From Asanoa ferruginea (lineage in GTDB: Bacteria > Actinomycetota > Actinomycetes > Mycobacteriales > Micromonosporaceae): a stretch of 64,000 nucleotides of DNA. Positions 1-64,000 of this stretch are shown here, in pieces. Position 1 is the first letter of the stretch. Each line of letters opens with the position of its first letter. The notes under the pieces were generated by a model. It was not told where the DNA came from and ran no database searches. It saw nothing but the letters and a program-made list of their open reading frames with translations. The stretch is from assembly GCF_003387075.1 (NCBI RefSeq), contig NZ_QUMQ01000001.1, positions 8,990,001 to 9,054,000 on the forward strand, given 5' to 3'. The position numbers were made by a program, and so were the translations under genes.

Positions 1-1
1 C

Positions 2-484
2 ACCTGGACGCCGAGCCTGGCGACCGCACGGGCCCGCTACGACCAGCTCGCCCGCACCTGCACCTCGACGATCACCGGCAACCGCAACGGCGCGCTGGTG
101 GTCGACGGAGTGACCTGCCTCGACGGTGCCACCGTCCGCGGCGCGATCACGGTGCGGCCGGGTGCCTCGCTGCTGTCGATCAACTCGTCGATCAGCGGCG
201 CGCTCTCGTCGGCCTCGGCGTCGGCGCTGCACCTCTACGACACGTCGGTCAACGGTGCCGTCTCGGTCAGCGGCACGACCGGCAGCCTGGCGGTCGTCGA
301 CTCGACGATCCGGGGCGCGGTCTCGCTGAGCGGCGCCCGCACGCCGGGCGTCGAGCCGGTCATCGCCGGCAACGAGGTCAACGGCATCCTGTCCTGCTCC
401 GGCAACACCCCGGCGCCGATCAACGTCGGCTCCCGGAACACGGTGCGTGGGCTGGCCGCCGGCCAGTGCGCCAGCCTGGACTAG
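2..484 (+). CDS. C-terminal part of a secreted beta-helix-like protein (5' truncated by window edge)
   Basis: The reading frame is open from the first bases of the window, so the gene begins upstream and only about 160 residues are visible. The visible part is a low-complexity, Ser/Gly/Val/Ala-rich succession of short turns of the type 'V.GAV.V.G..G.L.V.DS.I.GAVSLSG', which is the look of a right-handed beta-helix or similar solenoid. Four cysteines (in CTS, TCLD, LSCSG and GQCAS) suggest disulfides and an extracellular location. Similar tails occur at the C-terminus of assorted actinobacterial exported enzymes; the N-terminal catalytic part, if any, is not visible, so no function is assigned. 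It is followed by the giant hairpin at 633-764. Confidence 0.75.
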   Translation, partial: TWTPSLATARARYDQLARTCTSTITGNRNGALVVDGVTCLDGATVRGAITVRPGASLLSINSSISGALSSASASALHLYDTSVNGAVSVSGTTGSLAVVDSTIRGAVSLSGARTPGVEPVIAGNEVNGILSCSGNTPAPINVGSRNTVRGLAAGQCASLD

Positions 485-632
485 GTCACCCGGTCGCGGC
501 GCTCCCTCGGGGCGCCGCGACCGGTGGGCGGCGGACGCCGCACCGCGCGGGCCATCCCCCCGGACCGCGCAGCGACGTCCGCACCAGGTCGGGGCGCCCG
601 CTCCGCTCCCCCCGCGGGGTGGGCGCCCCGAC

Positions 633-764
633 CTTTGCTCTGCACCCCTGTAGGCAGCATCCGAGCGCTCGTCCGCTTCCTGCAAGGGTGCAGAGCAAGT
701 GCTCTGCACCCTTGCAGGAAGCGCGCGAGCGCTCGGGCGCTTCCCACGGGGGTGCAGAGCAAAG
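633..764. repeat. 132-nt near-perfect palindrome / long hairpin in an intergenic region
   Basis: Positions 633-697 pair with 700-764 around a 2-nt loop. Of 65 pairs, 58 are Watson-Crick, 3 are G.T and only 4 mismatch. The inner 24 pairs (674-697 with 700-723) are perfect. A motif reading TGCTCTGCACCC occurs in four alternating copies (about 635, 685, 700 and 751). GAGCGCTC lies in each arm (663-670 and 727-734). The rest of 485-813 holds no convincing gene. It could be a terminator for the upstream gene, a non-autonomous palindromic repeat element, or an RNA structure; no coding sense is evident. Confidence 0.85.
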
Positions 765-813
765 CCTCGTGAAGGCCGTCCTGCCCGTGCACTCCGGAAC
801 AGTTCGAGGATCC

Positions 814-1494
814 ATGCCGCAACCGCTCAGCCGCCGTACCGTCGTCTCGTTCATCGCCGTCGCCGTTGTCGCCGCGGGCGTCGGTGTCGCGATCGCGGTC
901 ACCCGCGATGACTCCCCCGCCGCCAGTCCCGCCGCCGGGCCGCCGGTCCGGGTGGTTCAGCCCGGTGCGCCCGGCGCGTCCTCGCGCACCCTGTCGCCCG
1001 ACGAGGTCGCGCGGATCTCCGCGCCGCCGCACGCGCCGGCCGACACCGACTTCATGCAGAAGATGATCACGCACCACCTCCAGGCCCTGGAGTTGACCGC
1101 GCTGGTCTCCGGCCGCAGCGCGAGCGCCGACATCCCGCAGCTCGCCAAGCGGATCGAGGTGTCGCAGAAGGACGAGATCGCCCAGCTCCAGCAGTGGCTC
1201 GTCGACCGCGGCGAGGCGCTTCCCGAGCCGCACCAGAACCACGTCGGCCACGGCGGGCTGATGCCCGGCATGCTCGACGCCACCGACCTCGACCGGCTGG
1301 CGGCGGCCAATGGGCCGGCCTTCGACACGCTGTTCCTCCAGTTGATGATCCGCCACCACGAGGGCGCGCTGACCATGGTCAACCAGCTCTACCAGGCCGG
1401 TGGCGGCGTCGAGTCGGCCAGTGACCGGGTGGCCCGCGAGGTCACCGCCGACCAGTCCATCGAGATCCGCCGGATGCAGGACATGCTTGGCTGA
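814..1494 (+). CDS. DUF305 family membrane-anchored/secreted protein
   Basis: A 226-residue protein. Start chosen at ATG 814, preceded by a GAGGA ribosome site at 806-810 and directly followed by an Arg-Arg-containing hydrophobic segment (residues about 8-29) that acts as signal peptide or anchor. The mature part is the DUF305 four-helix (ferritin-like) domain with its two signature His motifs, 'D.DFMQKMITHHLQA' and 'F..LMIRHHEGAL'. DUF305 proteins are often found with copper-handling or stress genes, and the paired HH motifs suggest metal binding, but no reaction is established. No copper gene is adjacent here. A longer frame runs upstream to 466 through the hairpin repeat and is not credible as protein. 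Confidence 0.85.
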   Translation: MPQPLSRRTVVSFIAVAVVAAGVGVAIAVTRDDSPAASPAAGPPVRVVQPGAPGASSRTLSPDEVARISAPPHAPADTDFMQKMITHHLQALELTALVSGRSASADIPQLAKRIEVSQKDEIAQLQQWLVDRGEALPEPHQNHVGHGGLMPGMLDATDLDRLAAANGPAFDTLFLQLMIRHHEGALTMVNQLYQAGGGVESASDRVAREVTADQSIEIRRMQDMLG

Positions 1495-1591
1495 ACCCCC
1501 GCTCCGCATCGAATCCGTCACGTTGGGTAGCGATCTGGCCACCCAAGGTGATAGAAATACGTGGATTCGTCGATGCGGAGGGAGTGCCCCG

Positions 1592-2362
1592 ATGCGCGTC
1601 GAGATGCTCTCCGACCACGGCGGCGCGTTGTTGCGGGGATCCCGCGACCGGTTGCGCGGCGCCGTCGCGGGGTGGCAGCTCGAATACCAGCAAGCCTGGG
1701 CGCATCTGCGGGCCGTGCATCGGGCGAAGTCGCTCTGGCAGCGGGTGCGCGGCGCCGCGCCCGCCGGCGAGCGGCCCGGGTCGCCCGGCGGAAGCTGGCA
1801 GGAGGTCCTGCTCGCCCGGGAGGATCGTGCGGGCGCCGGGTGGGGCGAGGATCCGCTGACCGCCGCGCTCGGCGTGCTGCCCGACGAGTGGGTGATGCTG
1901 CGCGGCTACCGCAACCGGCGCGGCGAGACCGACCACGTGCTGGTCGGGCCGCAGGGCATCTGGGCGGTGGCGGTCAAGCGGCGGCGGATCCGGCTGCACG
2001 CCGTCGGTGACCGGTGGTGGTGGGAGAAACTCGACGCCCGCGGCCGCAGCATCGAGACCGGCTGGGCCGTCGACGGCGGGCGGAGTTGGGCCCGCCAGGT
2101 CAACGACATCGCCGACGACCTCGCGGCCTGGCTGCGCCGCAACCGCCACGACGTGCAGGTGCGCACCGCGGTCGTGCTGCTGCACGAGCAGGCCCAGCTG
2201 GGGCGGTGCCAGGACCCGACGGTCAGCCTGGTCGGCACCGAGCCGACCCATCTGCTGGAAGCGCTGGCCCGCTACGCGGCGCCGCTGGCCGCGCCCGAGA
2301 TCGCCGACCTGGTCCGCCGCGACCACGCCTTCCACCAACGCCGCCGCGACCGCCGCCTGTAG
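1592..2362 (+). CDS. NERD (nuclease-related) domain protein
   Basis: 256 residues from ATG 1592, with a GGAGGGAG ribosome site about 10 nt upstream. The C-terminal half holds the NERD hallmark 'GETDHVLVGPQGIWAVAVK', i.e. the D-h-h-h-G..G-h-h-h-h-x-K pattern of the restriction-endonuclease-like core, preceded by a region matching the 'LPDEWVMLRGYRNRRGE' strand. The N-terminal ~110 residues are Arg-rich and helical. NERD proteins are predicted to act on nucleic acids, but biochemical roles are poorly known. The middle acidic residue is present (TDHV) while the E-x-K is A-V-K here, so nuclease activity is doubtful. Monocistronic; ends at a strong bidirectional terminator at 2384. Confidence 0.75.
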   Translation: MRVEMLSDHGGALLRGSRDRLRGAVAGWQLEYQQAWAHLRAVHRAKSLWQRVRGAAPAGERPGSPGGSWQEVLLAREDRAGAGWGEDPLTAALGVLPDEWVMLRGYRNRRGETDHVLVGPQGIWAVAVKRRRIRLHAVGDRWWWEKLDARGRSIETGWAVDGGRSWARQVNDIADDLAAWLRRNRHDVQVRTAVVLLHEQAQLGRCQDPTVSLVGTEPTHLLEALARYAAPLAAPEIADLVRRDHAFHQRRRDRRL

Positions 2363-2383
2363 CCATCGCCCGCCGGAGACAGA

Positions 2384-2416
2384 CGCGCGCCCCGGTGCCG
2401 TCCACCGGGGCGCGCG
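2384..2416. terminator. bidirectional hairpin terminator between convergent genes
   Basis: A perfect 14-bp GC stem (2384-2397 with 2403-2416) with a 5-nt loop lies between the stop of the NERD gene (2362) and the stop of the opposing GH87 gene (2435). There is no clear U-tract, as is common in high-GC actinomycetes. Confidence 0.75.
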
Positions 2417-2434
2417 CCGTTCCGTGGAGCAGAG

Positions 2435-5400
2435 CTACTGCGTGGTGATGGTGAACTGGGTGCCGGGCTCCCGGACGATGTCGCCGGTTGCCGAGTTGGT
2501 GATGGTGACGTTGGACAGGGTGGCGGTGCCCTGGGCGCCGCTCATCGCGAGGATGCCGGCTCCGTTGTTGGACTTGTCTATCCGGACGTTGGTGATCGTG
2601 GCGGTGACTCGCCCGCCGCCGGTCTTGAACTGGATGCCGTCGTAGGTCGAGTCGACGATCTCCGTGTCGCGGATGATGACCCCGGGGATTGGCTGGCCCG
2701 GTGCGAACAGGGTGATCGCGCCGAACTTCTGCGCCTCACTCCAGAACGCGCCGCCGGAGCGGAAGATCCCGTTGTTGGCGATCGTCGTCGTGCCGCTGAA
2801 CGGCTGCGGCGAGTGGTCGGTCGCCAGCATGATGCCGGGGTAGTTCATCGTGTCGTACACCAGGTTGTTCTCGATGGTGTTGCCGTAGCCGCCGTAGATG
2901 GCGATGCCGTTGGCCCGCCACGGGAGCGCCACCGTGTTGTTCGTGAAGTGGTTGTCGTGGCCGATGTCGACGGACTGGTCCTTGACATAGGTGCTCGACC
3001 AGACTGCCAGCGAGTCGTCGCCGGTGGTGCGGAACGAGGAGTTGAAGACCCGCGAGTTGCGCGTGCTGTTGGCGAAGTTGATGCCGTCGGCGTAGGTGTC
3101 GCGGATCCGCATCCCCGAGAAGTCGAGCCCGTCGCCGGGGTTCCAGTAGGCCGGCGTGTCCGAGTAGTCGCGGCCGACCCAGGCGCCGACGTTGACGTGC
3201 TCGATCCAGACGTTGCTGATCTTCGTGTTCTTGCCCAGCCGGCCGTTGATGCCGTGGCCGCGGTTGGCCCGGTTGGTGGTCATCCCGAAGATGGCCAGGT
3301 CGGAGATCTGGGTGTTGTCGTCGATGTCGAACCCGACGTTGCCTTCGTGCGGGTGGTTGATGTTGCCGACCACGTTCTGCGGCTCGGTGTTGGTGTAGAG
3401 CACCGTGTGCCACATGCCGGCGCCGCGGATCACGGCGTTGCGGATGCCCTTCTGGTTGTATTGCCCGCGGGTCGGGTCCGGCGACAGGATCTTCTGCTCC
3501 TGCCGCCACTGCCCGGCGGGAATCCAGACGCAGCTGATCACGCCGTTCTCGTCGTCGGTGACCGCGCGCTGGATCGCGCCCGAGTCGTCGACGTTGTCGT
3601 TCGGCACCGCGCCGTAGGACGTGATCGAGGTGCAGCCCGCCGGCTGGCTCAGCGGCGGCGCGACCTGCTCGAGGTCGACCAGGTCGAGGTAGTAGAACGC
3701 CGCGTCGTCACCGTTGTCCTTCTGGAGCTTGAACCGGGTGCCGGCCGGGTAGGACTGCGCCAGCAGCGCGTGCGACTCGTCGAAGAGCCGGCGCGCGTTG
3801 GCCTGCGGGGTGTTGGACAGGCTCTCGGTGTCGTCGGTCAGCCCGTAGAGCCAACTGTTGCGCGACGAGAGCGTCAGCTTCTGCACGAACTGGTCGTTGG
3901 CGTAGAGGCTGATCGTCGCCGTGGTGCCGCCGCCGCCCGCGCTGTCCGGGATCGAGTTGCGCACCACGATCGAGTTGGTCGGCACGGTCGAGGTGAACTG
4001 CACGTACTGGCCCTGGCTGGTCAGCCGCACCGACTTGCGGCCCGACGACTCGGTGCCGAAGTTGGTGTGCCCGAACGTGCGCAACGCGTCGGCTTCGATC
4101 AGCGTGCCGGTGTATTGGCCGTTTTCCGCCTCGTAGGAGGTGAACGGCGTCGCGGCGCCACGACCGACCACGATCGCCTGGGTACGCGTGTTGTTGCCCT
4201 CGTTGGTCTCCGCCACCACGTTGGTCGCGTCGGCCGTCGCCGTGATGGTCGCCCCACCGCTGGTCGCGGTCCAGGTGCCGGTGACCGCCACGGTGGCGGT
4301 GCTGCCGGCCGCGATCGAGCCGGTGTTGGTGTTGAGCGTGGTCGAGCCGACGGTCACCCGGGTCACCGACGCGGCCGCCGCGGAGGTGCCGCGGTTGTTG
4401 ACCGACACCGTGAAGCTGACCTGCGCGCCGACCGCGGGGTTGGCCGGGTTCGTGGTGATCCCGGTGACCTGTAGGTCCGGGCCCGGCGCCTGGGCGACGA
4501 CGAGTTGCGCCGACGCCGTCGTGCTGTTGTTGGTGTCGTTCTGCTCGACGACCGTGTTGGTCGGGTCGACGACCGCCGTCACCGCGTAGCTGCCCTGGGC
4601 GCGGGTGCCGGCGTTGAACGTGACGGTCTGTGCCGCGCCGGCCGCCAGGGCGCCGACGTTGGCCGAGCCGACGACCAGGCCGCCGAGGCTGAAGTTGACG
4701 GTGGTCGCGCCGGCCGCCGCGGTGCCCGCGTTCTGCACCGTGGCCGACAGCGTGATCGCGCTGGTCTCGTTGGGCGAGGTTGGCGTCCAGCTCACCGAGC
4801 TGACCACCAGGTCGGGGTTGGGCGCCGGGGTGCCGCAGACCTCGAACTCCGCGACCTGTCCCGACGGGGCACCGGTGTTGGAGGTGAAGCGCAGCCGCAC
4901 GTCAGCGGTGGTCGCCGAGACCGGGATCGCGACGACGTTGTTGCCCTGGACGAACTGGTAGTTGGCCGCCGCCACCAGGCTGGTGAACGTCGAGCCGGCC
5001 TGGTCACGACCGAGGACCTGGATGTTCTGGGTACGGGTGCCCCAGGACGCGTCCGGGTTGAGCTTGACGTTGACGCCGGTGATGACGTGGTTGGCGCCCA
5101 GCGCCACGGTCAGGTCCTGCGGATAGGCGGCCGCGCCCTCCCAGTAGGTGGCGAGCTGACCGTCGTTGGCCTTGTCCGGGGTGAAGGTGAAGGTCGAGCC
5201 GGTCGCCGACATCGTCTTGCCCGCGGACACGTTGGTGCAGCCGGGCGGCTGCGTGCCGGTGCGGGTGACGGTGTTGCTGTTGCCCGACAGGTTGCCCGCG
5301 TTGTCCCGGGCCCGCACGAAGTAGGAGACGGTGGCCGTCGCCGGCTGGCTGTCCTGATAGGACGTGCCGGTGCCGGCCGTCGCGATCTGCGCACCGTTGC

Positions 5401-6757
5401 GGTAGACGTTGTAGCCCGCGAGCCCGCTGCCACCGGAGTTGTCGGTCGAGGCGCCCCAGTTGAGCGTGATCGTCGTGCCCGAGACCGAGTAGGACAGCGT
5501 CCCCGGCACGCTCGGCGGCGTGGTGTCACCGGGCGCGGTGCCGGTGCGGGTCACCGTGTTGCTGTTGCCCGACAGGTTTCCGGCGTTGTCCCTTGCCCGC
5601 ACGAAATAGGACACGGTGGCGGTCGCCGGCTGGCTGTCCTGGTAGGACGTGCCGGTGCCGGCCGACGCGATCAGCGCGCCGTCGCGGTAGACGTTGTAGC
5701 CGGCCAGGCCGCTGCCGCCCGAGTTGTCGGTGGACGCGCCCCAGTTCAGCGTGACCGTCGTGCCCGAGACCGAGTAGGACAGGGTGCCCGGCACGCTCGG
5801 TGGCGTGGTGTCGGTCGGGGTGCCGGTCGGCCCGTACACCTCGACCTCGGAAAGCTGGCCCGCGGGCCAGGCGCTGTTGGCGGTGATGTTGATCCGCACG
5901 TAGCGGGTGTTGGCCTGGGTGAACGTGATGGTCACCGAGTTGCCGGCCACGGCGGGGTTGAACGTGTAGGTCTGCGAGCCGGCCAGGTCGGTGAACGACG
6001 TGCCGTTGGTGCTGCCCTGCACGCTCAGCGTCTGGGTGCGGGTGCCCCAGCCGGAGGTGGGCAGCTTGAGCACCACGCGGTTGACCGCCTGGGTGGAGCC
6101 GAGGTCGACCTGCACCCACTCCGGGAACGAGTTGTTGACGCTCTCCCAGTAGCTGCCCTGGTTGCCGTCGACGACGTTGCCGGAGCCGTACACGTCGGAG
6201 TGTCCGCTCTCGGCCGTGGACTTGCCCTGCGCCAGGTTGCCGGTGCCGGTCCCGCCGGCGCCGTAGACCTCGAACTCGGAGAGCTGCGCCGCGCCCCAAC
6301 CGGTGTTGGCCCCGATGCTGGCCCGCACGTACCGGATGCTGGTCGCGGTGAAGTTGATCGTCACCGCGTTGCCGCTGGCCGGGTTGAACGCGTAGGAGGC
6401 CGATCCGACGACGGTGCTGAACGTGCTGCCGTCGGTGCTGCCCTGGAGCGTGACGGTCTGGTTGCGGGCACCCCAACCGCCGGGCAGCTTGAGCACCACC
6501 TGGTCGACGCTGGTGCTGGCGCCGAGGTCGATCTGCGCCCATTGCGGCAGCGCGCCGGAGCTCTCCCAGTAGCTGCCGGCGTTGCCGTCGTTGAGGTTGC
6601 CGGGCACGAAGCCGTTGTTGGTCGAGCTGGCCGAGGCGGTCTTGCCCAGGGCGAGGTTGGGCCCGCCGGCCGCGGCGGCCGGCACCTGCCAACCCATGGT
6701 GACCAGGGCAGCGGCGACCGCGGTCGCCACCACCACCCGGAGTCTGGATGGTCTCAT
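2435..6757 (-). CDS. secreted multidomain GH87 alpha-1,3-glucanase (mycodextranase type)
   Basis: 1440 residues from ATG 6757, with an AAGGAC ribosome site 5 nt upstream; the signal peptide (1-30) starts there, so the longer upstream frame is rejected. Domains in order: discoidin/F5-8C-like carbohydrate-binding modules at about 33-166 and 175-310, two near-identical FN3 repeats (316-410, 411-505), a third discoidin-like module (507-642), two CARDB repeats (648-755, 760-866), a CBM6/35-like module (873-1032) and a C-terminal right-handed beta-helix (1040-1440). The beta-helix matches GH87. Asp1224, Asp1247 and Asp1248 have exactly the spacing (D..23..DD) of the three catalytic aspartates known from Paenibacillus GH87 enzymes. 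Likely role: extracellular hydrolysis of fungal or bacterial alpha-1,3-glucan. A palindromic site lies upstream at 6880. Confidence 0.88.
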   Translation of the reverse strand: MRPSRLRVVVATAVAAALVTMGWQVPAAAAGGPNLALGKTASASSTNNGFVPGNLNDGNAGSYWESSGALPQWAQIDLGASTSVDQVVLKLPGGWGARNQTVTLQGSTDGSTFSTVVGSASYAFNPASGNAVTINFTATSIRYVRASIGANTGWGAAQLSEFEVYGAGGTGTGNLAQGKSTAESGHSDVYGSGNVVDGNQGSYWESVNNSFPEWVQVDLGSTQAVNRVVLKLPTSGWGTRTQTLSVQGSTNGTSFTDLAGSQTYTFNPAVAGNSVTITFTQANTRYVRINITANSAWPAGQLSEVEVYGPTGTPTDTTPPSVPGTLSYSVSGTTVTLNWGASTDNSGGSGLAGYNVYRDGALIASAGTGTSYQDSQPATATVSYFVRARDNAGNLSGNSNTVTRTGTAPGDTTPPSVPGTLSYSVSGTTITLNWGASTDNSGGSGLAGYNVYRNGAQIATAGTGTSYQDSQPATATVSYFVRARDNAGNLSGNSNTVTRTGTQPPGCTNVSAGKTMSATGSTFTFTPDKANDGQLATYWEGAAAYPQDLTVALGANHVITGVNVKLNPDASWGTRTQNIQVLGRDQAGSTFTSLVAAANYQFVQGNNVVAIPVSATTADVRLRFTSNTGAPSGQVAEFEVCGTPAPNPDLVVSSVSWTPTSPNETSAITLSATVQNAGTAAAGATTVNFSLGGLVVGSANVGALAAGAAQTVTFNAGTRAQGSYAVTAVVDPTNTVVEQNDTNNSTTASAQLVVAQAPGPDLQVTGITTNPANPAVGAQVSFTVSVNNRGTSAAAASVTRVTVGSTTLNTNTGSIAAGSTATVAVTGTWTATSGGATITATADATNVVAETNEGNNTRTQAIVVGRGAATPFTSYEAENGQYTGTLIEADALRTFGHTNFGTESSGRKSVRLTSQGQYVQFTSTVPTNSIVVRNSIPDSAGGGGTTATISLYANDQFVQKLTLSSRNSWLYGLTDDTESLSNTPQANARRLFDESHALLAQSYPAGTRFKLQKDNGDDAAFYYLDLVDLEQVAPPLSQPAGCTSITSYGAVPNDNVDDSGAIQRAVTDDENGVISCVWIPAGQWRQEQKILSPDPTRGQYNQKGIRNAVIRGAGMWHTVLYTNTEPQNVVGNINHPHEGNVGFDIDDNTQISDLAIFGMTTNRANRGHGINGRLGKNTKISNVWIEHVNVGAWVGRDYSDTPAYWNPGDGLDFSGMRIRDTYADGINFANSTRNSRVFNSSFRTTGDDSLAVWSSTYVKDQSVDIGHDNHFTNNTVALPWRANGIAIYGGYGNTIENNLVYDTMNYPGIMLATDHSPQPFSGTTTIANNGIFRSGGAFWSEAQKFGAITLFAPGQPIPGVIIRDTEIVDSTYDGIQFKTGGGRVTATITNVRIDKSNNGAGILAMSGAQGTATLSNVTITNSATGDIVREPGTQFTITTQ
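5243..5812 (-). repeat. tandem duplication of a 285-nt FN3 module inside the GH87 gene
   Basis: Two consecutive 95-residue units (residues 316-410 and 411-505) differ at only a handful of positions (for example V/I, D/N, L/Q and S/T changes). The DNA is almost identical too, pointing to a recent in-frame duplication or gene conversion. Confidence 0.85.
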
Positions 6758-6879
6758 CGCTGTCCTTTTCGCAGTGGGGACTTCTCCCCGGGCGCACGGC
6801 GTCCGGGGAGGGGCGGAAGTCGGCACGGAGCCGGTGGAACGGCTTGGAGCGGTGCGCTGCGCGAAAATTCCAGAGCTGC

Positions 6880-6920
6880 GCGACAAAGCTTGCAGAGCTT
6901 TGTCGCAATCTTGCGGCAAG
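6880..6920. promoter_or_regulatory. candidate operator palindromes upstream of the GH87 gene
   Basis: A perfect 11-bp inverted repeat GCGACAAAGCT / AGCTTTGTCGC (6880-6890, 6896-6906) with a 5-nt spacer is followed by CTTGC-G-GCAAG (6910-6920). They lie 123-163 nt upstream of the GH87 start codon in a gene-free stretch. Such a position fits a repressor or activator site for a carbohydrate enzyme; the regulator is not in the window and no sigma -10/-35 pair could be fixed. Confidence 0.45.
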
Positions 6921-7069
6921 TTGGCCAAAGGTTACCGACGTGCTACGGGACCGTCAACATGTCCACGACAATCGATGCCCGCCGGCTTCGCCTGGCGGTA
7001 AAAGACCCCGCGGCGGGCCCCGGCGTGGTCGCGCGGGTCGCCCCGTCCGGGGGCGGAGTGGCCGTACAT

Positions 7070-7130
7070 GGTGGACGCCCAGGCCGCGCGGGTCGTCGAC
7101 ACGATCATCCGCGGCCTGGGCGTACCCACC
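7070..7130. terminator. long stem-loop 3' of the MMPL gene
   Basis: A perfect 14-bp stem (7075-7088 with 7110-7123), extended by a further 5 bp past a 2-nt bulge, lies 55 nt beyond the stop of the leftward MMPL gene, in the 427-nt gap 6758-7184. It is most simply that operon's terminator. A 28-codon frame (7068-7154) reads through it with a weak ribosome site, but I do not call it as a gene. Nothing else is visible in the gap besides the palindromes at 6880-6920. Confidence 0.45.
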
Positions 7131-7184
7131 GATCTGTTTTCGCTCGGCCGTTGAGGCCGTGGAGCGGGTCCGGTCGGCGACCCC

Positions 7185-9356
7185 TCAGACTCCGACCGGC
7201 ACCCGCTCCTCGACCGGGGCGTCCAGCTCCGCGCGGAGCTTCTCGCCCTCGATGTCGACGTTGGGCAGCGCCCGGTTGAGCCAGCGCGGCAACCACCAGG
7301 CGCCCCGGCCGAGCAGTGACATGACCGCCGGCACGATCGTCATCCGCACCACGAACGCGTCGATCATCACGCCGATCGCCAGCGCGAACCCGATCGACTT
7401 GATGATCGGATCGTCGATCAGCACGAAGCCGGCGAAGACGCTCGTCATGATCAGGGCGGCCGCGGTCACCACCCGCGCACCGTGGCCCATCCCCGAGATC
7501 GTCGCCTCCTGCGCACCGGCGCCGTGCACGTGGTCTTCACGCATCCGGGAGACGAGGAACACCTCGTAGTCCATCGCCAGTCCGAACAGGATGCCCACCA
7601 GCAGGATCGGCAGGAAGCTGATCAGCGGCCCGGGCGTGCTGACGCCGACCAGGCTGGCCAGGTGCCCGTCCTGGAAGATCCAGACGGTGATGCCGAAGGT
7701 CGCGCCGACGGTGAGCAGGAAGCCGAGCGCCGCCTTCAAGGGCACGAGCAGGGAGCGGAAGACCACCATCAGCAGGAGTACGGAGAGCCCGACGACGATC
7801 AGCAGATAGACCGGGAGCGCGTCGGAGAGCTTCTCCGAGACGTCGACGCCGACCGCGGTCTGCCCGGTCACCGCGACGTCGGCACCACCGAGCCCGTGTG
7901 TCTTGGCCCGCACGTCGTGCACCAGCGTCTCGGTGCTCGCCGCGGTCGGGCCTTCCTTCGGGATGATGCCCAGCAGGGCGGTCCGCTTGTCGCCGCTCAA
8001 CGTCGCCGGCGTGATGGTGACCAGGTTGGGCGTGCCGCCGAGGGCCGGCGCGACCTTGTCGACCGCCGCGGCGGTCTGTTCCGCCGACGGGCTCGAGACC
8101 ACCAGCGTCAGGCGGCCGTTGAAGCCCGGGCCGAAGCCCTCCTTGACGAGGTCGGCCGCCTCCCGGGCGGGAGTGCCGACCGGACCCGAGCCGGCATCGG
8201 GCAGGGCCAGCCGCATGTCGGCGGCCGGCAGCGCGAGCGCGCCGAGACCGAGGATGCCGATCACGAGCACGGGGATCCGGGCCCGGGTGACCAGCCGCGC
8301 CCAGCGGAAGCCGAAGCCCTCCTTGTGCGCGTGCGGCGCCGCACCCCGCTGGCGGCGCGGCAGCACCTTCGCGCCGGCGAACCCGAGCAGCGCGGGCAGC
8401 AGCGTGATGGCGACCAGGACGGCCACGGCGACGGTGCCGGCCGCGGCCAGGCCCATCGCGCTCAGGAACGGGATGCCGACCACGGCGAGCCCGGCCAGCG
8501 CGATGACCACCGTGATGCCGGCGAAGACCACCGCGGAGCCGGCCGTGCCGACCGCGCGGGCCGCCGCGTCCTCCGGGTCGAGCCCTTCGGCCAGGTGCTG
8601 GCGGTGCCGGGAGGTGATGAACAGCGAATAGTCGATGCCGACCGCGAGGCCGAGCATGAGCGCCAGCACCGGCGTCACGCTGGTGAGCGAGACGACGCTG
8701 CTCAGCGCGAACAGCCCGGCCATGCCGGCGCCGACGCCGATCAGCGCGTTGAGCATCGTCATGCCGGCGGCGACCAGCGACCCGAACGTCACCAGCAGCA
8801 CCACCAGCGCGATGGCGACGCCGATGCCCTCGGTGCCGCCGACCTCGGGAGGCGAGTTCATCACCTCACCGCCGTGCCCGACCCGCAGCCCGGCCGCCTC
8901 GGCACCCGCGCCGGTCTGCTCGTACGCCGTGCGCTGTGCATCGGTCAGTTCGTCTGCCCGGCTGTTGAACTGCACCTGGACGAGCCCGTAGCGCCCGTCT
9001 TCCGAGACCGCCTTCGCGGCGAACGGGTCGACGGCGCCGACCACTCCCGGCAGGCCCTTGGCCTCGGTGACCAGGTCTGTCACGGCGGCCTTGAGGGCCG
9101 GGTCGGCGAGCGTGCGCCCGTCGGGCGCGGCCACCACGATCACCCCGACCGCGCCGCTGGCCTCCGGGAACTCGTGCTGGAGCGAGTCGATGGCCCGCTG
9201 CGACTCGGTGCCCGGCATGGTGAAGTTGCTCGAGGTCGGCCCCTTGAAGGCGACCGCCGCGCCGCCGACCGCGGCGAGCAACACCAGCCAGAGCACCACG
9301 ACCAGCTTGCGCCTGCGGAACGAGGCCCGGCCCAGCCGGTAGAGCAGCGTTGCCAT
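7185..9356 (-). CDS. MMPL/RND-family membrane transporter
   Basis: 723 residues with the MMPL layout: one N-terminal TM (about 14-34), a large extracytoplasmic loop, a block of five TMs (about 170-340), a second extracytoplasmic loop (about 380-520) and a second block of five or six TMs (about 520-680). Signature segments are 'GVGAGMAGLFALSSV', 'LMLGLAVGIDYSLFI' and 'GLAMDYEVFLVSRMRE', the last two carrying the Asp-Tyr pairs of the proton path. The family exports lipids, hydrophobic metabolites or drugs using the proton gradient. It starts 1 nt after the stop of the TetR gene upstream, so the two form an operon controlled by the twin operators at 9911. Substrate unknown. Confidence 0.9.
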   Translation of the reverse strand: MATLLYRLGRASFRRRKLVVVLWLVLLAAVGGAAVAFKGPTSSNFTMPGTESQRAIDSLQHEFPEASGAVGVIVVAAPDGRTLADPALKAAVTDLVTEAKGLPGVVGAVDPFAAKAVSEDGRYGLVQVQFNSRADELTDAQRTAYEQTGAGAEAAGLRVGHGGEVMNSPPEVGGTEGIGVAIALVVLLVTFGSLVAAGMTMLNALIGVGAGMAGLFALSSVVSLTSVTPVLALMLGLAVGIDYSLFITSRHRQHLAEGLDPEDAAARAVGTAGSAVVFAGITVVIALAGLAVVGIPFLSAMGLAAAGTVAVAVLVAITLLPALLGFAGAKVLPRRQRGAAPHAHKEGFGFRWARLVTRARIPVLVIGILGLGALALPAADMRLALPDAGSGPVGTPAREAADLVKEGFGPGFNGRLTLVVSSPSAEQTAAAVDKVAPALGGTPNLVTITPATLSGDKRTALLGIIPKEGPTAASTETLVHDVRAKTHGLGGADVAVTGQTAVGVDVSEKLSDALPVYLLIVVGLSVLLLMVVFRSLLVPLKAALGFLLTVGATFGITVWIFQDGHLASLVGVSTPGPLISFLPILLVGILFGLAMDYEVFLVSRMREDHVHGAGAQEATISGMGHGARVVTAAALIMTSVFAGFVLIDDPIIKSIGFALAIGVMIDAFVVRMTIVPAVMSLLGRGAWWLPRWLNRALPNVDIEGEKLRAELDAPVEERVPVGV

Positions 9357-9357
9357 G

Positions 9358-9897
9358 TCAGTCCTTCCCGGGGATGAGAGCGCGCCGGGCCACCGCGATC
9401 AGTGCCGGCCGCAGTTCCACCTCGTCGCGCTTGTCGTCGATGGCCACCGAGGCGATGCCGCCCAGCAGCACGTCCGCGGCGATCTGGTCGGCCGGGTCGG
9501 AACTGCGCCCGGCGAACCCGGCGCGCAGCGCGTCGGTCAACTCGCGCATCGCGGCGAACCGCGGCTCCTGCATGAACTGCGGCGTGACGTCGTAGATCAA
9601 CGTGACCTCGCGCCGGTAGCGCAGCACCAGGTCGATGAACCCTTCGATGGCCGCGACCCGGATGCCCTTGTCGTCGACGCCGGCGAGCCGCGCGACGAGG
9701 TCGATCAACGACTGCCGGGCCGGCTCGACCAGAGCCAGCAGGATCGCGTCCTTGTGCGCGAAGTGGTAGAGCAGCGTCGCTTTGGAACACCCCACCTCGG
9801 CGGCGATGTCGTGCAGCGACGTGCCCTTGAAGCCGTAGCGGGTGAACAACTCCGCCGCGACCCGAAGGATCTCGTCACGTGTCCGGATGCGAACCAC
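9358..9897 (-). CDS. TetR/AcrR family repressor of the MMPL operon
   Basis: 179 residues. The N-terminal HTH is typical: 'TRDEILRVAAELFTRYGFKGTSLHDIAAEVGCSKATLLYHFAHKDAIL' spans residues about 6-52 (only fragments are needed: 'GTSLHDIAAEVG', 'TLLYHF.HKDA'). The C-terminal ligand domain is unassignable. The gene's stop lies 1 nt from the start codon of the MMPL transporter, and two TetR-type palindromes lie 14 nt upstream of its own start, so autoregulation together with ligand-released exporter expression is the obvious model. The start at 9897 keeps the whole HTH. Confidence 0.9.
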   Translation of the reverse strand: MVRIRTRDEILRVAAELFTRYGFKGTSLHDIAAEVGCSKATLLYHFAHKDAILLALVEPARQSLIDLVARLAGVDDKGIRVAAIEGFIDLVLRYRREVTLIYDVTPQFMQEPRFAAMRELTDALRAGFAGRSSDPADQIAADVLLGGIASVAIDDKRDEVELRPALIAVARRALIPGKD

Positions 9898-9910
9898 AGA
9901 CGCATTCTCC

Positions 9911-9945
9911 CTGACCGCTCGGTCAGGATCTGACCGAGCGGTCAG
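9911..9945. promoter_or_regulatory. twin TetR operators upstream of tetR-mmpL
   Basis: CTGACCGCTCGGTCAG (9911-9926) and its exact reverse complement (9930-9945) are separated by 3 nt. Each contains its own palindrome TGACCG-NN-CGGTCA, so two sites sit with centres 19 nt apart, on nearly the same helix face. They begin 14 nt upstream of the tetR start codon. Confidence 0.85.
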
Positions 9946-9960
9946 GTTTAGTGACCCAAG

Positions 9961-10737
9961 TCACCCGTGTGGGTGACCCAGCAGCGCCTCCGTCTCGGCG
10001 AACCCCAGGTCAACGTCGAGCGCGTCGTAGGTGCCGGCGGTCAGCAACTCACGGGCGGCCCGCCGCGCGGCGGCGTAGGCGGCCAAGGTGATCGCGGGCC
10101 CGACGCTGACCCGGGCGACGCCGAGGTCGGCGAGTTCGTCGACGGTCGGCGACCCGGGCCCGACCATCACGTTGAGCGGCGCCGGCAGTTGCTCGGCGAG
10201 CGCGGCGATCGTCTCGCGGTCGGTCACGCCGGGAACGAAGATGCCGTCGGCGCCGGCGGCGACGTAGGCGGCCGCCCGATCGAGGGTGTCCCGCAACCTG
10301 GTCGCGGGATCGCCGAGCCCGCGCAGGTAGGTGTCGACCCGGGCGTTCAGGAACAGGTCACCCACCCGGCGCGCCGCCCTGATCCGTTCCTCGTGCTCCG
10401 CCGGCGAGGCCAGGCCGTCTTCGAGGTTGACCCCGACCGCGCCCGCGTCGAGCACGCCGCGCACGGTGGCGCCGACGTCGCCGTAGCCGTCCTCGATGTC
10501 GGCCGTGACCGGCACGTTGACGGTGGCCACGACCCGCGCGACGAGGTCGACCGCCGCGCGCCGGCCGATCGCACCGCCATCACCGGCGCCCAGGCTCCAG
10601 GCGACCCCGGCACTCGTGGTGGCGATGGCGGCCGCACCGGCCTGCTCGATCAACCGGGCGCTCCCGGCGTCCCAGGCGTTGGGTAGCACCAGGGGCTGTC
10701 CGGTGTGGTGCAGCGAACGGAAATGCGTTTTCGTCAT
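9961..10737 (-). CDS. isocitrate lyase/PEP phosphonomutase superfamily enzyme
   Basis: 258 residues from ATG 10737 (a TTG four codons earlier is possible). The fold signature is clear: 'LPNAWDAGSARLIEQAG' at the N-terminus, the Mg-binding 'ADIEDGYGD' near residue 85 and 'VNLEDG' near 110, then 'FLNARVDTYL' and 'GADGIFVPG'. This is the PEP-mutase/ICL-like group (COG2513) of C-C or P-C bond lyases acting on 2-oxo acids or methylisocitrate-like substrates. The KKCGH loop of true isocitrate lyase is missing, so it is neither AceA nor clearly PrpB. Substrate unknown. It is transcribed toward the tetR-mmpL operon, whose operators begin 15 nt beyond its stop. Confidence 0.8.
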   Translation of the reverse strand: MTKTHFRSLHHTGQPLVLPNAWDAGSARLIEQAGAAAIATTSAGVAWSLGAGDGGAIGRRAAVDLVARVVATVNVPVTADIEDGYGDVGATVRGVLDAGAVGVNLEDGLASPAEHEERIRAARRVGDLFLNARVDTYLRGLGDPATRLRDTLDRAAAYVAAGADGIFVPGVTDRETIAALAEQLPAPLNVMVGPGSPTVDELADLGVARVSVGPAITLAAYAAARRAARELLTAGTYDALDVDLGFAETEALLGHPHG

Positions 10738-10826
10738 GCCGCAAGCCAACCGCCGGCCGCCGCCCGGGTCTGGCGGCTTTCGGACCCGACCGTCCGCGGT
10801 TGGCGTGATCTGCGACGCTCGCTTGT

Positions 10827-11402
10827 GTGGACACGTTGGTCGCTCAGCTTCCGGCCCTGATCGGCGTCGTCGTCGGCACCCTGGCCACGATCCTGACCAC
10901 GACGCTGACGGACCGAACCCGCTGGCGGCGGACGCTGGCGGTGCGCTGGGACGAGCGCCGCCTGGACGCGTACGTCGCTTACGCGTCGGCGGTCAAGGAG
11001 ATCCACGCCCTGCTGTTCCGGATCACCGCGGCCGACCGGCCGGGGTCGCTCGCACACCGGATCGACCGCGAGACGGGCCTGGCCCTGCTGGCCGACGCCG
11101 ACGCGGCACGCACGAAGGCGTGGGAGAAGGTGCTGATGCTGGGCGACGAGGCCGCCGTCGCGGCCGCCCGGGAGTGGCGGGAGGCGGTGCGTCAGCTCGA
11201 GTTCTTCGCGCTGGGGGTCACCGACGACTGGGAGCGCTGGGACAGCGCGGTGCGCGACGTGGATGACGCCCGGGACCGGTTCTACGTCGCGGCCCGCGCG
11301 AGCCTGACCGTGGGTGGCGGAAGCGTGGCCCAGTCGCCCTGGTTGGCGGAAGGGAAACTCGCTCCGGTCCAGCGCGACGTGAACCGGGTTGCTGAACGGT
11401 AA
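10827..11402 (+). CDS. hypothetical protein with one N-terminal membrane segment
   Basis: 191 residues from GTG 10827. Residues about 8-28 are a hydrophobic segment (ALIGVVVGTLATILTTTLT) followed by basic residues, which puts the rest in the cytoplasm. The remainder is charged and mostly helical, with a 'TRWRRTLAVRWDERRLDAYVAYASAVKEIH'-type start in which the R-W-R and DERR-L-AY segments stand out. I recognise it only as a type of small actinobacterial protein with no assigned role. It is divergent from the PEP-mutase-like gene and is not clearly in an operon. Confidence 0.65.
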   Translation: MDTLVAQLPALIGVVVGTLATILTTTLTDRTRWRRTLAVRWDERRLDAYVAYASAVKEIHALLFRITAADRPGSLAHRIDRETGLALLADADAARTKAWEKVLMLGDEAAVAAAREWREAVRQLEFFALGVTDDWERWDSAVRDVDDARDRFYVAARASLTVGGGSVAQSPWLAEGKLAPVQRDVNRVAER

Positions 11403-11475
11403 CGGTTCCGGTCGGTAGGGCCGTCTTTCCGTGCACCGGCTTCGGTCTCGGCCGCTCGTTCCTAGCGTCGTCCGT

Positions 11476-11676
11476 ATGGACCGTCCACACCGCACCCGCG
11501 CCCGCTGTATGGCGATCACCCGCCGCGGCTACCAGTGCCCGATCGGGCCGCGCCCCTCCGGCCTGTGCCATGTGCACGACCCCGCCGTGCAATGCGGCGG
11601 CACCAAGCGAAACGGCGCCCGCTGCGCGGTCGCCACCGGCGGCGGGCTGTGTCGGGCCCACCGCGACCAGCGCTAG
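11476..11676 (+). CDS. small twin C-x9-C-x8/9-C-x2-H protein (putative zinc-binding)
   Basis: 66 residues from ATG 11476 (an upstream GTG-type extension to 11431 is possible). The protein is two copies of one module: C-x9-C-x9-C-x2-H (RCMAITRRGYQC...GLCHVH) and C-x9-C-x8-C-x2-H (QCGGTKRNGARC...GLCRAH). Each has a basic T-x-R/N-G turn. The spacing is that of small zinc-ribbon-like domains (similar to DUF5763-type 'C.A.T..G..C' proteins). Metal binding is inferred; nucleic-acid binding is plausible from the Arg content. The next gene starts 10 nt after its stop, so the two are probably co-transcribed. Confidence 0.65.
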   Translation: MDRPHRTRARCMAITRRGYQCPIGPRPSGLCHVHDPAVQCGGTKRNGARCAVATGGGLCRAHRDQR

Positions 11677-11686
11677 GGTGCCCACC

Positions 11687-12046
11687 GTGGACATCCTCGG
11701 AGATGAGCCGCTCGTCGACGGCATGACCATCTCGTTGCGCTACCGCCGCGACTTCGTCGTGGCCGACGCGGCCCGGCTGCTGGCCGAGGCGCGCCGGCTG
11801 CATCGCGAACTGCAGCCGGGCGCCGACGCCGAGGCGGCGGTGACCTGCGCCGCCGACGCGATCTACACGATCCTGCAGCACGCCGGGATCGTCGGCGACG
11901 CCGTCGACGCCGAGCTGGTCACGCCCGGCCTGGAGCTTGCCGGCTGGCGCTCACAGATCACCGTCAACGAGCCCGAACCGTTGCGCCCCGGCTACGACTG
12001 CCTGCGCACCGGCGACCTCTTCGCGCTGCCACCGGAACAGGCCTGA
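11687..12046 (+). CDS. hypothetical protein, 119 aa
   Basis: Start taken at GTG 11687, just after the stop of the twin-Cys/His gene; the same frame is open further upstream inside that gene, so a longer form cannot be excluded. The product begins MDILGDEPLVDGMTISLRY and contains a helical middle rich in Ala/Arg/Leu ('ARLLAEARRLHRELQPGAD') and a C-terminal strand-rich part. No membrane segment, no known motif. It converges on the leftward gene ending at 12052. Confidence 0.55.
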   Translation: MDILGDEPLVDGMTISLRYRRDFVVADAARLLAEARRLHRELQPGADAEAAVTCAADAIYTILQHAGIVGDAVDAELVTPGLELAGWRSQITVNEPEPLRPGYDCLRTGDLFALPPEQA

Positions 12047-12051
12047 GCCAC

Positions 12052-13437
12052 TCACGGGACGATGCGGGTGCCCGGTGTGTCGCCGGGTAGGCGCGAGGAG
12101 TCGTTCTCGAAGGGTGGCACGGGTGTGCTGCCCAGGGTCGACCCATCGGGCGCGTACGCGGTCACCGTCGCCGGCTGGTCCGGTGGGATGGCGACCGTGC
12201 CGGCGCCCGACGCGTCCAGCGCCACCGGCACCGCCGGCCCGCCGGCGATCGTCACCGTCGCGGTGGCCGTGCCCGGCGGCGTGGCCACCCGCACCTGGTC
12301 GGTGCGGCCGTCGCCGCCCTCGGCCCGGAGCCGCCAGCCGAGCGGTCGCTGGTCGGCGCCGTCAGCGGGCAGCAGCAACCGCAGGTCGGTGCGGCTGACC
12401 GTGGCGTCACCGTGCATCGCGTAGGCGATCACGCCGCCGCCCGGCGGTTGCACCGTGAGCAGCGCGGCGGTCTGCCCGTTCACCGTTCCCGACCAGCGCA
12501 GCCGCACCGTCGTCCCGGCCGCCGGCAGGTGACTGTCGGCGAGGGCCAGCGCCACGAAGCTGGTCAGGATCGCGGGATCCGGCGCGGGACCGCGGCTGCC
12601 GTGCACGGCCCTGGCGACCTGGGCCGTGCTCGGCTGCCACGGGTCACCGGCCGATGAACCCCAGCCGCCCGAGAAGGCTCCTTCGTAGATCACCTGCGCG
12701 CCGCGGGTGACGCGGGCGTCGAGGCCCGGCGGCAGCGGCGTCGGCGGCAGGAGTGCGACACCCACCCCCGTGCCGTCGGAGGCCGCGAGTTGCCGCCGCT
12801 CCACCACGCCGCGAGCCGCGTAGTGTGCGTCGCCGCTGATCGTGACCGTCGTGTCGCGGGGACCGATCACCAGCGCGTAGCCGCCGTGGTCGGCGTCGGT
12901 CTGGGTCAGCGTCACGACCGGGTTGCCCGCGTCCTCGTTGCCGCCCTGGGTCATCTGCTCGGGAGCGGCGCCGGCCGGGCCCTCGTACCAGATGAGCTCC
13001 CAGCTCGTGATGAAGCCGAGCCGCAGCGGTACGAGCACCAGCGCGAGGCGGCGGCCGGGTGCGTCGCTGGCGTAGAGCACCTTGATCCGGTCGCGGCCGG
13101 CCACCGCCCAGAAACCGTCCGGGTTCTGGATGCCGGTGACCCGGTCGCGGAACGCCGCCAACCACGTCGCGTCGGCGGTCAGCGAGCCGCGGGGTGGTTC
13201 CCCGGCCAGCGCCGACCAGGGCGACGACGCGACCGCGATGCCGGGTGCCCAGCCGGGCAGCGGGATGACGTTGGTCTGCGCCCCGACGGCGGCGGCGACC
13301 ACGGCGGCGAGCGCCACCCGGCGGACCCGGCGCGCGCGGCGGTGTGCGCGCTCGCGCCGGGCGAATCCCGGCCACGGGTCCTGCGGCGGGTCGATCGTCG
13401 CGGCGGCCTCGCGCAGCGTGTCACTGAGCAGCGTCAT
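12052..13437 (-). CDS. membrane-anchored protein co-transcribed with the sigma factor
   Basis: 461 residues: a short cytoplasmic N-terminus (1-38, Arg-rich: 'RRERAHRRARRVRRV'), one TM (about 40-54) and a long extracytoplasmic part made of beta-rich stretches. Its ATG overlaps the stop of the SigE-family sigma gene by 4 nt, so the pair is one transcription unit. That arrangement, with a one-TM protein encoded right after an ECF-like sigma, suggests a regulatory partner or sensor, but there is no zinc-binding anti-sigma HxxxCxxC motif and the cytoplasmic part is short. Function inferred from position only. Confidence 0.7.
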   Translation of the reverse strand: MTLLSDTLREAAATIDPPQDPWPGFARRERAHRRARRVRRVALAAVVAAAVGAQTNVIPLPGWAPGIAVASSPWSALAGEPPRGSLTADATWLAAFRDRVTGIQNPDGFWAVAGRDRIKVLYASDAPGRRLALVLVPLRLGFITSWELIWYEGPAGAAPEQMTQGGNEDAGNPVVTLTQTDADHGGYALVIGPRDTTVTISGDAHYAARGVVERRQLAASDGTGVGVALLPPTPLPPGLDARVTRGAQVIYEGAFSGGWGSSAGDPWQPSTAQVARAVHGSRGPAPDPAILTSFVALALADSHLPAAGTTVRLRWSGTVNGQTAALLTVQPPGGGVIAYAMHGDATVSRTDLRLLLPADGADQRPLGWRLRAEGGDGRTDQVRVATPPGTATATVTIAGGPAVPVALDASGAGTVAIPPDQPATVTAYAPDGSTLGSTPVPPFENDSSRLPGDTPGTRIVP

Positions 13438-13940
13438 GTCGGGTCCCCCTGGAGTCGCACGGGTGGGTGCGCGGCGAAGTCGACCCGCAACCGGGCCAAG
13501 CCGCGCGATGCCTGGCTCTTCACCGAGCCGATGGAGCAGCCGAGCACGCGGGCGGTGTCGGCCTCACTGAGGTCTTCGAAGTAGCGGAGCACCAGGACCG
13601 CCTGGGTCCGCGGCGGCAACTGGCGCAACGCCGCGAGAAGCTGCTGGCGCTGCTCCACCCGGTCGTAGGCGTCCGGCGTGTGCTCCGCGTCCGAGGCGAG
13701 CAGCGGCACCTCGATCGGCCGGCGGCGCCGCCACCAGGAGGTGGCGGTGTTGACCATCACCCGGCGTACGTAGACCTCGGGGAACTCGACCCGCCCCCAG
13801 CGCCGGTGTGTCTTCTCCAGTGCCGACTGCACCAGGTCTTCGGCCGTGCCCCGGTCGCCCGTCAGCAGGTAGGCCGTCCGGGTCAGCGGACCCCATTGCT
13901 CCCGCACGAAAAGCCGGAAGCGTTCATCGCCGGATTCCAC
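13434..13940 (-). CDS. SigE-family (ECF-like) RNA polymerase sigma factor
   Basis: 168 residues from GTG 13940. Region 2 is at about 9-75 ('F..FVREQWGPLTRTAYLLTGDRGTAEDLVQ' then 'VYVRRVMVNTATSWWRRR'), region 4 at about 100-155 ('LPPRTQAVLVLRYFEDLSEADTARVLGCSIGSVKSQASRGLARLR' core). The W-W-R-R-R-R stretch and short linker are typical of the actinobacterial SigE/SigE-like family. It directs RNA polymerase to a specific promoter set, likely in envelope stress, but targets cannot be read here. It is translationally coupled to the membrane protein downstream (ATGA overlap). Confidence 0.9.
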   Translation of the reverse strand: MESGDERFRLFVREQWGPLTRTAYLLTGDRGTAEDLVQSALEKTHRRWGRVEFPEVYVRRVMVNTATSWWRRRRPIEVPLLASDAEHTPDAYDRVEQRQQLLAALRQLPPRTQAVLVLRYFEDLSEADTARVLGCSIGSVKSQASRGLARLRVDFAAHPPVRLQGDPT

Positions 13941-14007
13941 GCCACCTCCCCGTCATCCTCTTCATCGGACGCGGGGTTAGACGCCGGTTGGGTGCCGGGA
14001 GGTTGAG

Positions 14008-14535
14008 TCAGAGGTCCAGCGCGTAGACGCGGACCGCGCGCCCGGAGCCGGGCTCGAGCGTCTCGCGGTCGAGGTGCATGCCGAGCTTGATCATCACGTT
14101 GGCGGAGGCGTCGTTGCCGACCTGGTGGATGCTGACCAGGCGGTCGAGGCCGAGATCGGCGCGCGCGTGCGCGACCACGGCCCGGGCCGCCTCGGTGGCC
14201 AGGCCCTGTCCCCAGTGGCGCTGGCCGAGCCGCCAGCCGATCTCGACGGCCGGCAGGATCTCGGGCAGGAACGTCGGCACCGCGAGGCCGGTGAACCCGG
14301 CCAGCTCACCGGTCTGCCGCAGGACGAGGGCATAGAGCCCGAAGCCGTGTTCTTCCCAGTGCCGCCGGTAGACGTCGAGCCGCGCCGCGGTGGCTTCCCG
14401 GTCCAACGCGCGGCCGTCGCCGATCCAGCGCATCACCTCGGGGTCACCGGTGACCTCGGCGAACGCGTCCAGATCGTCGTCGTGCCAGCGGCGCAGCAGA
14501 ATTCGCTCCGTGACCAGGCCGTCGTGGGTTCGCAT
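14008..14535 (-). CDS. GNAT N-acetyltransferase (RimJ/RimL type)
   Basis: 175 residues from ATG 14535. The start is placed here because the frame upstream runs through the hairpin and the tRNA. The product starts 'MRTHDGLVTERILLRRW' and contains the acetyl-CoA loop region 'EIGWRLGQRHWGQGLATEAARAVV' (R/Q-x-x-G-x-G/A at 'HWGQGLA') and the C-terminal 'NDASANVMIKLGM' segment, both characteristic of Acetyltransf_3/RimL-like enzymes. Probable acetylation of an N-terminal or side-chain amine; substrate unknown. It lies downstream of tRNA-Val, separated by a strong hairpin. Confidence 0.85.
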   Translation of the reverse strand: MRTHDGLVTERILLRRWHDDDLDAFAEVTGDPEVMRWIGDGRALDREATAARLDVYRRHWEEHGFGLYALVLRQTGELAGFTGLAVPTFLPEILPAVEIGWRLGQRHWGQGLATEAARAVVAHARADLGLDRLVSIHQVGNDASANVMIKLGMHLDRETLEPGSGRAVRVYALDL

Positions 14536-14623
14536 GGGTGGGGCATCCTCCGGGGTGGGCCGTCCCGCGGACCGCGCCCACCGGACCGCGGGGTCTCCGG
14601 GGGTCGCCCCCGGAATCGGAATG

Positions 14624-14680
14624 ACAAATGGCTTCCTGGTCCATGCCCGCGAAGCGGTCACGGACCAGGAAGCCATTTGT
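14624..14680 (-). terminator. 57-nt hairpin abutting the 3' end of tRNA-Val
   Basis: A perfect 19-bp stem (14624-14642 with 14662-14680) shares its centre with an inner CCGC-GAA-GCGG stem (14647-14657). The outermost base is the discriminator position of the tRNA. In the leftward transcript this follows the mature tRNA immediately and would terminate or process it before the GNAT gene. Confidence 0.7.
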
Positions 14681-14751
14681 GGGCGCGGCAGGGTTCGAAC
14701 CTGCGACCCCTCGCTTGTAAGGCGAGTGCTCTTCCGCTGAGCTACGCGCCC
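14680..14751 (-). tRNA. tRNA-Val (anticodon TAC)
   Basis: 72-nt cloverleaf on the minus strand. Acceptor stem GGGCGCG/CGCGCCC with discriminator A, D arm GCTC...GAGC, anticodon stem CTCGC/GCGAG with loop CTTACAA (anticodon TAC, reading GTA), T arm GCAGG-TTCGAAC-CCTGC. CCA is not encoded. GTA is a rare valine codon at this GC content. Confidence 0.95.
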
Positions 14752-14785
14752 CGGACCGGGCGAAGCTTACCCGACCCGGCCTGGG

Positions 14786-15250
14786 TCAGCCGTCGTCCAG
14801 GTTGGCCACGGCCGCCAGCCACACGGTCGTGTCGCGGGACTCGCTCGGCTCGTGGCATTCGGCCCACCTGATCACGCCGGAGCGGTCGATCAGGAAGGTG
14901 CCGCGGTTGGCGTAGCCCTTCGACTCGTTGAAGACGCCGTATGACTGCGCCACCGCTCCGTGTGGCCAGAAGTCGGCCAGCATCCGCATCGTCCAGGACT
15001 CGCGGCCCAGCCAGATCTTGTGCGCGTAGGCCGAGTCGACGCTCACCGTCAGCACCTCGACGCCCGCGGCGGCGAACGCCGGCAGCGCCTCCTGGAGGGC
15101 GGCCATCTCGCCGCCGCAGGTGCCGGTGAACGCCAGCGGGTAGAAGACCAACAGGACCGCGCTCGAATCGCGGTACGACGACAGTCGTACCGCCTGGTTG
15201 TTCTGGTCCTTGAGCGTGAAGTCCGGTGCCGGCGTGCCGACCTCGAGCAT
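14786..15250 (-). CDS. ahpE: AhpE-like peroxiredoxin
   Basis: 154 residues from ATG 15250. Thioredoxin-fold peroxiredoxin with 'LEVGTPAPDFTLKDQNNQ' and the peroxidatic motif P-L-A-F-T-G-T-C near residue 44. The position normally held by a resolving Cys is absent, giving a one-Cys enzyme as in Mycobacterium AhpE. It reduces peroxides and peroxynitrite with mycothiol/mycoredoxin or thioredoxin in actinobacteria (family knowledge). The DUF3052 gene ends 5 nt upstream, so the two are co-transcribed. The same pair adjoins aceE in M. tuberculosis (Rv2238c/Rv2239c), supporting the assignment. Confidence 0.87.
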   Translation of the reverse strand: MLEVGTPAPDFTLKDQNNQAVRLSSYRDSSAVLLVFYPLAFTGTCGGEMAALQEALPAFAAAGVEVLTVSVDSAYAHKIWLGRESWTMRMLADFWPHGAVAQSYGVFNESKGYANRGTFLIDRSGVIRWAECHEPSESRDTTVWLAAVANLDDG

Positions 15251-15255
15251 CGTGG

Positions 15256-15690
15256 CTACTTCTTGCGGGATCCGCGCGGCACCACGAGCCGTGCTCCGCT
15301 CCAGTCCTTGCCGGCGTTGACCGTCGACGTCTGCTGTAGGCCAGCCGTCGGCGCCAACTCGGTGATCTCGCTCGGCTCCACGTGCCCGTCGCGGCCGGCC
15401 TTGGGCGTCAGAAGCCAGACGACGCCGTTGGCGGCCAGCGGGCCGAGTGCGTCGACGAGCATCTCGAAGAGGTCGCCGTCGCCGTCGCGGTACCAGAGCA
15501 GCACCGCGTCGACCACCTCGTCGGTGTCTTCGTCGACCAACTCTCCGGAGCGGTCGGTCAGGGCGTCGCGGAGATCCTGGTCGACGTCGTCGTCGTACCC
15601 CATCTCCATGACGACCATCCCCGGCTCGATCCCGAACCGGTCCGCCAGGCTGCGTACGCCGTCGGCGGCCTGACCAGCGGTCGCGCTCAC
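15256..15690 (-). CDS. DUF3052 family protein
   Basis: 144 residues from GTG 15690, with a GAGGGAGG ribosome site upstream. Contains the family core 'RFGIEPGMVVMEMGYDDDVDQDLR', the acidic stretch 'DEDTDEVVDAVLLWYRDGDGDL' and 'NGVVWLLTPKAGRDGHVEPSEI', all typical of DUF3052 (homologues Rv2239c in M. tuberculosis and counterparts in Streptomyces next to aceE). The function is not known. Predicted cytoplasmic, acidic. Transcribed with the ahpE-like gene 5 nt downstream, suggesting a link to redox defence. Confidence 0.88.
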   Translation of the reverse strand: MSATAGQAADGVRSLADRFGIEPGMVVMEMGYDDDVDQDLRDALTDRSGELVDEDTDEVVDAVLLWYRDGDGDLFEMLVDALGPLAANGVVWLLTPKAGRDGHVEPSEITELAPTAGLQQTSTVNAGKDWSGARLVVPRGSRKK

Positions 15691-15845
15691 TGTTACGTGC
15701 CTCCCTCGTTCGTTGCGATTCCCGCAAAGTCCACACAGTCAGACGCTCACGCGCAAGTGGCGCACCGACCGATCCCGGCTCGATTTTCCGGCCAGCCGGG
15801 TCGAAGGTGCCTACTGACACGGACTTTTCGGGCCCCTCGGGAAAC

Positions 15846-18095
15846 TTACCGTGCCAGGAGCGCTCGGGCACCCTGAGTGATCGCATCCTCCGCGACCAGC
15901 ACTTCCTTGGCCGCCGGACCGAGCGGGACGAAGGAGTCGACGGACGCGATCCGGCTAACAGAACCGACATATCCGGCGTCAACCAGGGCGGCCAGAACTC
16001 CCTCGCCAACACCCCCGGAACGACGTGTCTCGTCCACGACAAGGACCCGCCCGGTCGCCGACGACTCCCGGATCACATCGGCGACCGGGAGCGGCGCGAG
16101 CCAGCGCAGATCGACCACCCGGGCCCCGATGCCCTCGTCGACCAGGCGGGCGGCGACCCGCAGCGACATCCGTACCCCGTTGCCGAAGGTGATGATCGTC
16201 AGATCGTCGGCCGTGCCCACGTTGTAGACCCGCGCCCGGCCGATCGGCACGTGCGCGTCGGACCAGGACGCGGGGCCCAGGTAGGGCGCCAGCCACTCGT
16301 TGTCGCCCTCTTCGTAAAGGTCGCGGGTGTGGTAGAGGGCGATCGGCTCCAGGAACACGCAGACGCTGCCGTCGACCGCCGCCGACGTGAGGCAGGTGCG
16401 CAGCAGCGGCGCGGCGTCGTCGGCCCGCGCCGGCACGGCCACCACCAGGCCCGGGATGTCGCGCAGCACCGCGACCGAGTTGTCGTTGTGGAAGTGCCCG
16501 CCGAAGCCCTCCTGGTAGCCCAGGCCGGCCAGCCGCACCACCATCGGGTTGCGGTAGGCGCCGCCCGAGAAGAACTGCATGCTGGCCGCCTCGCCACGCA
16601 GTTGGTCCTCGGCGTTGTGCAGGTAGGCCAGGTATTGGATCTCCGGAACGGGCAGCATCCCGGCCAGCCCGGAGCCGAGCGCGAGGCCCAGGATCGAGGT
16701 CTCGTCCAGGAGCGTGTCGAAGACCCGGGTGGCGCCGAACTTGTCGCGCAGGCCCTTGGTCACCCCGTACACGCCGCCCTTGATCGCCACGTCCTCGCCG
16801 AAGATCGCCATCTTGGGGTTGGCGAGCATCCCGTCGGCGAGCGCCGCGTTGATCGTCTGGGCCAGGGTCAGCGGGCCGACGTCCTCGGGGAGCCGTTCGC
16901 CGAACGCGGCAGAGCGGTCGGCAGCCGATAGAACCGACAAATCAGCCAGGGTACGGGCGACCCGCACCGGATGCCGCGGCGCGAGCGTGGCGACCACGTC
17001 GGCGGGGTTGGTCAGCTTGGGCTCGCCCAGCACCTCCTCGGCGACCTTGCGGACCAGCCAGCCGACCTCGTCGTAGCGGGCGACGACCTCCTCCGGGACG
17101 GCCAGCCCGGCCTCCACCAGCATCCGGGCGGTCGCCACGACCGGGTCACGGGCCAGGTCGCGCTCGAGGTCGGCGGCCGGCCGGTAGGCCACCTCGGCGT
17201 CGGCGCCGGCGTGCCCCATGAACCGCACCGTCTTCAGGTGCAGCACGGCCGGCCGCCGGGTCCTGCGCACGTGCTCGGCGGCCCGCACCGCGGTCCCGTA
17301 GGCGCCGGCCGGGTCGTCGCCGTCGGCCGCGAAGTAACGCAGGCCCGGCCGCGCCGACAGCGTCGCCTCCACCCAGCCCTGCGGCGACTTCACGCTGATC
17401 CCGATGCCGTTGTCCTCGCAGACCAGCAGCAACGGCAGGCGCAGCCCGGTGTGGTCGATCCAGCCGGCCGTGTTGAGCGCGGCGGTGGCGGTGGCGTGGT
17501 TGACCGACGCGTCGCCGAACGAGCACACCACGATCGCGTCCGGCGGCCAGGGCGCCTCGGAGGTCTCGGTCCCGTTGACCTTGCGGAGCCGCTCGATCGC
17601 GAACGCGGCGCCGACCGCACGGGGCAGGTGTGAGGCGATCGTCGAGGTGGTCGGCACGACGTGGTGCGCCGCGTTGCCGAAGACCTTGTGCCGGCCGCCG
17701 GCGATCGGCTCCAGGGTCGAGGCGACGACCCCGCGCAGCACGTCACGGGCCGCGTCGCCGACCGGATCGGCACCGCCGGCCTGGGCGACCCGGGCGGCGT
17801 AGAACGCGCCTGAGCGGTAGTGCAGCAGGGCCGGGTCGGTGTGCCGGAGCGCGGCGGCGACCACCGCGTTGCTCTCGTGGCCGGCCGAACCGATCGTGTA
17901 GTAACCCTCGCCGAAGCTGCGCAGCCAGCGGGCGGCCAGGTCGAGGTGGCGGCTGGTCAACTGGGCGTCGAACAGGGCACGGGCCAGCTCGGCGGTCATC
18001 CCGTCGGTGAGGTCGGCGGTGCCCGGCACCAGCGCGCCGACGGCCGTCCGGAACCGTTCGTCGAGATCTTGCGGCGTGGTCACGCCGAAAAGCAT
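15846..18095 (-). CDS. fused alpha-beta E1 of a 2-oxoacid (branched-chain type) dehydrogenase
   Basis: 749 residues from ATG 18095. The N-terminal ~350 residues are the E1-alpha fold: '[22 protein letters not shown]', then the thiamine-pyrophosphate motif starting GDAS and ending EDNG. Residues about 395-749 are the E1-beta/transketolase-C fold: '[21 protein letters not shown]', '[17 protein letters not shown]', '[19 protein letters not shown]' and C-terminal '[21 protein letters not shown]'. Separate alpha and beta genes are usual for branched-chain 2-oxoacid dehydrogenase; here they are one polypeptide. It would decarboxylate a 2-oxoacid such as 2-oxoisovalerate and pass the acyl group to a lipoyl E2, which is not encoded nearby. 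Branched acyl-CoA products would prime fatty acid synthesis by FabH. Confidence 0.85.
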
Positions 18096-18188
18096 TACCG
18101 ACGCACGCCACCCACGGCCAGTCACCTGCCCCATCCGCCACGCGGGACCCGCACACGCAACTGCCCGATGATCTCTAGACTTGTCCGG

Positions 18189-18596
18189 ATGCGGAGTCAG
18201 GTGATCACCGTCGAGACGGGGCGGCGCCCCGCCGTGCGCGATGTGACGGCGGAAGCGCAGCAGTTCGTCGCCGGCGAGGGTGACGGCCTGTTGCACGTGT
18301 TCGTCCCGCACGCCACGGCCGGCATCGCGATCATCGAGAGCGGGGCCGGCTCCGACGACCCCGATCTGATGACGGCGATTGACGGTTTCCTGCCCGCCGA
18401 CGACCGCTGGCGCCACCGGCACGGCGCCCGCGGGCACGGCCGTGACCACGTGGTTCCGGCCTTCGTCGCCCCGTACGCGTCGATCCCGGTTCTTGGTGGT
18501 CGGTTGGCCCTGGGCACCTGGCAGTCCATCTGCCTGGTCGACACCAACGGTGACAACGCTGTCCGTCAGGTCCGGTTTTCGTTCCTTCCGGGGTGA
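18189..18596 (+). CDS. YjbQ (UPF0047) family protein
   Basis: 135 residues from ATG 18189. Compact single-domain protein with the signature '[18 protein letters not shown]' (H and HAT motif), 'DDRWRHRHG' and '[17 protein letters not shown]', the C-terminal 'W/Q...D.NG' being the family mark. The fold is the YjbQ barrel with conserved His/Asp/Glu; thiamin-phosphate synthase side activity is known in E. coli. Divergent from the fused E1 gene (93 nt between starts) and 147 nt before aceE, both thiamine-diphosphate enzymes, which is suggestive but not proof of a cofactor link. Confidence 0.85.
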
Positions 18597-18622
18597 GTTA
18601 CCGGACAGTAGCTGTGTCGAGT

Positions 18623-18643
18623 GTCGCGTCTGTAGTACGCGAC
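18623..18643. promoter_or_regulatory. inverted repeat upstream of aceE
   Basis: GTCGCGT (18623-18629) and ACGCGAC (18637-18643) form a perfect 7-bp dyad with a 7-nt spacer, in the 147-nt gap before aceE. Could be an operator for aceE or a weak terminator for yjbQ; unresolved. Confidence 0.3.
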
Positions 18644-18743
18644 GTGACGCCAGGGCGTGAAACGGGGCAGGATGGCGTTGGAGACGAATCCCACACCCGG
18701 GACACTTGGCTCCGAAATGTCAGTCGTCCCCACAATCTGAGGA

Positions 18744-21500
18744 ATGCCTGTGGCTACGGAACGCAAGCGCCCGGTGATCAGTGACGGCCTGCCGAGCCAG
18801 CTTCCGGACATCGACCCTGAGGAAACCGCCGAATGGGTCGAGTCTCTCGACGGAGTCATCGACGCGGGCGGCGCCAAGCGCGCCCGATATGTGATGTTGC
18901 GGTTGCTGGAGCGGGCGCGCGAGCGCAATATCGGCGTCCCCCCGCTGACCACCACCGACTACATCAACACGATTCCGCCGGAGCGAGAGCCCTGGTTCCC
19001 CGGTGACGAGTTCGTCGAGCGGCGGATCCGCGCCTACATCCGGTGGAACGCCGCGATGCTGGTGCACCGCGCGCAGCGCCCCGAGATCGGCGTCGGCGGG
19101 CACATCTCGACCTACGCCAGCGCCGCGGCGCTCTACGAGGTCGGCTTCAACCACTTCTTCCGCGGCCGCAACCACCCCGGCGGTGGCGACCAGATCTACT
19201 ACCAGGGCCACGCGTCCCCGGGCATGTACGCCCGCGCGTTCATGGAGGGTCGCCTCTCCGAGGAGCGCCTCGACGGCTTCCGCCAGGAGCTCTCGCACGC
19301 CGGGCTCGGCGGCGGCCTGCCGTCCTACCCGCACCCGCGGCTCATGCCCGACTTCTGGGAGTTCCCGACGGTCTCGATGGGCCTCGGCGGGCTCAACGCG
19401 ATCTACCAGGCCCGGTTCAACCGCTACCTCCAGCACCGGGGCATCAAGGACACGTCCGACCAGCACGTATGGGCGTTCCTCGGCGACGGCGAGATGGACG
19501 AGCCGGAGTCGCTCGGCGCGATCGGCCTGGCGGCCCGCGAAGAGCTCGACAACCTGACCTTCGTGATCAACTGCAACCTGCAGCGCCTCGACGGCCCGGT
19601 CCGCGGCAACGGCAAGGTCATCCAGGAGCTGGAGTCCTACTTCCGCGGCGCCGGCTGGAACGTCATCAAGGTCGTCTGGGGCCGCGAGTGGGACCCGCTG
19701 CTGGCCGCCGACTCCGACGGCGCGCTGGTCAACCTGATGAACAGCACGCCCGACGGCGACTACCAGACCTACAAGGCCGAGTCCGGCGCGTACGTCCGCG
19801 AGCACTTCTTCGGTCGTGACCCGCGGACCCGCAAGATGGTCGAGAACTTCTCCGACGACGAGATCTGGAACCTCAAGCGCGGCGGGCACGACTACCGGAA
19901 GATCTACGCGGCCTACAAGGCGGCGACGGAGCACACCGGCCAGCCGACGGTCATCCTGGCGAAGACGATCAAGGGCTGGACCCTGGGCTCGTCGTTCGAG
20001 GGCCGCAACGCGACCCACCAGATGAAGAAGCTGACGCTCGACGACCTGAAGACGTTCCGCGACCGCCTCTACCTGGATATCTCTGACAAGCAGCTCGAGG
20101 ACAACCCCTACCTGCCGCCTTACATCCGGCCGGAGGACAAGTCCGACGAGATGGAATACCTGCACGAGCGGCGGCGCGCGCTGGGCGGTTACCTGCCGTC
20201 GCGCAACACCAAGGTGATCCCGCTCCAGATCCCGGGCAGCGAGCGGTTCGGCGACGTCAAGCGGGGTTCCGGCAAGCAGAAGATCGCCACCACCATGGCC
20301 TTCGTACGCCTGCTCAAGGACATCATGAAGGACCGCGCGTTCGGTGACCGGTGGGTGCCGATCATCCCGGACGAGGCCCGCACCTTCGGCATGGACTCGC
20401 TGTTCCCGACGAAGAAGATCTACTCGCCGCACGGGCAGAACTACACCCCGGTCGACCGGGAGCTGTTCCTGTCCTACAAGGAGGCGCTCGGCGGGCAGAT
20501 CCTGCACGAGGGCATCAACGAGGCGGGTTCGGTGGCCTCGTTCACCGCGGCCGGGTCTTCTTACGCCACGCATGGCGAGCCGATGATCCCGCTCTACATC
20601 TTCTATTCGATGTTCGGCTTCCAGCGCACCGGCGACGGCTTCTGGGCCGCGGCCGACCAGATGACGCGGGGCTTCGTGCTCGGCGCCACGGCTGGCAGGA
20701 CGACTTTGAACGGAGAGGGCCTCCAGCACGAAGACGGCCACTCCCACCTGCTCGCGGCCACCAACCCGGCCGTCGTCGGCTGGGACCCGGCGTTCGCGTT
20801 CGAGATCGCGCACATCGTCGAGCGCGGCCTGCACCGGATGTACGGCGAGGACCCGGAGAACGTCTTCTACTACCTCACCCTCTACAACGAGCCGATCCTC
20901 CAGCCCGCCGAGCCGGTCGACGTCGACGTGGAAGGCCTGCTGAAGGGCATCTACCGCTACTCGCCCGCACCGGCGGTCGAGGGCGGCGGCATCAAGGCCA
21001 ACGTCCTGGCGTCAGGCACGGCCATGCAGTGGGCGCTCAAGGCACAGCAGCTGCTGGCCCAGGACTGGGGCGTCGCGGCCGACGTCTGGTCGGTCACGTC
21101 GTGGACCGAGCTACGCCGCGACGCGGTGCAGACCGAGGAATACAACCTGATGCACCCGGGCAGCGAGCCGCGGGTCCCCTACATCCGCCGCAAGCTGGCG
21201 GGTGCCGACGGCCCGGTGGTCGCGGTCAGCGACTTCATGCGCGCGGTGCCCGACCTGATCTCGCGCTGGGTCCCGGGCGACTACACGTCGCTGGGCACCG
21301 ACGGCTTCGGCCTGTCCGACACCCGGCACGCCCTGCGCCGCCACTTCCACGTCGACGCCGAGTCGGTGGCCGTGGCGACCCTGCGGCAGCTGGCCCTCCG
21401 CGGCGAGATCGCCCCGGCGATCCCGGTCGAGGCGGCCCGCAAGTACGCGATCGACGACGTCAACGCCGCACCCGTGGGCGAGACCGGCGGCGACTCGTAG
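18744..21500 (+). CDS. aceE: pyruvate dehydrogenase E1 component, homodimeric type
   Basis: 918 residues from ATG 18744, with GAGG 3-6 nt upstream. Full-length AceE: N-terminal helices, then the thiamine-diphosphate motif GDGEMDEPE at about 247-255 ending '[18 protein letters not shown]' at about 274, and '[39 protein letters not shown]' in the middle domain. It decarboxylates pyruvate and transfers the acetyl group to the lipoyl E2 of the PDH complex, feeding acetyl-CoA to fatty acid synthesis. In M. tuberculosis (Rv2241) the next gene is the FasR-like regulator and then fabD; here that block lies 10 kb away. Terminates at the hairpin at 21515. Confidence 0.95.
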
Positions 21501-21514
21501 GTCTGTTCGTTCGA

Positions 21515-21550
21515 AAAGGGCGCCCCGCTTCTGCTTGCGAGGCGCCCTTT
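21515..21550. terminator. bidirectional terminator between aceE and pectate lyase
   Basis: AAAGGGCGCC (21515-21524) pairs perfectly with GGCGCCCTTT (21541-21550), with a 16-nt loop. The A-run and T-run at the stem ends serve both converging genes (stops at 21500 and 21561). Confidence 0.88.
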
Positions 21551-21560
21551 CCGTTCCCGG

Positions 21561-23102
21561 TCAGCTGGCGTAGGTCTCGAACTCGGCGACCCTTGGGGTG
21601 GCGGTCGAGCTGGTGATGTCGAAGGTGATCTTCTTCGCCGACGTGCGCGCGAAGGTGATGACCCCGGCCCGGCTGCCGGTGGCCAGCACCGCGCCCGTGT
21701 CGCCGTTCAGCACCCGCCAGTTGCCGATCGCGCCCGTCGCGCCGGAGGCCTCCCGGATGTTGATCCGGGACACCGACGTGGCCGCGCTCCACTTGATGGA
21801 GATCGAACCGGTCGCGCCCGCCGGGGACCAGTAGGTCGCCAGGTCGCCGTCGCGGACGTTGCCGTAGCTCGTGCCGCTGGCCTTGCTCGAGCCGTCGGCG
21901 CCCGCGCCGATGCTCAGGTTCGTGCCACTGGGCGGATTGGTCGGGCCCTGCGTGGGTGGCGGGGTGGTCGGGTTCTGCGTCGGGTTGCCGGTCGGCGGCG
22001 TGGTTGGCGAGCAACTGCCGTTGGAGACCTGCAAGCCGCGGTTCGCGCCCGCCGTCGCGGCGACCACGCTGGGCACACAGGAGGCGCCGTCCAACGTGAA
22101 CGCATAAGGGATGCTCACCGTCGTGTTCGAGGTGACGTTCGGGCCCGCCGGGTTGTTGTCCGAACCCGGCGCCGACCAGGTCACGTTGTCGAAGATGTTG
22201 CCGTTGACCTGCCAGGTGCCGGCCTCGCTCGTGTAGAACGTGCCCAGCACGTCCTTCGAGTTCTTGAAGTAGTTGTTGTCGACCCGGGCGCGGGCGCCGG
22301 CCCGCGAGTTGATGCCCGACTCGTGCAGGCTCACGTAGTAGTTGTTGTAGATGTGCGCGATGCCGCCGCGCAGCAGGGGCGTACGCGAGTCGATGTTCTC
22401 GTAAAGGTTGTGGTGGAACGTCACGAAGCCGTTGCTGCGGTCGCTCTCGCTCGACCCGATCAGGCCGCCGCGGCCCGAGTTGCGCAGCGTGCTGTAGGAC
22501 AGCGTCACATACTGCGTGTTGTCCTTCATGTCGAAGAGGCCGTCGAAGCCGGCGTCCTCACCACCCGACGCGAGCAGGTTGACGTGGTCGACCCAGACGT
22601 TGCGGACGGTGCTCTCCATGCCGATCGCGTCGCCGCCGTTTGACGTGGGCGAGCCTGACTTCTTGACGTTCTGGACCGTCACGTTCTGGATGATGATGTT
22701 GCTGGCCTCGCGGATGTGGATGCCCAACTGGTCGAAGACCGCGCCGCTGCCGACGCCGACGATCGTGACGTTGCTGATCTGCTTGAGCTCGATCACCCCT
22801 GCGGCGGTGTTGCAGCTCGCGCCGGAGACCTTGGTCGTGTTGCCGTGGTTGATGGTGCCCTCGACCTGGATGACGATCGGGGTGCTGCTGCTGGCCCGGC
22901 CGCACAGGGCCGCGTGGATGGCCGTGCCGGTCGTGGCCCGCACCGTCTGCCCGCCCGCGCCGCCGGTCGTGCCGCCGTTCTGCGTCGCATAGCCGGTCAC
23001 GCCGCCGACCGCCGCCGACGCCTCGGGGATCGCCAGGACCAACGCTCCGACCACGGCCGCCGCGGCCGTCGCGGCCAGTGGCACCAGGACTCGTCTCATC
23101 AT
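21561..23102 (-). CDS. secreted PL1 pectate lyase with C-terminal discoidin-like binding module
   Basis: 513 residues from the first of two ATGs (23102), with AAGGTGG 3 nt before it. Signal peptide 1-30 (A-S-A|AVGGV). The PL1 parallel beta-helix covers about 31-365: 'VTGYATQNGGTTGG', 'IELKQISNVTIVGVG', 'WVDHVNLL', the Ca-binding 'FDMKDN' (Asp191, Asp194) and the RxPxxR motif at 240-245 whose Arg is catalytic in the family. A Pro/Thr linker (366-392) leads to a C-terminal F5/8C-type module (395-513). It cleaves polygalacturonate by Ca-dependent beta-elimination outside the cell. Divergent from the GH1 gene across a LacI-type site at 23158. Confidence 0.9.
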   Translation of the reverse strand: MMRRVLVPLAATAAAAVVGALVLAIPEASAAVGGVTGYATQNGGTTGGAGGQTVRATTGTAIHAALCGRASSSTPIVIQVEGTINHGNTTKVSGASCNTAAGVIELKQISNVTIVGVGSGAVFDQLGIHIREASNIIIQNVTVQNVKKSGSPTSNGGDAIGMESTVRNVWVDHVNLLASGGEDAGFDGLFDMKDNTQYVTLSYSTLRNSGRGGLIGSSESDRSNGFVTFHHNLYENIDSRTPLLRGGIAHIYNNYYVSLHESGINSRAGARARVDNNYFKNSKDVLGTFYTSEAGTWQVNGNIFDNVTWSAPGSDNNPAGPNVTSNTTVSIPYAFTLDGASCVPSVVAATAGANRGLQVSNGSCSPTTPPTGNPTQNPTTPPPTQGPTNPPSGTNLSIGAGADGSSKASGTSYGNVRDGDLATYWSPAGATGSISIKWSAATSVSRINIREASGATGAIGNWRVLNGDTGAVLATGSRAGVITFARTSAKKITFDITSSTATPRVAEFETYAS

Positions 23103-23157
23103 CGTCCACCTTCGTAACACGGGGGTAAGGGATCGAAAATTGACGATGTCAACGTTA

Positions 23158-23171
23158 GGAAAGCGCTTACC
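23158..23171. promoter_or_regulatory. LacI-type operator in the divergent pel / GH1 promoter
   Basis: GGAAAGCGCTTACC is a 14-bp near-palindrome with central AGCGCT, the usual form of LacI/GalR-family sites. It lies 56 nt from the pel start and 126 nt from the GH1 start. No LacI gene is in the window. Confidence 0.55.
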
Positions 23172-23297
23172 TGACGCACAAGAGCTGGCATGTGCAGGTT
23201 TGTTGCAGTGCCTCTCGACGTGCGGATCATCCGGGGTTAAAGTCCGAGCCAGTCTCGGCTTACCGGCCGGTAACGACCTGAGGGGGCGCGGAAGCTG

Positions 23298-24614
23298 ATG
23301 CCGGAGCTGCCTGGCGGATTCCTGTGGGGGGTGTCCACCTCCGCCTACCAGATCGAGGGCGCGGTGCACGCCGGCGGGCGTGGCGCGTCGGTCTGGGACA
23401 CCTTCAGCGCGACACCCGGCCGTATCGTCGACGGGACCACCGGCGCGATCGCGACCGACTCCTACCACCGCTACGCCGACGACGTCGCGCTGATGCGCGA
23501 GCTCGGTGTCGGCGCCTACCGGTTCTCCGTGGCGTGGCCGCGGATCCAGCCCGACGGCACCGGTCCGGCCAACGCCGCCGGGCTCGATCACTACGAGCGG
23601 CTGGTCGACGCGCTGCTCGACGCCGGCATCGCGCCCGTCGCCACCCTGTTCCACTGGGACCTGCCGCAGGCGCTCCAGGACCGCGGCGGCTGGCTGTCCC
23701 GGGAGACCGCACACCGCTTCGGCGAGTACGCGGCCCTGGTCGCCGGCCGGCTCGGCGACCGGGTGCGGATGTGGATCACGCTGAACGAGCCGTTCGTGCA
23801 CATGTCGCTCGGCTACGCGCTGGGCACCCACGCGCCGGGCGAGCAGTTGCTCTTCGGCGCCTTCCCGGTGGCGCACCACCAGCTCCTCGGGCACGGGCTC
23901 GCCGTCGCCGCGCTGCGCGACCACTCCAACAGCCCGGTCACGATCGCCAACAACTACTCCCCCGCGCGGCCGGCGAGCCACGACCCCGCCGATCTGGCGG
24001 CCGCCGCGGCCTATGACGCGCTGCAGAACCGGGTGTTCACCGACCCGCTCTTCGGCCTGGGCTACCCCGAGGGCGCCGCCGACCTGTCGGTGGTCCGCGA
24101 GGGCGACCTCGACGTGATCGCGGCGCCGATCGACGCGCTGGGGGTCAACTACTACAACCCGACGGGGGTACGCGGTCCCGAGGACGGGAGTCCCCTGCCG
24201 TTCGAGATCGTGCCGCTGGACGGCTACCCGACCACGGCCTTCGGCTGGCCGGTCGCCCCCGACGGGCTGCGCGAGCTGCTGGTGCAACTGCACGGGCGCT
24301 ACGGTGCCGCGCTGCCGCCGATCTACATCACCGAGAGCGGCTGCGCCTACGACGACGTGGTCGGTCCCGACGGTTCGTGCGCCGACCCGGAGCGGATCGC
24401 CTACCTCGACGCGCATCTGGCCGCGCTGGCCGACGCGCAGGCCGACGGGGTCGACGTGCGCGGCTACTTCGTCTGGTCGCTGCTCGACAACTGGGAGTGG
24501 GCCGAGGGATTCACCAAGCGGTTCGGGCTGGTGCACGTCGACTTCGACACGCAGACGCGTACCCCCAAGAGCTCCTTCGCCTGGTTGCGGGAGCGCATCC
24601 GTGACCACCGTTGA
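23298..24614 (+). CDS. GH1 beta-glucosidase
   Basis: 438 residues from ATG 23298 (GGAAG ribosome site). Complete GH1 barrel: N-terminal signature 'FLWGVSTSAYQIEGA', acid/base Glu164 in TLNEP, nucleophile Glu346 in ITESG, and 'FVWSLLDNWEWAEGF.KRFGLVHVD' near the C-terminus. No signal peptide, so cytoplasmic; it hydrolyses beta-glucosides (cellobiose or plant glycosides) imported by the MFS transporter whose GTG start overlaps its end by 14 nt. Probably regulated with the pectate lyase by the operator at 23158. Confidence 0.93.
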   Translation: MPELPGGFLWGVSTSAYQIEGAVHAGGRGASVWDTFSATPGRIVDGTTGAIATDSYHRYADDVALMRELGVGAYRFSVAWPRIQPDGTGPANAAGLDHYERLVDALLDAGIAPVATLFHWDLPQALQDRGGWLSRETAHRFGEYAALVAGRLGDRVRMWITLNEPFVHMSLGYALGTHAPGEQLLFGAFPVAHHQLLGHGLAVAALRDHSNSPVTIANNYSPARPASHDPADLAAAAAYDALQNRVFTDPLFGLGYPEGAADLSVVREGDLDVIAAPIDALGVNYYNPTGVRGPEDGSPLPFEIVPLDGYPTTAFGWPVAPDGLRELLVQLHGRYGAALPPIYITESGCAYDDVVGPDGSCADPERIAYLDAHLAALADAQADGVDVRGYFVWSLLDNWEWAEGFTKRFGLVHVDFDTQTRTPKSSFAWLRERIRDHR

Positions 24615-25878
24615 CCCGGAGGCGTCCGCCCTACCGGCGGCGCTGGCCGAGCCGACGGTCCGGGTCCGGCGGGGCTGGATCGCGCTGCTGTTCTCGGCCA
24701 ACCTGGGCGTCTGGATGGCATTCTTCACGCCGATCCAGATCCTGCTGCCCAACCAGGTCGCCGCGATCGCGCCGGACCACAAGGAGACGGCGCTGGCCTG
24801 GGCGATGGGCTTCGGCGCGCTGGCGGCGATCGTCGCCAACCCGCTAGCCGGCGCGTTCTCCGACCGCACCTGCCTGACCATCGGCGGGCGGGTGCTCGGC
24901 CGCCGGCACGTCTGGACCGTCGCCGGCGCCGTCTTCGGGTCGCTGTCGCTGCTGTTGCTGGCCCAGCAGCACACGATCCTCGGTGTCACGCTCGCCTGGG
25001 TCGCCGCGCAGGCCGCCTTCAACGCCATGCTGGCCGCCCTGACCGCCGCGCTGCCCGACCGGGTGCCGGTCGACCAGCGGGGCCGGGTGTCCGGGTGGGC
25101 CGGCATCCCGCAGGCGCTCGGCCTGGTGATCGGCGCGGTGCTGGTGACCACGCTGTTCACCGGCAACGCCTCGGGCTACGTGGCCGTCGCGGTCGCCGTA
25201 CTCCTGCTGGGTCTGCCGTTCGCGTTCTTCACCGGCGACGACCCGCTGCCGCGCGAGCACCGGCCACCGTTCTCGCTGCGCACGCTGGTGCGCGGCATGT
25301 GGATCAGCCCGAAGCAGCACCCGGACTTCGCCTGGGCCTGGGGCACCCGGTTCCTGGTGCAGGTCGGCAACGCGCTCGGCACCCTCTACCTGCTCTATTT
25401 CCTCGAAGACGGGGTGCACTACGCCGACCCCGAGGGCGGGCTGCTGATCCTGATCCTGCTCTACACGGCCGGCATGATGGCCACGGCCGTGGTCGCCGGG
25501 CGGATGTCGGACCGGTCCGGCAAGCGCAAGGTGTTCGTGATCTGGTCGGGCATCATCATGGCGGTGGCCGCGCTGATCCTGGCGATCTGGCCGGTCTGGA
25601 TGGCGGCCGTCGTCGCGGCGGTGCTGCTCGGCGCGGGCTACGGGGCCTACCTGGCCGTCGACGCGGCGCTGATCACCCAGGTGCTGCCGGCGGCGACCAC
25701 CCGGGGCAAGGACCTCGGCGTGATCAACATCGCCAACTCGGCACCGCAGGCGCTCGGGCCGTTCGCGGCCGCCTGGATCGTGGTCTACCTGGGCGGCTAC
25801 CCGACCCTGTTCGCCGCGACCGCGGTGATCACCCTGCTGGGCAGCGTGCTGGTCCGGAAGATCCGCTCGGTACCGTAA
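24601..25878 (+). CDS. MFS sugar/glycoside transporter
   Basis: 425 residues from GTG 24601, starting 14 nt inside the GH1 gene. Twelve predicted TMs with a charged middle loop (about residues 215-235, '[20 protein letters not shown]'), the MFS signature GAFSDRT after TM2 and '[12 protein letters not shown]' after TM8. The coupling to a beta-glucosidase indicates import of a glucoside or disaccharide. Predicted to sit in the cytoplasmic membrane; the substrate is inferred from the operon only. It ends 58 nt before the gltX start. Confidence 0.87.
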
Positions 25879-25936
25879 GAACCGGACATTAAACCTGGTG
25901 GCGGCCCACCCCGGGGGCAACCGTAGGCTGGACCGC

Positions 25937-27343
25937 GTGACGGTACGCGTGCGATTCGCCCCCTCCCCGACGGGAATGTTCCATGTCGGCGGCGCCCGGA
26001 CGGCGCTGCAGGACTGGATCTACGCCAAGCAGCACGGCGGTGTGTTCGTGCTGCGGGTGGAAGACACCGACGCCGCGCGCAACCGCCCCGAATGGACCGA
26101 GGGCATCCTCTCGGCGCTCGACTGGCTCGGCATCGAGCGGGGCAGCTACGAGGGCCCCTATTTCCAGTCGGCCAACGCCGACGAGCAGCGCGCCGCCGCC
26201 GGCCGGCTCTACGACGCCGGCCGGGCCTACTACTGCGACTGCACGCGGGAGATGGTGCAGGCCCGCACCGGCAACTCCTACACCGGATATGACGGTTTCT
26301 GCCGTGACCGCAACCTCGGGCCGGGCGAGGGCCGGGCACTGCGGTTCCGCACGCCCGACGAGGGCGAGACGAAGGTCATCGACCTGGTCCGCGGCGAGCC
26401 GACCTTCGAAAACGCCAAGATCGAAGACTTCGTGATCGCCCGGGCCGACGGGTCGCCGGTGTTCCTGCTGGCCAACGTCGTCGACGACATCACCATGGGC
26501 ATCACCCACGTGATCCGGGCCGAGGAGCACCTGCCCAACACGCCCAAGCAGCAGTTGCTCTGGGACGCGCTCGGTGTCAAGCCGCCGGTCTGGGCCCACG
26601 TGCCGGTGGTGGTCAACGAGAAGCGGCAGAAGCTGTCGAAACGGCGCGACAAGGTGGCCCTGGAGGCCTACCGCGACGAGGGCTACCTGCGCGACGCGAT
26701 GCGCAACTATCTGATGCTGCTCGGCTGGGCGCCGGCCAACGACCGGGAGATCGTGCCCTGGTCGGTCATCGAAGACGAGTTCCGCCTCGAGAACGTCAAC
26801 CCGTCGCCGGCGTTCTTCGACGAGAAGAAGTTGCGCGCGTTCAACGGCGAATACATCCGCGCGCTCAGCGTCGACGGGTTCATCGAGGCCTGCCAGCCGT
26901 GGCTGACCGGCACCGCGACGATCGCGCCGCCGCCGTGGCGGCCCGAGCAGTTCGACCCGGCCCTGTTCGCGGCCGTGGCGCCGTTCGCGCAGACCCGAGT
27001 CGCGGTGCTCAGCGAGATCGTGCCCAATGTGGACTTCCTGTTCCTCGACGAGCCGGCGTTCGACGAGGCGGCCTGGGCCAAGGCGATGAAGGACGGTGCC
27101 GCTGACCTGCTCGACGACGCGGCCCGGGCATACGAGGCGCAGACCGACTGGAGTGCCGAGGCGCTGAAGAACACGCTCGAAGAGGTCGGTGCCGCGCGCG
27201 GGCTCAAGCTGGGCAAGGCACAGGCGCCGGTCCGGGTCGCGGTCACCGGCCGCTCGGTTGGCCTGCCGCTCTTCGAGTCGTTGGCGGTGTTGGGTCGGGA
27301 GCGCACGCTGGCCCGGATCCGCGCGGCCCGCGCCCGCCTCTGA
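25937..27343 (+). CDS. gltX: glutamyl-tRNA synthetase
   Basis: 468 residues from GTG 25937 (the frame is open further up but the family begins at [11 protein letters not shown]). Class I motifs: HVGG of the HIGH box (residues about 16-19) and KLSKR at about 232-236. A zinc-type C-D-C ... F-C pair lies near residues 98-121, but the fourth ligand is Asp/Arg rather than His. The C-terminal helical anticodon-binding part is complete, so it is a true GluRS (or GlxRS), not the short GluQ type. It charges tRNA-Glu, and possibly tRNA-Gln for the amidotransferase route usual in actinobacteria. It sits among unrelated accessory genes. Confidence 0.9.
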
Positions 27344-27541
27344 CGGGCTCCCCGCCCCCCACCGAATTGCTCTCGCCGGTTACGATGCCGGCCTGCCTTT
27401 GATCACGATCGGGGTCCCTCGCAAGGGTCACCGTGATGGCAGAAGCTGCAAATAACCCGACGGTTAAGTGCAACCAACGGGCCGTGCGCGGAGTCTATGC
27501 AGTAAGCACCAGCCAGCCATCGGAACGGGGCGAGGAGGACG

Positions 27542-28231
27542 GTGGTGGGGCGATCGTTTGTCAGACGCTTGTTGCTGGTGGTTGCCGCCGGCTTCCTACT
27601 CAGCACGTCCGGCGTCGCGACGCCGGCCCTGGCCGCGGGCGCGGGTGCGCCGGCCACAGTGGTCGGTCAGGCGCCCAAGCCGCCCAAGCCCACCGCGCTC
27701 ACCATCAAGAGCGAGGGCATGGCCGACATCACGGTGACCGCAGCCGAGAAGCCGCGGCTCTTCGCCGACCTGCTCAAAGAGGTCAGCTTCCTGAGTGAGC
27801 CCGGCGGCCAGATCGCGGCGCCCAAGCCGGCGTCGCTGGGCCGCAAGTTCACCGTCAACATCCAATACGACAACAAGCCGCGCTTCACCTACGACCTCTA
27901 CCCGATGGCCAACGGCGGTCCCAAGGCGTTCCGCCCGGCGGCGCAGCCGGACAAGAAGAAGACCAGCGCCGCCTGGTACCTCGGCCGGATGACGATGTCG
28001 GAGGCGCTGCGCATCGCCGGCGCGCCGATCCCGGAGAAGCCCGACGTGATGAGCGGCGGCATCGGTGGCGGCACCCGGGTCATTCCCGAAGACTCGCTGC
28101 CCACCGGCCGCGACTTCGACTCGCTGCTGGCCGAGTTGCGCCGGCTGATGCTGCTCAACGGCGGCGTGGTGCTGGTCGTGCTGTTCATGCTCGCCGGCGT
28201 CGCACTGATCATCCGACACCGCACCCGCTGA
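27542..28231 (+). CDS. exported protein with C-terminal membrane anchor
   Basis: 229 residues from GTG 27542 (GTG 27545 also possible), with GAGGAG 5 nt upstream. Signal peptide 1-32 (cut near 'PALAAGAGAP'), a Pro/Lys-rich stretch, a beta-rich central domain (about 50-150, 'KFTVNIQYDNKPRFTYDLYP'), a Pro/Gly loop and a C-terminal TM at about 205-224 followed by a basic tail. The layout is of a cell-surface protein held by one TM. I do not recognise the family. The preceding 27344-27541 is gene-free and shows no structure I can name with confidence. Confidence 0.7.
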   Translation: MVGRSFVRRLLLVVAAGFLLSTSGVATPALAAGAGAPATVVGQAPKPPKPTALTIKSEGMADITVTAAEKPRLFADLLKEVSFLSEPGGQIAAPKPASLGRKFTVNIQYDNKPRFTYDLYPMANGGPKAFRPAAQPDKKKTSAAWYLGRMTMSEALRIAGAPIPEKPDVMSGGIGGGTRVIPEDSLPTGRDFDSLLAELRRLMLLNGGVVLVVLFMLAGVALIIRHRTR

Positions 28232-28233
28232 CC

Positions 28234-28791
28234 TCAGGTCGGCCCCGCGCGGTCGATGATCTGCTCGATCAAGCGGATCTCGTCATCGAGGTCGGCGGCA
28301 AACTCGGCGTCCCAGTCGCCGGCCGCCGGCCCCGCGCCGAACCGGCCGTTGACCTCGGAGTTGGCGAAGCCGAGCAGCAGCGTCGAGAGCAGCCGCTCGA
28401 GCCGGGGCACCTCGGCTGCCGGCACACCGGCCCCGCCGAGGATGTCGGAGATCAGGTCGTCGAGCCGGCGGGTCTCCGCGGTGGCGCCGGGCCGCGCCAT
28501 GATCAGCGGGTACGCGCCCGGATGCCGCCGCGCCAGCGCCCGCACCGCGGCCGACACGGCCCGCAACCGGTCCTGCCAACCGCCCGCGCCGGGTGCCGCC
28601 GTCAGCAACTCACCGAGCAGCCGCTCAACAACCCCGTCGAGCAGGGCGTCCTTGCTGCCCACATAGGGGTAGATCGCCATCGGGCTCAGCCCGAGCCGCT
28701 GGCCGACCGCGCGCATCGAGACAGCGGCGATGCCCTGCTCATCGGCGATCACGATCGCCTGGTCGATGATCTGCCGCTGCTTGTCGTCCAT
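28234..28791 (-). CDS. TetR family regulator
   Basis: 185 residues from ATG 28791 (a TTG three codons upstream is possible). HTH: 'QIIDQAIVIADEQGIAAVSMRAVGQRLGLSPMAIYPYVGSKDALLD' region spans residues about 7-52, of which 'VSMRAVGQRLG' is the recognition part. The C-terminal domain resembles the TetR_C group with 'HPGAYPLIMARP'. No divergent target gene is adjacent; its stop almost touches that of the gene on the other strand (3 nt). Target unknown. Confidence 0.88.
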   Translation of the reverse strand: MDDKQRQIIDQAIVIADEQGIAAVSMRAVGQRLGLSPMAIYPYVGSKDALLDGVVERLLGELLTAAPGAGGWQDRLRAVSAAVRALARRHPGAYPLIMARPGATAETRRLDDLISDILGGAGVPAAEVPRLERLLSTLLLGFANSEVNGRFGAGPAAGDWDAEFAADLDDEIRLIEQIIDRAGPT

Positions 28792-28844
28792 ATCGGACAA
28801 AACCTACAGGACGCGGTCGGGGCCTGGTCGCAAAGCGGCCCGGC

Positions 28845-29198
28845 CTAACACCAGCGGTCTGGTGGCCGTTCGCGGCGGGAGGCGCGGCGTCGGGGGCGGA
28901 CCGCTCCGTGCCGGTGGGCGCCGGCCCAGCCCGGGCGCTCGCTGCGGCAGGCCGGTGCGCGGCCGCCGCCCAGCATCGGGCCGGACGCGGTGTCGGCGAC
29001 GTGGTCGCCGATGTGGCAGTCGCCCGGGTCGTCATCGTCGGCCGGGTCGTCGGCACGGTCGGCGCGGACGCGTTCCGCCGTCTGGCCGGCACAGATCCGG
29101 CGCACCGGCCGGCCGGCCGAGGCCGGGAGCAGTTCGTCCGGATCGTGCGGTTGGCTCTCCGCGTCGGCGCAGCCGGAATCGGCCTCCCCGTGCGCCAT
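28845..29198 (-). CDS. small hypothetical protein, 117 aa (uncertain)
   Basis: ATG 29198 is preceded 5 nt upstream by an excellent AGGAGG ribosome site, the main reason to call it. The product starts with an acidic, Cys-containing stretch ('GCADAESQPHDPDELLP'), then 'RRICAGQ', an Asp-rich run and a very basic C-terminus ending in R-W-C. No membrane segment and no known motif. Composition is unlike a well-conserved enzyme, so it may be a spurious frame. The region 28792-29340 holds nothing else I can support. Confidence 0.35.
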   Translation of the reverse strand: MAHGEADSGCADAESQPHDPDELLPASAGRPVRRICAGQTAERVRADRADDPADDDDPGDCHIGDHVADTASGPMLGGGRAPACRSERPGWAGAHRHGAVRPRRRASRRERPPDRWC

Positions 29199-29340
29199 CA
29201 CGGCCTCCTGTTCTGCGCCGTTCCGCCACCCGGCCGCCACCGGATGACCCATCAGGCCTTCACACCCTAATGGGCTGAGCAGCAGAAATCCCGCCCGCGG
29301 GGCCGGCGTAACTGCCTGCATATTGCAGCAATCCGCTCCG

Positions 29341-29892
29341 TCAACGGACCGCGTCCTCTTTGGCCCGTCCCGGGAAGAGTGTCGCCCACGCGGGGCCGAC
29401 GATGAACCAGATCACCACGACGGCGGGCAACTTCTGCAACCACCCGACGAGGCCGGCCGCGCGGTCCGCGTCGCCGACCATCAGAATGCCGGCGCCCAGC
29501 AGAGCCGCCGCGATGCCGCACGCGACGACCGCCTTGCCCCACTCGCGCCATTCGTGGCGGGCCCGCGCCCAGCCGCCCTTCGACGGTTTCCACGGCGGCG
29601 GTCCACCGGCGAACCGGTGGGCGAAACGCTGGTCGGCCCAGCGGATCATGGCGTGGCCGAACATGATCGAGAAACCGAGGTAGATCGCGGCGAGTCCGTG
29701 CATCGGGCCGGCCGTGCCGCCGCGGCGCAGGTCGACAGTGGTGGCGACGAGCAACACCAGATCCAGGACCGGCGAACCGAGCAGGAGTACGACGCTGAGC
29801 CGGCGCAACCGCAGCAGGTAGCGGGCGAGCAGGCCGGCGCCGAGCAGCACCCAGAAACCGACCTCGCTGGCCACGATCAGCGCCACGATCAT
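29341..29892 (-). CDS. multipass membrane protein, 183 aa
   Basis: Four or five hydrophobic helices: about 2-24, 32-50, 68-82, 118-138 and 150-170, with a basic cytoplasmic loop (about 90-117). The segments 'SEVGFWVLLGAGLLARYLLRLRRL', 'HGLAAIYLGFSIMFGHAMIRWADQRFAHRF' and 'GGPPPWKP' resemble a widespread but uncharacterised actinobacterial membrane protein family. No catalytic motif. Transcribed alone leftward, divergent from the histidine kinase gene. Confidence 0.75.
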   Translation of the reverse strand: MIVALIVASEVGFWVLLGAGLLARYLLRLRRLSVVLLLGSPVLDLVLLVATTVDLRRGGTAGPMHGLAAIYLGFSIMFGHAMIRWADQRFAHRFAGGPPPWKPSKGGWARARHEWREWGKAVVACGIAAALLGAGILMVGDADRAAGLVGWLQKLPAVVVIWFIVGPAWATLFPGRAKEDAVR

Positions 29893-30062
29893 GTCTTCTC
29901 CTCCCGGTCGCGGGGCCCGGCCGCGCGTACCAGATCAAGGTTTTCCTGGTTTGTGCGGAACGGCGTCACCGCCGCTGACGAACCCGGTCTCCTCCTCGCG
30001 GCGGAGGCGTCTCCTCTCGCAGGCGGACGCCGCCGCGCGCGGGCCGTGATTCCATCGGTGGC

Positions 30063-31241
30063 ATGGTCCGCATCCCCCCGCGCGGGTCGCTCGCCCGCGA
30101 CCTGGCGCTCGCCGCCGTCGCGCTGGTGGGCGGGACGCTGATCATCGTTTCCGGCGCCTACCTGACCTTCCAGCCGGCCCTGCTGGGTGACGGCCCGGAA
30201 TGGTTGATCTACCTGCCGATGGTGGCCGCCAGCGGAGCCGTGGCGCTGCGCCGCCGGGCGCCGCTGACCGGCCTCGCGATCGGCACCGTGGCGCTGGCCG
30301 CCGACCTGACGATGGGCGGTTCGATCGGCACGTTGCTGATCTACACCCAGGTGCTCTACGACGCGTGCGTCTTCGGCCCGGCCCGGCTCTGGCGGCGGGC
30401 GCTGGAGGTCGCGATCGCGGTGGTCGCGGCGACGGCGATCATCGGCGTCGTCTCCATGGGCTCGGTGCGCGGGCTGGCGTTGGGCATCCCGGCCGTGCTG
30501 CTGCTGGTGCTGCCGATCCTGACCGGGCTCAGCGTCCGGCAATACCGCGACCAGGCGGCCCTGGAACGGTCCCGGGCCGAGCAGACCGCGCGGGTCGCCG
30601 AACTCGACCGGCGGCAGGCGGTGTCCGCCGAGCGCACCCGGATGGCACGCGAGTTGCACGACATGGTCGCCAACCACCTGAGCGTGATGGCGATCCACGC
30701 GACCGCGGCGCTGACCGTGCCGAACCTGTCGGCGGCCCAGGTCGAGGAGTCGCTGCGGGTGATCCGGGAGAACAGCGTCCAGGGCCTGGCGGAGATGCGG
30801 CAGATGATCGACGTGCTGCGCGGCCCGGAGGCGCAGCCGGGCGACGACCCGGTCGCACCGGGGCTGGGCGAGGTCGAGCGGCTGGTGACCGGGGCGCGGG
30901 CGGCCGGGCTGGCGGTGGAGCTGACCACGACGGGCTCACCGCGGGCCCTGCCGGTGGGTGTCGAGCTGGCCGGCTACCGGATCGTCCAGGAGTCGCTGAC
31001 CAACGCCTTGAAACACGGCACGGGTACGGCGAGCGTCACGGTCGACTACGGCACCGACGAGGTGCGGCTGACCGTGCACAACCCGGTCGCCGACCCGGGA
31101 CCGCTCGACCACCTCGGCGCCGGCGCCGGCCTGATCGGGATGCGCGAGCGGGCGGCGCTGCTGCGCGGGCGGCTCGACGCGGGCCCGGCCGCGGACGCCC
31201 GGTGGCGGGTGGTCGCGGCTCTCCCGGTCGACGCCATCTGA
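30063..31241 (+). CDS. sensor histidine kinase (HisKA_3/NarL-type), no adjacent response regulator
   Basis: 392 residues from ATG 30063. Four to five N-terminal TMs (about 12-160), a coiled linker (about 165-195, 'RDQAALERSRAEQTARVAELDRR'), the HisKA_3 dimerisation helix with phosphoacceptor His in 'RMARELHDMVANHLSVM' (about residue 204) and an HATPase domain with N box 'VQESLTNALKHG' and 'GLIGMRERAALLRG'. It would autophosphorylate and pass phosphate to a NarL-type regulator. In most genomes such kinases have the regulator gene next to them; neither flank has one here, so it is an orphan in this window. Confidence 0.9.
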   Translation: MVRIPPRGSLARDLALAAVALVGGTLIIVSGAYLTFQPALLGDGPEWLIYLPMVAASGAVALRRRAPLTGLAIGTVALAADLTMGGSIGTLLIYTQVLYDACVFGPARLWRRALEVAIAVVAATAIIGVVSMGSVRGLALGIPAVLLLVLPILTGLSVRQYRDQAALERSRAEQTARVAELDRRQAVSAERTRMARELHDMVANHLSVMAIHATAALTVPNLSAAQVEESLRVIRENSVQGLAEMRQMIDVLRGPEAQPGDDPVAPGLGEVERLVTGARAAGLAVELTTTGSPRALPVGVELAGYRIVQESLTNALKHGTGTASVTVDYGTDEVRLTVHNPVADPGPLDHLGAGAGLIGMRERAALLRGRLDAGPAADARWRVVAALPVDAI

Positions 31242-31269
31242 CGTCGCGGCCGGCAGCGCCAGGGGCGGC

Positions 31270-31923
31270 TTATGGGCGGCTCGCCGCCGAATGGGTGACA
31301 CGCGTTCGGGTGACGACGCGGGCGGCGAAGGGGACCACCGCAAGGGCCAGCAGCAGCCCGCCGAGGACGTCGCTGGGCCAGTGCGCCAGCAGCGCCACCC
31401 GGGTGTAGCCGATGAACGCGACGAAGACCGCCAACACCAAGCAGACGGCCGCCCGGGTGGCCGCGCTGGACCGGGGCCAGGCCAGCAGCACCACCGCGAG
31501 GGCGAACGCCGCCGCGTTGCTGGTGTGGCCGCTCGGGAAGCCCGAACTCGCCACCGCGACGAAGCCGTCGACCGGCCGCGGCTTGTGCAGGAGCCAGTGC
31601 AGCAGGCCCCAGGCGATCGGCACGACCGCGGTGACCAGCGCGCAGAACAGCGCCGTGCGCACCTCCCGGCGGAGGGCGAACAGCAGGGTCGCGGCGGCAC
31701 CGACGGCGATGAACGGGATCGTGGCGGCGACGCTGGTCAGGGCGCGCAGCCAGTCGATCAGCACCGGGTGGGCCAGGCCGTAGGACCGCAGCGTCGCGCT
31801 GACGTCGTCGTCCCAGCGGACCAGTGGCGGCCACGCCGCGGCGACCAGGCCGAGCAGCACCCCGAAAGCGGCCAACGCGGCGACAGGCAGGGCGGCCGGC
31901 GGGCGCGCGGGAAGGCGGTGCAT
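31270..31923 (-). CDS. PAP2-family membrane phosphatase
   Basis: 217 residues from ATG 31923. Six TMs and the three phosphatase motifs: 'KPRP' (C1, near 118), 'PSGHT' (C2, near 134) and 'R..LLAHWPSDVLGG' (C3, near 183). The family dephosphorylates lipid phosphates such as undecaprenyl diphosphate or phosphatidic acid on the outer side of the membrane. Head-to-head with the fasR-like gene (24 nt between starts), so their promoters overlap. Confidence 0.9.
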   Translation of the reverse strand: MHRLPARPPAALPVAALAAFGVLLGLVAAAWPPLVRWDDDVSATLRSYGLAHPVLIDWLRALTSVAATIPFIAVGAAATLLFALRREVRTALFCALVTAVVPIAWGLLHWLLHKPRPVDGFVAVASSGFPSGHTSNAAAFALAVVLLAWPRSSAATRAAVCLVLAVFVAFIGYTRVALLAHWPSDVLGGLLLALAVVPFAARVVTRTRVTHSAASRP

Positions 31924-31947
31924 CCGGCCCAGCCTATGGTGTAGGGC

Positions 31948-33150
31948 GTGGACGACCAGCCAGCAGACAGTCTCGCGGCGACGTTGCGCCGGATCGAGCG
32001 GTCGGCGGGCGCGCTCGCGACGGCCAGCGTGGCGCGGATGGACGAGACCCTGGTCTGGTTCCGCCAGCTACCGGCCGACCAGCGGTCGTGGGTGATGCTG
32101 GTGGCCCAGGCCGGCGTGCGGTCGCTGGTCGAGTTCATGCGCGCGGGCCCGAAGAGCCGGCCCCGTGAGGTCTCCGACGAGGTGTTCGCGGCCGCGCCCC
32201 GGGCGTTGGCCCGCAGCATCAACCTCCAGCAGACGGTGGCGCTGATCCAGGTCACCATCGACGTCGTCGAGGAGCAGGCGGCCCATCTGGCCGCGCCGGG
32301 CGAGGAGCGTGACCTGCGCGAGGAGGTGCTGCGCTTCTCCCGGGAGATCGCCTTCTCGGCCGCCCGGGTCTACGCGCGGGCGGCCGAGTCGCGCGGCTCC
32401 TGGGACGCCCGGCTCCAGGCGCTGCTGGTCGACGCGCTGCTCCGCGGCGACTCCACCGACGTGCTGGCCAGCCGGGCCGCGGCGTTGGGCTGGGCCGACG
32501 CACCGCCGGTCGCGGTGGCCGTCGGGCGCTCCCCCGGCGGCGAGGTGGCGCCGGTATTGCACACGGTCTACCGGCACGCCCGGCGGATCGGCGTCGAGGT
32601 GATCAGCGGCGTGCACGGTGACCGCCTGGTCGTGGTGCTGGGCGGCGCGGCCGACCCGCTCAACGCGACCGAGAAGCTGCTCGAGGGGTTCGGCACCGGG
32701 CCGGTCGTGGTCGGGCCAGCGGTGGCCAGCCTCGACGAGGCCACCGAGTCGGCGCGGGCGGCGCTGGCCGGGTTCCGGGCCGCACCCGCGTGGCCCGACG
32801 CGCCGCGGCCGGTCGCCGCGGCGGCGCTGCTGCCGGAGCGGGCGCTGGCCGGCGACGCGGCGGCCCGCCGGGCGCTGCGCCGCGACGTCTACGGCGCGCT
32901 GGTGCGGGCCGGCGGCGAGCTGATCGAGACGCTGGACGCGTTCTTCGCGGCGGGCGGCGTGCTGGAGAGCGCGGCCCGCTCGCTCTTCGTGCACCCCAAC
33001 ACCGTCCGTTACCGGCTGCGGCGGATCGGCGACGTCACCGGGTTCTCGCCGCTCTCGCCGCGCGACCTGTTCGCGCTGCGGATCGCATTGACGGTGGGCC
33101 GGCTGGACCCGCGCGGCGGGGCGTCGCCGGTGGCTCCGGGAGACGCCTGA
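31948..33150 (+). CDS. fasR: FasR-like PucR-family activator of fatty acid synthesis
   Basis: 400 residues from GTG 31948. The N-terminal half is helical with 'DETLVWFRQLPADQRSWVMLVAQAGV', and the C-terminus is the PucR HTH: 'AARSLFVHPNTVRYRLRRIGDVTGFSPLSPRD' (about 350-382). The gene directly precedes fabD-fabH-acpP-fabF, the place taken by FasR (SCO2386) in Streptomyces coelicolor and by Rv2242 in M. tuberculosis, where the former activates the fab operon. The symbol rests on that synteny and domain match. A possible binding site is the dyad at 33202. Confidence 0.87.
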   Translation: MDDQPADSLAATLRRIERSAGALATASVARMDETLVWFRQLPADQRSWVMLVAQAGVRSLVEFMRAGPKSRPREVSDEVFAAAPRALARSINLQQTVALIQVTIDVVEEQAAHLAAPGEERDLREEVLRFSREIAFSAARVYARAAESRGSWDARLQALLVDALLRGDSTDVLASRAAALGWADAPPVAVAVGRSPGGEVAPVLHTVYRHARRIGVEVISGVHGDRLVVVLGGAADPLNATEKLLEGFGTGPVVVGPAVASLDEATESARAALAGFRAAPAWPDAPRPVAAAALLPERALAGDAAARRALRRDVYGALVRAGGELIETLDAFFAAGGVLESAARSLFVHPNTVRYRLRRIGDVTGFSPLSPRDLFALRIALTVGRLDPRGGASPVAPGDA

Positions 33151-33201
33151 ACGCTCGTTTGGTAAAAACCCCTCCATACCGCACGTGATCGCCGCCACTC
33201 G

Positions 33202-33230
33202 TTGTAGAAAACCTACAAAACCAATAGTGT
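33202..33230 (+). promoter_or_regulatory. probable fab operon promoter with overlapping dyad
   Basis: TTGTAG (33202-33207) is separated by exactly 17 nt from TAGTGT (33225-33230), a fair -35/-10 pair in an AT-rich stretch unusual for this window. TTGTAG-AAAAC-CTACAA (33202-33218) is a perfect dyad overlapping the -35, a natural FasR target. The fabD start is 57 nt beyond the -10. Confidence 0.55.
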
Positions 33231-33286
33231 GGTTTGGTGCCTGCCGGCAACCACATGACCCACGAGTATCCCGCAGAGTCGTAAAC

Positions 33287-34456
33287 GTGCTCGCCGTACT
33301 CTCTCCTGGCCAGGGCTCGCAGAAGCCCGGTTTCCTCGCTCCGTGGCTCGAACTTCCCGGTGCCGAGGCCCGACTCCGCTGGTGGTCGGCACTCTCCGGA
33401 GTCGACCTCGTGCAGCTCGGCACGGAGGCCGGCGCCGACGAGATCAAGGACACGGCGCGCACCCAGCCACTCCTGGTCGCCGCCGCGCTGCTCGCCGCCG
33501 AGCGGCTGCCGATGCACGACGTCGCCCTGGTCGCCGGCCACAGCGTCGGCGAGCTCGGTGCCGCGACCCTCGCCGGGGTGCTCTCGGCCGAGGCGGCCGT
33601 GACCCTGGCCGGCGTCCGCGGCCGCGAGATGGCCGCCGCCTGCGCGCTCGAGCCGACCGGCATGTCCGCCGTGCTCGGTGGCGATCCCGACGAGGTGCTC
33701 GCCGCCATCGAGGCGCACGGGCTCTTCCCGGCCAACCGCAACGGTGCGGGTCAGGTCGTGGCGGCCGGTGCGATCGACGCGCTGGCCAAGCTCGCCGCCG
33801 AACCGCCGGCCAAGGCGCGGGTCATCGCGCTCCAGGTTGCCGGCGCGTTCCACACCCCGTTCATGGCACCCGCCGAACAGGCGCTGGCGTCCGTCGCGGC
33901 CGGCATCACCCCCGCCGACCCGACCCGGATCCTGCTGTCCAACCTTGACGGCAACGCGGTCACCCACGGCCGCGAACTGCTGACCCGCCTGGTCCGCCAG
34001 GTCACCGCGCCGGTCCGCTGGGACCTGTGCATGCGCACGCTGGCCGACCTGGGCGTCACCGCGGTGATCGAGCTGCCGCCCGCCGGCACGCTGGCCGGTC
34101 TGGTCAAGCGCGAGCTCAAGGCCAACGGCATCGAGATCGTGACCCTCAACACTCCCGACGACCTGCCCGCCGCGCGTGACCTCGTCGCCCGGCACGGCGT
34201 GGCGCCCAGCCACGAGCCGGCACCCCAGTTCCGCGTCGTCGTCGCTGGTGGGGCGGGTATGTTCGCTCCGTCGGACGGGCTCGCCGAAGGCGACGTCGTG
34301 CGGACCGGCCAGGTCATCGGGCACGTCATCACCCGGCAGGGCCCGGTCGACGTGGCCGCGCACAGCGACGGCCTGCTGACTGAATGGCTCGCCCACCACG
34401 ACGACCCGGTCGCACCGGGCCAGCCGCTCGCGCGCATCGGAGGACAACCCGCATGA
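33287..34456 (+). CDS. fabD: malonyl-CoA:ACP transacylase with C-terminal biotinyl/lipoyl-like domain
   Basis: 389 residues from GTG 33287. Residues 1-305 are FabD: 'LSPGQGSQKPG', active Ser86 in GHSVG, Arg111 and catalytic His189 in 'GAFHTPFM'. This part is the usual family length (about 300-310). Residues about 314-389 form an extra domain with the hammerhead pattern 'G..APSDGLAEGDVVRTGQVIG' then 'VDVAAHSDGLLTEWLAHHDDPVAPGQPLARI', matching the two halves of biotinyl/lipoyl carriers. The M-K-M/D-K tip is replaced by TRQGP with no lysine, so it cannot be acylated in the standard way. The stop overlaps the fabH start by 4 nt (ATGA). Confidence 0.88.
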   Translation: MLAVLSPGQGSQKPGFLAPWLELPGAEARLRWWSALSGVDLVQLGTEAGADEIKDTARTQPLLVAAALLAAERLPMHDVALVAGHSVGELGAATLAGVLSAEAAVTLAGVRGREMAAACALEPTGMSAVLGGDPDEVLAAIEAHGLFPANRNGAGQVVAAGAIDALAKLAAEPPAKARVIALQVAGAFHTPFMAPAEQALASVAAGITPADPTRILLSNLDGNAVTHGRELLTRLVRQVTAPVRWDLCMRTLADLGVTAVIELPPAGTLAGLVKRELKANGIEIVTLNTPDDLPAARDLVARHGVAPSHEPAPQFRVVVAGGAGMFAPSDGLAEGDVVRTGQVIGHVITRQGPVDVAAHSDGLLTEWLAHHDDPVAPGQPLARIGGQPA

Positions 34457-35397
34457 CAGGCTCCCGCATCCTCGCTTTCGGCCACTATCAGCCGTCGCGG
34501 GTGCTCACCAACGACGACCTGGCCCAGATCGTCGACACCAACGACGAGTGGATCCGCGACCGGGTCGGCATCGCCACCCGCCGGATCGCCGACAGCGAGA
34601 CGGTCGCCGACATGGCCGGCTTCGCGGCCGAGAAGGCCCTCGCCAACGCCGGCCTCACGCCCGCCGAGATCGACCTGGTCGTGGTCGCCACCTGTAGCTC
34701 CGTCGACCGCAGCCCCAACGTGGCCTGCCGGGTCGCCGCCAAGCTGGGCATCAACGCGCCGGGCGCCTACGACATCAACACCGCGTGCTCGGGCTTTTCC
34801 TACGCGCTGGGCACCGTCGACCACGCGATCCGCGCCGGAGCGGCCCGCAACGCGCTGGTCATCGGCGCCGAGAAGCTCTCCGACTTCACCGACTGGACCG
34901 ACCGCTCGACCTGCATCATCTTCGGCGACGGCGCCGGTGCCGCGGTGGTCACCGCCGCGGCCGAGGGCGAGGCGCCCGGCATCGGCCCGGTGATCTGGGG
35001 CTCGGTGCCGGAGAAGTCCGACGCGGTCCGGATCGAGGGCTGGCGGCCCTACATCCAGCAGGAGGGGCAGCAGGTCTTCCGGTGGGCGACCACCGCCCTG
35101 GCCCCGCTGGCCCTGCAGGCCTGCGAGCGCGCCGGCATCGCCCCCGAGGAGATCGCCGCGTTCGTGCCGCACCAGGCCAACGGCCGCATCATCGACGGCA
35201 TCGCCAAGCGGCTCGGCATGCCGCAGGCGGTCGTCGCCAAAGACATCGTCGAGTCCGGCAACACGTCGGCGGCCAGCGTGCCGCTGGCGCTGTCGAAGCT
35301 GATCGAGCGACGCGAGGTGCCGTCCGGTGCACCGGTGCTGCTGTTCGGCTTCGGCGGCGGTCTAACGTACGCCGGGCAGGTTGTTCGCTGCCCGTAG
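34453..35397 (+). CDS. fabH: beta-ketoacyl-ACP synthase III
   Basis: 314 residues from ATG 34453, translationally coupled to fabD. Catalytic triad in the canonical places: Cys112 in INTACSGF, His240 in PHQANGR and Asn270 in SGNTSAAS. It condenses an acyl-CoA primer (in actinomycetes usually isobutyryl- or methylbutyryl-CoA) with malonyl-ACP. The branched primers would come from a branched-chain 2-oxoacid dehydrogenase such as the fused E1 at 15846. Second gene of the fab operon. Confidence 0.95.
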   Translation: MTGSRILAFGHYQPSRVLTNDDLAQIVDTNDEWIRDRVGIATRRIADSETVADMAGFAAEKALANAGLTPAEIDLVVVATCSSVDRSPNVACRVAAKLGINAPGAYDINTACSGFSYALGTVDHAIRAGAARNALVIGAEKLSDFTDWTDRSTCIIFGDGAGAAVVTAAAEGEAPGIGPVIWGSVPEKSDAVRIEGWRPYIQQEGQQVFRWATTALAPLALQACERAGIAPEEIAAFVPHQANGRIIDGIAKRLGMPQAVVAKDIVESGNTSAASVPLALSKLIERREVPSGAPVLLFGFGGGLTYAGQVVRCP

Positions 35398-35443
35398 CGC
35401 GCAACAAGCATCACCACACCACACCCGAGAGGAAACAACCGCA

Positions 35444-35683
35444 ATGACCCGTGACGAGATCACGTCCGGCCTGGCCGAGATCCTGGAAGAGGTTGCCGGC
35501 GTCAACCCCGACGACGTGGCCGAGGAGAAGTCGTTCACCGACGACCTCGACGTCGACTCGCTGTCCATGGTCGAGGTTGTCGTCGCGGCCGAGGAGAAGT
35601 TCGGCGTCAAGATCCCCGACAACGAGGTGCAGAACCTCAAGACCGTCGGCGACGCCGTCACCTACATCGAGTCGAACGCCTGA
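35444..35683 (+). CDS. acpP: acyl carrier protein
   Basis: 79 residues from ATG 35444, with GAGAGGAAAC upstream. Acidic four-helix ACP with phosphopantetheine attachment Ser39 in the DVDSLSMVE motif. Carries the growing acyl chain through FAS II. Its stop is 1 nt from the fabF start, so the two are coupled. Confidence 0.96.
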   Translation: MTRDEITSGLAEILEEVAGVNPDDVAEEKSFTDDLDVDSLSMVEVVVAAEEKFGVKIPDNEVQNLKTVGDAVTYIESNA

Positions 35684-35684
35684 C

Positions 35685-36911
35685 ATGAGTCGCCCCGACG
35701 TCGTCGTCACCGGGCTCGGAGCGACGACCCCGCTGGGCGGGGACGTCGCGTCGACCTGGGACGCCATGCTGGCCGGCCGCTCCGGGGTGGGTCCGCTCAC
35801 CCAGGAGTGGGCCGGCCAACTGCCGGTCCGGATCGCGGCGCAACTCGCCGTCGAACCCTCCGAGAAGATCGACCGGGTCAAGCTGCGCCGGCTCGACCGT
35901 TCCGAGGCGATCGCGCTGATCGCCGCCTACGAGGCGTGGGCCGACGCCGGCCTGGCCGACTCCGGGCTCGACCCGGAGCGGCTCGCGGTCAGCATCGGCT
36001 CGGGCATCGGCGGCGCCACGACGCTGCTCGCCCAGGACGACATCCTGGAAGCCTCCGGCCCGCGGCGGGTCTCCCCGCACACCGTGCCGATGCTGATGCC
36101 CAACGGCCCGGCCGCCTGGGTCGGCCTCGAGCTCGGCGCGCAGGCCGGCGTCCACTCGGTCGCCAGCGCCTGTGCGACCGGCGCCGAGGCGATCGCGCTC
36201 GGCCTCGACATGATCCGCGCCGGCCGGGCCGACGTGGTCGTGGCCGGCGGCACCGAAGCGGTCATCCACCCGCTGCCGATCGCCGGCTTCGCGTCGATGC
36301 GGGCCATGTCGACCCGCAACGACGACCCCGAGAAGGCGTCCCGGCCGTGGGACAAGGGCCGCGACGGCTTCGTGCTCGGTGAGGGCGCCGGTGTGCTGGT
36401 GCTCGAGCGCGCCGACCACGCCGCCGCGCGGGGTGCCCGGGTCTACGCCCGGGTCGCCGGTGCCGGCCTGACCTCCGACGGCTACGACATCGTGCAGCCG
36501 CACCCGGAGGGGCGCGGTGCGATCCGCGCGATCGCCAAGGCGATCGCCGACGCCGACGTCGCCAAGTCCGACATCGTGCACGTCAACGCCCACGCGACCT
36601 CGACGCCGGTCGGCGACCTGGCCGAGATCGTCGCGTTGCACGCCGCGCTCGGTGGGCACCCCGTGGTGACCGCCACGAAGTCGATGACCGGGCACCTGCT
36701 CGGTGCGGCCGGCGCGCTGGAGTCGATCGCGGCGATCCTGGCGATCCGCGACAGCGTGGTGCCGCCAACGATCAACCTCGACGACCCCGACGAGAAGCTC
36801 GATCTCGACGTGGCCGCCAACAAGACGCGGCCGCTCGACATCCCGGCCGCGCTCAACAACTCGTTCGGCTTCGGCGGGCACAACGTGGCACTCGTGTTCA
36901 CCCGGGCCTGA
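35685..36911 (+). CDS. fabF: beta-ketoacyl-ACP synthase II
   Basis: 408 residues from ATG 35685. Active Cys163 in SACATG, His303 in NAHATSTPVGD, Lys332 and His337 in TKSMTGHLLGAAG, C-terminal NSFGFGGHN. Elongates acyl-ACP by Claisen condensation with malonyl-ACP. Corresponds in position to KasA (Rv2245) or SCO2390. Only one condensing enzyme is present here, not the KasA/KasB pair of mycobacteria, in line with ordinary-length fatty acids. Confidence 0.95.
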   Translation: MSRPDVVVTGLGATTPLGGDVASTWDAMLAGRSGVGPLTQEWAGQLPVRIAAQLAVEPSEKIDRVKLRRLDRSEAIALIAAYEAWADAGLADSGLDPERLAVSIGSGIGGATTLLAQDDILEASGPRRVSPHTVPMLMPNGPAAWVGLELGAQAGVHSVASACATGAEAIALGLDMIRAGRADVVVAGGTEAVIHPLPIAGFASMRAMSTRNDDPEKASRPWDKGRDGFVLGEGAGVLVLERADHAAARGARVYARVAGAGLTSDGYDIVQPHPEGRGAIRAIAKAIADADVAKSDIVHVNAHATSTPVGDLAEIVALHAALGGHPVVTATKSMTGHLLGAAGALESIAAILAIRDSVVPPTINLDDPDEKLDLDVAANKTRPLDIPAALNNSFGFGGHNVALVFTRA

Positions 36912-36941
36912 CAGTTACCCGGTCCTGACGGAAGAAGCACT

Positions 36942-38363
36942 ATGACCAGCACCATCGCGCCGGACGAACAGGCGGCCGTGGACCATCGAGATCCTGAGGT
37001 GCGCCTGCGCGCCCTCTTCGACGACGGCTCGCTGCGCCTGCTCGCTCCGCGCGATGGCTCTGGTGTGCTCTGTGCCCGCGGTGAGATCGAGGGCACGCCC
37101 GCGGTCGCCTACGCGACCGACGCCACCCGGATGGGTGGTGCGATGGGCACCGAGGGCTGCCAGCACATCGTCAACGCGATCGACATCGCCGTCCGCGACC
37201 GCGTACCCGTGCTGGGTCTGTGGCATTCCGGTGGTGCACGGCTGGCCGAGGGCGTGGTCGCGCTCGACGCGGTCGGCCTGGTCTTCGCGGCCATGGTGCG
37301 GGCGTCGGGGCGGGTGCCGCAGATCTCGGTGGTGCTCGGCCCCGCGGCCGGCGGTGCCGCCTACGGGCCGGCGCTGACCGACATCGTGGTGATGAGCGGC
37401 GCCGGCCGGATCTTCGTGACCGGCCCCGAGGTGGTCCGCAGCGTCACCGGCGAGCAGGTCGACATGGAGCGGCTCGGCGGCCCCGAGCCGCACGGCCGGC
37501 GCTCCGGCGTGGTGCACGTGACCACCCCTGACGACGCGTCGGCGCTGGTCGAGTCGCGCCGGCTGGCGGCCATGCTGGGCCACCAGGGTCGGCTCTCGCC
37601 GGCCGACATCCGCACCGACGACACGGAACACGACCTCACCGGCACGATGCCGGAGGCGGCCAACCGGGCCTACGACGTGAAGCCGGTGGTCGAGGCGCTG
37701 CTCGACGAGCCCGGCGTGGAGTTGCACGCCAAGTGGGCGCGTAACATCGTCACCACGCTCGGCCGGTTCGGCGGCCGCACGGTCGGCGTGATCGCCAACA
37801 ACCCGCTGCGCCTCGGCGGCTGCCTCGACGCGGCCAGCGCCGAGAAGGCGGCCCGGTTCGTGCGGATGTGCGACGCGCTCGGCGTGCCGCTGATCGTGCT
37901 CGTCGACGTGCCCGGCTACCTGCCCGGCCTCGGCCAGGAGTGGGACGGCGTGGTGCGCCGCGGTGCCAAGCTGCTGCACGCGTTCGCCGAAGCGGTGGTG
38001 CCCCGGGTGACGCTGGTGACCCGCAAGGCCTACGGCGGTGCCTACATCGCGATGAACTCCCGGTCGCTCGGCGCCACCGCGGTGTTCGCCTGGCCGGCCG
38101 CGGAGATCGCCGTGATGGGTGCCTCGGCCGCGGTCAACGTGCTGCACCGCAAGAAGCTCGCCGCCGCGCCGCACGAGGAGCGCGAAGAACTGCGCGCCCG
38201 GCTCATCGAGGAGCAGGTGAAGACGGCCGGCGGCGTGCAGCGGGCACTGGAGATCGGCGTCGTCGACGACGTGATCCAGCCCGGCGAGACCCGCCGGCGG
38301 ATCGCGGAGGCGCTGGCCGCCGCGCCGGCCGCACGCGGTGCGCACGGCAACATCCCGCTCTAG
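36942..38363 (+). CDS. accD6: acyl-CoA carboxylase beta subunit (AccD6-like)
   Basis: 473 residues from ATG 36942, 30 nt after fabF. Carboxyltransferase fold in two crotonase-like halves: the first with 'LGLWHSGGARLAEGVVALDAVG' and 'SVVLGPAAGGAAYGPALTDI', the second with 'VDVPGYLPGLGQEWDGVVRRGAKLLHAF' and 'YGGAYIAMNSRSLGATAVFAWP'. It transfers carboxyl groups from biotin to acetyl-CoA to give malonyl-CoA, the substrate of FabD. The matching biotin-carrying alpha subunit is not in the window. Position at the end of the fab operon matches accD6 (Rv2247); the symbol is by analogy. Confidence 0.88.
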   Translation: MTSTIAPDEQAAVDHRDPEVRLRALFDDGSLRLLAPRDGSGVLCARGEIEGTPAVAYATDATRMGGAMGTEGCQHIVNAIDIAVRDRVPVLGLWHSGGARLAEGVVALDAVGLVFAAMVRASGRVPQISVVLGPAAGGAAYGPALTDIVVMSGAGRIFVTGPEVVRSVTGEQVDMERLGGPEPHGRRSGVVHVTTPDDASALVESRRLAAMLGHQGRLSPADIRTDDTEHDLTGTMPEAANRAYDVKPVVEALLDEPGVELHAKWARNIVTTLGRFGGRTVGVIANNPLRLGGCLDAASAEKAARFVRMCDALGVPLIVLVDVPGYLPGLGQEWDGVVRRGAKLLHAFAEAVVPRVTLVTRKAYGGAYIAMNSRSLGATAVFAWPAAEIAVMGASAAVNVLHRKKLAAAPHEEREELRARLIEEQVKTAGGVQRALEIGVVDDVIQPGETRRRIAEALAAAPAARGAHGNIPL

Positions 38364-38582
38364 CTAGCGCCGGTTGCGCGGGTGGTTCCTGGCCGTGCGC
38401 TCGTTGCCGTGCCGGTAGTTGCCGGTCCAGCGGGCCATCACGCCCTGCGGGTCGTCGTCGACCTCGGCCAGGAACTCCTGGGCCCGCGGGCCCCGCAACG
38501 TCGTCGCCGGGCGGCCGTGGTGGGTGATCACGACAGACCCGTCGGAGCGTTCCTCATAGGCGAATCCATGGGGGGCGGGCAT
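38364..38582 (-). CDS. small conserved actinobacterial protein, 72 aa
   Basis: ATG 38582; the stop lies directly against that of accD6 on the other strand. The product contains 'FAYEERSDGSVVITHHGRPATTLRG', 'AQEFLAEV', and a C-terminal 'MARWTGNYRHGNERTARNHPRN', a composition I associate with a small, widespread actinobacterial family of unknown function. No membrane segment; basic tail. The strong residue pattern makes it a real gene despite its size. Confidence 0.75.
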   Translation of the reverse strand: MPAPHGFAYEERSDGSVVITHHGRPATTLRGPRAQEFLAEVDDDPQGVMARWTGNYRHGNERTARNHPRNRR

Positions 38583-38614
38583 GCCGGGCAGCCTACCGGC
38601 GACCTGTCGATAGG

Positions 38615-39322
38615 GTGGTGCCCGTGGAAGCGACCGAGATCCGCAAACTCGCCGCGCTGGAAGACCGCCACTGGTGGTACTACGAGCGCCGCGTGCTCCT
38701 GGCCCGAGCGCTGCGCAAGCTCGGCACCCCCGGTGCGGCGCTCGACATCGGCGCCGCGGGCGGCGGCAACACGCGGGTGCTGCGGGCTCACGGCTGGCAG
38801 CCGGTCGCGCTCGAATACGGCGAAGAGGGTGCCTCGGTGGCCCGCGAGCGCGGCCTGTCGGTGATCCGCGCCGACGCCCGGCACCTGCCCGTGCCGGCCG
38901 CGCGGCTCGACCTGGTCACCGCGTTCGACGTGCTCGAGCACATCGACGAGGACCACGAGGCCGCGGCGGAGATCCGGCGGGTCCTGCGGCCGGGTGGCAC
39001 GGTGCTGATCGCCGTACCCGCTGACATGAAGTTGTGGTCGGCGCACGACGAAGCGGTCGGGCACGTGCGGCGTTACGACCGGGCGGGTCTGCTCGACCTG
39101 GTCGAGAAGGCCGGCCTCGTGGTCGACGAGCTGTGGAGCTGGAACGTGCTGCTCCGCCCGGTCGCCGCGTGGCGCCGCCGCAAATCCACCGGCAGCGACC
39201 TCGACGACCTCGCCACCCCCGTCAACCTCGGCCTGCGCGCGGTGATCGCCGCCGAACGCTATCTTCCGGTGAAATCATTGCCCGGCGTCTCGCTGATGAT
39301 GCGGGCCCACCGTCCGGCTTAG
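38615..39322 (+). CDS. class I SAM-dependent methyltransferase
   Basis: 235 residues from GTG 38615 (GTGs at 38618 and 38624 are alternatives). Rossmann methyltransferase: motif I 'ALDIGAAGGGNTRVL', acidic residue at the end of strand 2 ('ALEYGEEG'), motif III 'DLVTAFDVLEHI', 'LRPGGTVLIAVPA'. Near the N-terminus 'ALEDRHWWYYERR' is typical of a methyltransferase subgroup met near glycosyltransferases and lipid genes. The C-terminal 70 residues add a lid. First gene of a probable three-gene operon (13- and 4-nt gaps) ending in a GHKL ATPase. Substrate unknown. Confidence 0.85.
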   Translation: MVPVEATEIRKLAALEDRHWWYYERRVLLARALRKLGTPGAALDIGAAGGGNTRVLRAHGWQPVALEYGEEGASVARERGLSVIRADARHLPVPAARLDLVTAFDVLEHIDEDHEAAAEIRRVLRPGGTVLIAVPADMKLWSAHDEAVGHVRRYDRAGLLDLVEKAGLVVDELWSWNVLLRPVAAWRRRKSTGSDLDDLATPVNLGLRAVIAAERYLPVKSLPGVSLMMRAHRPA

Positions 39323-39335
39323 GAGTCCAGTTCCC

Positions 39336-39983
39336 GTGTTGGCACCCCTGAAGAACATGCTCAGCAACGTCACGATGTATGTGGCGCTGCAGAAGGCGCT
39401 CGGCTCCGACCGGCTGCGCTACCGCTGCCTGGCCGAACTCGACCTGCACGACGGTGACACGGTGATCGACGTGGGCTGCGGGCCGGCCTACTACTTCGAC
39501 CGGCTGCCGAAGGTGACCTACTTCGGCTTCGACACGTCGGAGCGTTACATCGCACACGCGTCGGCGCGGTTCGGCTCGGAGCGGGCGACGTTCTCCACCG
39601 AGATCTTCGGCGAGCAGCACCTGGGCGTGCTCCCACCGGCCAACGCGGTGCTGCTGCTCGGCCTGCTGCACCACCTCTCCGACGAAGACTCCCGGTCGCT
39701 GCTGCGGGTCGCGTCGCGGGCGCTGGCGCCCGGCGGCAAGGTGATCGCCGTCGACACCTGCTACGCGCCGGGCCAGGGCCGCGTGTCCAAGTGGATGAGC
39801 GACAACGACCGGGGCGAGCACGTCCGCGAGCCGGCCGCGTTCGAGGCGCTGGCGCGCGAGTCGTTCGCCGACGTGTCCGGCGAGGTGGTCGACGACGCCA
39901 CCCGGGTGCCCTCCAGCTTCTGGCTGATGCGGATGGCCAGCCCGCTCGCGGTCGCCGCGTCGCCGTCGGAGACCGCCGGCTGA
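39336..39983 (+). CDS. class I SAM-dependent methyltransferase
   Basis: 215 residues from GTG 39336, 13 nt after the preceding methyltransferase. Motif I 'VIDVGCGPAYYFD', strand 2 'YFGFDTSERYIAHA', 'AVLLLGLLHHLSDED' and 'LAPGGKVIAVD'. Short N-terminal helix with 'MLSNVTMYVALQKALGSDRLR'. Not close to the other methyltransferase in sequence, so this is not a simple duplication. Its stop is 4 nt from the start of the GHKL gene. Substrate unknown. Confidence 0.85.
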   Translation: MLAPLKNMLSNVTMYVALQKALGSDRLRYRCLAELDLHDGDTVIDVGCGPAYYFDRLPKVTYFGFDTSERYIAHASARFGSERATFSTEIFGEQHLGVLPPANAVLLLGLLHHLSDEDSRSLLRVASRALAPGGKVIAVDTCYAPGQGRVSKWMSDNDRGEHVREPAAFEALARESFADVSGEVVDDATRVPSSFWLMRMASPLAVAASPSETAG

Positions 39984-39987
39984 ACCC

Positions 39988-41766
39988 ATGCGCCGAGTCC
40001 ACCTGGAAGCCGCGGAAGATCATGTCCAGCGGCTGGCGCGTGAGAGCGACCCGCTGGGTGCGGTCAAAGAGCTGATCTGGAACGCGCTCGACGCCGACGC
40101 GACCCGGGTCGACGTGGTGTTGCACCGCTCGCCGCTCGGTGCCGTCGAACGGGTGACCGTGCACGACGACGGCACCGGGATGGCGCCCGAGGCGCTGGCC
40201 GCCGCGTTCGACCGGATCGGCGGGTCGTGGAAGAAGTGGACCTCGGGCACCCTGCTCAAGCAGCGCACGCTGCACGGGAGCAACGGACAGGGCCGGTTGC
40301 GGGCGTACGCGCTCGGCGACCACATCCGGTGGACGACAGTGGCCGACGGCGGTGGCGGCCGGTCCCGCACCGAGGTGTCGGCGCACGCCGCCACCCGCAA
40401 CGACTTCCTGATCGGTGACAGCCGGCCGACCACCGACCCGACCGGCACCCTCGTCGAGGCCTGGGGCAAGCAGTCGCCGCGGCTCGACCGGCTGCCGTTG
40501 CGGGCCAACCACCGGCGGCTGACCACCGAGCTGGCGCCCTACCTGACCGCCTACCCGGAGGTCACCGTCGTCTACGACGGCACACCCGTCGACCCGGGCA
40601 CCTCGATCCGGCGGACGGCGGTCTACCCGCTGGCTTTCGGCGCCGAGACCGCCCAGCTCAAGGTCATCGAGTGGTCGGCTGCGGTCGACCGCGAGCTGCA
40701 CCTGTGCGACCAGCACGGCATCCCGGTCGGCTCGGTCGACGCCGGCATCCGGGCGCCGGGGTTCGACTTCACGGCCTACGTGCTGTGGCACGCGATGGCC
40801 GACAACGTGGGCGACGTGCACCTCGGCGACGCGCACGACAGCCAGGTCACCGCCCTGGTCGCCGTCGCCCGCGAGCAGCTCCGGGCCCACTTCCGGAGCC
40901 GGGCCGACGACCGGCGGCGGGAGCTGGTCGAGGGCTGGCGGGCGGAGGGCAGCTACCCCTACGACGGCGCACCGGCCGGCGAGCCCGCGCGGGTCGAGCG
41001 GGAGACGTTCGACCTGGTGGCCACCACCGTCCACCGGCATCTCCCGGGCCGCGGCAACCAGCGGCGCGGCACGCTGCGGCTGCTGTGCGAGGTGCTGCGG
41101 TCACAGCCCGACCGGGTCGCCGACCTGCTCGACGACATCTTCAAGCTGTCCGACGACGAGCGCGGCCAGCTCGACCAGGCACTGCGCCGGACCGCCGCGC
41201 CGCGGGTGATCCGGGCCGCGACGACGGTCGCCGACCGGCTGGGCGTCATCGCGGCGCTGCGCCGGCTGGCGCTCGACGAGCGCGCCGAGGATCCGGCCGC
41301 GCTCCGCGCCCTGCTGGCCGACGAGTCGTGGGTGTTCGGCGAGCGGCACGGCCTGCTGGCCGGCGACCGCACCCTCGACGGGCTGCTGGTGCGGCACGCC
41401 GAGGTCGAGGTGCTGCTGGCGCTGGCCCGCCGCGAGCACGAAGGCCGCCAGAACCTGGTCGTGGTCGCCGCGCCGACGGTCGGGTTGAAGGAGCTGGCCC
41501 GGGTGACCGCGTATGCCGACGCCATCGCCGGCGACGGCGGGTTGCGGGGCCGGCGGGTCGACTGGGACGTGTGGCTGGTGGGCTCCGAGGTCGACAGCGA
41601 AGCCCGGCTGGAGGCCCGCCATCCGGACCGCCCGCCGGGATGCGTGCAGGACCGGGTCGAGGGCGGCAACCGGGTGCGGGTCTGGGCCCGGAGCTGGTCC
41701 GAGGTGGTCCACGAGTGCGCCGACCGGGTGCGCTTCTACCAGGACAGCATGGCCGACCCGAGCTAG
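39988..41766 (+). CDS. GHKL (Hsp90/MORC-like) ATPase with a C-terminal REase/Shedu-like region
   Basis: 592 residues from ATG 39988. GHKL ATP lid motifs: N box 'KELIWNALDADA' (27-38, Glu28, Asn32), G1 'DDGTGM' (60-65) and G2 'HGSNGQGRLRAYALG' (96-110). A middle domain follows, then a C-terminal region with 'DESWVFGERH' (445-454) and 'LVVVAAPTVGLKELARVTAYADAI' (490-513). That region has the layout of the Shedu/REase-like domain attached to conflict-type GHKL ATPases, in which this place reads D-x(n)-E-x-K. Here the acidic and lysine residues are missing, so it looks catalytically dead. Last gene of an operon with two methyltransferases; its TAG overlaps that of the opposing channel gene inside the tetranucleotide CTAG. 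Role: possible DNA- or RNA-related defence or repair, inferred. Confidence 0.78.
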   Translation: MRRVHLEAAEDHVQRLARESDPLGAVKELIWNALDADATRVDVVLHRSPLGAVERVTVHDDGTGMAPEALAAAFDRIGGSWKKWTSGTLLKQRTLHGSNGQGRLRAYALGDHIRWTTVADGGGGRSRTEVSAHAATRNDFLIGDSRPTTDPTGTLVEAWGKQSPRLDRLPLRANHRRLTTELAPYLTAYPEVTVVYDGTPVDPGTSIRRTAVYPLAFGAETAQLKVIEWSAAVDRELHLCDQHGIPVGSVDAGIRAPGFDFTAYVLWHAMADNVGDVHLGDAHDSQVTALVAVAREQLRAHFRSRADDRRRELVEGWRAEGSYPYDGAPAGEPARVERETFDLVATTVHRHLPGRGNQRRGTLRLLCEVLRSQPDRVADLLDDIFKLSDDERGQLDQALRRTAAPRVIRAATTVADRLGVIAALRRLALDERAEDPAALRALLADESWVFGERHGLLAGDRTLDGLLVRHAEVEVLLALARREHEGRQNLVVVAAPTVGLKELARVTAYADAIAGDGGLRGRRVDWDVWLVGSEVDSEARLEARHPDRPPGCVQDRVEGGNRVRVWARSWSEVVHECADRVRFYQDSMADPS

Positions 41767-42662
41767 CCTGGCCGCTCGCGGTCGATGCGCAGCTCACGCT
41801 CCAGTTCGGACAGAGCGAGGCGTAGGTCGTCGATCCGTTGCGCGATGGCGATCCGGTCGACCTCGTCGGGCTCCCCGTCGCCGTCGCTGTCGTAGCCCGG
41901 CGCCAGCCCCTCGGTCATCTCCAGCCGACGGGCCTCCTCCATCGAGTTGACGATGACCGCGATCAGGATGTTGAGCAGCAGGTTCGCCGTGATCAACACG
42001 TAGCTGACGTAGTAGACCAGCGTCCACGGCGAGACGGTCAGGCCCTGCTCGATCAGGCCCGGCAGGGTCTCCTGGGAGAGCAGCACGAAGAGGGTCAGCA
42101 CGGCCTGGCCGAGCGAGCCGTACTGGTCGGGGAAGCGTTCGCCGAAGATCAGCCAGCCGGCCATGCCGTAGACGTAGAGGGTCACCAGGGCCAGCGCGAG
42201 GAAGCCGCCGACGCCGGGGAGGCTGCGCAGCAGCGCGGTGACGATCGTGCGAAGACCAGGAGAGAACCGGACCAGCCGGAGTACGCGCGCGATCCGCACG
42301 ATCCGCAGGGCGGTCGAGTCGCCGTGCAGGCCGGGGATGAAGGCGGCCGCGATGACCGCGAAGTCGAAGATGTTCCACCCGTGCCGGAAGAAGTCCTGCG
42401 GCCGGCGGCCGTGCGTGCCGATCCGCACCGCGATCTCGACGACGAAGACGGCCCGGAACATCCATTCCAGCACGTGCAGCAGCGGCCTGGCCCCGCCCAG
42501 GTGCGGGTAGGTCTCGACGCCGAGCACCACCGCGTTGGCCCCGATCGCGACCACGATGACCACGTCGAACGCCCGCGAGTCGACGATCCGCGCGCACCGG
42601 GCGGCGAACGGCGAGAGCCGCGCGGGACTCGCACGCTGTGCGGGCACAGCAGGCTTGATCAT
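41763..42662 (-). CDS. voltage-gated ion channel of the bacterial single-repeat type with an EF-hand loop
   Basis: 299 residues from ATG 42662 (TTG one codon earlier possible). Six TMs: S1 about 31-49, S2 61-81, S3 95-112, S4 118-138 with five arginines every third residue (120, 123, 126, 129, 132), S5 151-175, S6 212-239. The pore motif between S5 and S6 reads SQETLP (196-201) in place of the usual TLESW of NaChBac-type channels: Glu is kept, Trp is missing. The cytoplasmic tail has a full EF-hand loop (258-269, D-x-D-x-DG...D...D) and a C-terminal coiled coil (270-296). Predicted Na+ or Ca2+ channel gated by voltage and perhaps Ca2+. Confidence 0.82.
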   Translation of the reverse strand: MIKPAVPAQRASPARLSPFAARCARIVDSRAFDVVIVVAIGANAVVLGVETYPHLGGARPLLHVLEWMFRAVFVVEIAVRIGTHGRRPQDFFRHGWNIFDFAVIAAAFIPGLHGDSTALRIVRIARVLRLVRFSPGLRTIVTALLRSLPGVGGFLALALVTLYVYGMAGWLIFGERFPDQYGSLGQAVLTLFVLLSQETLPGLIEQGLTVSPWTLVYYVSYVLITANLLLNILIAVIVNSMEEARRLEMTEGLAPGYDSDGDGEPDEVDRIAIAQRIDDLRLALSELERELRIDRERPG

Positions 42663-42724
42663 CAATGGATCCTAGACGTGGGGCAGCGCGCGGACCATCG
42701 ACCGCCTACGGTGCGTTCGTGCGT

Positions 42725-44170
42725 ATGAACCGCAAGATCGCCACCCTCCTCGCCCTCCTGGTCGGTGTGGTCGGCACCGTCGCCGTCGCGTCACCCGCGG
42801 CCGCCGCGATACCGACCGTCACCGGCACCGCCGTCTGCGACGCCGTCGCGAGCAACTGGACCGTGACCTGGAACGTTCTCAACCAGGACGAGACCCCGAC
42901 CCCCATCGACCAGGTCGTCCTCACCCCCGGGGCGCCGGTCAGCACGTTGACCGGCATCGCCTCCGGTGACCTCATTCCGCCGAAGTCGGCGGGCCCGCTG
43001 ATCGCGACGTCCATCGTGCACAGCTACGCCGCGAGCAAGGTCGTCCTCCTCCTCAAGTTCCGCAGCGGCGGATTCGCGACCAGCGTCGCCGGCACGGTGA
43101 ACCTGCCGAGCGTCTGCGGCAACCCCATCCGGCCGACGGTCACGCTCCAGTCCCGCTGCGACGACCTGCTCGCCACGGTGGCGCTGCCCGCCGGCGGCTA
43201 CCCGGTCAACGTCGAGGTGTCCGGCAGCGGCCTGTTCTCCAGCACCCTGCAACTGCAGCCCGGTGCGCCGGCCCAGTCCGTCGCGGTGCCGTGGCAGGAG
43301 GCCAATCCCGTCACGGTCAACATCCGCGCCGTCACACAACTCGCGACGGCCAACTGGACCAACCCGGCGACCTGCCTGCCGCCGTCGGTCGGCTCCTACC
43401 AACTGTTCGCGCCGGCCAACTACCGCTATGTCCGGGCGACCACCGAGCACACGCTGACCGCGGCGGCGATGGGCGGGCACGAGGCCGACACGACCTTCGA
43501 GTTCTACGACGCCGGCGCGGGCGACGTCGCCATCCGCGCGACCGACCGCAACCGCTTCCTGACCGTCTCCGCCGAAACCGGTGCGGTCGAGCCCAACAGC
43601 CTGCGGATCCTTGGCGACAACGAGAAGTTCCGGATCACCACCAACGCCGACGGCACGGTGAGCCTGCGGGCCAAGGCCAATGCGAAATACCTCACCGCCG
43701 ACCCCACCGGCGCGCCGCTGGTCGCCAGCAAGGATGCCATCGGGGTGACCGAGAAGTTCACGCGCTACGCGCCGCTGACCGGGCCGGGCCCGCTGCTCTC
43801 GCTGATCAACGGCCGCTACGTGACGGCCGACTCGGCCGGCACCAAGCCGCTGATCGCCAACCGCGAGGTCGTCGGCCACTGGGAGCAGTTCCAGATCGAA
43901 GACCTGGGCGCCGGTCTGGTGGCGCTCAAGGCCCTGGTCAACGGCAAATACGTGTGTGCCGACGGCGCCGGCACCAAACCGCTGATCGCCAACCGGGCCA
44001 CCGTCGGTCCCTGGGAGACCTTCCGGCTCGTCACCAACGCCGACCTGTCGATCAGTTTCCAGGCGACCATCAACAACAAGTACGTGACGGCCGAGTCGGC
44101 CGGCACGAAACCGCTCATCGCCAACCGGGCGACGATCGGCCCCTGGGAGAAGTTCCACGAGCCGTTCTGA
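42725..44170 (+). CDS. secreted protein with fascin-like (beta-trefoil) repeats
   Basis: 481 residues from ATG 42725 (GTG 42719 also possible). Signal peptide 1-28 (VASPAAAA|IPTV). Residues about 30-235 are a beta-rich domain with Cys pairs. Residues about 237-481 contain six ~42-residue repeats of the actin-crosslinking/fascin type ('GRYVTADSAGTKPLIANR..VG.WE.F'); the last three (period about 130 nt) are nearly identical, with 'GTKPLIANR' in each. Six repeats make two beta-trefoils. Such modules bind carbohydrate or other ligands; no catalytic site is visible. A surface or secreted binding protein; no partner adjacent. Confidence 0.8.
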   Translation: MNRKIATLLALLVGVVGTVAVASPAAAAIPTVTGTAVCDAVASNWTVTWNVLNQDETPTPIDQVVLTPGAPVSTLTGIASGDLIPPKSAGPLIATSIVHSYAASKVVLLLKFRSGGFATSVAGTVNLPSVCGNPIRPTVTLQSRCDDLLATVALPAGGYPVNVEVSGSGLFSSTLQLQPGAPAQSVAVPWQEANPVTVNIRAVTQLATANWTNPATCLPPSVGSYQLFAPANYRYVRATTEHTLTAAAMGGHEADTTFEFYDAGAGDVAIRATDRNRFLTVSAETGAVEPNSLRILGDNEKFRITTNADGTVSLRAKANAKYLTADPTGAPLVASKDAIGVTEKFTRYAPLTGPGPLLSLINGRYVTADSAGTKPLIANREVVGHWEQFQIEDLGAGLVALKALVNGKYVCADGAGTKPLIANRATVGPWETFRLVTNADLSISFQATINNKYVTAESAGTKPLIANRATIGPWEKFHEPF

Positions 44171-44176
44171 GCCGGC

Positions 44177-44812
44177 TCAGGACACGATGGACGCGCGCCG
44201 GGCGAGGACCGCATCCGCGATCGCCCGGGGCGCGGTATCTGGGTTGCCGGAGCGGTAGGGCGGCCGCGGGTCATATTCGTGCGCGAGCTGGATCGCCTGG
44301 GCCACCGCGTCACCGGCGATCCGGCCCGCGAGCGCGAACGCCATGTCGAGCCCGGCCGACACCCCGGCCGCGGTGACGTATTTGCCGTTGAAGACGACCC
44401 GGTCGGCGATCGGGATGGCGCCGTGGTCGGCCAGCGCGTCGCGCACCAGCCAGTGACTGGTCGCCGGGCGGCCCGTCAGCAGGCCGGCGGCGGCGAGCAA
44501 CAACGAGCCGGAGCAGACCGAAGCCGTCCAGGTGCTGTGCGCGTCGACCGCCTGGATCCAGCGCCGCACCGGGCCGTCGGCCATGTGTGCGTTCTGGCCC
44601 GGGCCGCCGGGCACCACGACCACGTCGGGGCGGGTGACGTCGGCGAGGGCGGCGCCGGCGACCAGGTGCAGGCTGCCGACCTCGTTGACCACCGGCCCGG
44701 GCTGCTCGGCGACGAACACCACCTCGGCGCCGGGCAGGTGGCTGAGCACGTCGTAGGGGCCGACGACGTCGAGCGCGGTGAACCGGTCGTACAACAGGAT
44801 GGCGATCTGCAC
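44177..44812 (-). CDS. DJ-1/PfpI family protein (isonitrile-hydratase-like)
   Basis: 211 residues from ATG 44812. Class I glutamine amidotransferase-like fold with nucleophile-elbow Cys in 'TASVCSGSLLLAAAGLL' (about residue 100), acidic residue in 'LYDRFTALDVVGPYDVLSHLP', and 'TSHWLV' plus 'GKYVTAAGVSAGLDMA' after it. The pattern is that of the AraC-less DJ-1 group including isonitrile hydratase and cyclohexyl isocyanide hydratase. It probably handles small electrophiles. The TetR gene ends 12 nt upstream, so it is co-transcribed and under its control. Confidence 0.87.
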   Translation of the reverse strand: MQIAILLYDRFTALDVVGPYDVLSHLPGAEVVFVAEQPGPVVNEVGSLHLVAGAALADVTRPDVVVVPGGPGQNAHMADGPVRRWIQAVDAHSTWTASVCSGSLLLAAAGLLTGRPATSHWLVRDALADHGAIPIADRVVFNGKYVTAAGVSAGLDMAFALAGRIAGDAVAQAIQLAHEYDPRPPYRSGNPDTAPRAIADAVLARRASIVS

Positions 44813-44824
44813 CGGGTTTCTCCT

Positions 44825-45382
44825 TCAGGTCAGATGGGCGTCGAGCGTGGCGCGCAGCAGTGGCTCCGGGTCGTCGGCGCCGGTGGCGAGTTGCAGGCTC
44901 CCCCAGGCCCAGAGCTGCGCGATCCCGTGCAGGTTGGCCCACAATGCGCCGGCCACCACCCGGGCCGGTGCCGCCGACCTCGGGCCGGCCTGCCGCACCA
45001 GGTCGGCGAGGCGGGCGAACAGGGGCAGGCTGGTGTCGCGCAGGCCGAGGTGGCCGCTGGCCAGCAGGTCGTGCCGGAACATCAGCTCGAACATGCCGGG
45101 ATTGGCCCGGGCGAAGGCCAGGTAGGCCCGGCCGAGGGCGATCAACTGGTCCCGTGGCGGCCCGTCAGGCGCGCCCTCGACCTGCGCGGTCAGGTCGGCG
45201 AAGCCCTCCCGGGCGATCGCCGAGAGCAGTTCCAGGTGGGTGGGGAAATAGCGGCGGGGGGCGCCGTGTGACACGCCGGCCTGGCGGGCGATCTCGCGCA
45301 ACGTCAGCGCCGCAAGCCCTTCGCGGGCGAGCAGCTCGACGCCGACCCGGACGAGCTTGTCGCGCAAACCGTCATCGCTCAT
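44825..45382 (-). CDS. TetR family regulator with twin operators
   Basis: 185 residues from ATG 45382. HTH 'LREIARQAGVSHGAPRRYFPTHLELLSAIAREG' at about 28-58, and a WHG-type C-terminal domain ('LARANPGMFELMFRHDLL', 'LWANLHGIAQLWAWGSL'). Two perfect palindromes at 45382-45418 cover its own start codon and the stop codon of the gene upstream, so tight autoregulation is expected. The DJ-1 protein gene follows 12 nt downstream and should be induced with it by an unknown ligand. Confidence 0.92.
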   Translation of the reverse strand: MSDDGLRDKLVRVGVELLAREGLAALTLREIARQAGVSHGAPRRYFPTHLELLSAIAREGFADLTAQVEGAPDGPPRDQLIALGRAYLAFARANPGMFELMFRHDLLASGHLGLRDTSLPLFARLADLVRQAGPRSAAPARVVAGALWANLHGIAQLWAWGSLQLATGADDPEPLLRATLDAHLT

Positions 45383-45418
45383 AGACAGTGTCTACCAGAG
45401 CGCCGTAGACACTGTCTA
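45382..45418. promoter_or_regulatory. twin TetR operators overlapping start and stop codons
   Basis: TAGACAGTGTCTA (45382-45394) and TAGACACTGTCTA (45406-45418) are each palindromic and are exact reverse complements of each other, centres 24 nt apart. The first contains the ATG of the TetR gene, the second contains the TAG stop of the methyltransferase gene. Confidence 0.87.
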
Positions 45419-46264
45419 CCGCTGGAACTTCCAGATGATCGCGGCGGGCGTGTTCTCGTAGGCGGCGTCGACCGCCTCGGCCGCCCAGGCGCGCAGGAAC
45501 GGCCCGCCGCCCTCGGCGCTGCGCGGCCAGCGCGGCTCGCGGCAGGCCCGCACCGTGAGCCCGGCACCCAGCGCGGCGGTGACGTAGTCAGAAGGGCGGA
45601 ACCGGCTCGCCGGCATTCGCGACTCGACGCCGGAATCGTCCACCGTGGACGCGATGCCGCCCAGGTAGAGCGACTGCCAGTGGATGTCGGAGGTGACCAG
45701 GTGCCCGCCGGGGCGCAGCACCCGGGCGAACTCGGCGAACGCCGGCTCCAGCGCCGGCAGATGGGTCAGCGCCAGCGCGCAGGTGACCAGGTCGACGGAA
45801 CCGTCGGCGACCGGCAGCCGGCGCGCGTCGCCGCGCACGAACAGCGCCCCCGGCACGGTGCGCCGCGCCACGGCCAGCATGTCGGGGGAACTGTCGACAC
45901 CGACGACGGCGTGCCCGGCGGCCGCCAACGAAAAGGCGTGCCGCCCGGTGCCGCACGCCGCGTCGACCGCGCGGCCCGGTGCCAGCCCGGCCAGCAACTC
46001 GCGCACGACGGGCTCCTCGACGTCGATCAGCGGGTTGCCGGGCTCGTCGTAGGTGCGCGCCCAGATCCGGTAGCCCGCGACCGTGTCCGTCTCACCGACG
46101 TGATCGCCGGCGCCGAGCGAGCCACGCTCGTCGGCCGCCAGGATGGCCCGCACCTCGGCGAGCCGGGCTTCGACGAACGCGGCGTCGAACTCCCCCGCGA
46201 ACGCCCGGTGCAGCGCGAGCCCTTCCATGCCGAGCAGGAACGCGGCCGGGTGTCGATACGCCAT
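45416..46264 (-). CDS. class I SAM-dependent methyltransferase
   Basis: 282 residues from ATG 46264. A ~60-residue N-terminal helical part, then the Rossmann core: motif I 'AVDAACGTGRHAFSLAAAG' (about residues 98-116), 'VVGVDSSPDMLAVARR', 'GDARRLPVADGSVDLVTCALALTHL', 'LRPGGHLVTSDIHW'. The end contains a YENTPAAIIWKFQR tail. Substrate not inferable. Its stop codon lies within the TetR operators, so a bound repressor would stand in the way of read-through into tetR. Confidence 0.85.
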   Translation of the reverse strand: MAYRHPAAFLLGMEGLALHRAFAGEFDAAFVEARLAEVRAILAADERGSLGAGDHVGETDTVAGYRIWARTYDEPGNPLIDVEEPVVRELLAGLAPGRAVDAACGTGRHAFSLAAAGHAVVGVDSSPDMLAVARRTVPGALFVRGDARRLPVADGSVDLVTCALALTHLPALEPAFAEFARVLRPGGHLVTSDIHWQSLYLGGIASTVDDSGVESRMPASRFRPSDYVTAALGAGLTVRACREPRWPRSAEGGGPFLRAWAAEAVDAAYENTPAAIIWKFQR

Positions 46265-46306
46265 GACGGCACGCTAGAGCGCGCGCCACAAAGCCGCGAA
46301 CGGATT

Positions 46307-48610
46307 TCAGCGCAGTTCGTAGATGAAGATCCGGCCGTTGTCGTAGCGCAGGTTGGCCAGGATCCGCAGTTCCGGTGACTCCATGGCGACCTGGCGGTCG
46401 GCGACCAGCCAGTGCACCTTGTCGTCGTTGGCCAACGAGGTCAGCGACGCCGCCGTGGGCGTGGTGAACGCGGCGTCGTTGCGGGCCAGCAGGGCCGGGT
46501 CCCAGAACGCCCACGAGCCTGACGAGGAGACCCGCGGCGCGAACGCCCAGCCCTCGACCAGCACCCGGCGCTCCGCGTAGGCCGAGAGCCAGAACGACCG
46601 AGGGTCGCAGTAGCCGTCGGTCGGCGCGTTGATGCAGTGCGCGTTGGTGGCCACCACGTCGGTCGGCGCGCTGTGGTCGCGCAGCCAGCGGGCCGCGTCG
46701 ACGCGCGACTTCGGCAGCGAGACGGTGGCGTAGGCGCCGCCGTTGGAGAACCGTTCCGACTTGCGCATGTCCATGATCAGGCCGGGCGCACCGACGACCA
46801 GGATGGCCGTCAGCGCGACCACGCCGCCGGTGCCGCGCAGCGCGGGCTGCCAACGGCTCAGCGCCGGCCAGAGCGCCGCCACCACCAGACCGGCCGCGGC
46901 GAGCACCAGCGACCAGCGCAGCAGCGGCGTCAGCGGGTCGATCGCCTGCGGCGGCACCGACGCCTCGGCCGGGCCGGCCAGCTTGAACTGGGCGACCACC
47001 AGCACGATCGCGAACGCGAGCGTCTCGACGGCCAGCAGGGTCCGGCCGGCGCGGGAGAGCTTGGCGCGGTCGTAGACCATCGCGTAGCCCCACGCGGAGA
47101 GCAGCACCGCGAAGGTGAAGCCGGAGCGGGTGAAGTATTGGTTGCCGTCGCCGGGCTGCTTGACCATCAGGTAGATCAGCGGGCCGCCGATGCCGCCCGC
47201 GAGCAGGAACACCTGGGTCGGGTCGAGGCGGCCGCGGCGCAGCCAGAGCAGCGGCACGATGCCGACCGCGCGCAGTTGCATGTTGACCAGGAACGCGAAC
47301 ACCACCGAGAGCACCGCGAGCCAGGTCGGGCCGTCGGCCGGGGTCCAGAACCGCTCGAAGCTCCAGAACGGCTCGGGCGTCACGCCGTAGGACTGGAACC
47401 GGAACAGCACCGCCAGGGCGAAGAGCTGGGCGGCGCCGGTCAACACGCCGAGGATCAGCAGCGTCCACGGGACCCGGCGGCGCACCGCCAGCACGACGAC
47501 GAAGGTCACCAGCAGGGCGACCGCCACCACCGGCAGCGAGCTGGCCTTCGCGCCGCTGGAGGCGAGCAGCAGCAGGAACGCGAGCACGAAACCGCCCCGG
47601 CCCAGGACCCCGGTGATCAGCCCGCAGATCACGCCGATCAGCGCGATCAGCAGCACCCAGGAGTAGATCATCGACATGCCGTGCCAGATGACGAACGAAC
47701 TCTGGGTGCCGAACGGCATCGTGACCGGGTCGGTGAAGTTGGTTTCGCCGATGACGAAGAACAGCGCCGCCGCGACCGCGCCGACCAGTGCCCGGCCGCT
47801 GATCCGCCAGCCGACCACCGCGGTCAGCAGGATCGCCAGCGCGCACAGGAACGGGATCGCCAGCCGCAGCGCGACCACGGGCAGGTCGATCCCGGCGATC
47901 ATGCTGGTCGACGCCATGTGCGCGTAGCCGAACCAGTGGTAGAACAGCGGCTCGCCGGCGACCTGCGGCACGTGCAGCGGGAACTGGTATTTCGCCTCGC
48001 CCGCCAGCGACAACTGGTAGGCCAGGTCGAGATACTGCCGGGTGTCCTCGGAGGTCGGCAGGATCGGGTTGCGCTCGAGGAACGTCGACGACAGATAGGT
48101 CGTGAAGAACGCGACCGCGCCCCCCACCGCCCACGAGAAGCCCAGCGGCGCCAGGGTGTAGCCGTCGCGCACCAGGAAGTGCCGCCGCAGCCGGGGCACC
48201 GCCGCGAACAGCGCGACCACGACCAGCGGCCAGGCCCACAGCACGCCGCGGATGTCGAGCACCGAGACCAGCGTCCAGGCCGGCAGTTCCAGCACGAGGC
48301 CGACGGCCGTGCCCATCGCGAGGTCGTCGATCAGCGAGTGCGGCGTGCGGCGCAGCGCCCGGTAGACCAGCGTGCCCGGCAGCATCAGCGCGAGCGCCAG
48401 GTAGAGCGCGTATTTGACCAGGTCGAGAACGGCGGTGTCCGCGGCGATCAGGACCGCCGCGACGTAGAGCACCGTCGCCACGAAGGGCAGGAAACGCAGG
48501 AGGGGATACGCGCGACCGGCCTCGCCGGCAGCGGAGGAGCCCGAGCCGGCGGGGGCGGGCACGCTCTGCTGTGCCGGCGGGGACGTGGGGTGGTCGGGTG
48601 GAGCGGTCAC
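46307..48610 (-). CDS. large polytopic membrane protein, probable GT-C glycosyltransferase
   Basis: 767 residues from GTG 48610, overlapping the stop of the GT2 gene by 4 nt. A Pro/Ser-rich cytoplasmic N-terminus is followed by about 14-15 TMs and a C-terminal extracytoplasmic domain (about 655-767, 'ARWLRDHSAPTDVVATNAHCINAPTDG'). Acidic residues in the first large outer loop ('PTSEDTRQYLDLAYQLSLAGE') sit where GT-C enzymes keep their catalytic Asp/Glu. Together with the GT2 partner, it suggests transfer of a sugar from a polyprenyl phosphate to a surface glycan or protein. Family-level assignment only. Confidence 0.75.
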   Translation of the reverse strand: MTAPPDHPTSPPAQQSVPAPAGSGSSAAGEAGRAYPLLRFLPFVATVLYVAAVLIAADTAVLDLVKYALYLALALMLPGTLVYRALRRTPHSLIDDLAMGTAVGLVLELPAWTLVSVLDIRGVLWAWPLVVVALFAAVPRLRRHFLVRDGYTLAPLGFSWAVGGAVAFFTTYLSSTFLERNPILPTSEDTRQYLDLAYQLSLAGEAKYQFPLHVPQVAGEPLFYHWFGYAHMASTSMIAGIDLPVVALRLAIPFLCALAILLTAVVGWRISGRALVGAVAAALFFVIGETNFTDPVTMPFGTQSSFVIWHGMSMIYSWVLLIALIGVICGLITGVLGRGGFVLAFLLLLASSGAKASSLPVVAVALLVTFVVVLAVRRRVPWTLLILGVLTGAAQLFALAVLFRFQSYGVTPEPFWSFERFWTPADGPTWLAVLSVVFAFLVNMQLRAVGIVPLLWLRRGRLDPTQVFLLAGGIGGPLIYLMVKQPGDGNQYFTRSGFTFAVLLSAWGYAMVYDRAKLSRAGRTLLAVETLAFAIVLVVAQFKLAGPAEASVPPQAIDPLTPLLRWSLVLAAAGLVVAALWPALSRWQPALRGTGGVVALTAILVVGAPGLIMDMRKSERFSNGGAYATVSLPKSRVDAARWLRDHSAPTDVVATNAHCINAPTDGYCDPRSFWLSAYAERRVLVEGWAFAPRVSSSGSWAFWDPALLARNDAAFTTPTAASLTSLANDDKVHWLVADRQVAMESPELRILANLRYDNGRIFIYELR

Positions 48611-49626
48611 CGCAGGCTGTCCGCCAGCACGGCCGGATCGTCGCCGGTGCGACGCTGTTCCGGTGCGGCACCAGGGTCGCCGGCGTCGCCGGGATCGCTG
48701 TCGGTGGCCACGAAGTAGGCCGGCCGGGCCTGCACCGCCGTGTAGATCCGGGCCACGTATTCGCCGAGCAGGCCGAGGCAGAGCAACTGGACGGCCCCGA
48801 GGAACAGCACGGCGACCAGGATCGACGGCCAGCCGGAGACCGTGCGGCCGGAGACGAACGCGGCCAGCACCGCGATCACCAGCAGCCCGCAGACCGCGAC
48901 ACCGACCAGGCCCAGCCAGGTCGCCACCCGCAGCGGCGCCGCCGAGAAGCTGGTCACGCTGTCGGCGGCCAGGGCGAGCATCCGGGAGAACGGATATTTG
49001 GTGCGGCCCGCGGCCCGCTCGGCGCGCAGGAAGCGCACCTCGCCGCTCGGGAAGCCGAGCCAGGGCACCACCAGGCGCAGCACCGGGGTGCGCTCGGGCA
49101 GGTCACGCAGCGCTTCCACGGCGACCCGGCTGAGCAACCGGAAGTCGCCGGCCTGCGCGGGCACCTGCTTGCCGACGAGGCGGCGCATCATCCGGTAGTA
49201 GGCGCCGGCGGTGAGCCGCTTGAACGCGGTGTCGGAGCTGCGGTCGGCGCGTACGCCATAGACGATGTCGAGGTTTTCCGACCGGGCCAGGGCGAGCATC
49301 TCCGCGATGGTCTCCGGCGGGTCCTGGAGGTCAGCGTCGATGCTGACCACATAGCTGCCGCGGGCCCGCATCAGGCCCGCGATCAGCGCCGCCTGGTGGC
49401 CGCTGTTGCGGCGCAGGCGGATCACCCGCAGTTGCGGCCAGCGGGCCCGGAGCCCGTGCAACCCCGCCGCGGTGGCGTCGGTGCTCCCGTCGTCGACGGC
49501 GACCACCTCGTAGGGCTCGGCCAGCCCGTCGAGGACCGTGCGCAACCGCTCCGCGAGCAGCGGCAGCACGCCTTCCTCGTTGAACATCGGCACCACAACG
49601 GAGAGTGCCGGATCCTGCTGACCCAT
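48607..49626 (-). CDS. GT2 polyprenyl-phosphate glycosyltransferase (GtrB/ArnC type)
   Basis: 339 residues from ATG 49626. N-terminal GT-A domain: 'LSVVVPMFNEEGVLP', 'VAVDDGSTDATAAGL', 'RRNSGHQAALIAGLMRARGSYVVSIDADLQDPPE' (DXD-type DAD) and 'GVRADRSSDTAFKRLTAGAYYRMMRRL'; then two C-terminal TMs (about 232-255, 270-292). It would make polyprenyl-phosphate-sugar on the cytoplasmic side, which is then used by the downstream GT-C protein; the 4-nt overlap of the two genes supports that pairing. Confidence 0.9.
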   Translation of the reverse strand: MGQQDPALSVVVPMFNEEGVLPLLAERLRTVLDGLAEPYEVVAVDDGSTDATAAGLHGLRARWPQLRVIRLRRNSGHQAALIAGLMRARGSYVVSIDADLQDPPETIAEMLALARSENLDIVYGVRADRSSDTAFKRLTAGAYYRMMRRLVGKQVPAQAGDFRLLSRVAVEALRDLPERTPVLRLVVPWLGFPSGEVRFLRAERAAGRTKYPFSRMLALAADSVTSFSAAPLRVATWLGLVGVAVCGLLVIAVLAAFVSGRTVSGWPSILVAVLFLGAVQLLCLGLLGEYVARIYTAVQARPAYFVATDSDPGDAGDPGAAPEQRRTGDDPAVLADSLR

Positions 49627-49686
49627 CGCGCCTGTGCTCCCTCCGCGCTCCGAACGGGGGAACCGTATCAGTTGCGGAGGGTTAAA

Positions 49687-51411
49687 TCAGCACACGCTAC
49701 GGGGCAAACCGGGCACTGGCACGGGCGACTTTCCCGTCGGCTTCTGCTTTCCGGCAAGCACCTGGGCGAGGGCCTTCAGCGAGTCGGGCGTCGACGAGTA
49801 GGTGGCCACCAGCGTCGGCGACGTGGCGCTACCGAGGATGTAGGGCGTGTCCATCGCGACCGTCACGTCGGCCTTCGGGTTGAGGTCGCCCGGGCCGTCG
49901 CCGTAACCGACGAGGTGCACCACCCGGCCGCCGCTCGGCACGACCTGGACGCCGGCGCTCTTCAGCGCCTTCTCCAGGGTTGCCTTGCTGGTGGCGCGAC
50001 CGCCCGAGGTGGTCACCGAGACCGGGCCCTTGACCGGTGCCGCGCACTGGCCACGGAGCTGGGTGACCGCCGCGCCGGCCAGGCCGCTGGCGACGCTGAG
50101 GTGCGACTGGGCGGCGAGCACGTTGTGGTCGGGGCCGGCCTGGGCGTCGGCGAGTGAGAAGCGCAGGGTCAGGTCGCGCGTCGCCGCCTCGACCAGCCGG
50201 TCCTTCTTCAGCGAGCCGTCGTGCAGCCCGTTGAGCAGGCCGTTGTAGGCACCGTCGACGCTCGGCGGCATCAGCAGCAGGTCGTTGCCGGCGTTGAGGG
50301 CCCGGACGGCGGCCTCGCCGGCCGGCCACTGCTCGGCCGGCTCCATGTTGAGCGCGTCGGTGACCACGACGCCCTTGAACCCGAGCTGGCCGCGGAGCAC
50401 GTCGACGAGCGCCTTGTGCGAGAACGAGGCGGGCACGCCCGGCTCGATCGACTTCACGTCGAGGTGACCGCTCATCACGAGCTGCGCCCCGGCGTCGATG
50501 CCGGACTTGAACGGCACCAGGTCGGTCTTGTCGAGGTCGGCCTTGCTCTTGCTGATCACCGGCAGGGCGGTGTGCGAGTCGGAGGCGGTGCTGCCGTGCC
50601 CGGGGAAGTGCTTGAGCGTGGCGGCGACGCCGGCCGACTGGAGGCCCTTGACCGAGGCGGCGACCTGGTCGCCGACCGCCTTCGGGTCGCCACCGAACGA
50701 GCGCGACCCGATCACGCCGCCGTCGGCGGTGCTGAGCACGTCGGAGTCGGGGGCGAAGTCGACGTTGAGCCCCATCGCGCGCAGCTCGTCGCCGGCCACC
50801 GACCAACCCTGCTGTGTCGCCTTGGGCTGGTTGGCCGCGCCGAGCGCCATCGCGCTGGGCAGCACCGTTACGCCGGTCTTGATCCGGGTGACCGTGCCGA
50901 ACTCCTGGTCGGTGCCGATGAGGATGGGCGCCTGGCCGCCGGCCGCCTGCTGCACGCCGCCGGTCAGGGCGGTGATCTGCTTCGGGTTGTCGACGTTGGT
51001 GGTGGCCTGGTTGGTCGACGTGGGGTCGTCGGCGGAGAAGCCGACCAGGATCAGCCCGCCCAGGTGATATTTCTGCACCATCTGCGCGGGGGTGTCGACC
51101 TTGCCGAGCTTCTGGTTGCCGGCCGCGGAGGCCGCGCTCACGTCGGTCGCCGAGCTGCCGTAGGCGTAGGGCATCAGCACCTGGCCGGCGAGCTGCTCGT
51201 CGGAGAGTGTCTTGACCAGTGCGGCCGCGCGGCTGGCGGGATCGCTGCCGGTGCTCGGGCTCGGGGCGGGCGCCGTCGCCGCCGCGGAGGGCGGGGACGA
51301 GGACGGTGCTGCCGCGCGGGGCGCCGGCTTGCCGCATGCGGTGATGGCCACAAGGATCGCGGCCACAACCGCGGCGAGAAGTAACGCGAGGCGGCTCCGG
51401 GGGGAGGCCAT
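49687..51411 (-). CDS. lipoprotein GH3 glycosidase (beta-N-acetylhexosaminidase type)
   Basis: 574 residues from ATG 51411; the longer upstream frame is rejected because the signal peptide begins here. Lipobox ITAC with lipidated Cys26, then a Ser/Pro/Ala-rich linker (to about 58). GH3 N-terminal barrel: 'GLILVGFSADD', 'LIGTDQE', the NagZ-type KHFPGHG (267-273) with the following D-S-H, and nucleophile Asp352 in VVTDALNM. The KHFPGHG(S/T)..DSH signature is that of NagZ-like hexosaminidases that use a His/Asp dyad. A short C-terminal GH3 domain follows. Anchored outside the membrane, probably in peptidoglycan turnover or GlcNAc scavenging. Confidence 0.88.
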   Translation of the reverse strand: MASPRSRLALLLAAVVAAILVAITACGKPAPRAAAPSSSPPSAAATAPAPSPSTGSDPASRAAALVKTLSDEQLAGQVLMPYAYGSSATDVSAASAAGNQKLGKVDTPAQMVQKYHLGGLILVGFSADDPTSTNQATTNVDNPKQITALTGGVQQAAGGQAPILIGTDQEFGTVTRIKTGVTVLPSAMALGAANQPKATQQGWSVAGDELRAMGLNVDFAPDSDVLSTADGGVIGSRSFGGDPKAVGDQVAASVKGLQSAGVAATLKHFPGHGSTASDSHTALPVISKSKADLDKTDLVPFKSGIDAGAQLVMSGHLDVKSIEPGVPASFSHKALVDVLRGQLGFKGVVVTDALNMEPAEQWPAGEAAVRALNAGNDLLLMPPSVDGAYNGLLNGLHDGSLKKDRLVEAATRDLTLRFSLADAQAGPDHNVLAAQSHLSVASGLAGAAVTQLRGQCAAPVKGPVSVTTSGGRATSKATLEKALKSAGVQVVPSGGRVVHLVGYGDGPGDLNPKADVTVAMDTPYILGSATSPTLVATYSSTPDSLKALAQVLAGKQKPTGKSPVPVPGLPRSVC

Positions 51412-51533
51412 CGAGCAATGATGGCCAGACCGTTGCGAAATGAGCAAGTCAACCGGGCAATACGGTCGGTCCGGAATTCGCACGAAGCAGCAGCCCCTGG
51501 TCGGCGGTGGTGCGCGGTGGGCGGTTTCGAGGT

Positions 51534-51549
51534 CGTCCCTTCGGGGACG
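51534..51549 (-). terminator. UUCG-loop hairpin 3' of DUF3145
   Basis: CGTCCC-TTCG-GGGACG, a 6-bp stem with a very stable tetraloop (TTCG on the plus strand, CGAA on the minus transcript), lies 11 nt beyond the stop of the leftward DUF3145 gene. No U-tract. The rest of 51412-51559 shows nothing. Confidence 0.4.
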
Positions 51550-51559
51550 GCAAGGGCGA

Positions 51560-52051
51560 TCAGCCCACGCGGGTGAGCAGCGTCACCGGTGCCCCGTCGC
51601 CGGCGTAGCGGTAGGGCTCGAGTTCGCCGTCCCAGGCCGTGCCGAGCGCCTTGTCGAGGGCGTGCTGGAGCGCCTCGGGGGCGCGCGAGCTCGCCATGAT
51701 GGCCCGGAGCCGGTCTTCGCCGAGCTGGATGTCGCCCGCGACACCGGCGGTGGCCCGGAACAGGCCGCGGCCGGGCACGAACATGAAGCGTTCACCGTCA
51801 CAGCCCGGGCTGGGCTCTTCGGTGATCTCGAAACGGATCATGGGCCACTGCCGGAGGGCAGCAGCCAGCTCGGCGCCGGTCCCCGCGCGCCCGGTCCAGC
51901 TGCACTCGGTGCGGCGGGCGCCCGGATCGACGGGCTGCGCGCTCCAGTGCAGTGTGACCGGCGCGGTGAGGACGCGCGCGATCGCCCACTCGACGTGTGG
52001 GCACACGGCGAGCGGGGTCGAGTGGACGTAAACGACGCCACGCGTTGGCAC
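51560..52051 (-). CDS. DUF3145 family protein
   Basis: 163 residues from GTG 52051. Starts 'MPTRGVVYVHSTPLAVCPHVEWAIARVL' and holds 'HWSAQPVDPGARRTECSWTGRAGTG' and 'WPMIRFEITEEPSPGCDGERFMFVPGRGLFR', all typical of DUF3145, a small actinobacterial family whose Streptomyces member lies beside fabF. Function unknown. Here it is 14 kb from the fab operon, so the linkage seen in Streptomyces is broken. Cytoplasmic, no membrane segment. Confidence 0.87.
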   Translation of the reverse strand: MPTRGVVYVHSTPLAVCPHVEWAIARVLTAPVTLHWSAQPVDPGARRTECSWTGRAGTGAELAAALRQWPMIRFEITEEPSPGCDGERFMFVPGRGLFRATAGVAGDIQLGEDRLRAIMASSRAPEALQHALDKALGTAWDGELEPYRYAGDGAPVTLLTRVG

Positions 52052-52266
52052 GGTGACCTCCCGAAGACCCGAGGTGCGTCTTCCCCTACGACCTCGATCC
52101 GCGAGTGGTCAGCAATCATGATGACGCCTGGGGCCGATGTTGCGCCAGGGAATCGGAAAACTGGTTGGGACGATTGGTCCGGATGGCCGATCCACCCGCT
52201 GGTGTACCCTTCACTGGGCCCCTCCGGTCCAAATCCCTGTACCGCGCACCTTGCAAGGAGTCCCCC

Positions 52267-52596
52267 GTGGCGAGCAACACCTCCAAGACCGCGCGCGCGT
52301 CCGTCCGGGCCGGCCAGGCCGGTGCCGGCGGCGCTCTGAGCGTGCTCGGCGAGTTCAAGTACCTGATCCCGCTCAACAACGGGAAGTTCGTTTACGTCCG
52401 CAACCTGACCAACGGCAAGACCAACCACCTGCGCACCGACTCCGACGCGTTCGTCGAGGAGATCAAGGTGCTGGCCGGTGCCGGTCACGCCGCGAAGATC
52501 CGCGCCGAGCTCAACGGCCTGGCCGCGGCCTTCCCGTCGCACGGTTGGGACGTGACCGAGAAGCGTCTGGTCGACGCGGGCATCTTCGAGGCCTGA
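52267..52596 (+). CDS. small basic hypothetical protein, 109 aa
   Basis: GTG 52267 with a strong AAGGAG site at 52255-52260 (6-nt spacing). The N-terminal ~20 residues are rich in Ser/Thr/Ala/Arg/Gly and probably disordered, followed by a compact domain with 'GEFKYLIPLNNGKFVYVRNLTNGKTNHLRTDSDAF' and 'GHAAKIRAELNGLAAAFPSHGWDVTEKRL'. No family recognised. Good ribosome site and a textbook terminator 12 nt after the stop indicate a well-expressed monocistronic gene. Confidence 0.75.
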   Translation: MASNTSKTARASVRAGQAGAGGALSVLGEFKYLIPLNNGKFVYVRNLTNGKTNHLRTDSDAFVEEIKVLAGAGHAAKIRAELNGLAAAFPSHGWDVTEKRLVDAGIFEA

Positions 52597-52607
52597 GTCA
52601 CCAACGA

Positions 52608-52637
52608 GAGCGCCCCGGCAGTGCCGGGGCGCTCTTT
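52608..52637 (+). terminator. intrinsic terminator
   Basis: GAGCGCCCCGGC / GCCGGGGCGCTC, a perfect 12-bp stem with a 3-nt loop (AGT), followed by TTT. It starts 12 nt after the stop of the 109-aa gene. Confidence 0.9.
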
Positions 52638-52714
52638 CGTGTCCCCCCGCCGGGGGAGGCGGTTCCCACCCCGGTGGGGTGACCCGGTCCCGCGCGCCAC
52701 CGAGAGTTCTCGGC

Positions 52715-53689
52715 ATGAGGCGCTTGTCGTTCGTCGCGGCCGGTTGGGCCGCCGTCTACACCGTCGTGCACGCCGTCTGGGCGGTGACCGGGCCGCCGGA
52801 CTTCCGGTCGCCGGGCGAGTCGTTCCTGCCGACGGGCTGGCTCCCGGTCGCCATCGGCGCTGGAGCCCTCGTCGCCGTGTTCCTGCGCGGCCGGTGGAGC
52901 GCGCTGCTCGGCTGGGCCGTGACCGCCGCGGCCGTCGCCTACTCGTTCATGTTTCCGATAATGCTCGTCCAGGTGTGCGGCGCCCTGTTCGGCGCACCGG
53001 TGTCCGGCCGGGACGTGGCCACCACGCTGGCCCAGGGCTCGGGCGCGGTGCTCGCTTGGCTGACCGGCGCGGTAGCGGTGCGGGCCTGGGGCCGCCGGGC
53101 GGCGGTCGCGGCGACTCCCTGGTGGGCCTTTGCCGCGGCGTACACCGTCGTGGCCAGTTGCGTCGCCCGGCTCGGTGCCGAGGTGCTGCACGGATTCCTG
53201 CGCAGCCGGTCGGCGGACACCCCGTGGGCGTACCTGCTGCTGTTCGTCGGTCTGTTGACCCTGGCCGGCACGCTGCTGCCGCTGGCGCTGGTGCACGGCT
53301 GGGGCCGGATCTGGCCGGCCTGGGTACCGCTGCTGGCCGGCCGCCGCGTCCCGCGCTGGCTGGTGCTCGGTCCGGCCCTGTTCGTCGGCGCGGGCCTGAC
53401 CGGCTACTTCGGCATCGGCGGAGTAGCGGCCTGGGCCCGCGGCGACATCGACGGCGACTGGTTCCTCGCGGTGGCGCTACCCGCCTACACGCTGTGGGGC
53501 GTTGGCCTGCTCGTCGCCGGTGCGGCCTACCTGGTCCGGACCCGTCCGGCCGCGGACGAGGATCAGCACCAGCACGCCGGCGGCCAGCGCGGTCGCCGCG
53601 GCGACGGTGACGGTCGCGGTCAGGCCGCCGACCGGATCGCCCGCGCCGGCCTGGTGCTCGAACACCGCGCCGAAGACGGCCACGCCTAG
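52715..53689 (+). CDS. polytopic membrane protein, C-terminus antisense to the MFS gene
   Basis: 324 residues from ATG 52715. Seven or eight TMs between residues 5 and 277 ('AAGWAAVYTVVHAVWAV', 'LVAVFLRG', 'FMFPIMLVQVCGAL' and so on). No catalytic motif. The last ~48 residues ('DEDQHQHAGGQRGRRGDGDG' etc.) are hydrophilic, repetitive and lie entirely within the coding region of the opposing MFS exporter; their composition is that of an antisense read-through. The original stop was probably near residue 276-280 and was lost by mutation, or the family simply overlaps here. Confidence 0.7.
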   Translation: MRRLSFVAAGWAAVYTVVHAVWAVTGPPDFRSPGESFLPTGWLPVAIGAGALVAVFLRGRWSALLGWAVTAAAVAYSFMFPIMLVQVCGALFGAPVSGRDVATTLAQGSGAVLAWLTGAVAVRAWGRRAAVAATPWWAFAAAYTVVASCVARLGAEVLHGFLRSRSADTPWAYLLLFVGLLTLAGTLLPLALVHGWGRIWPAWVPLLAGRRVPRWLVLGPALFVGAGLTGYFGIGGVAAWARGDIDGDWFLAVALPAYTLWGVGLLVAGAAYLVRTRPAADEDQHQHAGGQRGRRGDGDGRGQAADRIARAGLVLEHRAEDGHA

Positions 53690-54886
53690 CGCGAACCCGA
53701 GTTGGCGGAACGTGTTGAGCGCGCCGCCGGCCATCCCGCTGCGCTCCCGCGGCACGGCGGCGAGCACCGCCGACGACAGTGCCGGCAGGACGGTGCCGAC
53801 GCCGAGGCCGACGACGATCAGGCCGGGCACCAGCGCGCTCCCGGTGCTGCCGGAGTCGAGAAAGGACTGGAGCAGGTTGCCGGCGGCGATCAGCAGCAGG
53901 CCGCCGCCGACGGTGACCCGGGGCGCGATCCGCTGGAGCCGGTGCCCGGCGAACGCGCCGACGAGCAGGGCCGCGGCCGCCATCGGGAGCGCGCCGACCA
54001 GACCCGCGCGGACCGGTCCGTTGCCGAGGACCTGTTGCAACCAGACCATCGTGTACGGCAGGTAGGCGAACGCCGCCGCCTGGGTCAACAGCGCCGCCGC
54101 GATCAGGGCGCTGAACGCCGGCCGGCGGAACAGGCCCAGGTCGAGCATCGGGTGGTCGGAGCGGCGCTCGACCGCGACGAAGACGACGGCGGCGACCAGG
54201 CTCACGGCGAACGCGACCAGCGTCGACGGATCGGTCCAGCCGGCGCTGCCGCCCTGGATCAGCCCGAGCGTGACCGCGCCGGCGGCGACCGTGAAGGCCA
54301 GCGTGCCGGCCAGGTCGAACCGGCCCTGTGCGCCGCGCGACTCGATCACGCCGCGCCGGGTGAACCAGACCGCGACCAGGCACACCGGCAGGTTGACCAG
54401 GAAGATCCAGCGCCACCCGAGGTGCTCGGTGAGCAGCCCGCCGACGATCGGCCCGGCCGCGGCCGCCGCGCCGTTGACCGCGCCCCAGACGCCGAACGCG
54501 ACACCGCGGTCGCGCCCGCGATAGGTGACGTTGAGGATGGCCACGGTGGTGGCGAACATCGCGGCGCCCGCGACGCCCTGCAACACCCGGGCGGCGACCA
54601 GTGCCTGCTCGTTGGGCGCCACGGCGCAGAGCAGCGAGGCGGTGGCGAACAGAACGAGCCCGCCGAGGTAGGCCCGGCGCCGCCCGTAACGGTCGGCGAG
54701 CGACCCGGCGCCGAGGACGAGGGCGGCGAGGGCGAGGGCGTACCCGTCGAGGACCCATTGCAGGTCGGCCAGCCCGGCGTCGAACTGGCCGGCGATGGCG
54801 GGCAGGGCGACGACCACGATGGTGACGTCGACGAGCAGCAGGAAGGTGCCGAGGCAGACCGCGATCAGCGGTGACCATTTGCGCAT
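53477..54886 (-). CDS. DHA2-type MFS exporter (14 TM)
   Basis: 469 residues from ATG 54886 (the frame is open 13 codons more). About 14 TMs, motif A 'GSLADRYGRRRAYLGG' after TM2, motif C-like 'GAVNGAAAAAGPIVGGLL' in TM5, 'HLGWRWIFLVNLPVCL' after it; these are drug:H+ antiporter-2 marks (EmrB/QacA group). It extrudes hydrophobic toxic compounds or natural products. Divergent from the double-Lrp regulator gene (85 nt between starts), which probably controls it. The last 213 nt overlap the opposing membrane protein gene. Confidence 0.9.
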   Translation of the reverse strand: MRKWSPLIAVCLGTFLLLVDVTIVVVALPAIAGQFDAGLADLQWVLDGYALALAALVLGAGSLADRYGRRRAYLGGLVLFATASLLCAVAPNEQALVAARVLQGVAGAAMFATTVAILNVTYRGRDRGVAFGVWGAVNGAAAAAGPIVGGLLTEHLGWRWIFLVNLPVCLVAVWFTRRGVIESRGAQGRFDLAGTLAFTVAAGAVTLGLIQGGSAGWTDPSTLVAFAVSLVAAVVFVAVERRSDHPMLDLGLFRRPAFSALIAAALLTQAAAFAYLPYTMVWLQQVLGNGPVRAGLVGALPMAAAALLVGAFAGHRLQRIAPRVTVGGGLLLIAAGNLLQSFLDSGSTGSALVPGLIVVGLGVGTVLPALSSAVLAAVPRERSGMAGGALNTFRQLGFALGVAVFGAVFEHQAGAGDPVGGLTATVTVAAATALAAGVLVLILVRGRTGPDQVGRTGDEQANAPQRVGG

Positions 54887-54971
54887 GGGCGAACGGTGCC
54901 GAGAATGGCTTCTCCGGCACCACATCTGCGGCAGGTTCCGGCGGATCTCGACAACGGCCTAGGGTTGCGGG

Positions 54972-55952
54972 GTGGAAATCGACGCGCTCGACCGCCAGAT
55001 CATCCACGCGCTGCGGGTCAACGGGCGGGCCGGCTACCGCGAGATCGGCGCGGTGCTCGGTGTCTCCGACCAGACCGTCGCCCGGCGCTACCGGCGGCTG
55101 CGCGAGGGCGCCGGCGTGCGGGTGGCCGGCCTACCCAACCCGATCGCGCTGGGCTACGAGATGTGGCTCCTCCGTTTGCGCACCACCCCCGACGCGGCGG
55201 GAGCGATCGCGGCGGCGCTGGCCCGGCGCAGCGACACCGGCTGGGTGAGCCTGACCTCGGGCGGCACCGAGATCGCCGCCAACGTGCAGCTACCGGCGAC
55301 CGCCGACCGCGACGCCCTCCTGCTGGACCGGCTCCCCCGCACGCCGCGCTTGATCTCGGTGAGCGCGCACTGCATGATCCACCACTTCGCCGGCGGCGCG
55401 GTCGGCGCCGACCAGCGCGACAACTCACTGACCCCGGCCCAGATCGCCGCACTGACGCCGGCTCCGCACACCGCGCCCGGGCCGCCCCGCCTGACCGACG
55501 ACGACCGCCCGCTGCTGGCCGCACTGGCCCACGACGGCCGGCTGGGCTTCCCGGAGTTGGCGGCGGCAACCGGCTGGGCCGAGACGACGGTCCGCCGCCG
55601 CCTGCACGACCTGACCGGCTCGGGCGCGCTGTTCTACGACGTCGACGTCGACCCCGACGTGCTCGGCTTCCGCGCCCGGGTGCTGCTCTGGCTATCGGTG
55701 GCACCGTCCCGGGTGGCGGCGGTAGGCGCCGCGATTGCCGGCCACGAGGAGATCGTCTTCGCGGCGGCGACAACAGGCCCAACCAACCTGGTCGCGACCG
55801 TGGTCTGCCACGACATGACCGGCCTCTACACCTATCTGACCGAGAAGATCGGCGCGCTGGACGGCGTCGACCGCGTCGAAACCGCTCCCCTGGTCCGCCA
55901 CATCAAGCAGTCCGGAGCCGTCACCACCTCGGCTCCGCCGCACCGCACCTAG
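54972..55952 (+). CDS. double-length Lrp/AsnC family regulator
   Basis: 326 residues from GTG 54972. Two Lrp/AsnC units in tandem: HTH 1 'LDRQIIHALRVNGRAGYREIGAVLGVSDQTVARRYRRL' (about 5-43) with RAM-like domain, then HTH 2 'TDDDRPLLAALAHDGRLGFPELAAATGWAETTVRRRLHDL' (about 176-216) with a second effector domain ending at about 315. Ordinary Lrp proteins are about 150 residues; this duplicated form is common in actinomycetes. Divergent to the DHA2 exporter, hence the likely target. Confidence 0.88.
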   Translation: MEIDALDRQIIHALRVNGRAGYREIGAVLGVSDQTVARRYRRLREGAGVRVAGLPNPIALGYEMWLLRLRTTPDAAGAIAAALARRSDTGWVSLTSGGTEIAANVQLPATADRDALLLDRLPRTPRLISVSAHCMIHHFAGGAVGADQRDNSLTPAQIAALTPAPHTAPGPPRLTDDDRPLLAALAHDGRLGFPELAAATGWAETTVRRRLHDLTGSGALFYDVDVDPDVLGFRARVLLWLSVAPSRVAAVGAAIAGHEEIVFAAATTGPTNLVATVVCHDMTGLYTYLTEKIGALDGVDRVETAPLVRHIKQSGAVTTSAPPHRT

Positions 55953-56049
55953 CCCGCGCGCTGTGGGGTGAGCGCTCTGCGGGCGCTGCTCTCCCGGGCG
56001 CTGGCGATGTCGGCGTGTCGCGCCGATGTCCCGGTGTCCTTTTCGGGAG

Positions 56050-56087
56050 TACATGTTTTTGCATGTGCGTACATGTAAAAACATGTA
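56050..56087. repeat. AT-rich 38-nt palindrome with four ACATG units
   Basis: TACATGTTTTT (56050-56060) pairs with AAAAACATGTA (56077-56087); inside, CATGT/ACATG pair around GCGT. Only one G/T pair breaks the symmetry. It lies 9 nt from the stop of the leftward DsbA-like gene and 97 nt after the Lrp gene, between convergent ends. At this GC content the AT-rich island is striking. Probably a shared terminator, possibly a protein-binding site. Confidence 0.6.
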
Positions 56088-56096
56088 TGGCCACGT

Positions 56097-56783
56097 TCAG
56101 TAGCAGCCGTCGACTCCGCAGGTGTCGCCTGACGCGGCGATCACCGGGAGGGCTCGGTGACTCGCCGCCCAGACCTGCTCCAGCACGGCGACGAGGCGGT
56201 CGGTTTCCAGGGCGCCGGGGACCGCGTAGGTGTCGTCGAAGACCAGGAACGGGGCGCCGCTGGCACCGAGGCTCAGGGCCGCGTGCTGGTCGGCTGCGAC
56301 CCGGTCCCGGTAGCGGCGGTCGTGCAGGGCCGGGCCGGCTCCGTCGAGGCCGATTTCCCCGGCGAAGTCGAGCACCTCCTCGCGGGTCCACAGCTTGCGG
56401 GCCGTGCCGAAGTGCGCGCGGAACATCGCGGCCCAGGTCTCGGCGCCGCGGCCCTGGTCGGTGGCGTAGGCCAGCAACTCGTGGGCGAAGTCGGTCGGGC
56501 CGAGGGTGCGGTCGACCGCCCGGTAGGGGTCCAGGCCCTCGGCGTGCGCGGCCCGCTCGATCGGGCGCAGGACCTGCTCGACGGTGCTGGCCGGCGCGCC
56601 GGCCATGGTGATCAGCTCGCGTTGGGTGACGCCGGTCCGCGGCAGGTCGGGGTGGAGTTGGAACGACCGGTGCACGACCTCGACCGACGCGCCGTGTGCG
56701 AAGCGCTCGATCGCCCGCCGGAGCCGGTGATCGGTCAGACCGCAGAACGGGCAGATGATGTCCGACCAGAATTCGATCTTCAT
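56097..56783 (-). CDS. DsbA-family oxidoreductase (FrnE-like)
   Basis: 228 residues from ATG 56783. Thioredoxin fold with an N-terminal Cys-Pro-Phe-Cys redox site in 'SDIICPFCGLTDHRL' and the helical insertion, 'GASGAPFLVFDDTYAVPGAL' (cis-Pro region) at the C-terminal side. This is the FrnE/2-hydroxychromene-2-carboxylate isomerase-like subgroup of the DsbA family. No signal peptide, so cytoplasmic. The C-terminal TCGVDGCY tail adds two Cys. Divergent from the HxlR gene (104 nt between starts), a typical redox-sensor arrangement. Confidence 0.88.
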   Translation of the reverse strand: MKIEFWSDIICPFCGLTDHRLRRAIERFAHGASVEVVHRSFQLHPDLPRTGVTQRELITMAGAPASTVEQVLRPIERAAHAEGLDPYRAVDRTLGPTDFAHELLAYATDQGRGAETWAAMFRAHFGTARKLWTREEVLDFAGEIGLDGAGPALHDRRYRDRVAADQHAALSLGASGAPFLVFDDTYAVPGALETDRLVAVLEQVWAASHRALPVIAASGDTCGVDGCY

Positions 56784-56887
56784 CGGCGCAGCTCCTTACG
56801 ATTCTTACTTTCTGTGTGTAGGCCCATCATGGGTTAGTGTCGGAACGTCTGCAAAAGGCACATTGGTGTGCGCGGAAGGGAGCGGAG

Positions 56888-57301
56888 ATGGTTGGCCGAC
56901 AGCCCAGCAACTCGCGCGCCAGCGTCCGGCGGGTGCCCGGGCCCTGTGCGCGGTGGGGCGACGACGATGCCGCCTTCATCCGCGAGATCCTCGATCTCGT
57001 CGGCGACAAGTGGAGCGTGCTGATCATCGGCACGCTGGCCGACGGGCCGGTCCGCTACTCCGACCTGGCCGCCGCGATTCCCGGTGTCTCGCAGCGGATG
57101 CTCACGCTGACCCTCAAGCAGTTGCAGCGGCACGGGCTGGTCGGCCGGCGGGCCTTCGCCGAGGTGCCGCCGCGGGTGGAATACCGGCTCACGCCGCTCG
57201 GTGACTCGTTGCTGTCGACGGTGCTGGCGCTGGCCGACTGGTCCGCCGACCACCACGCCGAGATCCGGGGCAACCAGCGGGCCTACGACGGCGCCGGTTG
57301 A
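56888..57301 (+). CDS. HxlR family winged-helix regulator
   Basis: 137 residues from ATG 56888, with GGAAGGGAGCGGAG just upstream; the GTG at 56837 is less likely. HxlR core: 'FIREILDLVGDKWSVLIIGTLADGPVRYSDLAAAIPGVSQRMLTLTLKQLQRHGLV' spans residues about 33-92. Cys at about 20 ('GPCARWG') is in the place of the redox- or electrophile-sensing Cys in HypR/QorR-type members. It probably represses the divergent FrnE-like gene. Confidence 0.9.
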   Translation: MVGRQPSNSRASVRRVPGPCARWGDDDAAFIREILDLVGDKWSVLIIGTLADGPVRYSDLAAAIPGVSQRMLTLTLKQLQRHGLVGRRAFAEVPPRVEYRLTPLGDSLLSTVLALADWSADHHAEIRGNQRAYDGAG

Positions 57302-57364
57302 GGCCCGGCGGTGTCACTCGAACGGCGAATACCAGGCATGCCAAGGGGGACGTAGCGTCTGTTC

Positions 57365-57577
57365 GTGCACCATCCGCGCGGACCGGTCGCCTCGGCGCAG
57401 CAGCAGGAGGAGCAGCGCAGCCTGCTGGTGACGGTGGCGCTTGTCATCGCGGCGCTGGCGATCGTGATCAGCCTGGCCGGCATCGTGCTCGCCGCGCTGG
57501 AACTCGGGCGCGGTGAGACGGGCGCGGCTCACGACAGCGGCAGCCATTCCGTCGACGTGGTGATCTCCGCCAGATAG
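57365..57577 (+). CDS. small single-pass membrane protein, 70 aa
   Basis: GTG 57365; hydrophilic N-terminus with Gln/Glu run, a TM at about 20-44 ('LLVTVALVIAALAIVISLAGIVLAAL'-type helix) and a short polar tail. The last 49 nt are antisense to the end of the enolase-superfamily gene. The clean hydrophobic segment supports a gene, but the ribosome site is weak and there is no homology I can name. Confidence 0.45.
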   Translation: MHHPRGPVASAQQQEEQRSLLVTVALVIAALAIVISLAGIVLAALELGRGETGAAHDSGSHSVDVVISAR

Positions 57578-58647
57578 TCGAGGTCGAGCGACACGCCCAG
57601 GCCCGGGCCGCTGGGCACGGCGACGCGGCCGCCGTCGAGCACGAACGGCTCGGTGATGTCGCGGGCGAAATAGCGGTCCGACGCCGACGTGTCGCCGGGC
57701 AGGGTGAAGTTGGGCAGGGCCGCGAGTGCCACGTTGGCCGCGCGGCCCAGGCCGGTCTCCAGCATCCCGCCGCACCAGACCGGCACGCCGTGTGCGGCGC
57801 AGACGTCGTGCACCCGCCTGGCCTCCAGGTAGCCGCCGACCCGGCCGGGCTTGACGTTGACCACCGAGGTGGCGCCCAGCGCGATCGCGTCGGCCGCGGC
57901 CCGGGCCGAGGTGATCGACTCGTCGAGGCAGACGGGCGTGCGGATCAGCCGGGCCAGCGCGGCGTGGCCGCGCAGGTCGTCTTCCGGCAGCGGCTGCTCG
58001 ATCAGCAGCAGGTCGAACGGGTCGAGCCGGGCGAGCTGGCGGGCGTCGGCCAGGGTGTAGGCGGTGTTGGCGTCGACCTGGAGGAGCAGGTCGTCACCGA
58101 AGCGCTCGCGGACGGCGCGGACTGGCTCGACGTCCCAGCCGGGCTCGATCTTGAGTTTGATCCGCACGTAGCCCTGCGCCTTGTAGCCGTCGACGGCGTC
58201 GAGCAGGGCGGGGATCGACGACATGATGCCGACCGAGACGCCGGCCGGCACCGAGGTGCGGACGGCGCCGAGGTAGGCGCCGAACGACGTGCCGGAGTCG
58301 CGCAGCGACAGGTCGAGCAGCGCGGTCAGCAGGGCGGCCTTGGCCATCGGGTGGCCCTTGATCCGGTCGAGGGCCGCTTCCAGCCGGGGGACGGTGAGCT
58401 CGGCGGCTTTGGCGAGCGCGATCACCTCGGGCAGCAGGAAGCGGCGGATCACCTCGGCCGCGCCGTCGACGTGTTCGCTGGAGTAGAGCGGTTCGGACAT
58501 CGCGACGCATTCGCCCCAGCCCTCCGCGGTCTCGCCGACCGCGCGAACCAGCAGCACGTCGCGTGCGGTCTCGGTGCCGAACGAGGTGCGGAAGGGGCTC
58601 ACCAGCGGCATCGCGATGCGGCGGAGCTCGAGACCACGGAGGTTCAC
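57529..58647 (-). CDS. enolase-superfamily N-succinylamino acid racemase / o-succinylbenzoate synthase (MenC2 type)
   Basis: 372 residues from GTG 58647. N-terminal capping domain, then the barrel with general-base Lys in 'VRIKLKIEPGWD' (K-x-K, about 163-165), metal ligands Asp in 'LQVDANTAY', Glu in 'LLIEQPL', Asp in 'VCLDESI', and the second Lys in 'VVNVKPGRVGG'. That is the OSBS/NSAR group. The GNAT gene 11 nt upstream (same strand) points to the N-succinylamino acid racemase role in D-to-L amino acid conversion, rather than menaquinone synthesis; no other men gene is nearby. Confidence 0.88.
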   Translation of the reverse strand: MNLRGLELRRIAMPLVSPFRTSFGTETARDVLLVRAVGETAEGWGECVAMSEPLYSSEHVDGAAEVIRRFLLPEVIALAKAAELTVPRLEAALDRIKGHPMAKAALLTALLDLSLRDSGTSFGAYLGAVRTSVPAGVSVGIMSSIPALLDAVDGYKAQGYVRIKLKIEPGWDVEPVRAVRERFGDDLLLQVDANTAYTLADARQLARLDPFDLLLIEQPLPEDDLRGHAALARLIRTPVCLDESITSARAAADAIALGATSVVNVKPGRVGGYLEARRVHDVCAAHGVPVWCGGMLETGLGRAANVALAALPNFTLPGDTSASDRYFARDITEPFVLDGGRVAVPSGPGLGVSLDLDYLAEITTSTEWLPLS

Positions 58648-58658
58648 TAAGACGTCCT

Positions 58659-59510
58659 CTATTCAGCTTCCATGACGTACCAACCGTCGCGGGCCATCCC
58701 CGCGATCCGGTAACCGGCTTCGAATGCCGCGCACAGCGCGTCACCGACCTCTCTCCGCCACGCGACGGCGAGTGGCGGGTCGGTGCCCCGCATGGCTTCG
58801 ATGTCGAGCGGCACGGCGACCAGCAGCGGCCGGCCGTCGTAGATCGCCTTGCCGGGGCTCGGGCGACCGAAGTCGTCGCGGGCGAGGGCCACTTCCGCGC
58901 CGGCGGCGTACACCGCCTGCATGTTGATCTCCCGGGTGTCGCCCGCGGCGGCGGCGATCGCTTCCGGTGACGCGACGTCCCACTGGATGTAGAGGCGGTC
59001 GCTGGTGGCGTCGCCGGCGTTGATCCCGTCGGTCATCCGGCCGTAGAAGTCGGGCAGGTATTTGACCGCGCGGGCGCCGAGCTTGTGCAGGTTGAAGTAG
59101 GCGTTGCGGCCGACCAGCGGGTCGAACGTCCAGTGCACCGACTCGATCCGCCGATCCAGTGCCCAGGCGCGTTGATGCAGCTTGATGGCGTGCCCGGCGC
59201 CGCGACTCTGGGTCGCCGGGTCGACACCCGTGATGTGCGAGTGCAGGTGGTCGATGCCGAAGAACGCGACGGCCGCGCCGATCAGCGTGTCTTCCCGGAA
59301 GGCGCCCACCACATAGTTGCCGGCGTACGCGAGCGCGCGCATCATCCGCGCGTCGAGTAGCTGGCTGGGTGAGTCTGCCCGCCAGATCCTGCCGAACAAC
59401 TGGGCCGCTTCCTCATGCGCCGCGGGATCACGTAACTCCCGCACGCTGATGCCCAGCCGGGCCGCGGCGGCGGTCGCGACCTCTTTTGCCTCCGCGATCA
59501 GCTCGTCCAC
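58659..59510 (-). CDS. GNAT-family N-acyltransferase (COG3375, probable amino acid N-succinyltransferase)
   Basis: 283 residues from GTG 59510. The GNAT domain covers about 35-190: 'IWRADSPSQLLDARMMRALAYAGNYVVGAF', 'FFGIDHLHSHITGVDPATQSRGAGHAIKLHQRAWA' and 'WTFDPLVGRNAYFNLHKLGARA'. Residues about 215-283 are an extra C-terminal part. Members of this family sit next to N-succinylamino acid racemase genes and make N-succinyl-D-amino acids in the Geobacillus D-to-L conversion pathway. First gene of the pair. The third enzyme (an M20-type desuccinylase) is not in the window. Confidence 0.85.
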   Translation of the reverse strand: MDELIAEAKEVATAAAARLGISVRELRDPAAHEEAAQLFGRIWRADSPSQLLDARMMRALAYAGNYVVGAFREDTLIGAAVAFFGIDHLHSHITGVDPATQSRGAGHAIKLHQRAWALDRRIESVHWTFDPLVGRNAYFNLHKLGARAVKYLPDFYGRMTDGINAGDATSDRLYIQWDVASPEAIAAAAGDTREINMQAVYAAGAEVALARDDFGRPSPGKAIYDGRPLLVAVPLDIEAMRGTDPPLAVAWRREVGDALCAAFEAGYRIAGMARDGWYVMEAE

Positions 59511-59765
59511 CCAGCCTCCCGTTGTGCAGACCGAGTCCTTACTTCAACAGGTGAACCGGTCTCGTGTCGAGGCTACCGTCGGTAATTGATGCTTTTCTTT
59601 ACGTTGCTACGCCCTGCCGACCTGCCCATTTGGCGTAGTTTCGTCGATACCGGGTGATACCGGATCTTTAATCTGGCGGCCTGAACGCAGCTTAAGGCAT
59701 GATTGTTACTGCTCGGTATGTGTGATGGTGAACATCGGTGGGGAATCCTCGCACGGGAGGTGACC

Positions 59766-60695
59766 ATGCCGGAGCGGACCACAGTGACACTGCCCGACGG
59801 CGTGCGGCTTCACGTCGAGGTGAGCGGAGCCGACGACGCACCGGTGACGGTCTTCCTGTTGCACGGCTGGACCCTGGACACCCGCACCTGGCACCGCCAG
59901 CTCACGGGGCTCCCGGAGGCGCTGGGCACGCCGGTGCGGCTGGTCGCCTACGACGCCCGCGGCCACGGCCGCTCCGACGACACCAGCCGGCCGGGCGCGA
60001 CCCTCGCCCAACTCGGCGACGACCTGGCCGAGGTGATCTCCGCGATCGCTCCCACCGGCCCCATCGTCCTCGCCGGCCACTCGCTGGGCGGCATGACGAT
60101 CATGGAGTTCGCCCACGGGCACCCGCGGATGTTCGCGCAGCGGGTGGCGGGACTGGTCTTCATCTCGACAACCGCTGAAGGACACACCCACACGGCGTAC
60201 GGGCTGCCGCCGCGGATCACCCGCATCATCCGCCTCGCCGAGACCACCGGCGCCGGCATCCTGGCCCGGGGCGGCTCCTGGCGGGTGCACCGCTACCTGC
60301 TGCGCGCGCTGGCCCCCTCGCTGCGCTGGCTGCTGTTCGGCAACCGGTGCGCTTCCGAGGACCTGATCGTCACCACCGCCGCGGTGGCCCGGGCGCAGCT
60401 CACCGCGATCGGCGCGTTCCGCTCGTCGGTCGGCGAGCAGCAGCGGCTGACCACCCTGGCCGCGCTCGGCAACCTGCCGGCCGCGGCGCTGGTCGGCGAC
60501 CGCGACCGGCTCACTCCCCCGGCGTGCGCCGAGTCGATCGCCGGCGCGCTGCCCGACGCCGAGCTCACCGTCTGCCCGGGCGCCGGGCACATGTTGATGC
60601 TGGAGCGCCCGGCGATCGTCACGGCCGCCCTGGCCGAGGTGGTCCGGGCGGCCCAGGGCGACTATCTGGACCCGGCCGACCTTCAGGCCGCCTGA
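59766..60695 (+). CDS. alpha/beta hydrolase
   Basis: 309 residues from ATG 59766, with GGGAGG 5 nt upstream; an upstream ATG at 59703 is unlikely. Oxyanion loop 'LLHGWTLDTRTW' near residue 30, nucleophile elbow GHSLGG near 107, Asp in 'LVGDRDRLTPPA' and His in 'GAGHMLMLERP', i.e. a complete catalytic triad. The lid is about 60 residues with 'HTAYGLPPRITRIIRLAETTG'. Substrate unknown; no operon partner. The 255 nt before it (59511-59765) contain only a direct repeat GATACCGG (59646, 59656) with 10-nt period. Confidence 0.88.
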   Translation: MPERTTVTLPDGVRLHVEVSGADDAPVTVFLLHGWTLDTRTWHRQLTGLPEALGTPVRLVAYDARGHGRSDDTSRPGATLAQLGDDLAEVISAIAPTGPIVLAGHSLGGMTIMEFAHGHPRMFAQRVAGLVFISTTAEGHTHTAYGLPPRITRIIRLAETTGAGILARGGSWRVHRYLLRALAPSLRWLLFGNRCASEDLIVTTAAVARAQLTAIGAFRSSVGEQQRLTTLAALGNLPAAALVGDRDRLTPPACAESIAGALPDAELTVCPGAGHMLMLERPAIVTAALAEVVRAAQGDYLDPADLQAA

Positions 60696-60708
60696 CTGCG
60701 CAGCCGAC

Positions 60709-61773
60709 CTACCGGCCGCCGGACGGCTCGCTCACCAGGACCCGGTCGAGGCTTTTCACGAAATCGTGGCCGAAGGCGGTCGCCGGGGTGTGCGCACCCG
60801 CTTCCACGGCGCCGCCGGCCCGGCCGCCGGTGCCGGCCAGCAGGTGCTCGGCCGCCCGGTGCATCGCGTCGGCGGTCAGGTCGTAGGCGTTGGGGCCGGT
60901 CAGCGTCGCCGTGCGGACCTCTCCGGCCGCATTGCGCACCTCGCCCCAGACCTCGCACTTCGTCGCCGCGCGGGTCTCCGCCGACGGGCCGGGCGGCTGC
61001 CGCTTGATCGCCCGGGCGGCCAGCGCCCGCACCGGGGCGAAGCGGATCAGCTTCTGGAGCAGGCCGGGCGCGGCGGTGCGGGTGTAGACGACGATGTCGG
61101 CGATCCCGGTCGAGTGGTGCGCAGTGACCAGGTCGCCCCACGGCACGGAACCGACCCGGCGGACCTTCGACGGGAACGGCACGTCGCGGGCCGGGGTGCC
61201 GATCGGGGTGGGCACCAGGGTGCCGGCGATCCGCCGCCAGCCGCCCTTGGCGTTCATCGCCAGCCCGGTGGTCGCGGTGCCCCGGCTCAGCCCGCCCGGC
61301 GCCGCGAACGCCAACTCCAGGGCCGTCGCGTCGGGCAACGCCGCGTGCAGGAGATTGGCCAGGCAGTCCGTGGGTACGACATCGAAACCGGCCCCGGTCA
61401 GCAGCACCACCCCGGCAGCCCGGGCGTCGGCGTCACGGGCCAGCACGGCCTCGAACACCGGATGCTCGCCGGTCACGTCGAGATAGTGGGTGCCGGTGTC
61501 GAGACAGGCCTGCACCATCGGGCCGGAGGTGGCCACGAACGGGCCGGCGCAGTGCGCGACCACGTCGACCTCGGCGAGGTGTTGCCGGGTCGCGGCGGGG
61601 TCACGCAGGTCGAAGACGACGTGGTCGAGGCCGAGCTCGTCGGCGAGGGCACGGACGGCGGCGGCGTTGCGGCCCGCGAGCAGCGGGCGGGAGCCGCGGC
61701 TGACGGCCAGCCGGGCGACGAGGTCGCCGGTGTAGCCGTTGGCGCCGTAAATCATCCATCGTTGATGGGACAC
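60709..61773 (-). CDS. saccharopine-dehydrogenase-like / trans-acting enoyl reductase family protein
   Basis: 354 residues from GTG 61773 (nine codons further upstream also open). N-terminal Rossmann part 'WMIYGANGYTGDLVARLA' (dinucleotide motif G-x-x-G-x-x-G), 'VVAHCAGPFVATSGPMVQACLDTGTHYLDVTGE' and a long C-terminal half. This is the group containing the mycobacterial trans-acting enoyl reductase Rv2953. No polyketide synthase gene is present here, so the substrate (a lipid or unsaturated acyl chain) is open. Convergent to the alpha/beta hydrolase gene. Confidence 0.82.
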   Translation of the reverse strand: MSHQRWMIYGANGYTGDLVARLAVSRGSRPLLAGRNAAAVRALADELGLDHVVFDLRDPAATRQHLAEVDVVAHCAGPFVATSGPMVQACLDTGTHYLDVTGEHPVFEAVLARDADARAAGVVLLTGAGFDVVPTDCLANLLHAALPDATALELAFAAPGGLSRGTATTGLAMNAKGGWRRIAGTLVPTPIGTPARDVPFPSKVRRVGSVPWGDLVTAHHSTGIADIVVYTRTAAPGLLQKLIRFAPVRALAARAIKRQPPGPSAETRAATKCEVWGEVRNAAGEVRTATLTGPNAYDLTADAMHRAAEHLLAGTGGRAGGAVEAGAHTPATAFGHDFVKSLDRVLVSEPSGGR

Positions 61774-61927
61774 CGCACCACCGTAAGGGCTCGACCACAA
61801 TCCTATCGAGGTGCGAGGACGGGCACATCGACCCGGTTACCGATTCGTCCCGTCCCGATGACCCGTACTCTCGTTCGGGTTGGCCGCGCGACCCGTGGCC
61901 GATTCCATCGCGCGAGGAGCAGTCCGC

Positions 61928-64000
61928 TTGACCGACGTCACCACCCTCCAGCAGGAGATCGCGACCGAGCAGAAGCACGTCGACCGGGTCTACGCCCGGG
62001 TCGCCGAGCTGCGCACGGAGGCCGCGCGCGCGGAGCGCGAGGGCTACCGGCAGGCGTCGGTCGGCAATTTCGGCGCGCTGGTCGAACGTGACGCGTTCGT
62101 TTTCCACGCCGCCCGGCGGCGCTACCTGCTCGACGCCGAACACGAAGGGCTGGTGTTCGGCCGGCTCGACCTGCTCGGCGGCGCCAGCTTCCACGTCGGC
62201 CGGCTCGGCGTCCGCGGCGAGAACGCGGAGACCCTGGTGGTCGACTGGCGGGCACCCGCGGCGGCGGCGTTCTACCAGGCGACAGCGGCCGAGCCGCAGG
62301 GCGTGATCCGGCGGCGCATGATCCAGTCGTCCGGCGAGAAGGTCACCGGCATCGAAGACGACCTGCTCGACCCCGACGCGGCGCCCGAGCAGATGCGGGT
62401 GGTCGGCGACGGCGCGCTGCTCGCCTCGCTGTCGAAGGCGACCGGGCGCGGCATGCGCGACATCGTGGCCACCATCCAGCAGGAGCAGGACCAGGCCATC
62501 CGGTCCCCCGGCGGCGGCGTCACGATCGTGTCCGGCGGCCCCGGCACCGGCAAGACCGCGGTGGCCCTGCACCGCGCCGCCTACCTGCTCTACTCCGACC
62601 GCAACCGCTTCGCCGGCGGCGGCATCCTGGTGGTCGGCCCGTCGACCGTCTTCGTCGAATACATCGCGTCGGTGCTGCCGTCGCTGGGCGAGGAGTCGGC
62701 GACGCTGCGCTCGCTCGGCACGCTGGTGCCGGGCTGGTCGGCGACCCGCACCGACCCGGGCCCGGTCGCGGCGGTCAAGGGCTCGCTGCGGATCCGCCGG
62801 GTGCTCGAGCGGGCCTCCCACGACGCGGTGCCCGACGGCCCGACCTCGCTGCGCCTGCTCTACCGGGGCACCCTGCTGCGGCTCGACCGCAACGCGCTGG
62901 ACCGGATCCGGACCCGGGCGCTGCCCCGCGGCGCCCGCCGCAACGAGGTGCGCCGCGCCGGCATCGACGGGCTCTTCGACGCCCTCTGGGCGCAGGCGCT
63001 GGAGCAGAAGATCCCGGGCCTGCCGAAGCGGGCCGAGTTCGAGGACACCCTGGCCGAGCGCGAAGACTTCCGCTCGTTCATCAAGGAGTGGTGGCCCCGG
63101 CTGCGCCCCCGGCACGTGCTGGCCTGGCTGGCCGACCCGGCCCGGCTGCGCCGCTACGGGCAGGGCCTGCTGGCACCGGCCGAGGTCGACCTGCTGGCCG
63201 GCGCCTTCGACATCGAGAACCCGACGATCGCCGACATCGCCCTGCTCGACGAGCTCGACGAGCTGCTCGGCCGGCCCAGGCAGCCGGCCCGGGCCCAGCG
63301 CAACCCGTTCCACGTGGCGGGCGGCGTCTACGAGGTCAGCACGTCCGGCGAGCGGGCCCGCGCGGCCCGGGCCGCCGCGACCCAACGGCCCGACGACTAC
63401 CGCGAGTACGCCCACGTGGTGGTCGACGAGTCGCAGGACGTCACCCCGATGCAGTGGCGGATGCTGGGCCGGCGCGGGCGGCTGGCGTCGTGGACGATCG
63501 TCGGCGACCCGGCGCAGACGGCCTGGACCGGCGACGTCGAGGAACTCGACCGGGCCCGCGACCGGGCGCTGGGTTCGCGACCCCGCAACGCCTACTCGCT
63601 GACCACCAACTACCGCAACTCGGCGGAGATCTTCGAGGTCGCCGCGGCCGAGATCCGCACGATCGCGCCCGACCTGCCGCTGCCGGTCGCCGTGCGGTCG
63701 ACCGGTGTCCCGCCGGTCGCGCTCGCGGTGCCGGCCGCCGACCTGCCCGACGCGGTGCGCTCCTCGGTCACCGACGTGCTCGGCGAGGTCGAGGGGACGG
63801 TCGGCGTGATCACGGCGGTGGCCCGGGTCGGCGAGGTCGCCGGCTGGCTGGCCGAGATCGGCGACCCGCGGCTCCAGGTGGTGACCAGTCTCCAGGCCAA
63901 GGGCATGGAATACGACGGCGTCGTGCTGGTCGCTCCGGACGAGATCCGGGCGGGTGGCGCGGCGGGCGTACGCACGCTCTACGTCGCCCTGTCCCGCGCC
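61928..64000 (+). CDS. helD: HelD-type UvrD-like helicase (3' end beyond window)
   Basis: 691 codons visible, running off the window. Start TTG 61928 with GAGGAG about 8 nt upstream. N-terminal coiled arm (1-70, 'LQQEIATEQKHVDRVYARVAELRTEAARAEREGY'), then the UvrD domain with Walker A GGPGTGKT (203-210), Walker B VDESQD (about 499-504) and 'VTSLQAKGMEYDGVVLV' (motif V). The N-terminal arm plus split helicase domain is the HelD architecture that frees RNA polymerase from nucleic acids and recycles it; actinobacterial relatives (HelR) also protect from rifampicin. No rifamycin-type upstream element was found. Confidence 0.87.
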   Translation, partial: MTDVTTLQQEIATEQKHVDRVYARVAELRTEAARAEREGYRQASVGNFGALVERDAFVFHAARRRYLLDAEHEGLVFGRLDLLGGASFHVGRLGVRGENAETLVVDWRAPAAAAFYQATAAEPQGVIRRRMIQSSGEKVTGIEDDLLDPDAAPEQMRVVGDGALLASLSKATGRGMRDIVATIQQEQDQAIRSPGGGVTIVSGGPGTGKTAVALHRAAYLLYSDRNRFAGGGILVVGPSTVFVEYIASVLPSLGEESATLRSLGTLVPGWSATRTDPGPVAAVKGSLRIRRVLERASHDAVPDGPTSLRLLYRGTLLRLDRNALDRIRTRALPRGARRNEVRRAGIDGLFDALWAQALEQKIPGLPKRAEFEDTLAEREDFRSFIKEWWPRLRPRHVLAWLADPARLRRYGQGLLAPAEVDLLAGAFDIENPTIADIALLDELDELLGRPRQPARAQRNPFHVAGGVYEVSTSGERARAARAAATQRPDDYREYAHVVVDESQDVTPMQWRMLGRRGRLASWTIVGDPAQTAWTGDVEELDRARDRALGSRPRNAYSLTTNYRNSAEIFEVAAAEIRTIAPDLPLPVAVRSTGVPPVALAVPAADLPDAVRSSVTDVLGEVEGTVGVITAVARVGEVAGWLAEIGDPRLQVVTSLQAKGMEYDGVVLVAPDEIRAGGAAGVRTLYVALSRA

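Follow-up and report, generated by a model that had tools for sequence, protein, structure and literature searches.

A probable nuclease-dead paraMORC3-type GHKL ATPase inherited throughout the genus Asanoa

Described relatives and layout of the locus

The paraMORC3 proteins combine a GHKL ATPase, an S5-like domain and a C-terminal RE-fold related to RecB-type nucleases, and they are patchily distributed and mobile (Iyer, Abhiman, Aravind 2008, PMC2292703). The accessible portions of that paper place some copies outside restriction neighbourhoods, suggest recruitment of a few to different functions, recall in that context the degeneration of the MutL nuclease, and give GhXhhpXXRhl as the S5-domain motif of MORC proper (PMC2292703). 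VcSduA (Shedu type I-D), which by its published description has the same domain order as the protein studied here, defends against phages, and the K557A change abolishes this defence, according to the available part of the report (PMC12137116). Its E27 probably corresponds to E28 of the Asanoa ATPase, judging by position and not by a comparison of the two sequences.

The ATPase gene lies in a window of 64,000 nucleotides from Asanoa ferruginea, the whole stretch of DNA that was analysed, with the following features around it:

38615..39322, + strand: MT1, a class I methyltransferase (ORF; Pfam class I methyltransferase models), half of an older MT1-MT2 pair and not ATPase-specific
39336..39983, + strand: MT2, a class I methyltransferase (ORF; Pfam class I methyltransferase models), adjoining MT1 in the ATPase-less genomes G008 and G078
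39988..41766, + strand: GHKL ATPase of paraMORC3 type, 592 aa, predicted to be nuclease-dead (Pfam HATPase_c_3 3.6e-16, tree, alignment, profile comparison)
41763..42665, - strand: voltage-gated-type ion channel (Pfam Ion_trans 2e-41), widespread in family members that lack the ATPase
39988..46264, no strand: block between MT2 and the gene at 46307, not present in G078 and G008 at the equivalent site

The HATPase_c_3 match reached 59.9 bits against a cut-off of 25. ORFs and Pfam agreed with the first-pass annotation, which had read two different class I methyltransferases and a GHKL ATPase with gaps of 13 nt (MT1-MT2) and 4 nt (MT2-ATPase), and had placed the stop of the opposing channel gene inside CTAG; the two genes converge, and their stops overlap in CTAG at 41763-41766.

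An ATPase module joined to a C-terminal domain without ExK

The protein was divided into four parts, given here with their omega values in Asanoa:

39988..40482, + strand: GHKL ATP-binding domain, residues 1-165; N, G1 and G2 boxes intact; omega 0.087 (0.05-0.137)
40483..41022, + strand: S5-like/middle region, residues 166-345; omega 0.309
41023..41226, + strand: helical linker, residues 346-413; omega 0.422
41227..41763, + strand: putative decayed PD-(D/E)xK domain, residues 414-592; ExK missing, E in place of D, preceding loop deleted; omega 0.551 (0.433-0.677)

The N-box residues E28 and N32, the G1 residues D60, G62 and G64 and the G2 residues G97, G100 and G102 did not vary between the protein and 12 aligned relatives, so the earlier description of all three boxes as intact was upheld. 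The Foldseek matches listed for the full-length window model (50 of 359, E<=0.001) were ATPase modules of MutL, TRAP1/Hsp90, MORC and gyrase/topoisomerase IV, at low identity (10-18%). GHKL plus S5-type modules were among these listed matches, the query being the full-length model and not an isolated S5 domain. BbrUII/HgiDII-type restriction enzymes matched the GHKL part weakly, at residues ~24-126 only and far under the family cut-off (NCBIfam, 39.4 bits vs 550), and the PADLOC model REase_II was also weak there (3.6e-6). Recruitment to mismatch repair in the manner of MutL was rejected because MutS (PF00488) went unmatched in the own genome, although 11 of the 14 genomes used as controls matched it. 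Many phage rIIA models matched the model of one relative (L050); this was attributed to the GHKL module that they share, and a T4 rIIA-like role was set aside.

Profile comparison aligned the Asanoa C-termini with the PD-(D/E)xK domain of the relatives (99.9%, E 1.8e-31), and the order of helices and strands in this domain was the same in the window and relative models. From residue 411 on, the blocks of the window model were mostly at pLDDT 86-94, with low ones of 73, 79 and 42. The structural match to the REase fold that had been looked for was absent from the 50 Foldseek matches listed of 359, which were ATPase modules only. It is therefore the profile comparison and the order of secondary-structure elements that lead us to assign a putative REase fold to the Asanoa C-terminus. 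HSDR_N_2 was matched by all 25 relatives' C-termini scanned (of 34; best 6.4e-7) and by none of the five Asanoa C-termini at a limit of E 10. SduA_C/DUF4263 (Pfam) was matched by none of the five Asanoa and none of the 25 relatives' C-termini, and direct Shedu membership was rejected for want of this match. In hhalign against 14 SduA_C domains, the relatives scored 90.3% (E 1.5e-6) and Asanoa 11.4%. Because SduA_C was not matched, we filed the Asanoa protein, on its sequence, as a paraMORC3 descendant and not as an active member. The earlier link to GHKL-plus-nuclease proteins of phage conflict systems was borne out for the origin of the ATPase; VcSduA is a relative in this lineage that has been tested. 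Intact GHKL motifs and a homologous C-terminal domain are common to paraMORC3 and the Asanoa protein, but the catalytic E-D-ExK of the former is incomplete in the latter, where ExK was lost. Among the papers listed by literature searches, none dealt with a nuclease-dead paraMORC3, judging by titles and abstract openings.

ExK was found in none of the five full-length Asanoa copies, and no E-x-K occurred anywhere in their C-termini, so the earlier view of a REase-like region lacking the D..E-x-K residues was supported, together with its profile homology to the domain of the relatives. The sixth copy (G088) had lost the whole nuclease domain by an in-frame deletion and ended at 402 aa with a tail as in A. 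hainanensis. By contrast, ExK was kept in 46 of 48 non-Asanoa copies spanning the nuclease motif (34 + 8 + 4). D..ExK was present in all 34 distinct full-length genes (36 rows, two being second readings, L016 and L017) and in all eight genes of a further set (seven full-length, one partial), and four partial copies (L066, L070, L072, L076) had ELK and the D-strand by text pattern. The two exceptions were broken genes (L014/L027, L056), which span the place with the motif stretch missing. The full-length set comprised matches from model position <=30 to >=610, one row per 100-residue key; it left out L010/L023 (the truncated Asanoa copy), L014/L027, L051, L056, L066, L070, L072, L074, L076, L078 and L079, of which L051, L074, L078 and L079 do not reach across the motif and were uncounted. 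In the further set, L123 repeats L018 and L132 stops short of the domain. The 48 copies take in near-copies (L035, L044-L046; L047, L054; L033, L039). The tree grouped the six Asanoa genes (support 100/100), joined them with L063 and L066 (96/89) and then with L029 (97/94). Both sisters of the Asanoa clade, L063 and the broken gene L066, retain ExK, and so does L029, the outgroup that follows.

Selection on the ATPase and the fate of the gene

We found that omega rose from the N- to the C-terminus, and nine neighbouring genes ranged from 0.037 to 0.339, with fabF at 0.117. By these estimates purifying selection acts strongly on the GHKL domain and much less on the putative ex-nuclease. The ratio of C-terminal to GHKL dN was 4.86-11.77 in 10 Asanoa pairs, whereas 11 pairs whose nuclease is intact gave 0.61-1.25, and the ratio of middle to GHKL dN was 3.1 vs 1.07 in intact relatives; the pairs have branches in common, the Nei-Gojobori method is only approximate at high GC content, and the Asanoa values come from six genomes. 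The fast middle region would be odd if the whole clamp mattered, yet its omega lies within the range of the neighbours. The fold-like core kept in five species (omega <1, pLDDT) suggests that the ex-nuclease may still do something.

The ATPase gene was present in all six Asanoa genomes and in 17 of 348 other genomes of the family. In contrast to the patchy paraMORC3, the Asanoa gene is thus held across the genus, with only its GHKL part strongly constrained. Based on these data, we consider an inherited nuclease-dead paraMORC3, kept for a nuclease-free ATPase function, the most likely reading. A mobile paraMORC3 (GHKL-S5-PD-(D/E)xK) would have entered the chromosome of the Asanoa ancestor directly downstream of the older methyltransferase pair, where the 4-nt gap after MT2 may merely supply the promoter of the ATPase gene. 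MutL/MORC-type ATPases bind and hydrolyse ATP and dimerise through the GHKL domain. The Asanoa protein would still do the same and may work, free of any nuclease, as an ATP-gated clamp that acts on DNA or on a protein partner. Its role might be a chromosomal one or lie in defence, with no cutting by the protein itself. Selection holding the GHKL domain after nuclease loss would make the genus a natural experiment that parts the ATPase of the paraMORC3/VcSduA type from its nuclease. If the protein works, a host can take over a defence GHKL ATPase without the nuclease, and such a takeover, if true, resembles the step proposed for the origin of eukaryotic MORC.

The main rival, which we regard as unlikely, holds that a former defence gene is decaying slowly and is not under selection at present, the nuclease having gone first and the rest being due to follow. 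The omega values of 0.55 and 0.31 in the C-terminal and middle regions and the deleted domain in one of six species fit such decay, as do broken copies elsewhere in the family: L014/L027 (deletions and a frame change), L066/L107 (a DDE transposase gene) and G547 (two open frames). Nevertheless, the omega of the GHKL domain resembles that of fabF, and the gene was kept in every Asanoa genome, none of the six ORFs being interrupted within the GHKL domain. The open frames alone are weak evidence, since 41% of neutral simulations (0.2 substitutions per site) left the GHKL domain stop-free, against 3.4% for the whole gene.

Rather improbable, too, is a nuclease-free defence in which the ATPase would recognise phage DNA and either recruit a second protein as the nuclease or obstruct the DNA as a clamp. 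The relatives' lineage occurs in restriction neighbourhoods, plasmids and prophages; restriction genes adjoin L025, L026 and L028, and VcSduA is anti-phage (PMC12137116). But VcSduA, as described in the available part of that report (PMC12137116), depends on lysine K557 of its nuclease. The Asanoa proteins have lost this residue, and SduA_C does not match them. A Shedu nuclease acting in trans was also rejected: the single SduA_C protein of the own genome is at 3.70 Mb, unlinked to the ATPase gene, and SduA_C is present in only three of six Asanoa genomes. Furthermore, PADLOC matched only general parts in 14 other window proteins tested (methyltransferase SAM-binding parts, UvrD-like helicase). 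Its mad2 matches to MT1 (1.5e-11), MT2 (3.6e-10) and the methyltransferase at 45416-46264 (2.7e-19) were given no weight because they cover only model positions 268-423 of 492, the general SAM-binding part, and the GajB-type matches of the protein at 61880 were taken as general UvrD helicase parts. By Pfam and PADLOC, no DNA methylase, helicase or restriction nuclease adjoins the ATPase, the adjacent genes being general class I methyltransferases and the channel.

More speculative, and in our estimate quite improbable, is that Asanoa domesticated the ATPase half of a mobile defence nuclease as a disarmed subunit. It would pair through its conserved GHKL dimer face with active paraMORC3 proteins arriving on plasmids and prophages and poison them, or serve as a MORC-like ATP-gated clamp on chromosomal DNA.

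The methyltransferases and the channel as neighbours

The first-pass annotation had proposed a new arrangement in which methyltransferases, the GHKL ATPase and a channel effector act jointly in phage conflict. The 13- and 4-nt packing, the shared CTAG stop and the co-occurrence of ATPase and channel in all six Asanoa genomes are in its favour; as a caution, genes that lie close together in a GC-rich genome need not form a defence operon. Synteny led us to reject this operon, which we hold to be very improbable. MT1 and MT2 stand side by side without the ATPase in other genera (G008, G078), at the corresponding fatty-acid/glycosyltransferase site, and are 0.2 kb apart in G027 and 2 kb in G036; gene lists for the contexts are approximate, because the gene caller chose antisense ORFs in places (e.g. 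MT1 of G008). In A. siamensis the pair is ~10 kb from the ATPase, and in A. iriomotensis MT1 is missing from the site. MT2 was detected in 17 of 121 family genomes (6 Asanoa) and MT1 in 34 of 121 (5 Asanoa), absences not being firm since at most 25 and 23 candidates were scored per genome. Neither methyltransferase matched a DNA-methylase model (Pfam).

With a limit of E<=1e-40, 70 of the 121 genomes of the family had a channel match, the six Asanoa genomes among them. At an identity of at least 58% it occurred in 31 of 115 non-Asanoa genomes, 29 of them without the ATPase. None of 40 contexts of non-Asanoa ATPase relatives contained it nearby; near-copies are among these, the flanking sequence covered reached up to 4 kb in viral contexts and ~6-9 kb in the others, contig ends cut some of them short, and G478, G516, G547, G548, G555, G636 and one further set of loci are left out. 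The gene order recurs in the genus Asanoa, but outside it neither the methyltransferases nor the channel go together with the ATPase, an outcome that, for the gene order, the earlier annotation had named as refuting its proposal. With the pair found elsewhere without the ATPase and 10 kb off in A. siamensis, and the channel common without it, no methyltransferase-GHKL-channel system is indicated. The methyltransferase and channel genes look like accidental neighbours, which would have come together through insertion and not as one machine.

We find it scarcely credible that the C-terminus still cuts DNA by means of a catalytic residue that has shifted position: each of the five Asanoa C-termini keeps one lysine after the lost motif (window LKEL, AKDL/AKEL in three, GKDL in A. 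iriomotensis) and D is kept in four of the five, but these C-termini have no E-x-K, the domain is weakly constrained and is deleted in G088, and the window copy carries E in place of D.

Identity of the ATPase family

The 592-aa GHKL ATPase is a paraMORC3 descendant that has lost its nuclease and occurs across the genus, rather than part of a new conflict system. Its gene and the adjoining ones were confirmed where the first-pass annotation had put them, with gaps of 13 and 4 nt and a common CTAG, and the source genome is 9.07 Mb in a single contig, of which the window covers 8,990,001-9,054,000.

38615..39322 (+), class I methyltransferase MT1
39336..39983 (+), class I methyltransferase MT2
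39988..41766 (+), ATPase: GHKL domain (residues 1-165), middle region (166-345), linker (346-413) and C-terminus (414-592)
41763..42665 (-), Ion_trans channel converging on the ATPase gene

In Pfam, the ATPase matched HATPase_c_3, with HATPase_c slightly below its cut-off. Relatives were detected by tblastn in 45 of 72,556 plasmid records (28-38% identity among the matches listed), with a query coverage of 80% or more in 32 of them. Phage records yielded two among 50,697 (26% identity), and a profile scan found 20 loci among viral contigs. The GHKL domain, the middle part and a C-terminal D..ExK domain were present in 12/12 aligned relatives, which is the architecture of paraMORC3 in the passages of Iyer et al. 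2008 (PMC2292703) that describe it. According to the passages on VcSduA, the phage-defence relative (Shedu type I-D), in PMC12137116, VcSduA-like proteins were formerly annotated as paraMORC3, and VcSduA protects against phages, its defence being abolished by E27A or by K557A. Scanned as fragments, 25/25 C-termini of relatives were nearest to HSDR_N_2 and not to the Shedu nuclease signature SduA_C; the limit was E 10 and the best match 6.4e-7, with the first member scoring under the curated cut-off. Against 14 SduA_C domains, profile comparison of the relatives gave 90.3% (E 1.5e-6), the D and ExK positions lining up. Considering that HSDR_N_2 was nearest, that SduA_C was reached only by profile comparison and that VcSduA-type proteins were once annotated as paraMORC3, we use the name paraMORC3 and regard Shedu I-D as the functional neighbour. 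As for the Shedu/REase-like layout earlier read in the C-terminus of the ATPase, SduA_C was not the nearest model even for intact relatives, and 0/5 Asanoa C-termini matched any nuclease model.

Loss of the nuclease in Asanoa

D, E and K were all present in 34/34 distinct full-length non-Asanoa relatives and in 8/8 further ones; four partial non-Asanoa copies had the ELK motif and the D-strand, and the broken copies L014/L027 and L056 crossed the motif site without the stretch. The full-length Asanoa copies share the domain order of the relatives but are without ExK, and they lack the nuclease lysine that VcSduA needs (K557). In the five full-length Asanoa copies the E position was V, G, T, L and L, K was lost in all, and D was kept in four and replaced by E in the window, the exact columns varying with the alignment. 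No E-x-K occurred anywhere in these five C-termini, which bears out the earlier reading of missing catalytic residues. About 20-30 residues ahead of the D strand were deleted. The sixth Asanoa copy (G088) has only 402 aa and ends in the eight-residue tail of A. hainanensis (YPDRARR-), so its C-terminal domain was excised in frame. Judged from these sequences, the nuclease is dead in Asanoa.

The Asanoa C-terminal domain was clearly homologous to that of the relatives (profile comparison, 99.9%, E 1.8e-31), and the order helix-strand-strand-helix-strand was common to the confident AlphaFold model of the ATPase (mean pLDDT 86.9) and the model of the intact relative L050 (pLDDT 80.9). The 50 Foldseek PDB matches listed for the ATPase model, of 359 at E<=0.001, were MutL, TRAP1/Hsp90, MORC and gyrase-type ATPase modules, with no nuclease among them.

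In a tree of 45 N-terminal regions, some other branches of which were long and unsure, the six Asanoa copies formed one clade (support 100/100). Their nearest kin were L063, with an intact nuclease, and L066, which has ELK but is disrupted by a DDE transposase gene (96/89), followed by the Streptomyces plasmid gene L029 (97/94). Close relatives were found in four named records, all Asanoa (A. ishikariensis, A. siamensis, A. hainanensis and A. iriomotensis), the genus sample being 6 genomes. Beyond the genus, an ATPase match occurred in 17/348 family genomes, in 10/393 other genomes of a class-wide draw and in 1/295 of a phylum draw (single-sequence query). Based on the tree and this distribution, we placed the ExK loss on the Asanoa stem, after mobile-gene capture. 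The L066 gene, also recorded as L107 (8563-11916, in G618), is interrupted by this transposase gene after the ELK motif. Pasteurella phage Pmp14 (L035:8001-9959) carries an intact paraMORC3-type gene amid tail genes, like prophage cargo, with near-copies on viral contigs L044-L046.

Selection by domain and proposed mechanism

Nei-Gojobori omega, calculated per domain from the five full-length Asanoa copies (10 pairs, bootstrap ranges), was 0.087 (0.05-0.137) in GHKL, 0.309 (0.236-0.411) in the middle region, 0.422 (0.287-0.661) in the linker and 0.551 (0.433-0.677) in the C-terminus. A second estimate, in which the sixth copy contributed to GHKL, middle region and linker and the domain limits differed slightly, gave 0.100, 0.349, 0.486 and 0.548. 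Nine neighbouring genes ranged from 0.037 to 0.339; therefore, only the linker and C-terminus exceeded the neighbour range. The C-terminus/GHKL dN ratio was 4.86-11.77 in the 10 Asanoa pairs and 0.61-1.25 in 11 control pairs of intact-nuclease relatives, several with saturated dS, of which dN ratios are independent; in the controls the C-terminus and the GHKL domain thus evolve at about equal rates. Pairs share branches, and the estimates take no account of codon bias. In a neutral simulation at 0.2 substitutions per site, 3.4% of whole genes stayed stop-free, the share being 41% for the GHKL domain and 39% for the C-terminus. Since so many simulated domains stay open, open frames are weak evidence, and more weight falls on the low GHKL omega.

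With ATP-binding motifs intact, GHKL strongly constrained and the nuclease lost, the likeliest reading of the protein is a GHKL dimer that is driven by ATP and has no blade. It would hydrolyse ATP, dimerise and act as a clamp, and these activities would be what selection keeps. A mismatch-repair role was rejected, the own genome having no MutS match, as was a trans-acting SduA_C nuclease partner, which is unlinked there and found in only 3/6 Asanoa genomes. The own-genome SduA_C (Shedu-type nuclease) protein lies at G000:C1:3701097-3701546 (L109), and two further Asanoa genomes also have matches.

Neighbourhoods of the ATPase, methyltransferases and channel

Restriction- or helicase-type neighbours were found in 6/11 relative contexts examined outside Asanoa. 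L025 and L026 lie 3' of HsdM, HsdS and HsdR, with an IS66 transposase in between at L026; L028 adjoins an MmeI-type enzyme and an SNF2/PLD helicase; upstream of L029 the nearest annotated gene, at 1.1 kb, encodes an HsdM-type N-6 methylase; and L030 and L032 adjoin helicases. None was annotated at L031, L033, L034, L036 or the Pasteurella phage L035, plasmid annotation being incomplete.

The first-pass annotation had suggested a new conflict arrangement of methyltransferases, ATPase and channel, which the neighbourhoods contradict. At the corresponding site of G078, fatty-acid genes are followed by MT1, MT2, one FAD oxidase gene, a homologue of window gene 46307 and glycosyltransferase-/glycosidase-type genes, and in G008 MT2 lies directly against the 46307 homologue; neither site holds the ATPase or the channel. 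In the window, a block from 39988 to ~46264 stands between MT2 and 46307, and it occurs rearranged at other Asanoa loci. Of the non-Asanoa ATPase contexts, 0/40 held the channel or MT2, and MT1 gave two general matches of 77 aa there. The gene order recurred only partly: ATPase and channel were together in 6/6 Asanoa genomes, but in A. siamensis MT2-MT1 lay ~10 kb away in the other orientation, and in A. iriomotensis MT1 was missing from the site, and none of the candidates scored matched it at E<=1e-30. MT2 was found in 17/121 and MT1 in 34/121 family genomes, Asanoa counted. The channel was found at E<=1e-40 in 70/121, six of them Asanoa, and at >=58% identity in 31/115 non-Asanoa genomes, 29 of the 31 without the ATPase. 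The co-occurrence of ATPase and channel in Asanoa may be an inherited single ancestral arrangement.

An EF-hand-like acidic loop (DxDGDGxPDxxD, residues ~259-270) and then a probable helix form the end of the channel protein. The loop was kept in 11/11 orthologues compared (six Asanoa, with that of the window among them), suggesting that calcium controls this family of channels. The protein at 42665-44170 (+) matches RicinB_lectin_2/DUF7910 and contains TKPLIANR-type repeats (beta-trefoil or fascin-like); next to the channel it had no match at the other five Asanoa loci examined. The glycosyltransferase-/glycosidase-type block 46307-52105 is inverted at those five loci (L002-L005, L023), and its gene order in the window is that of G078.
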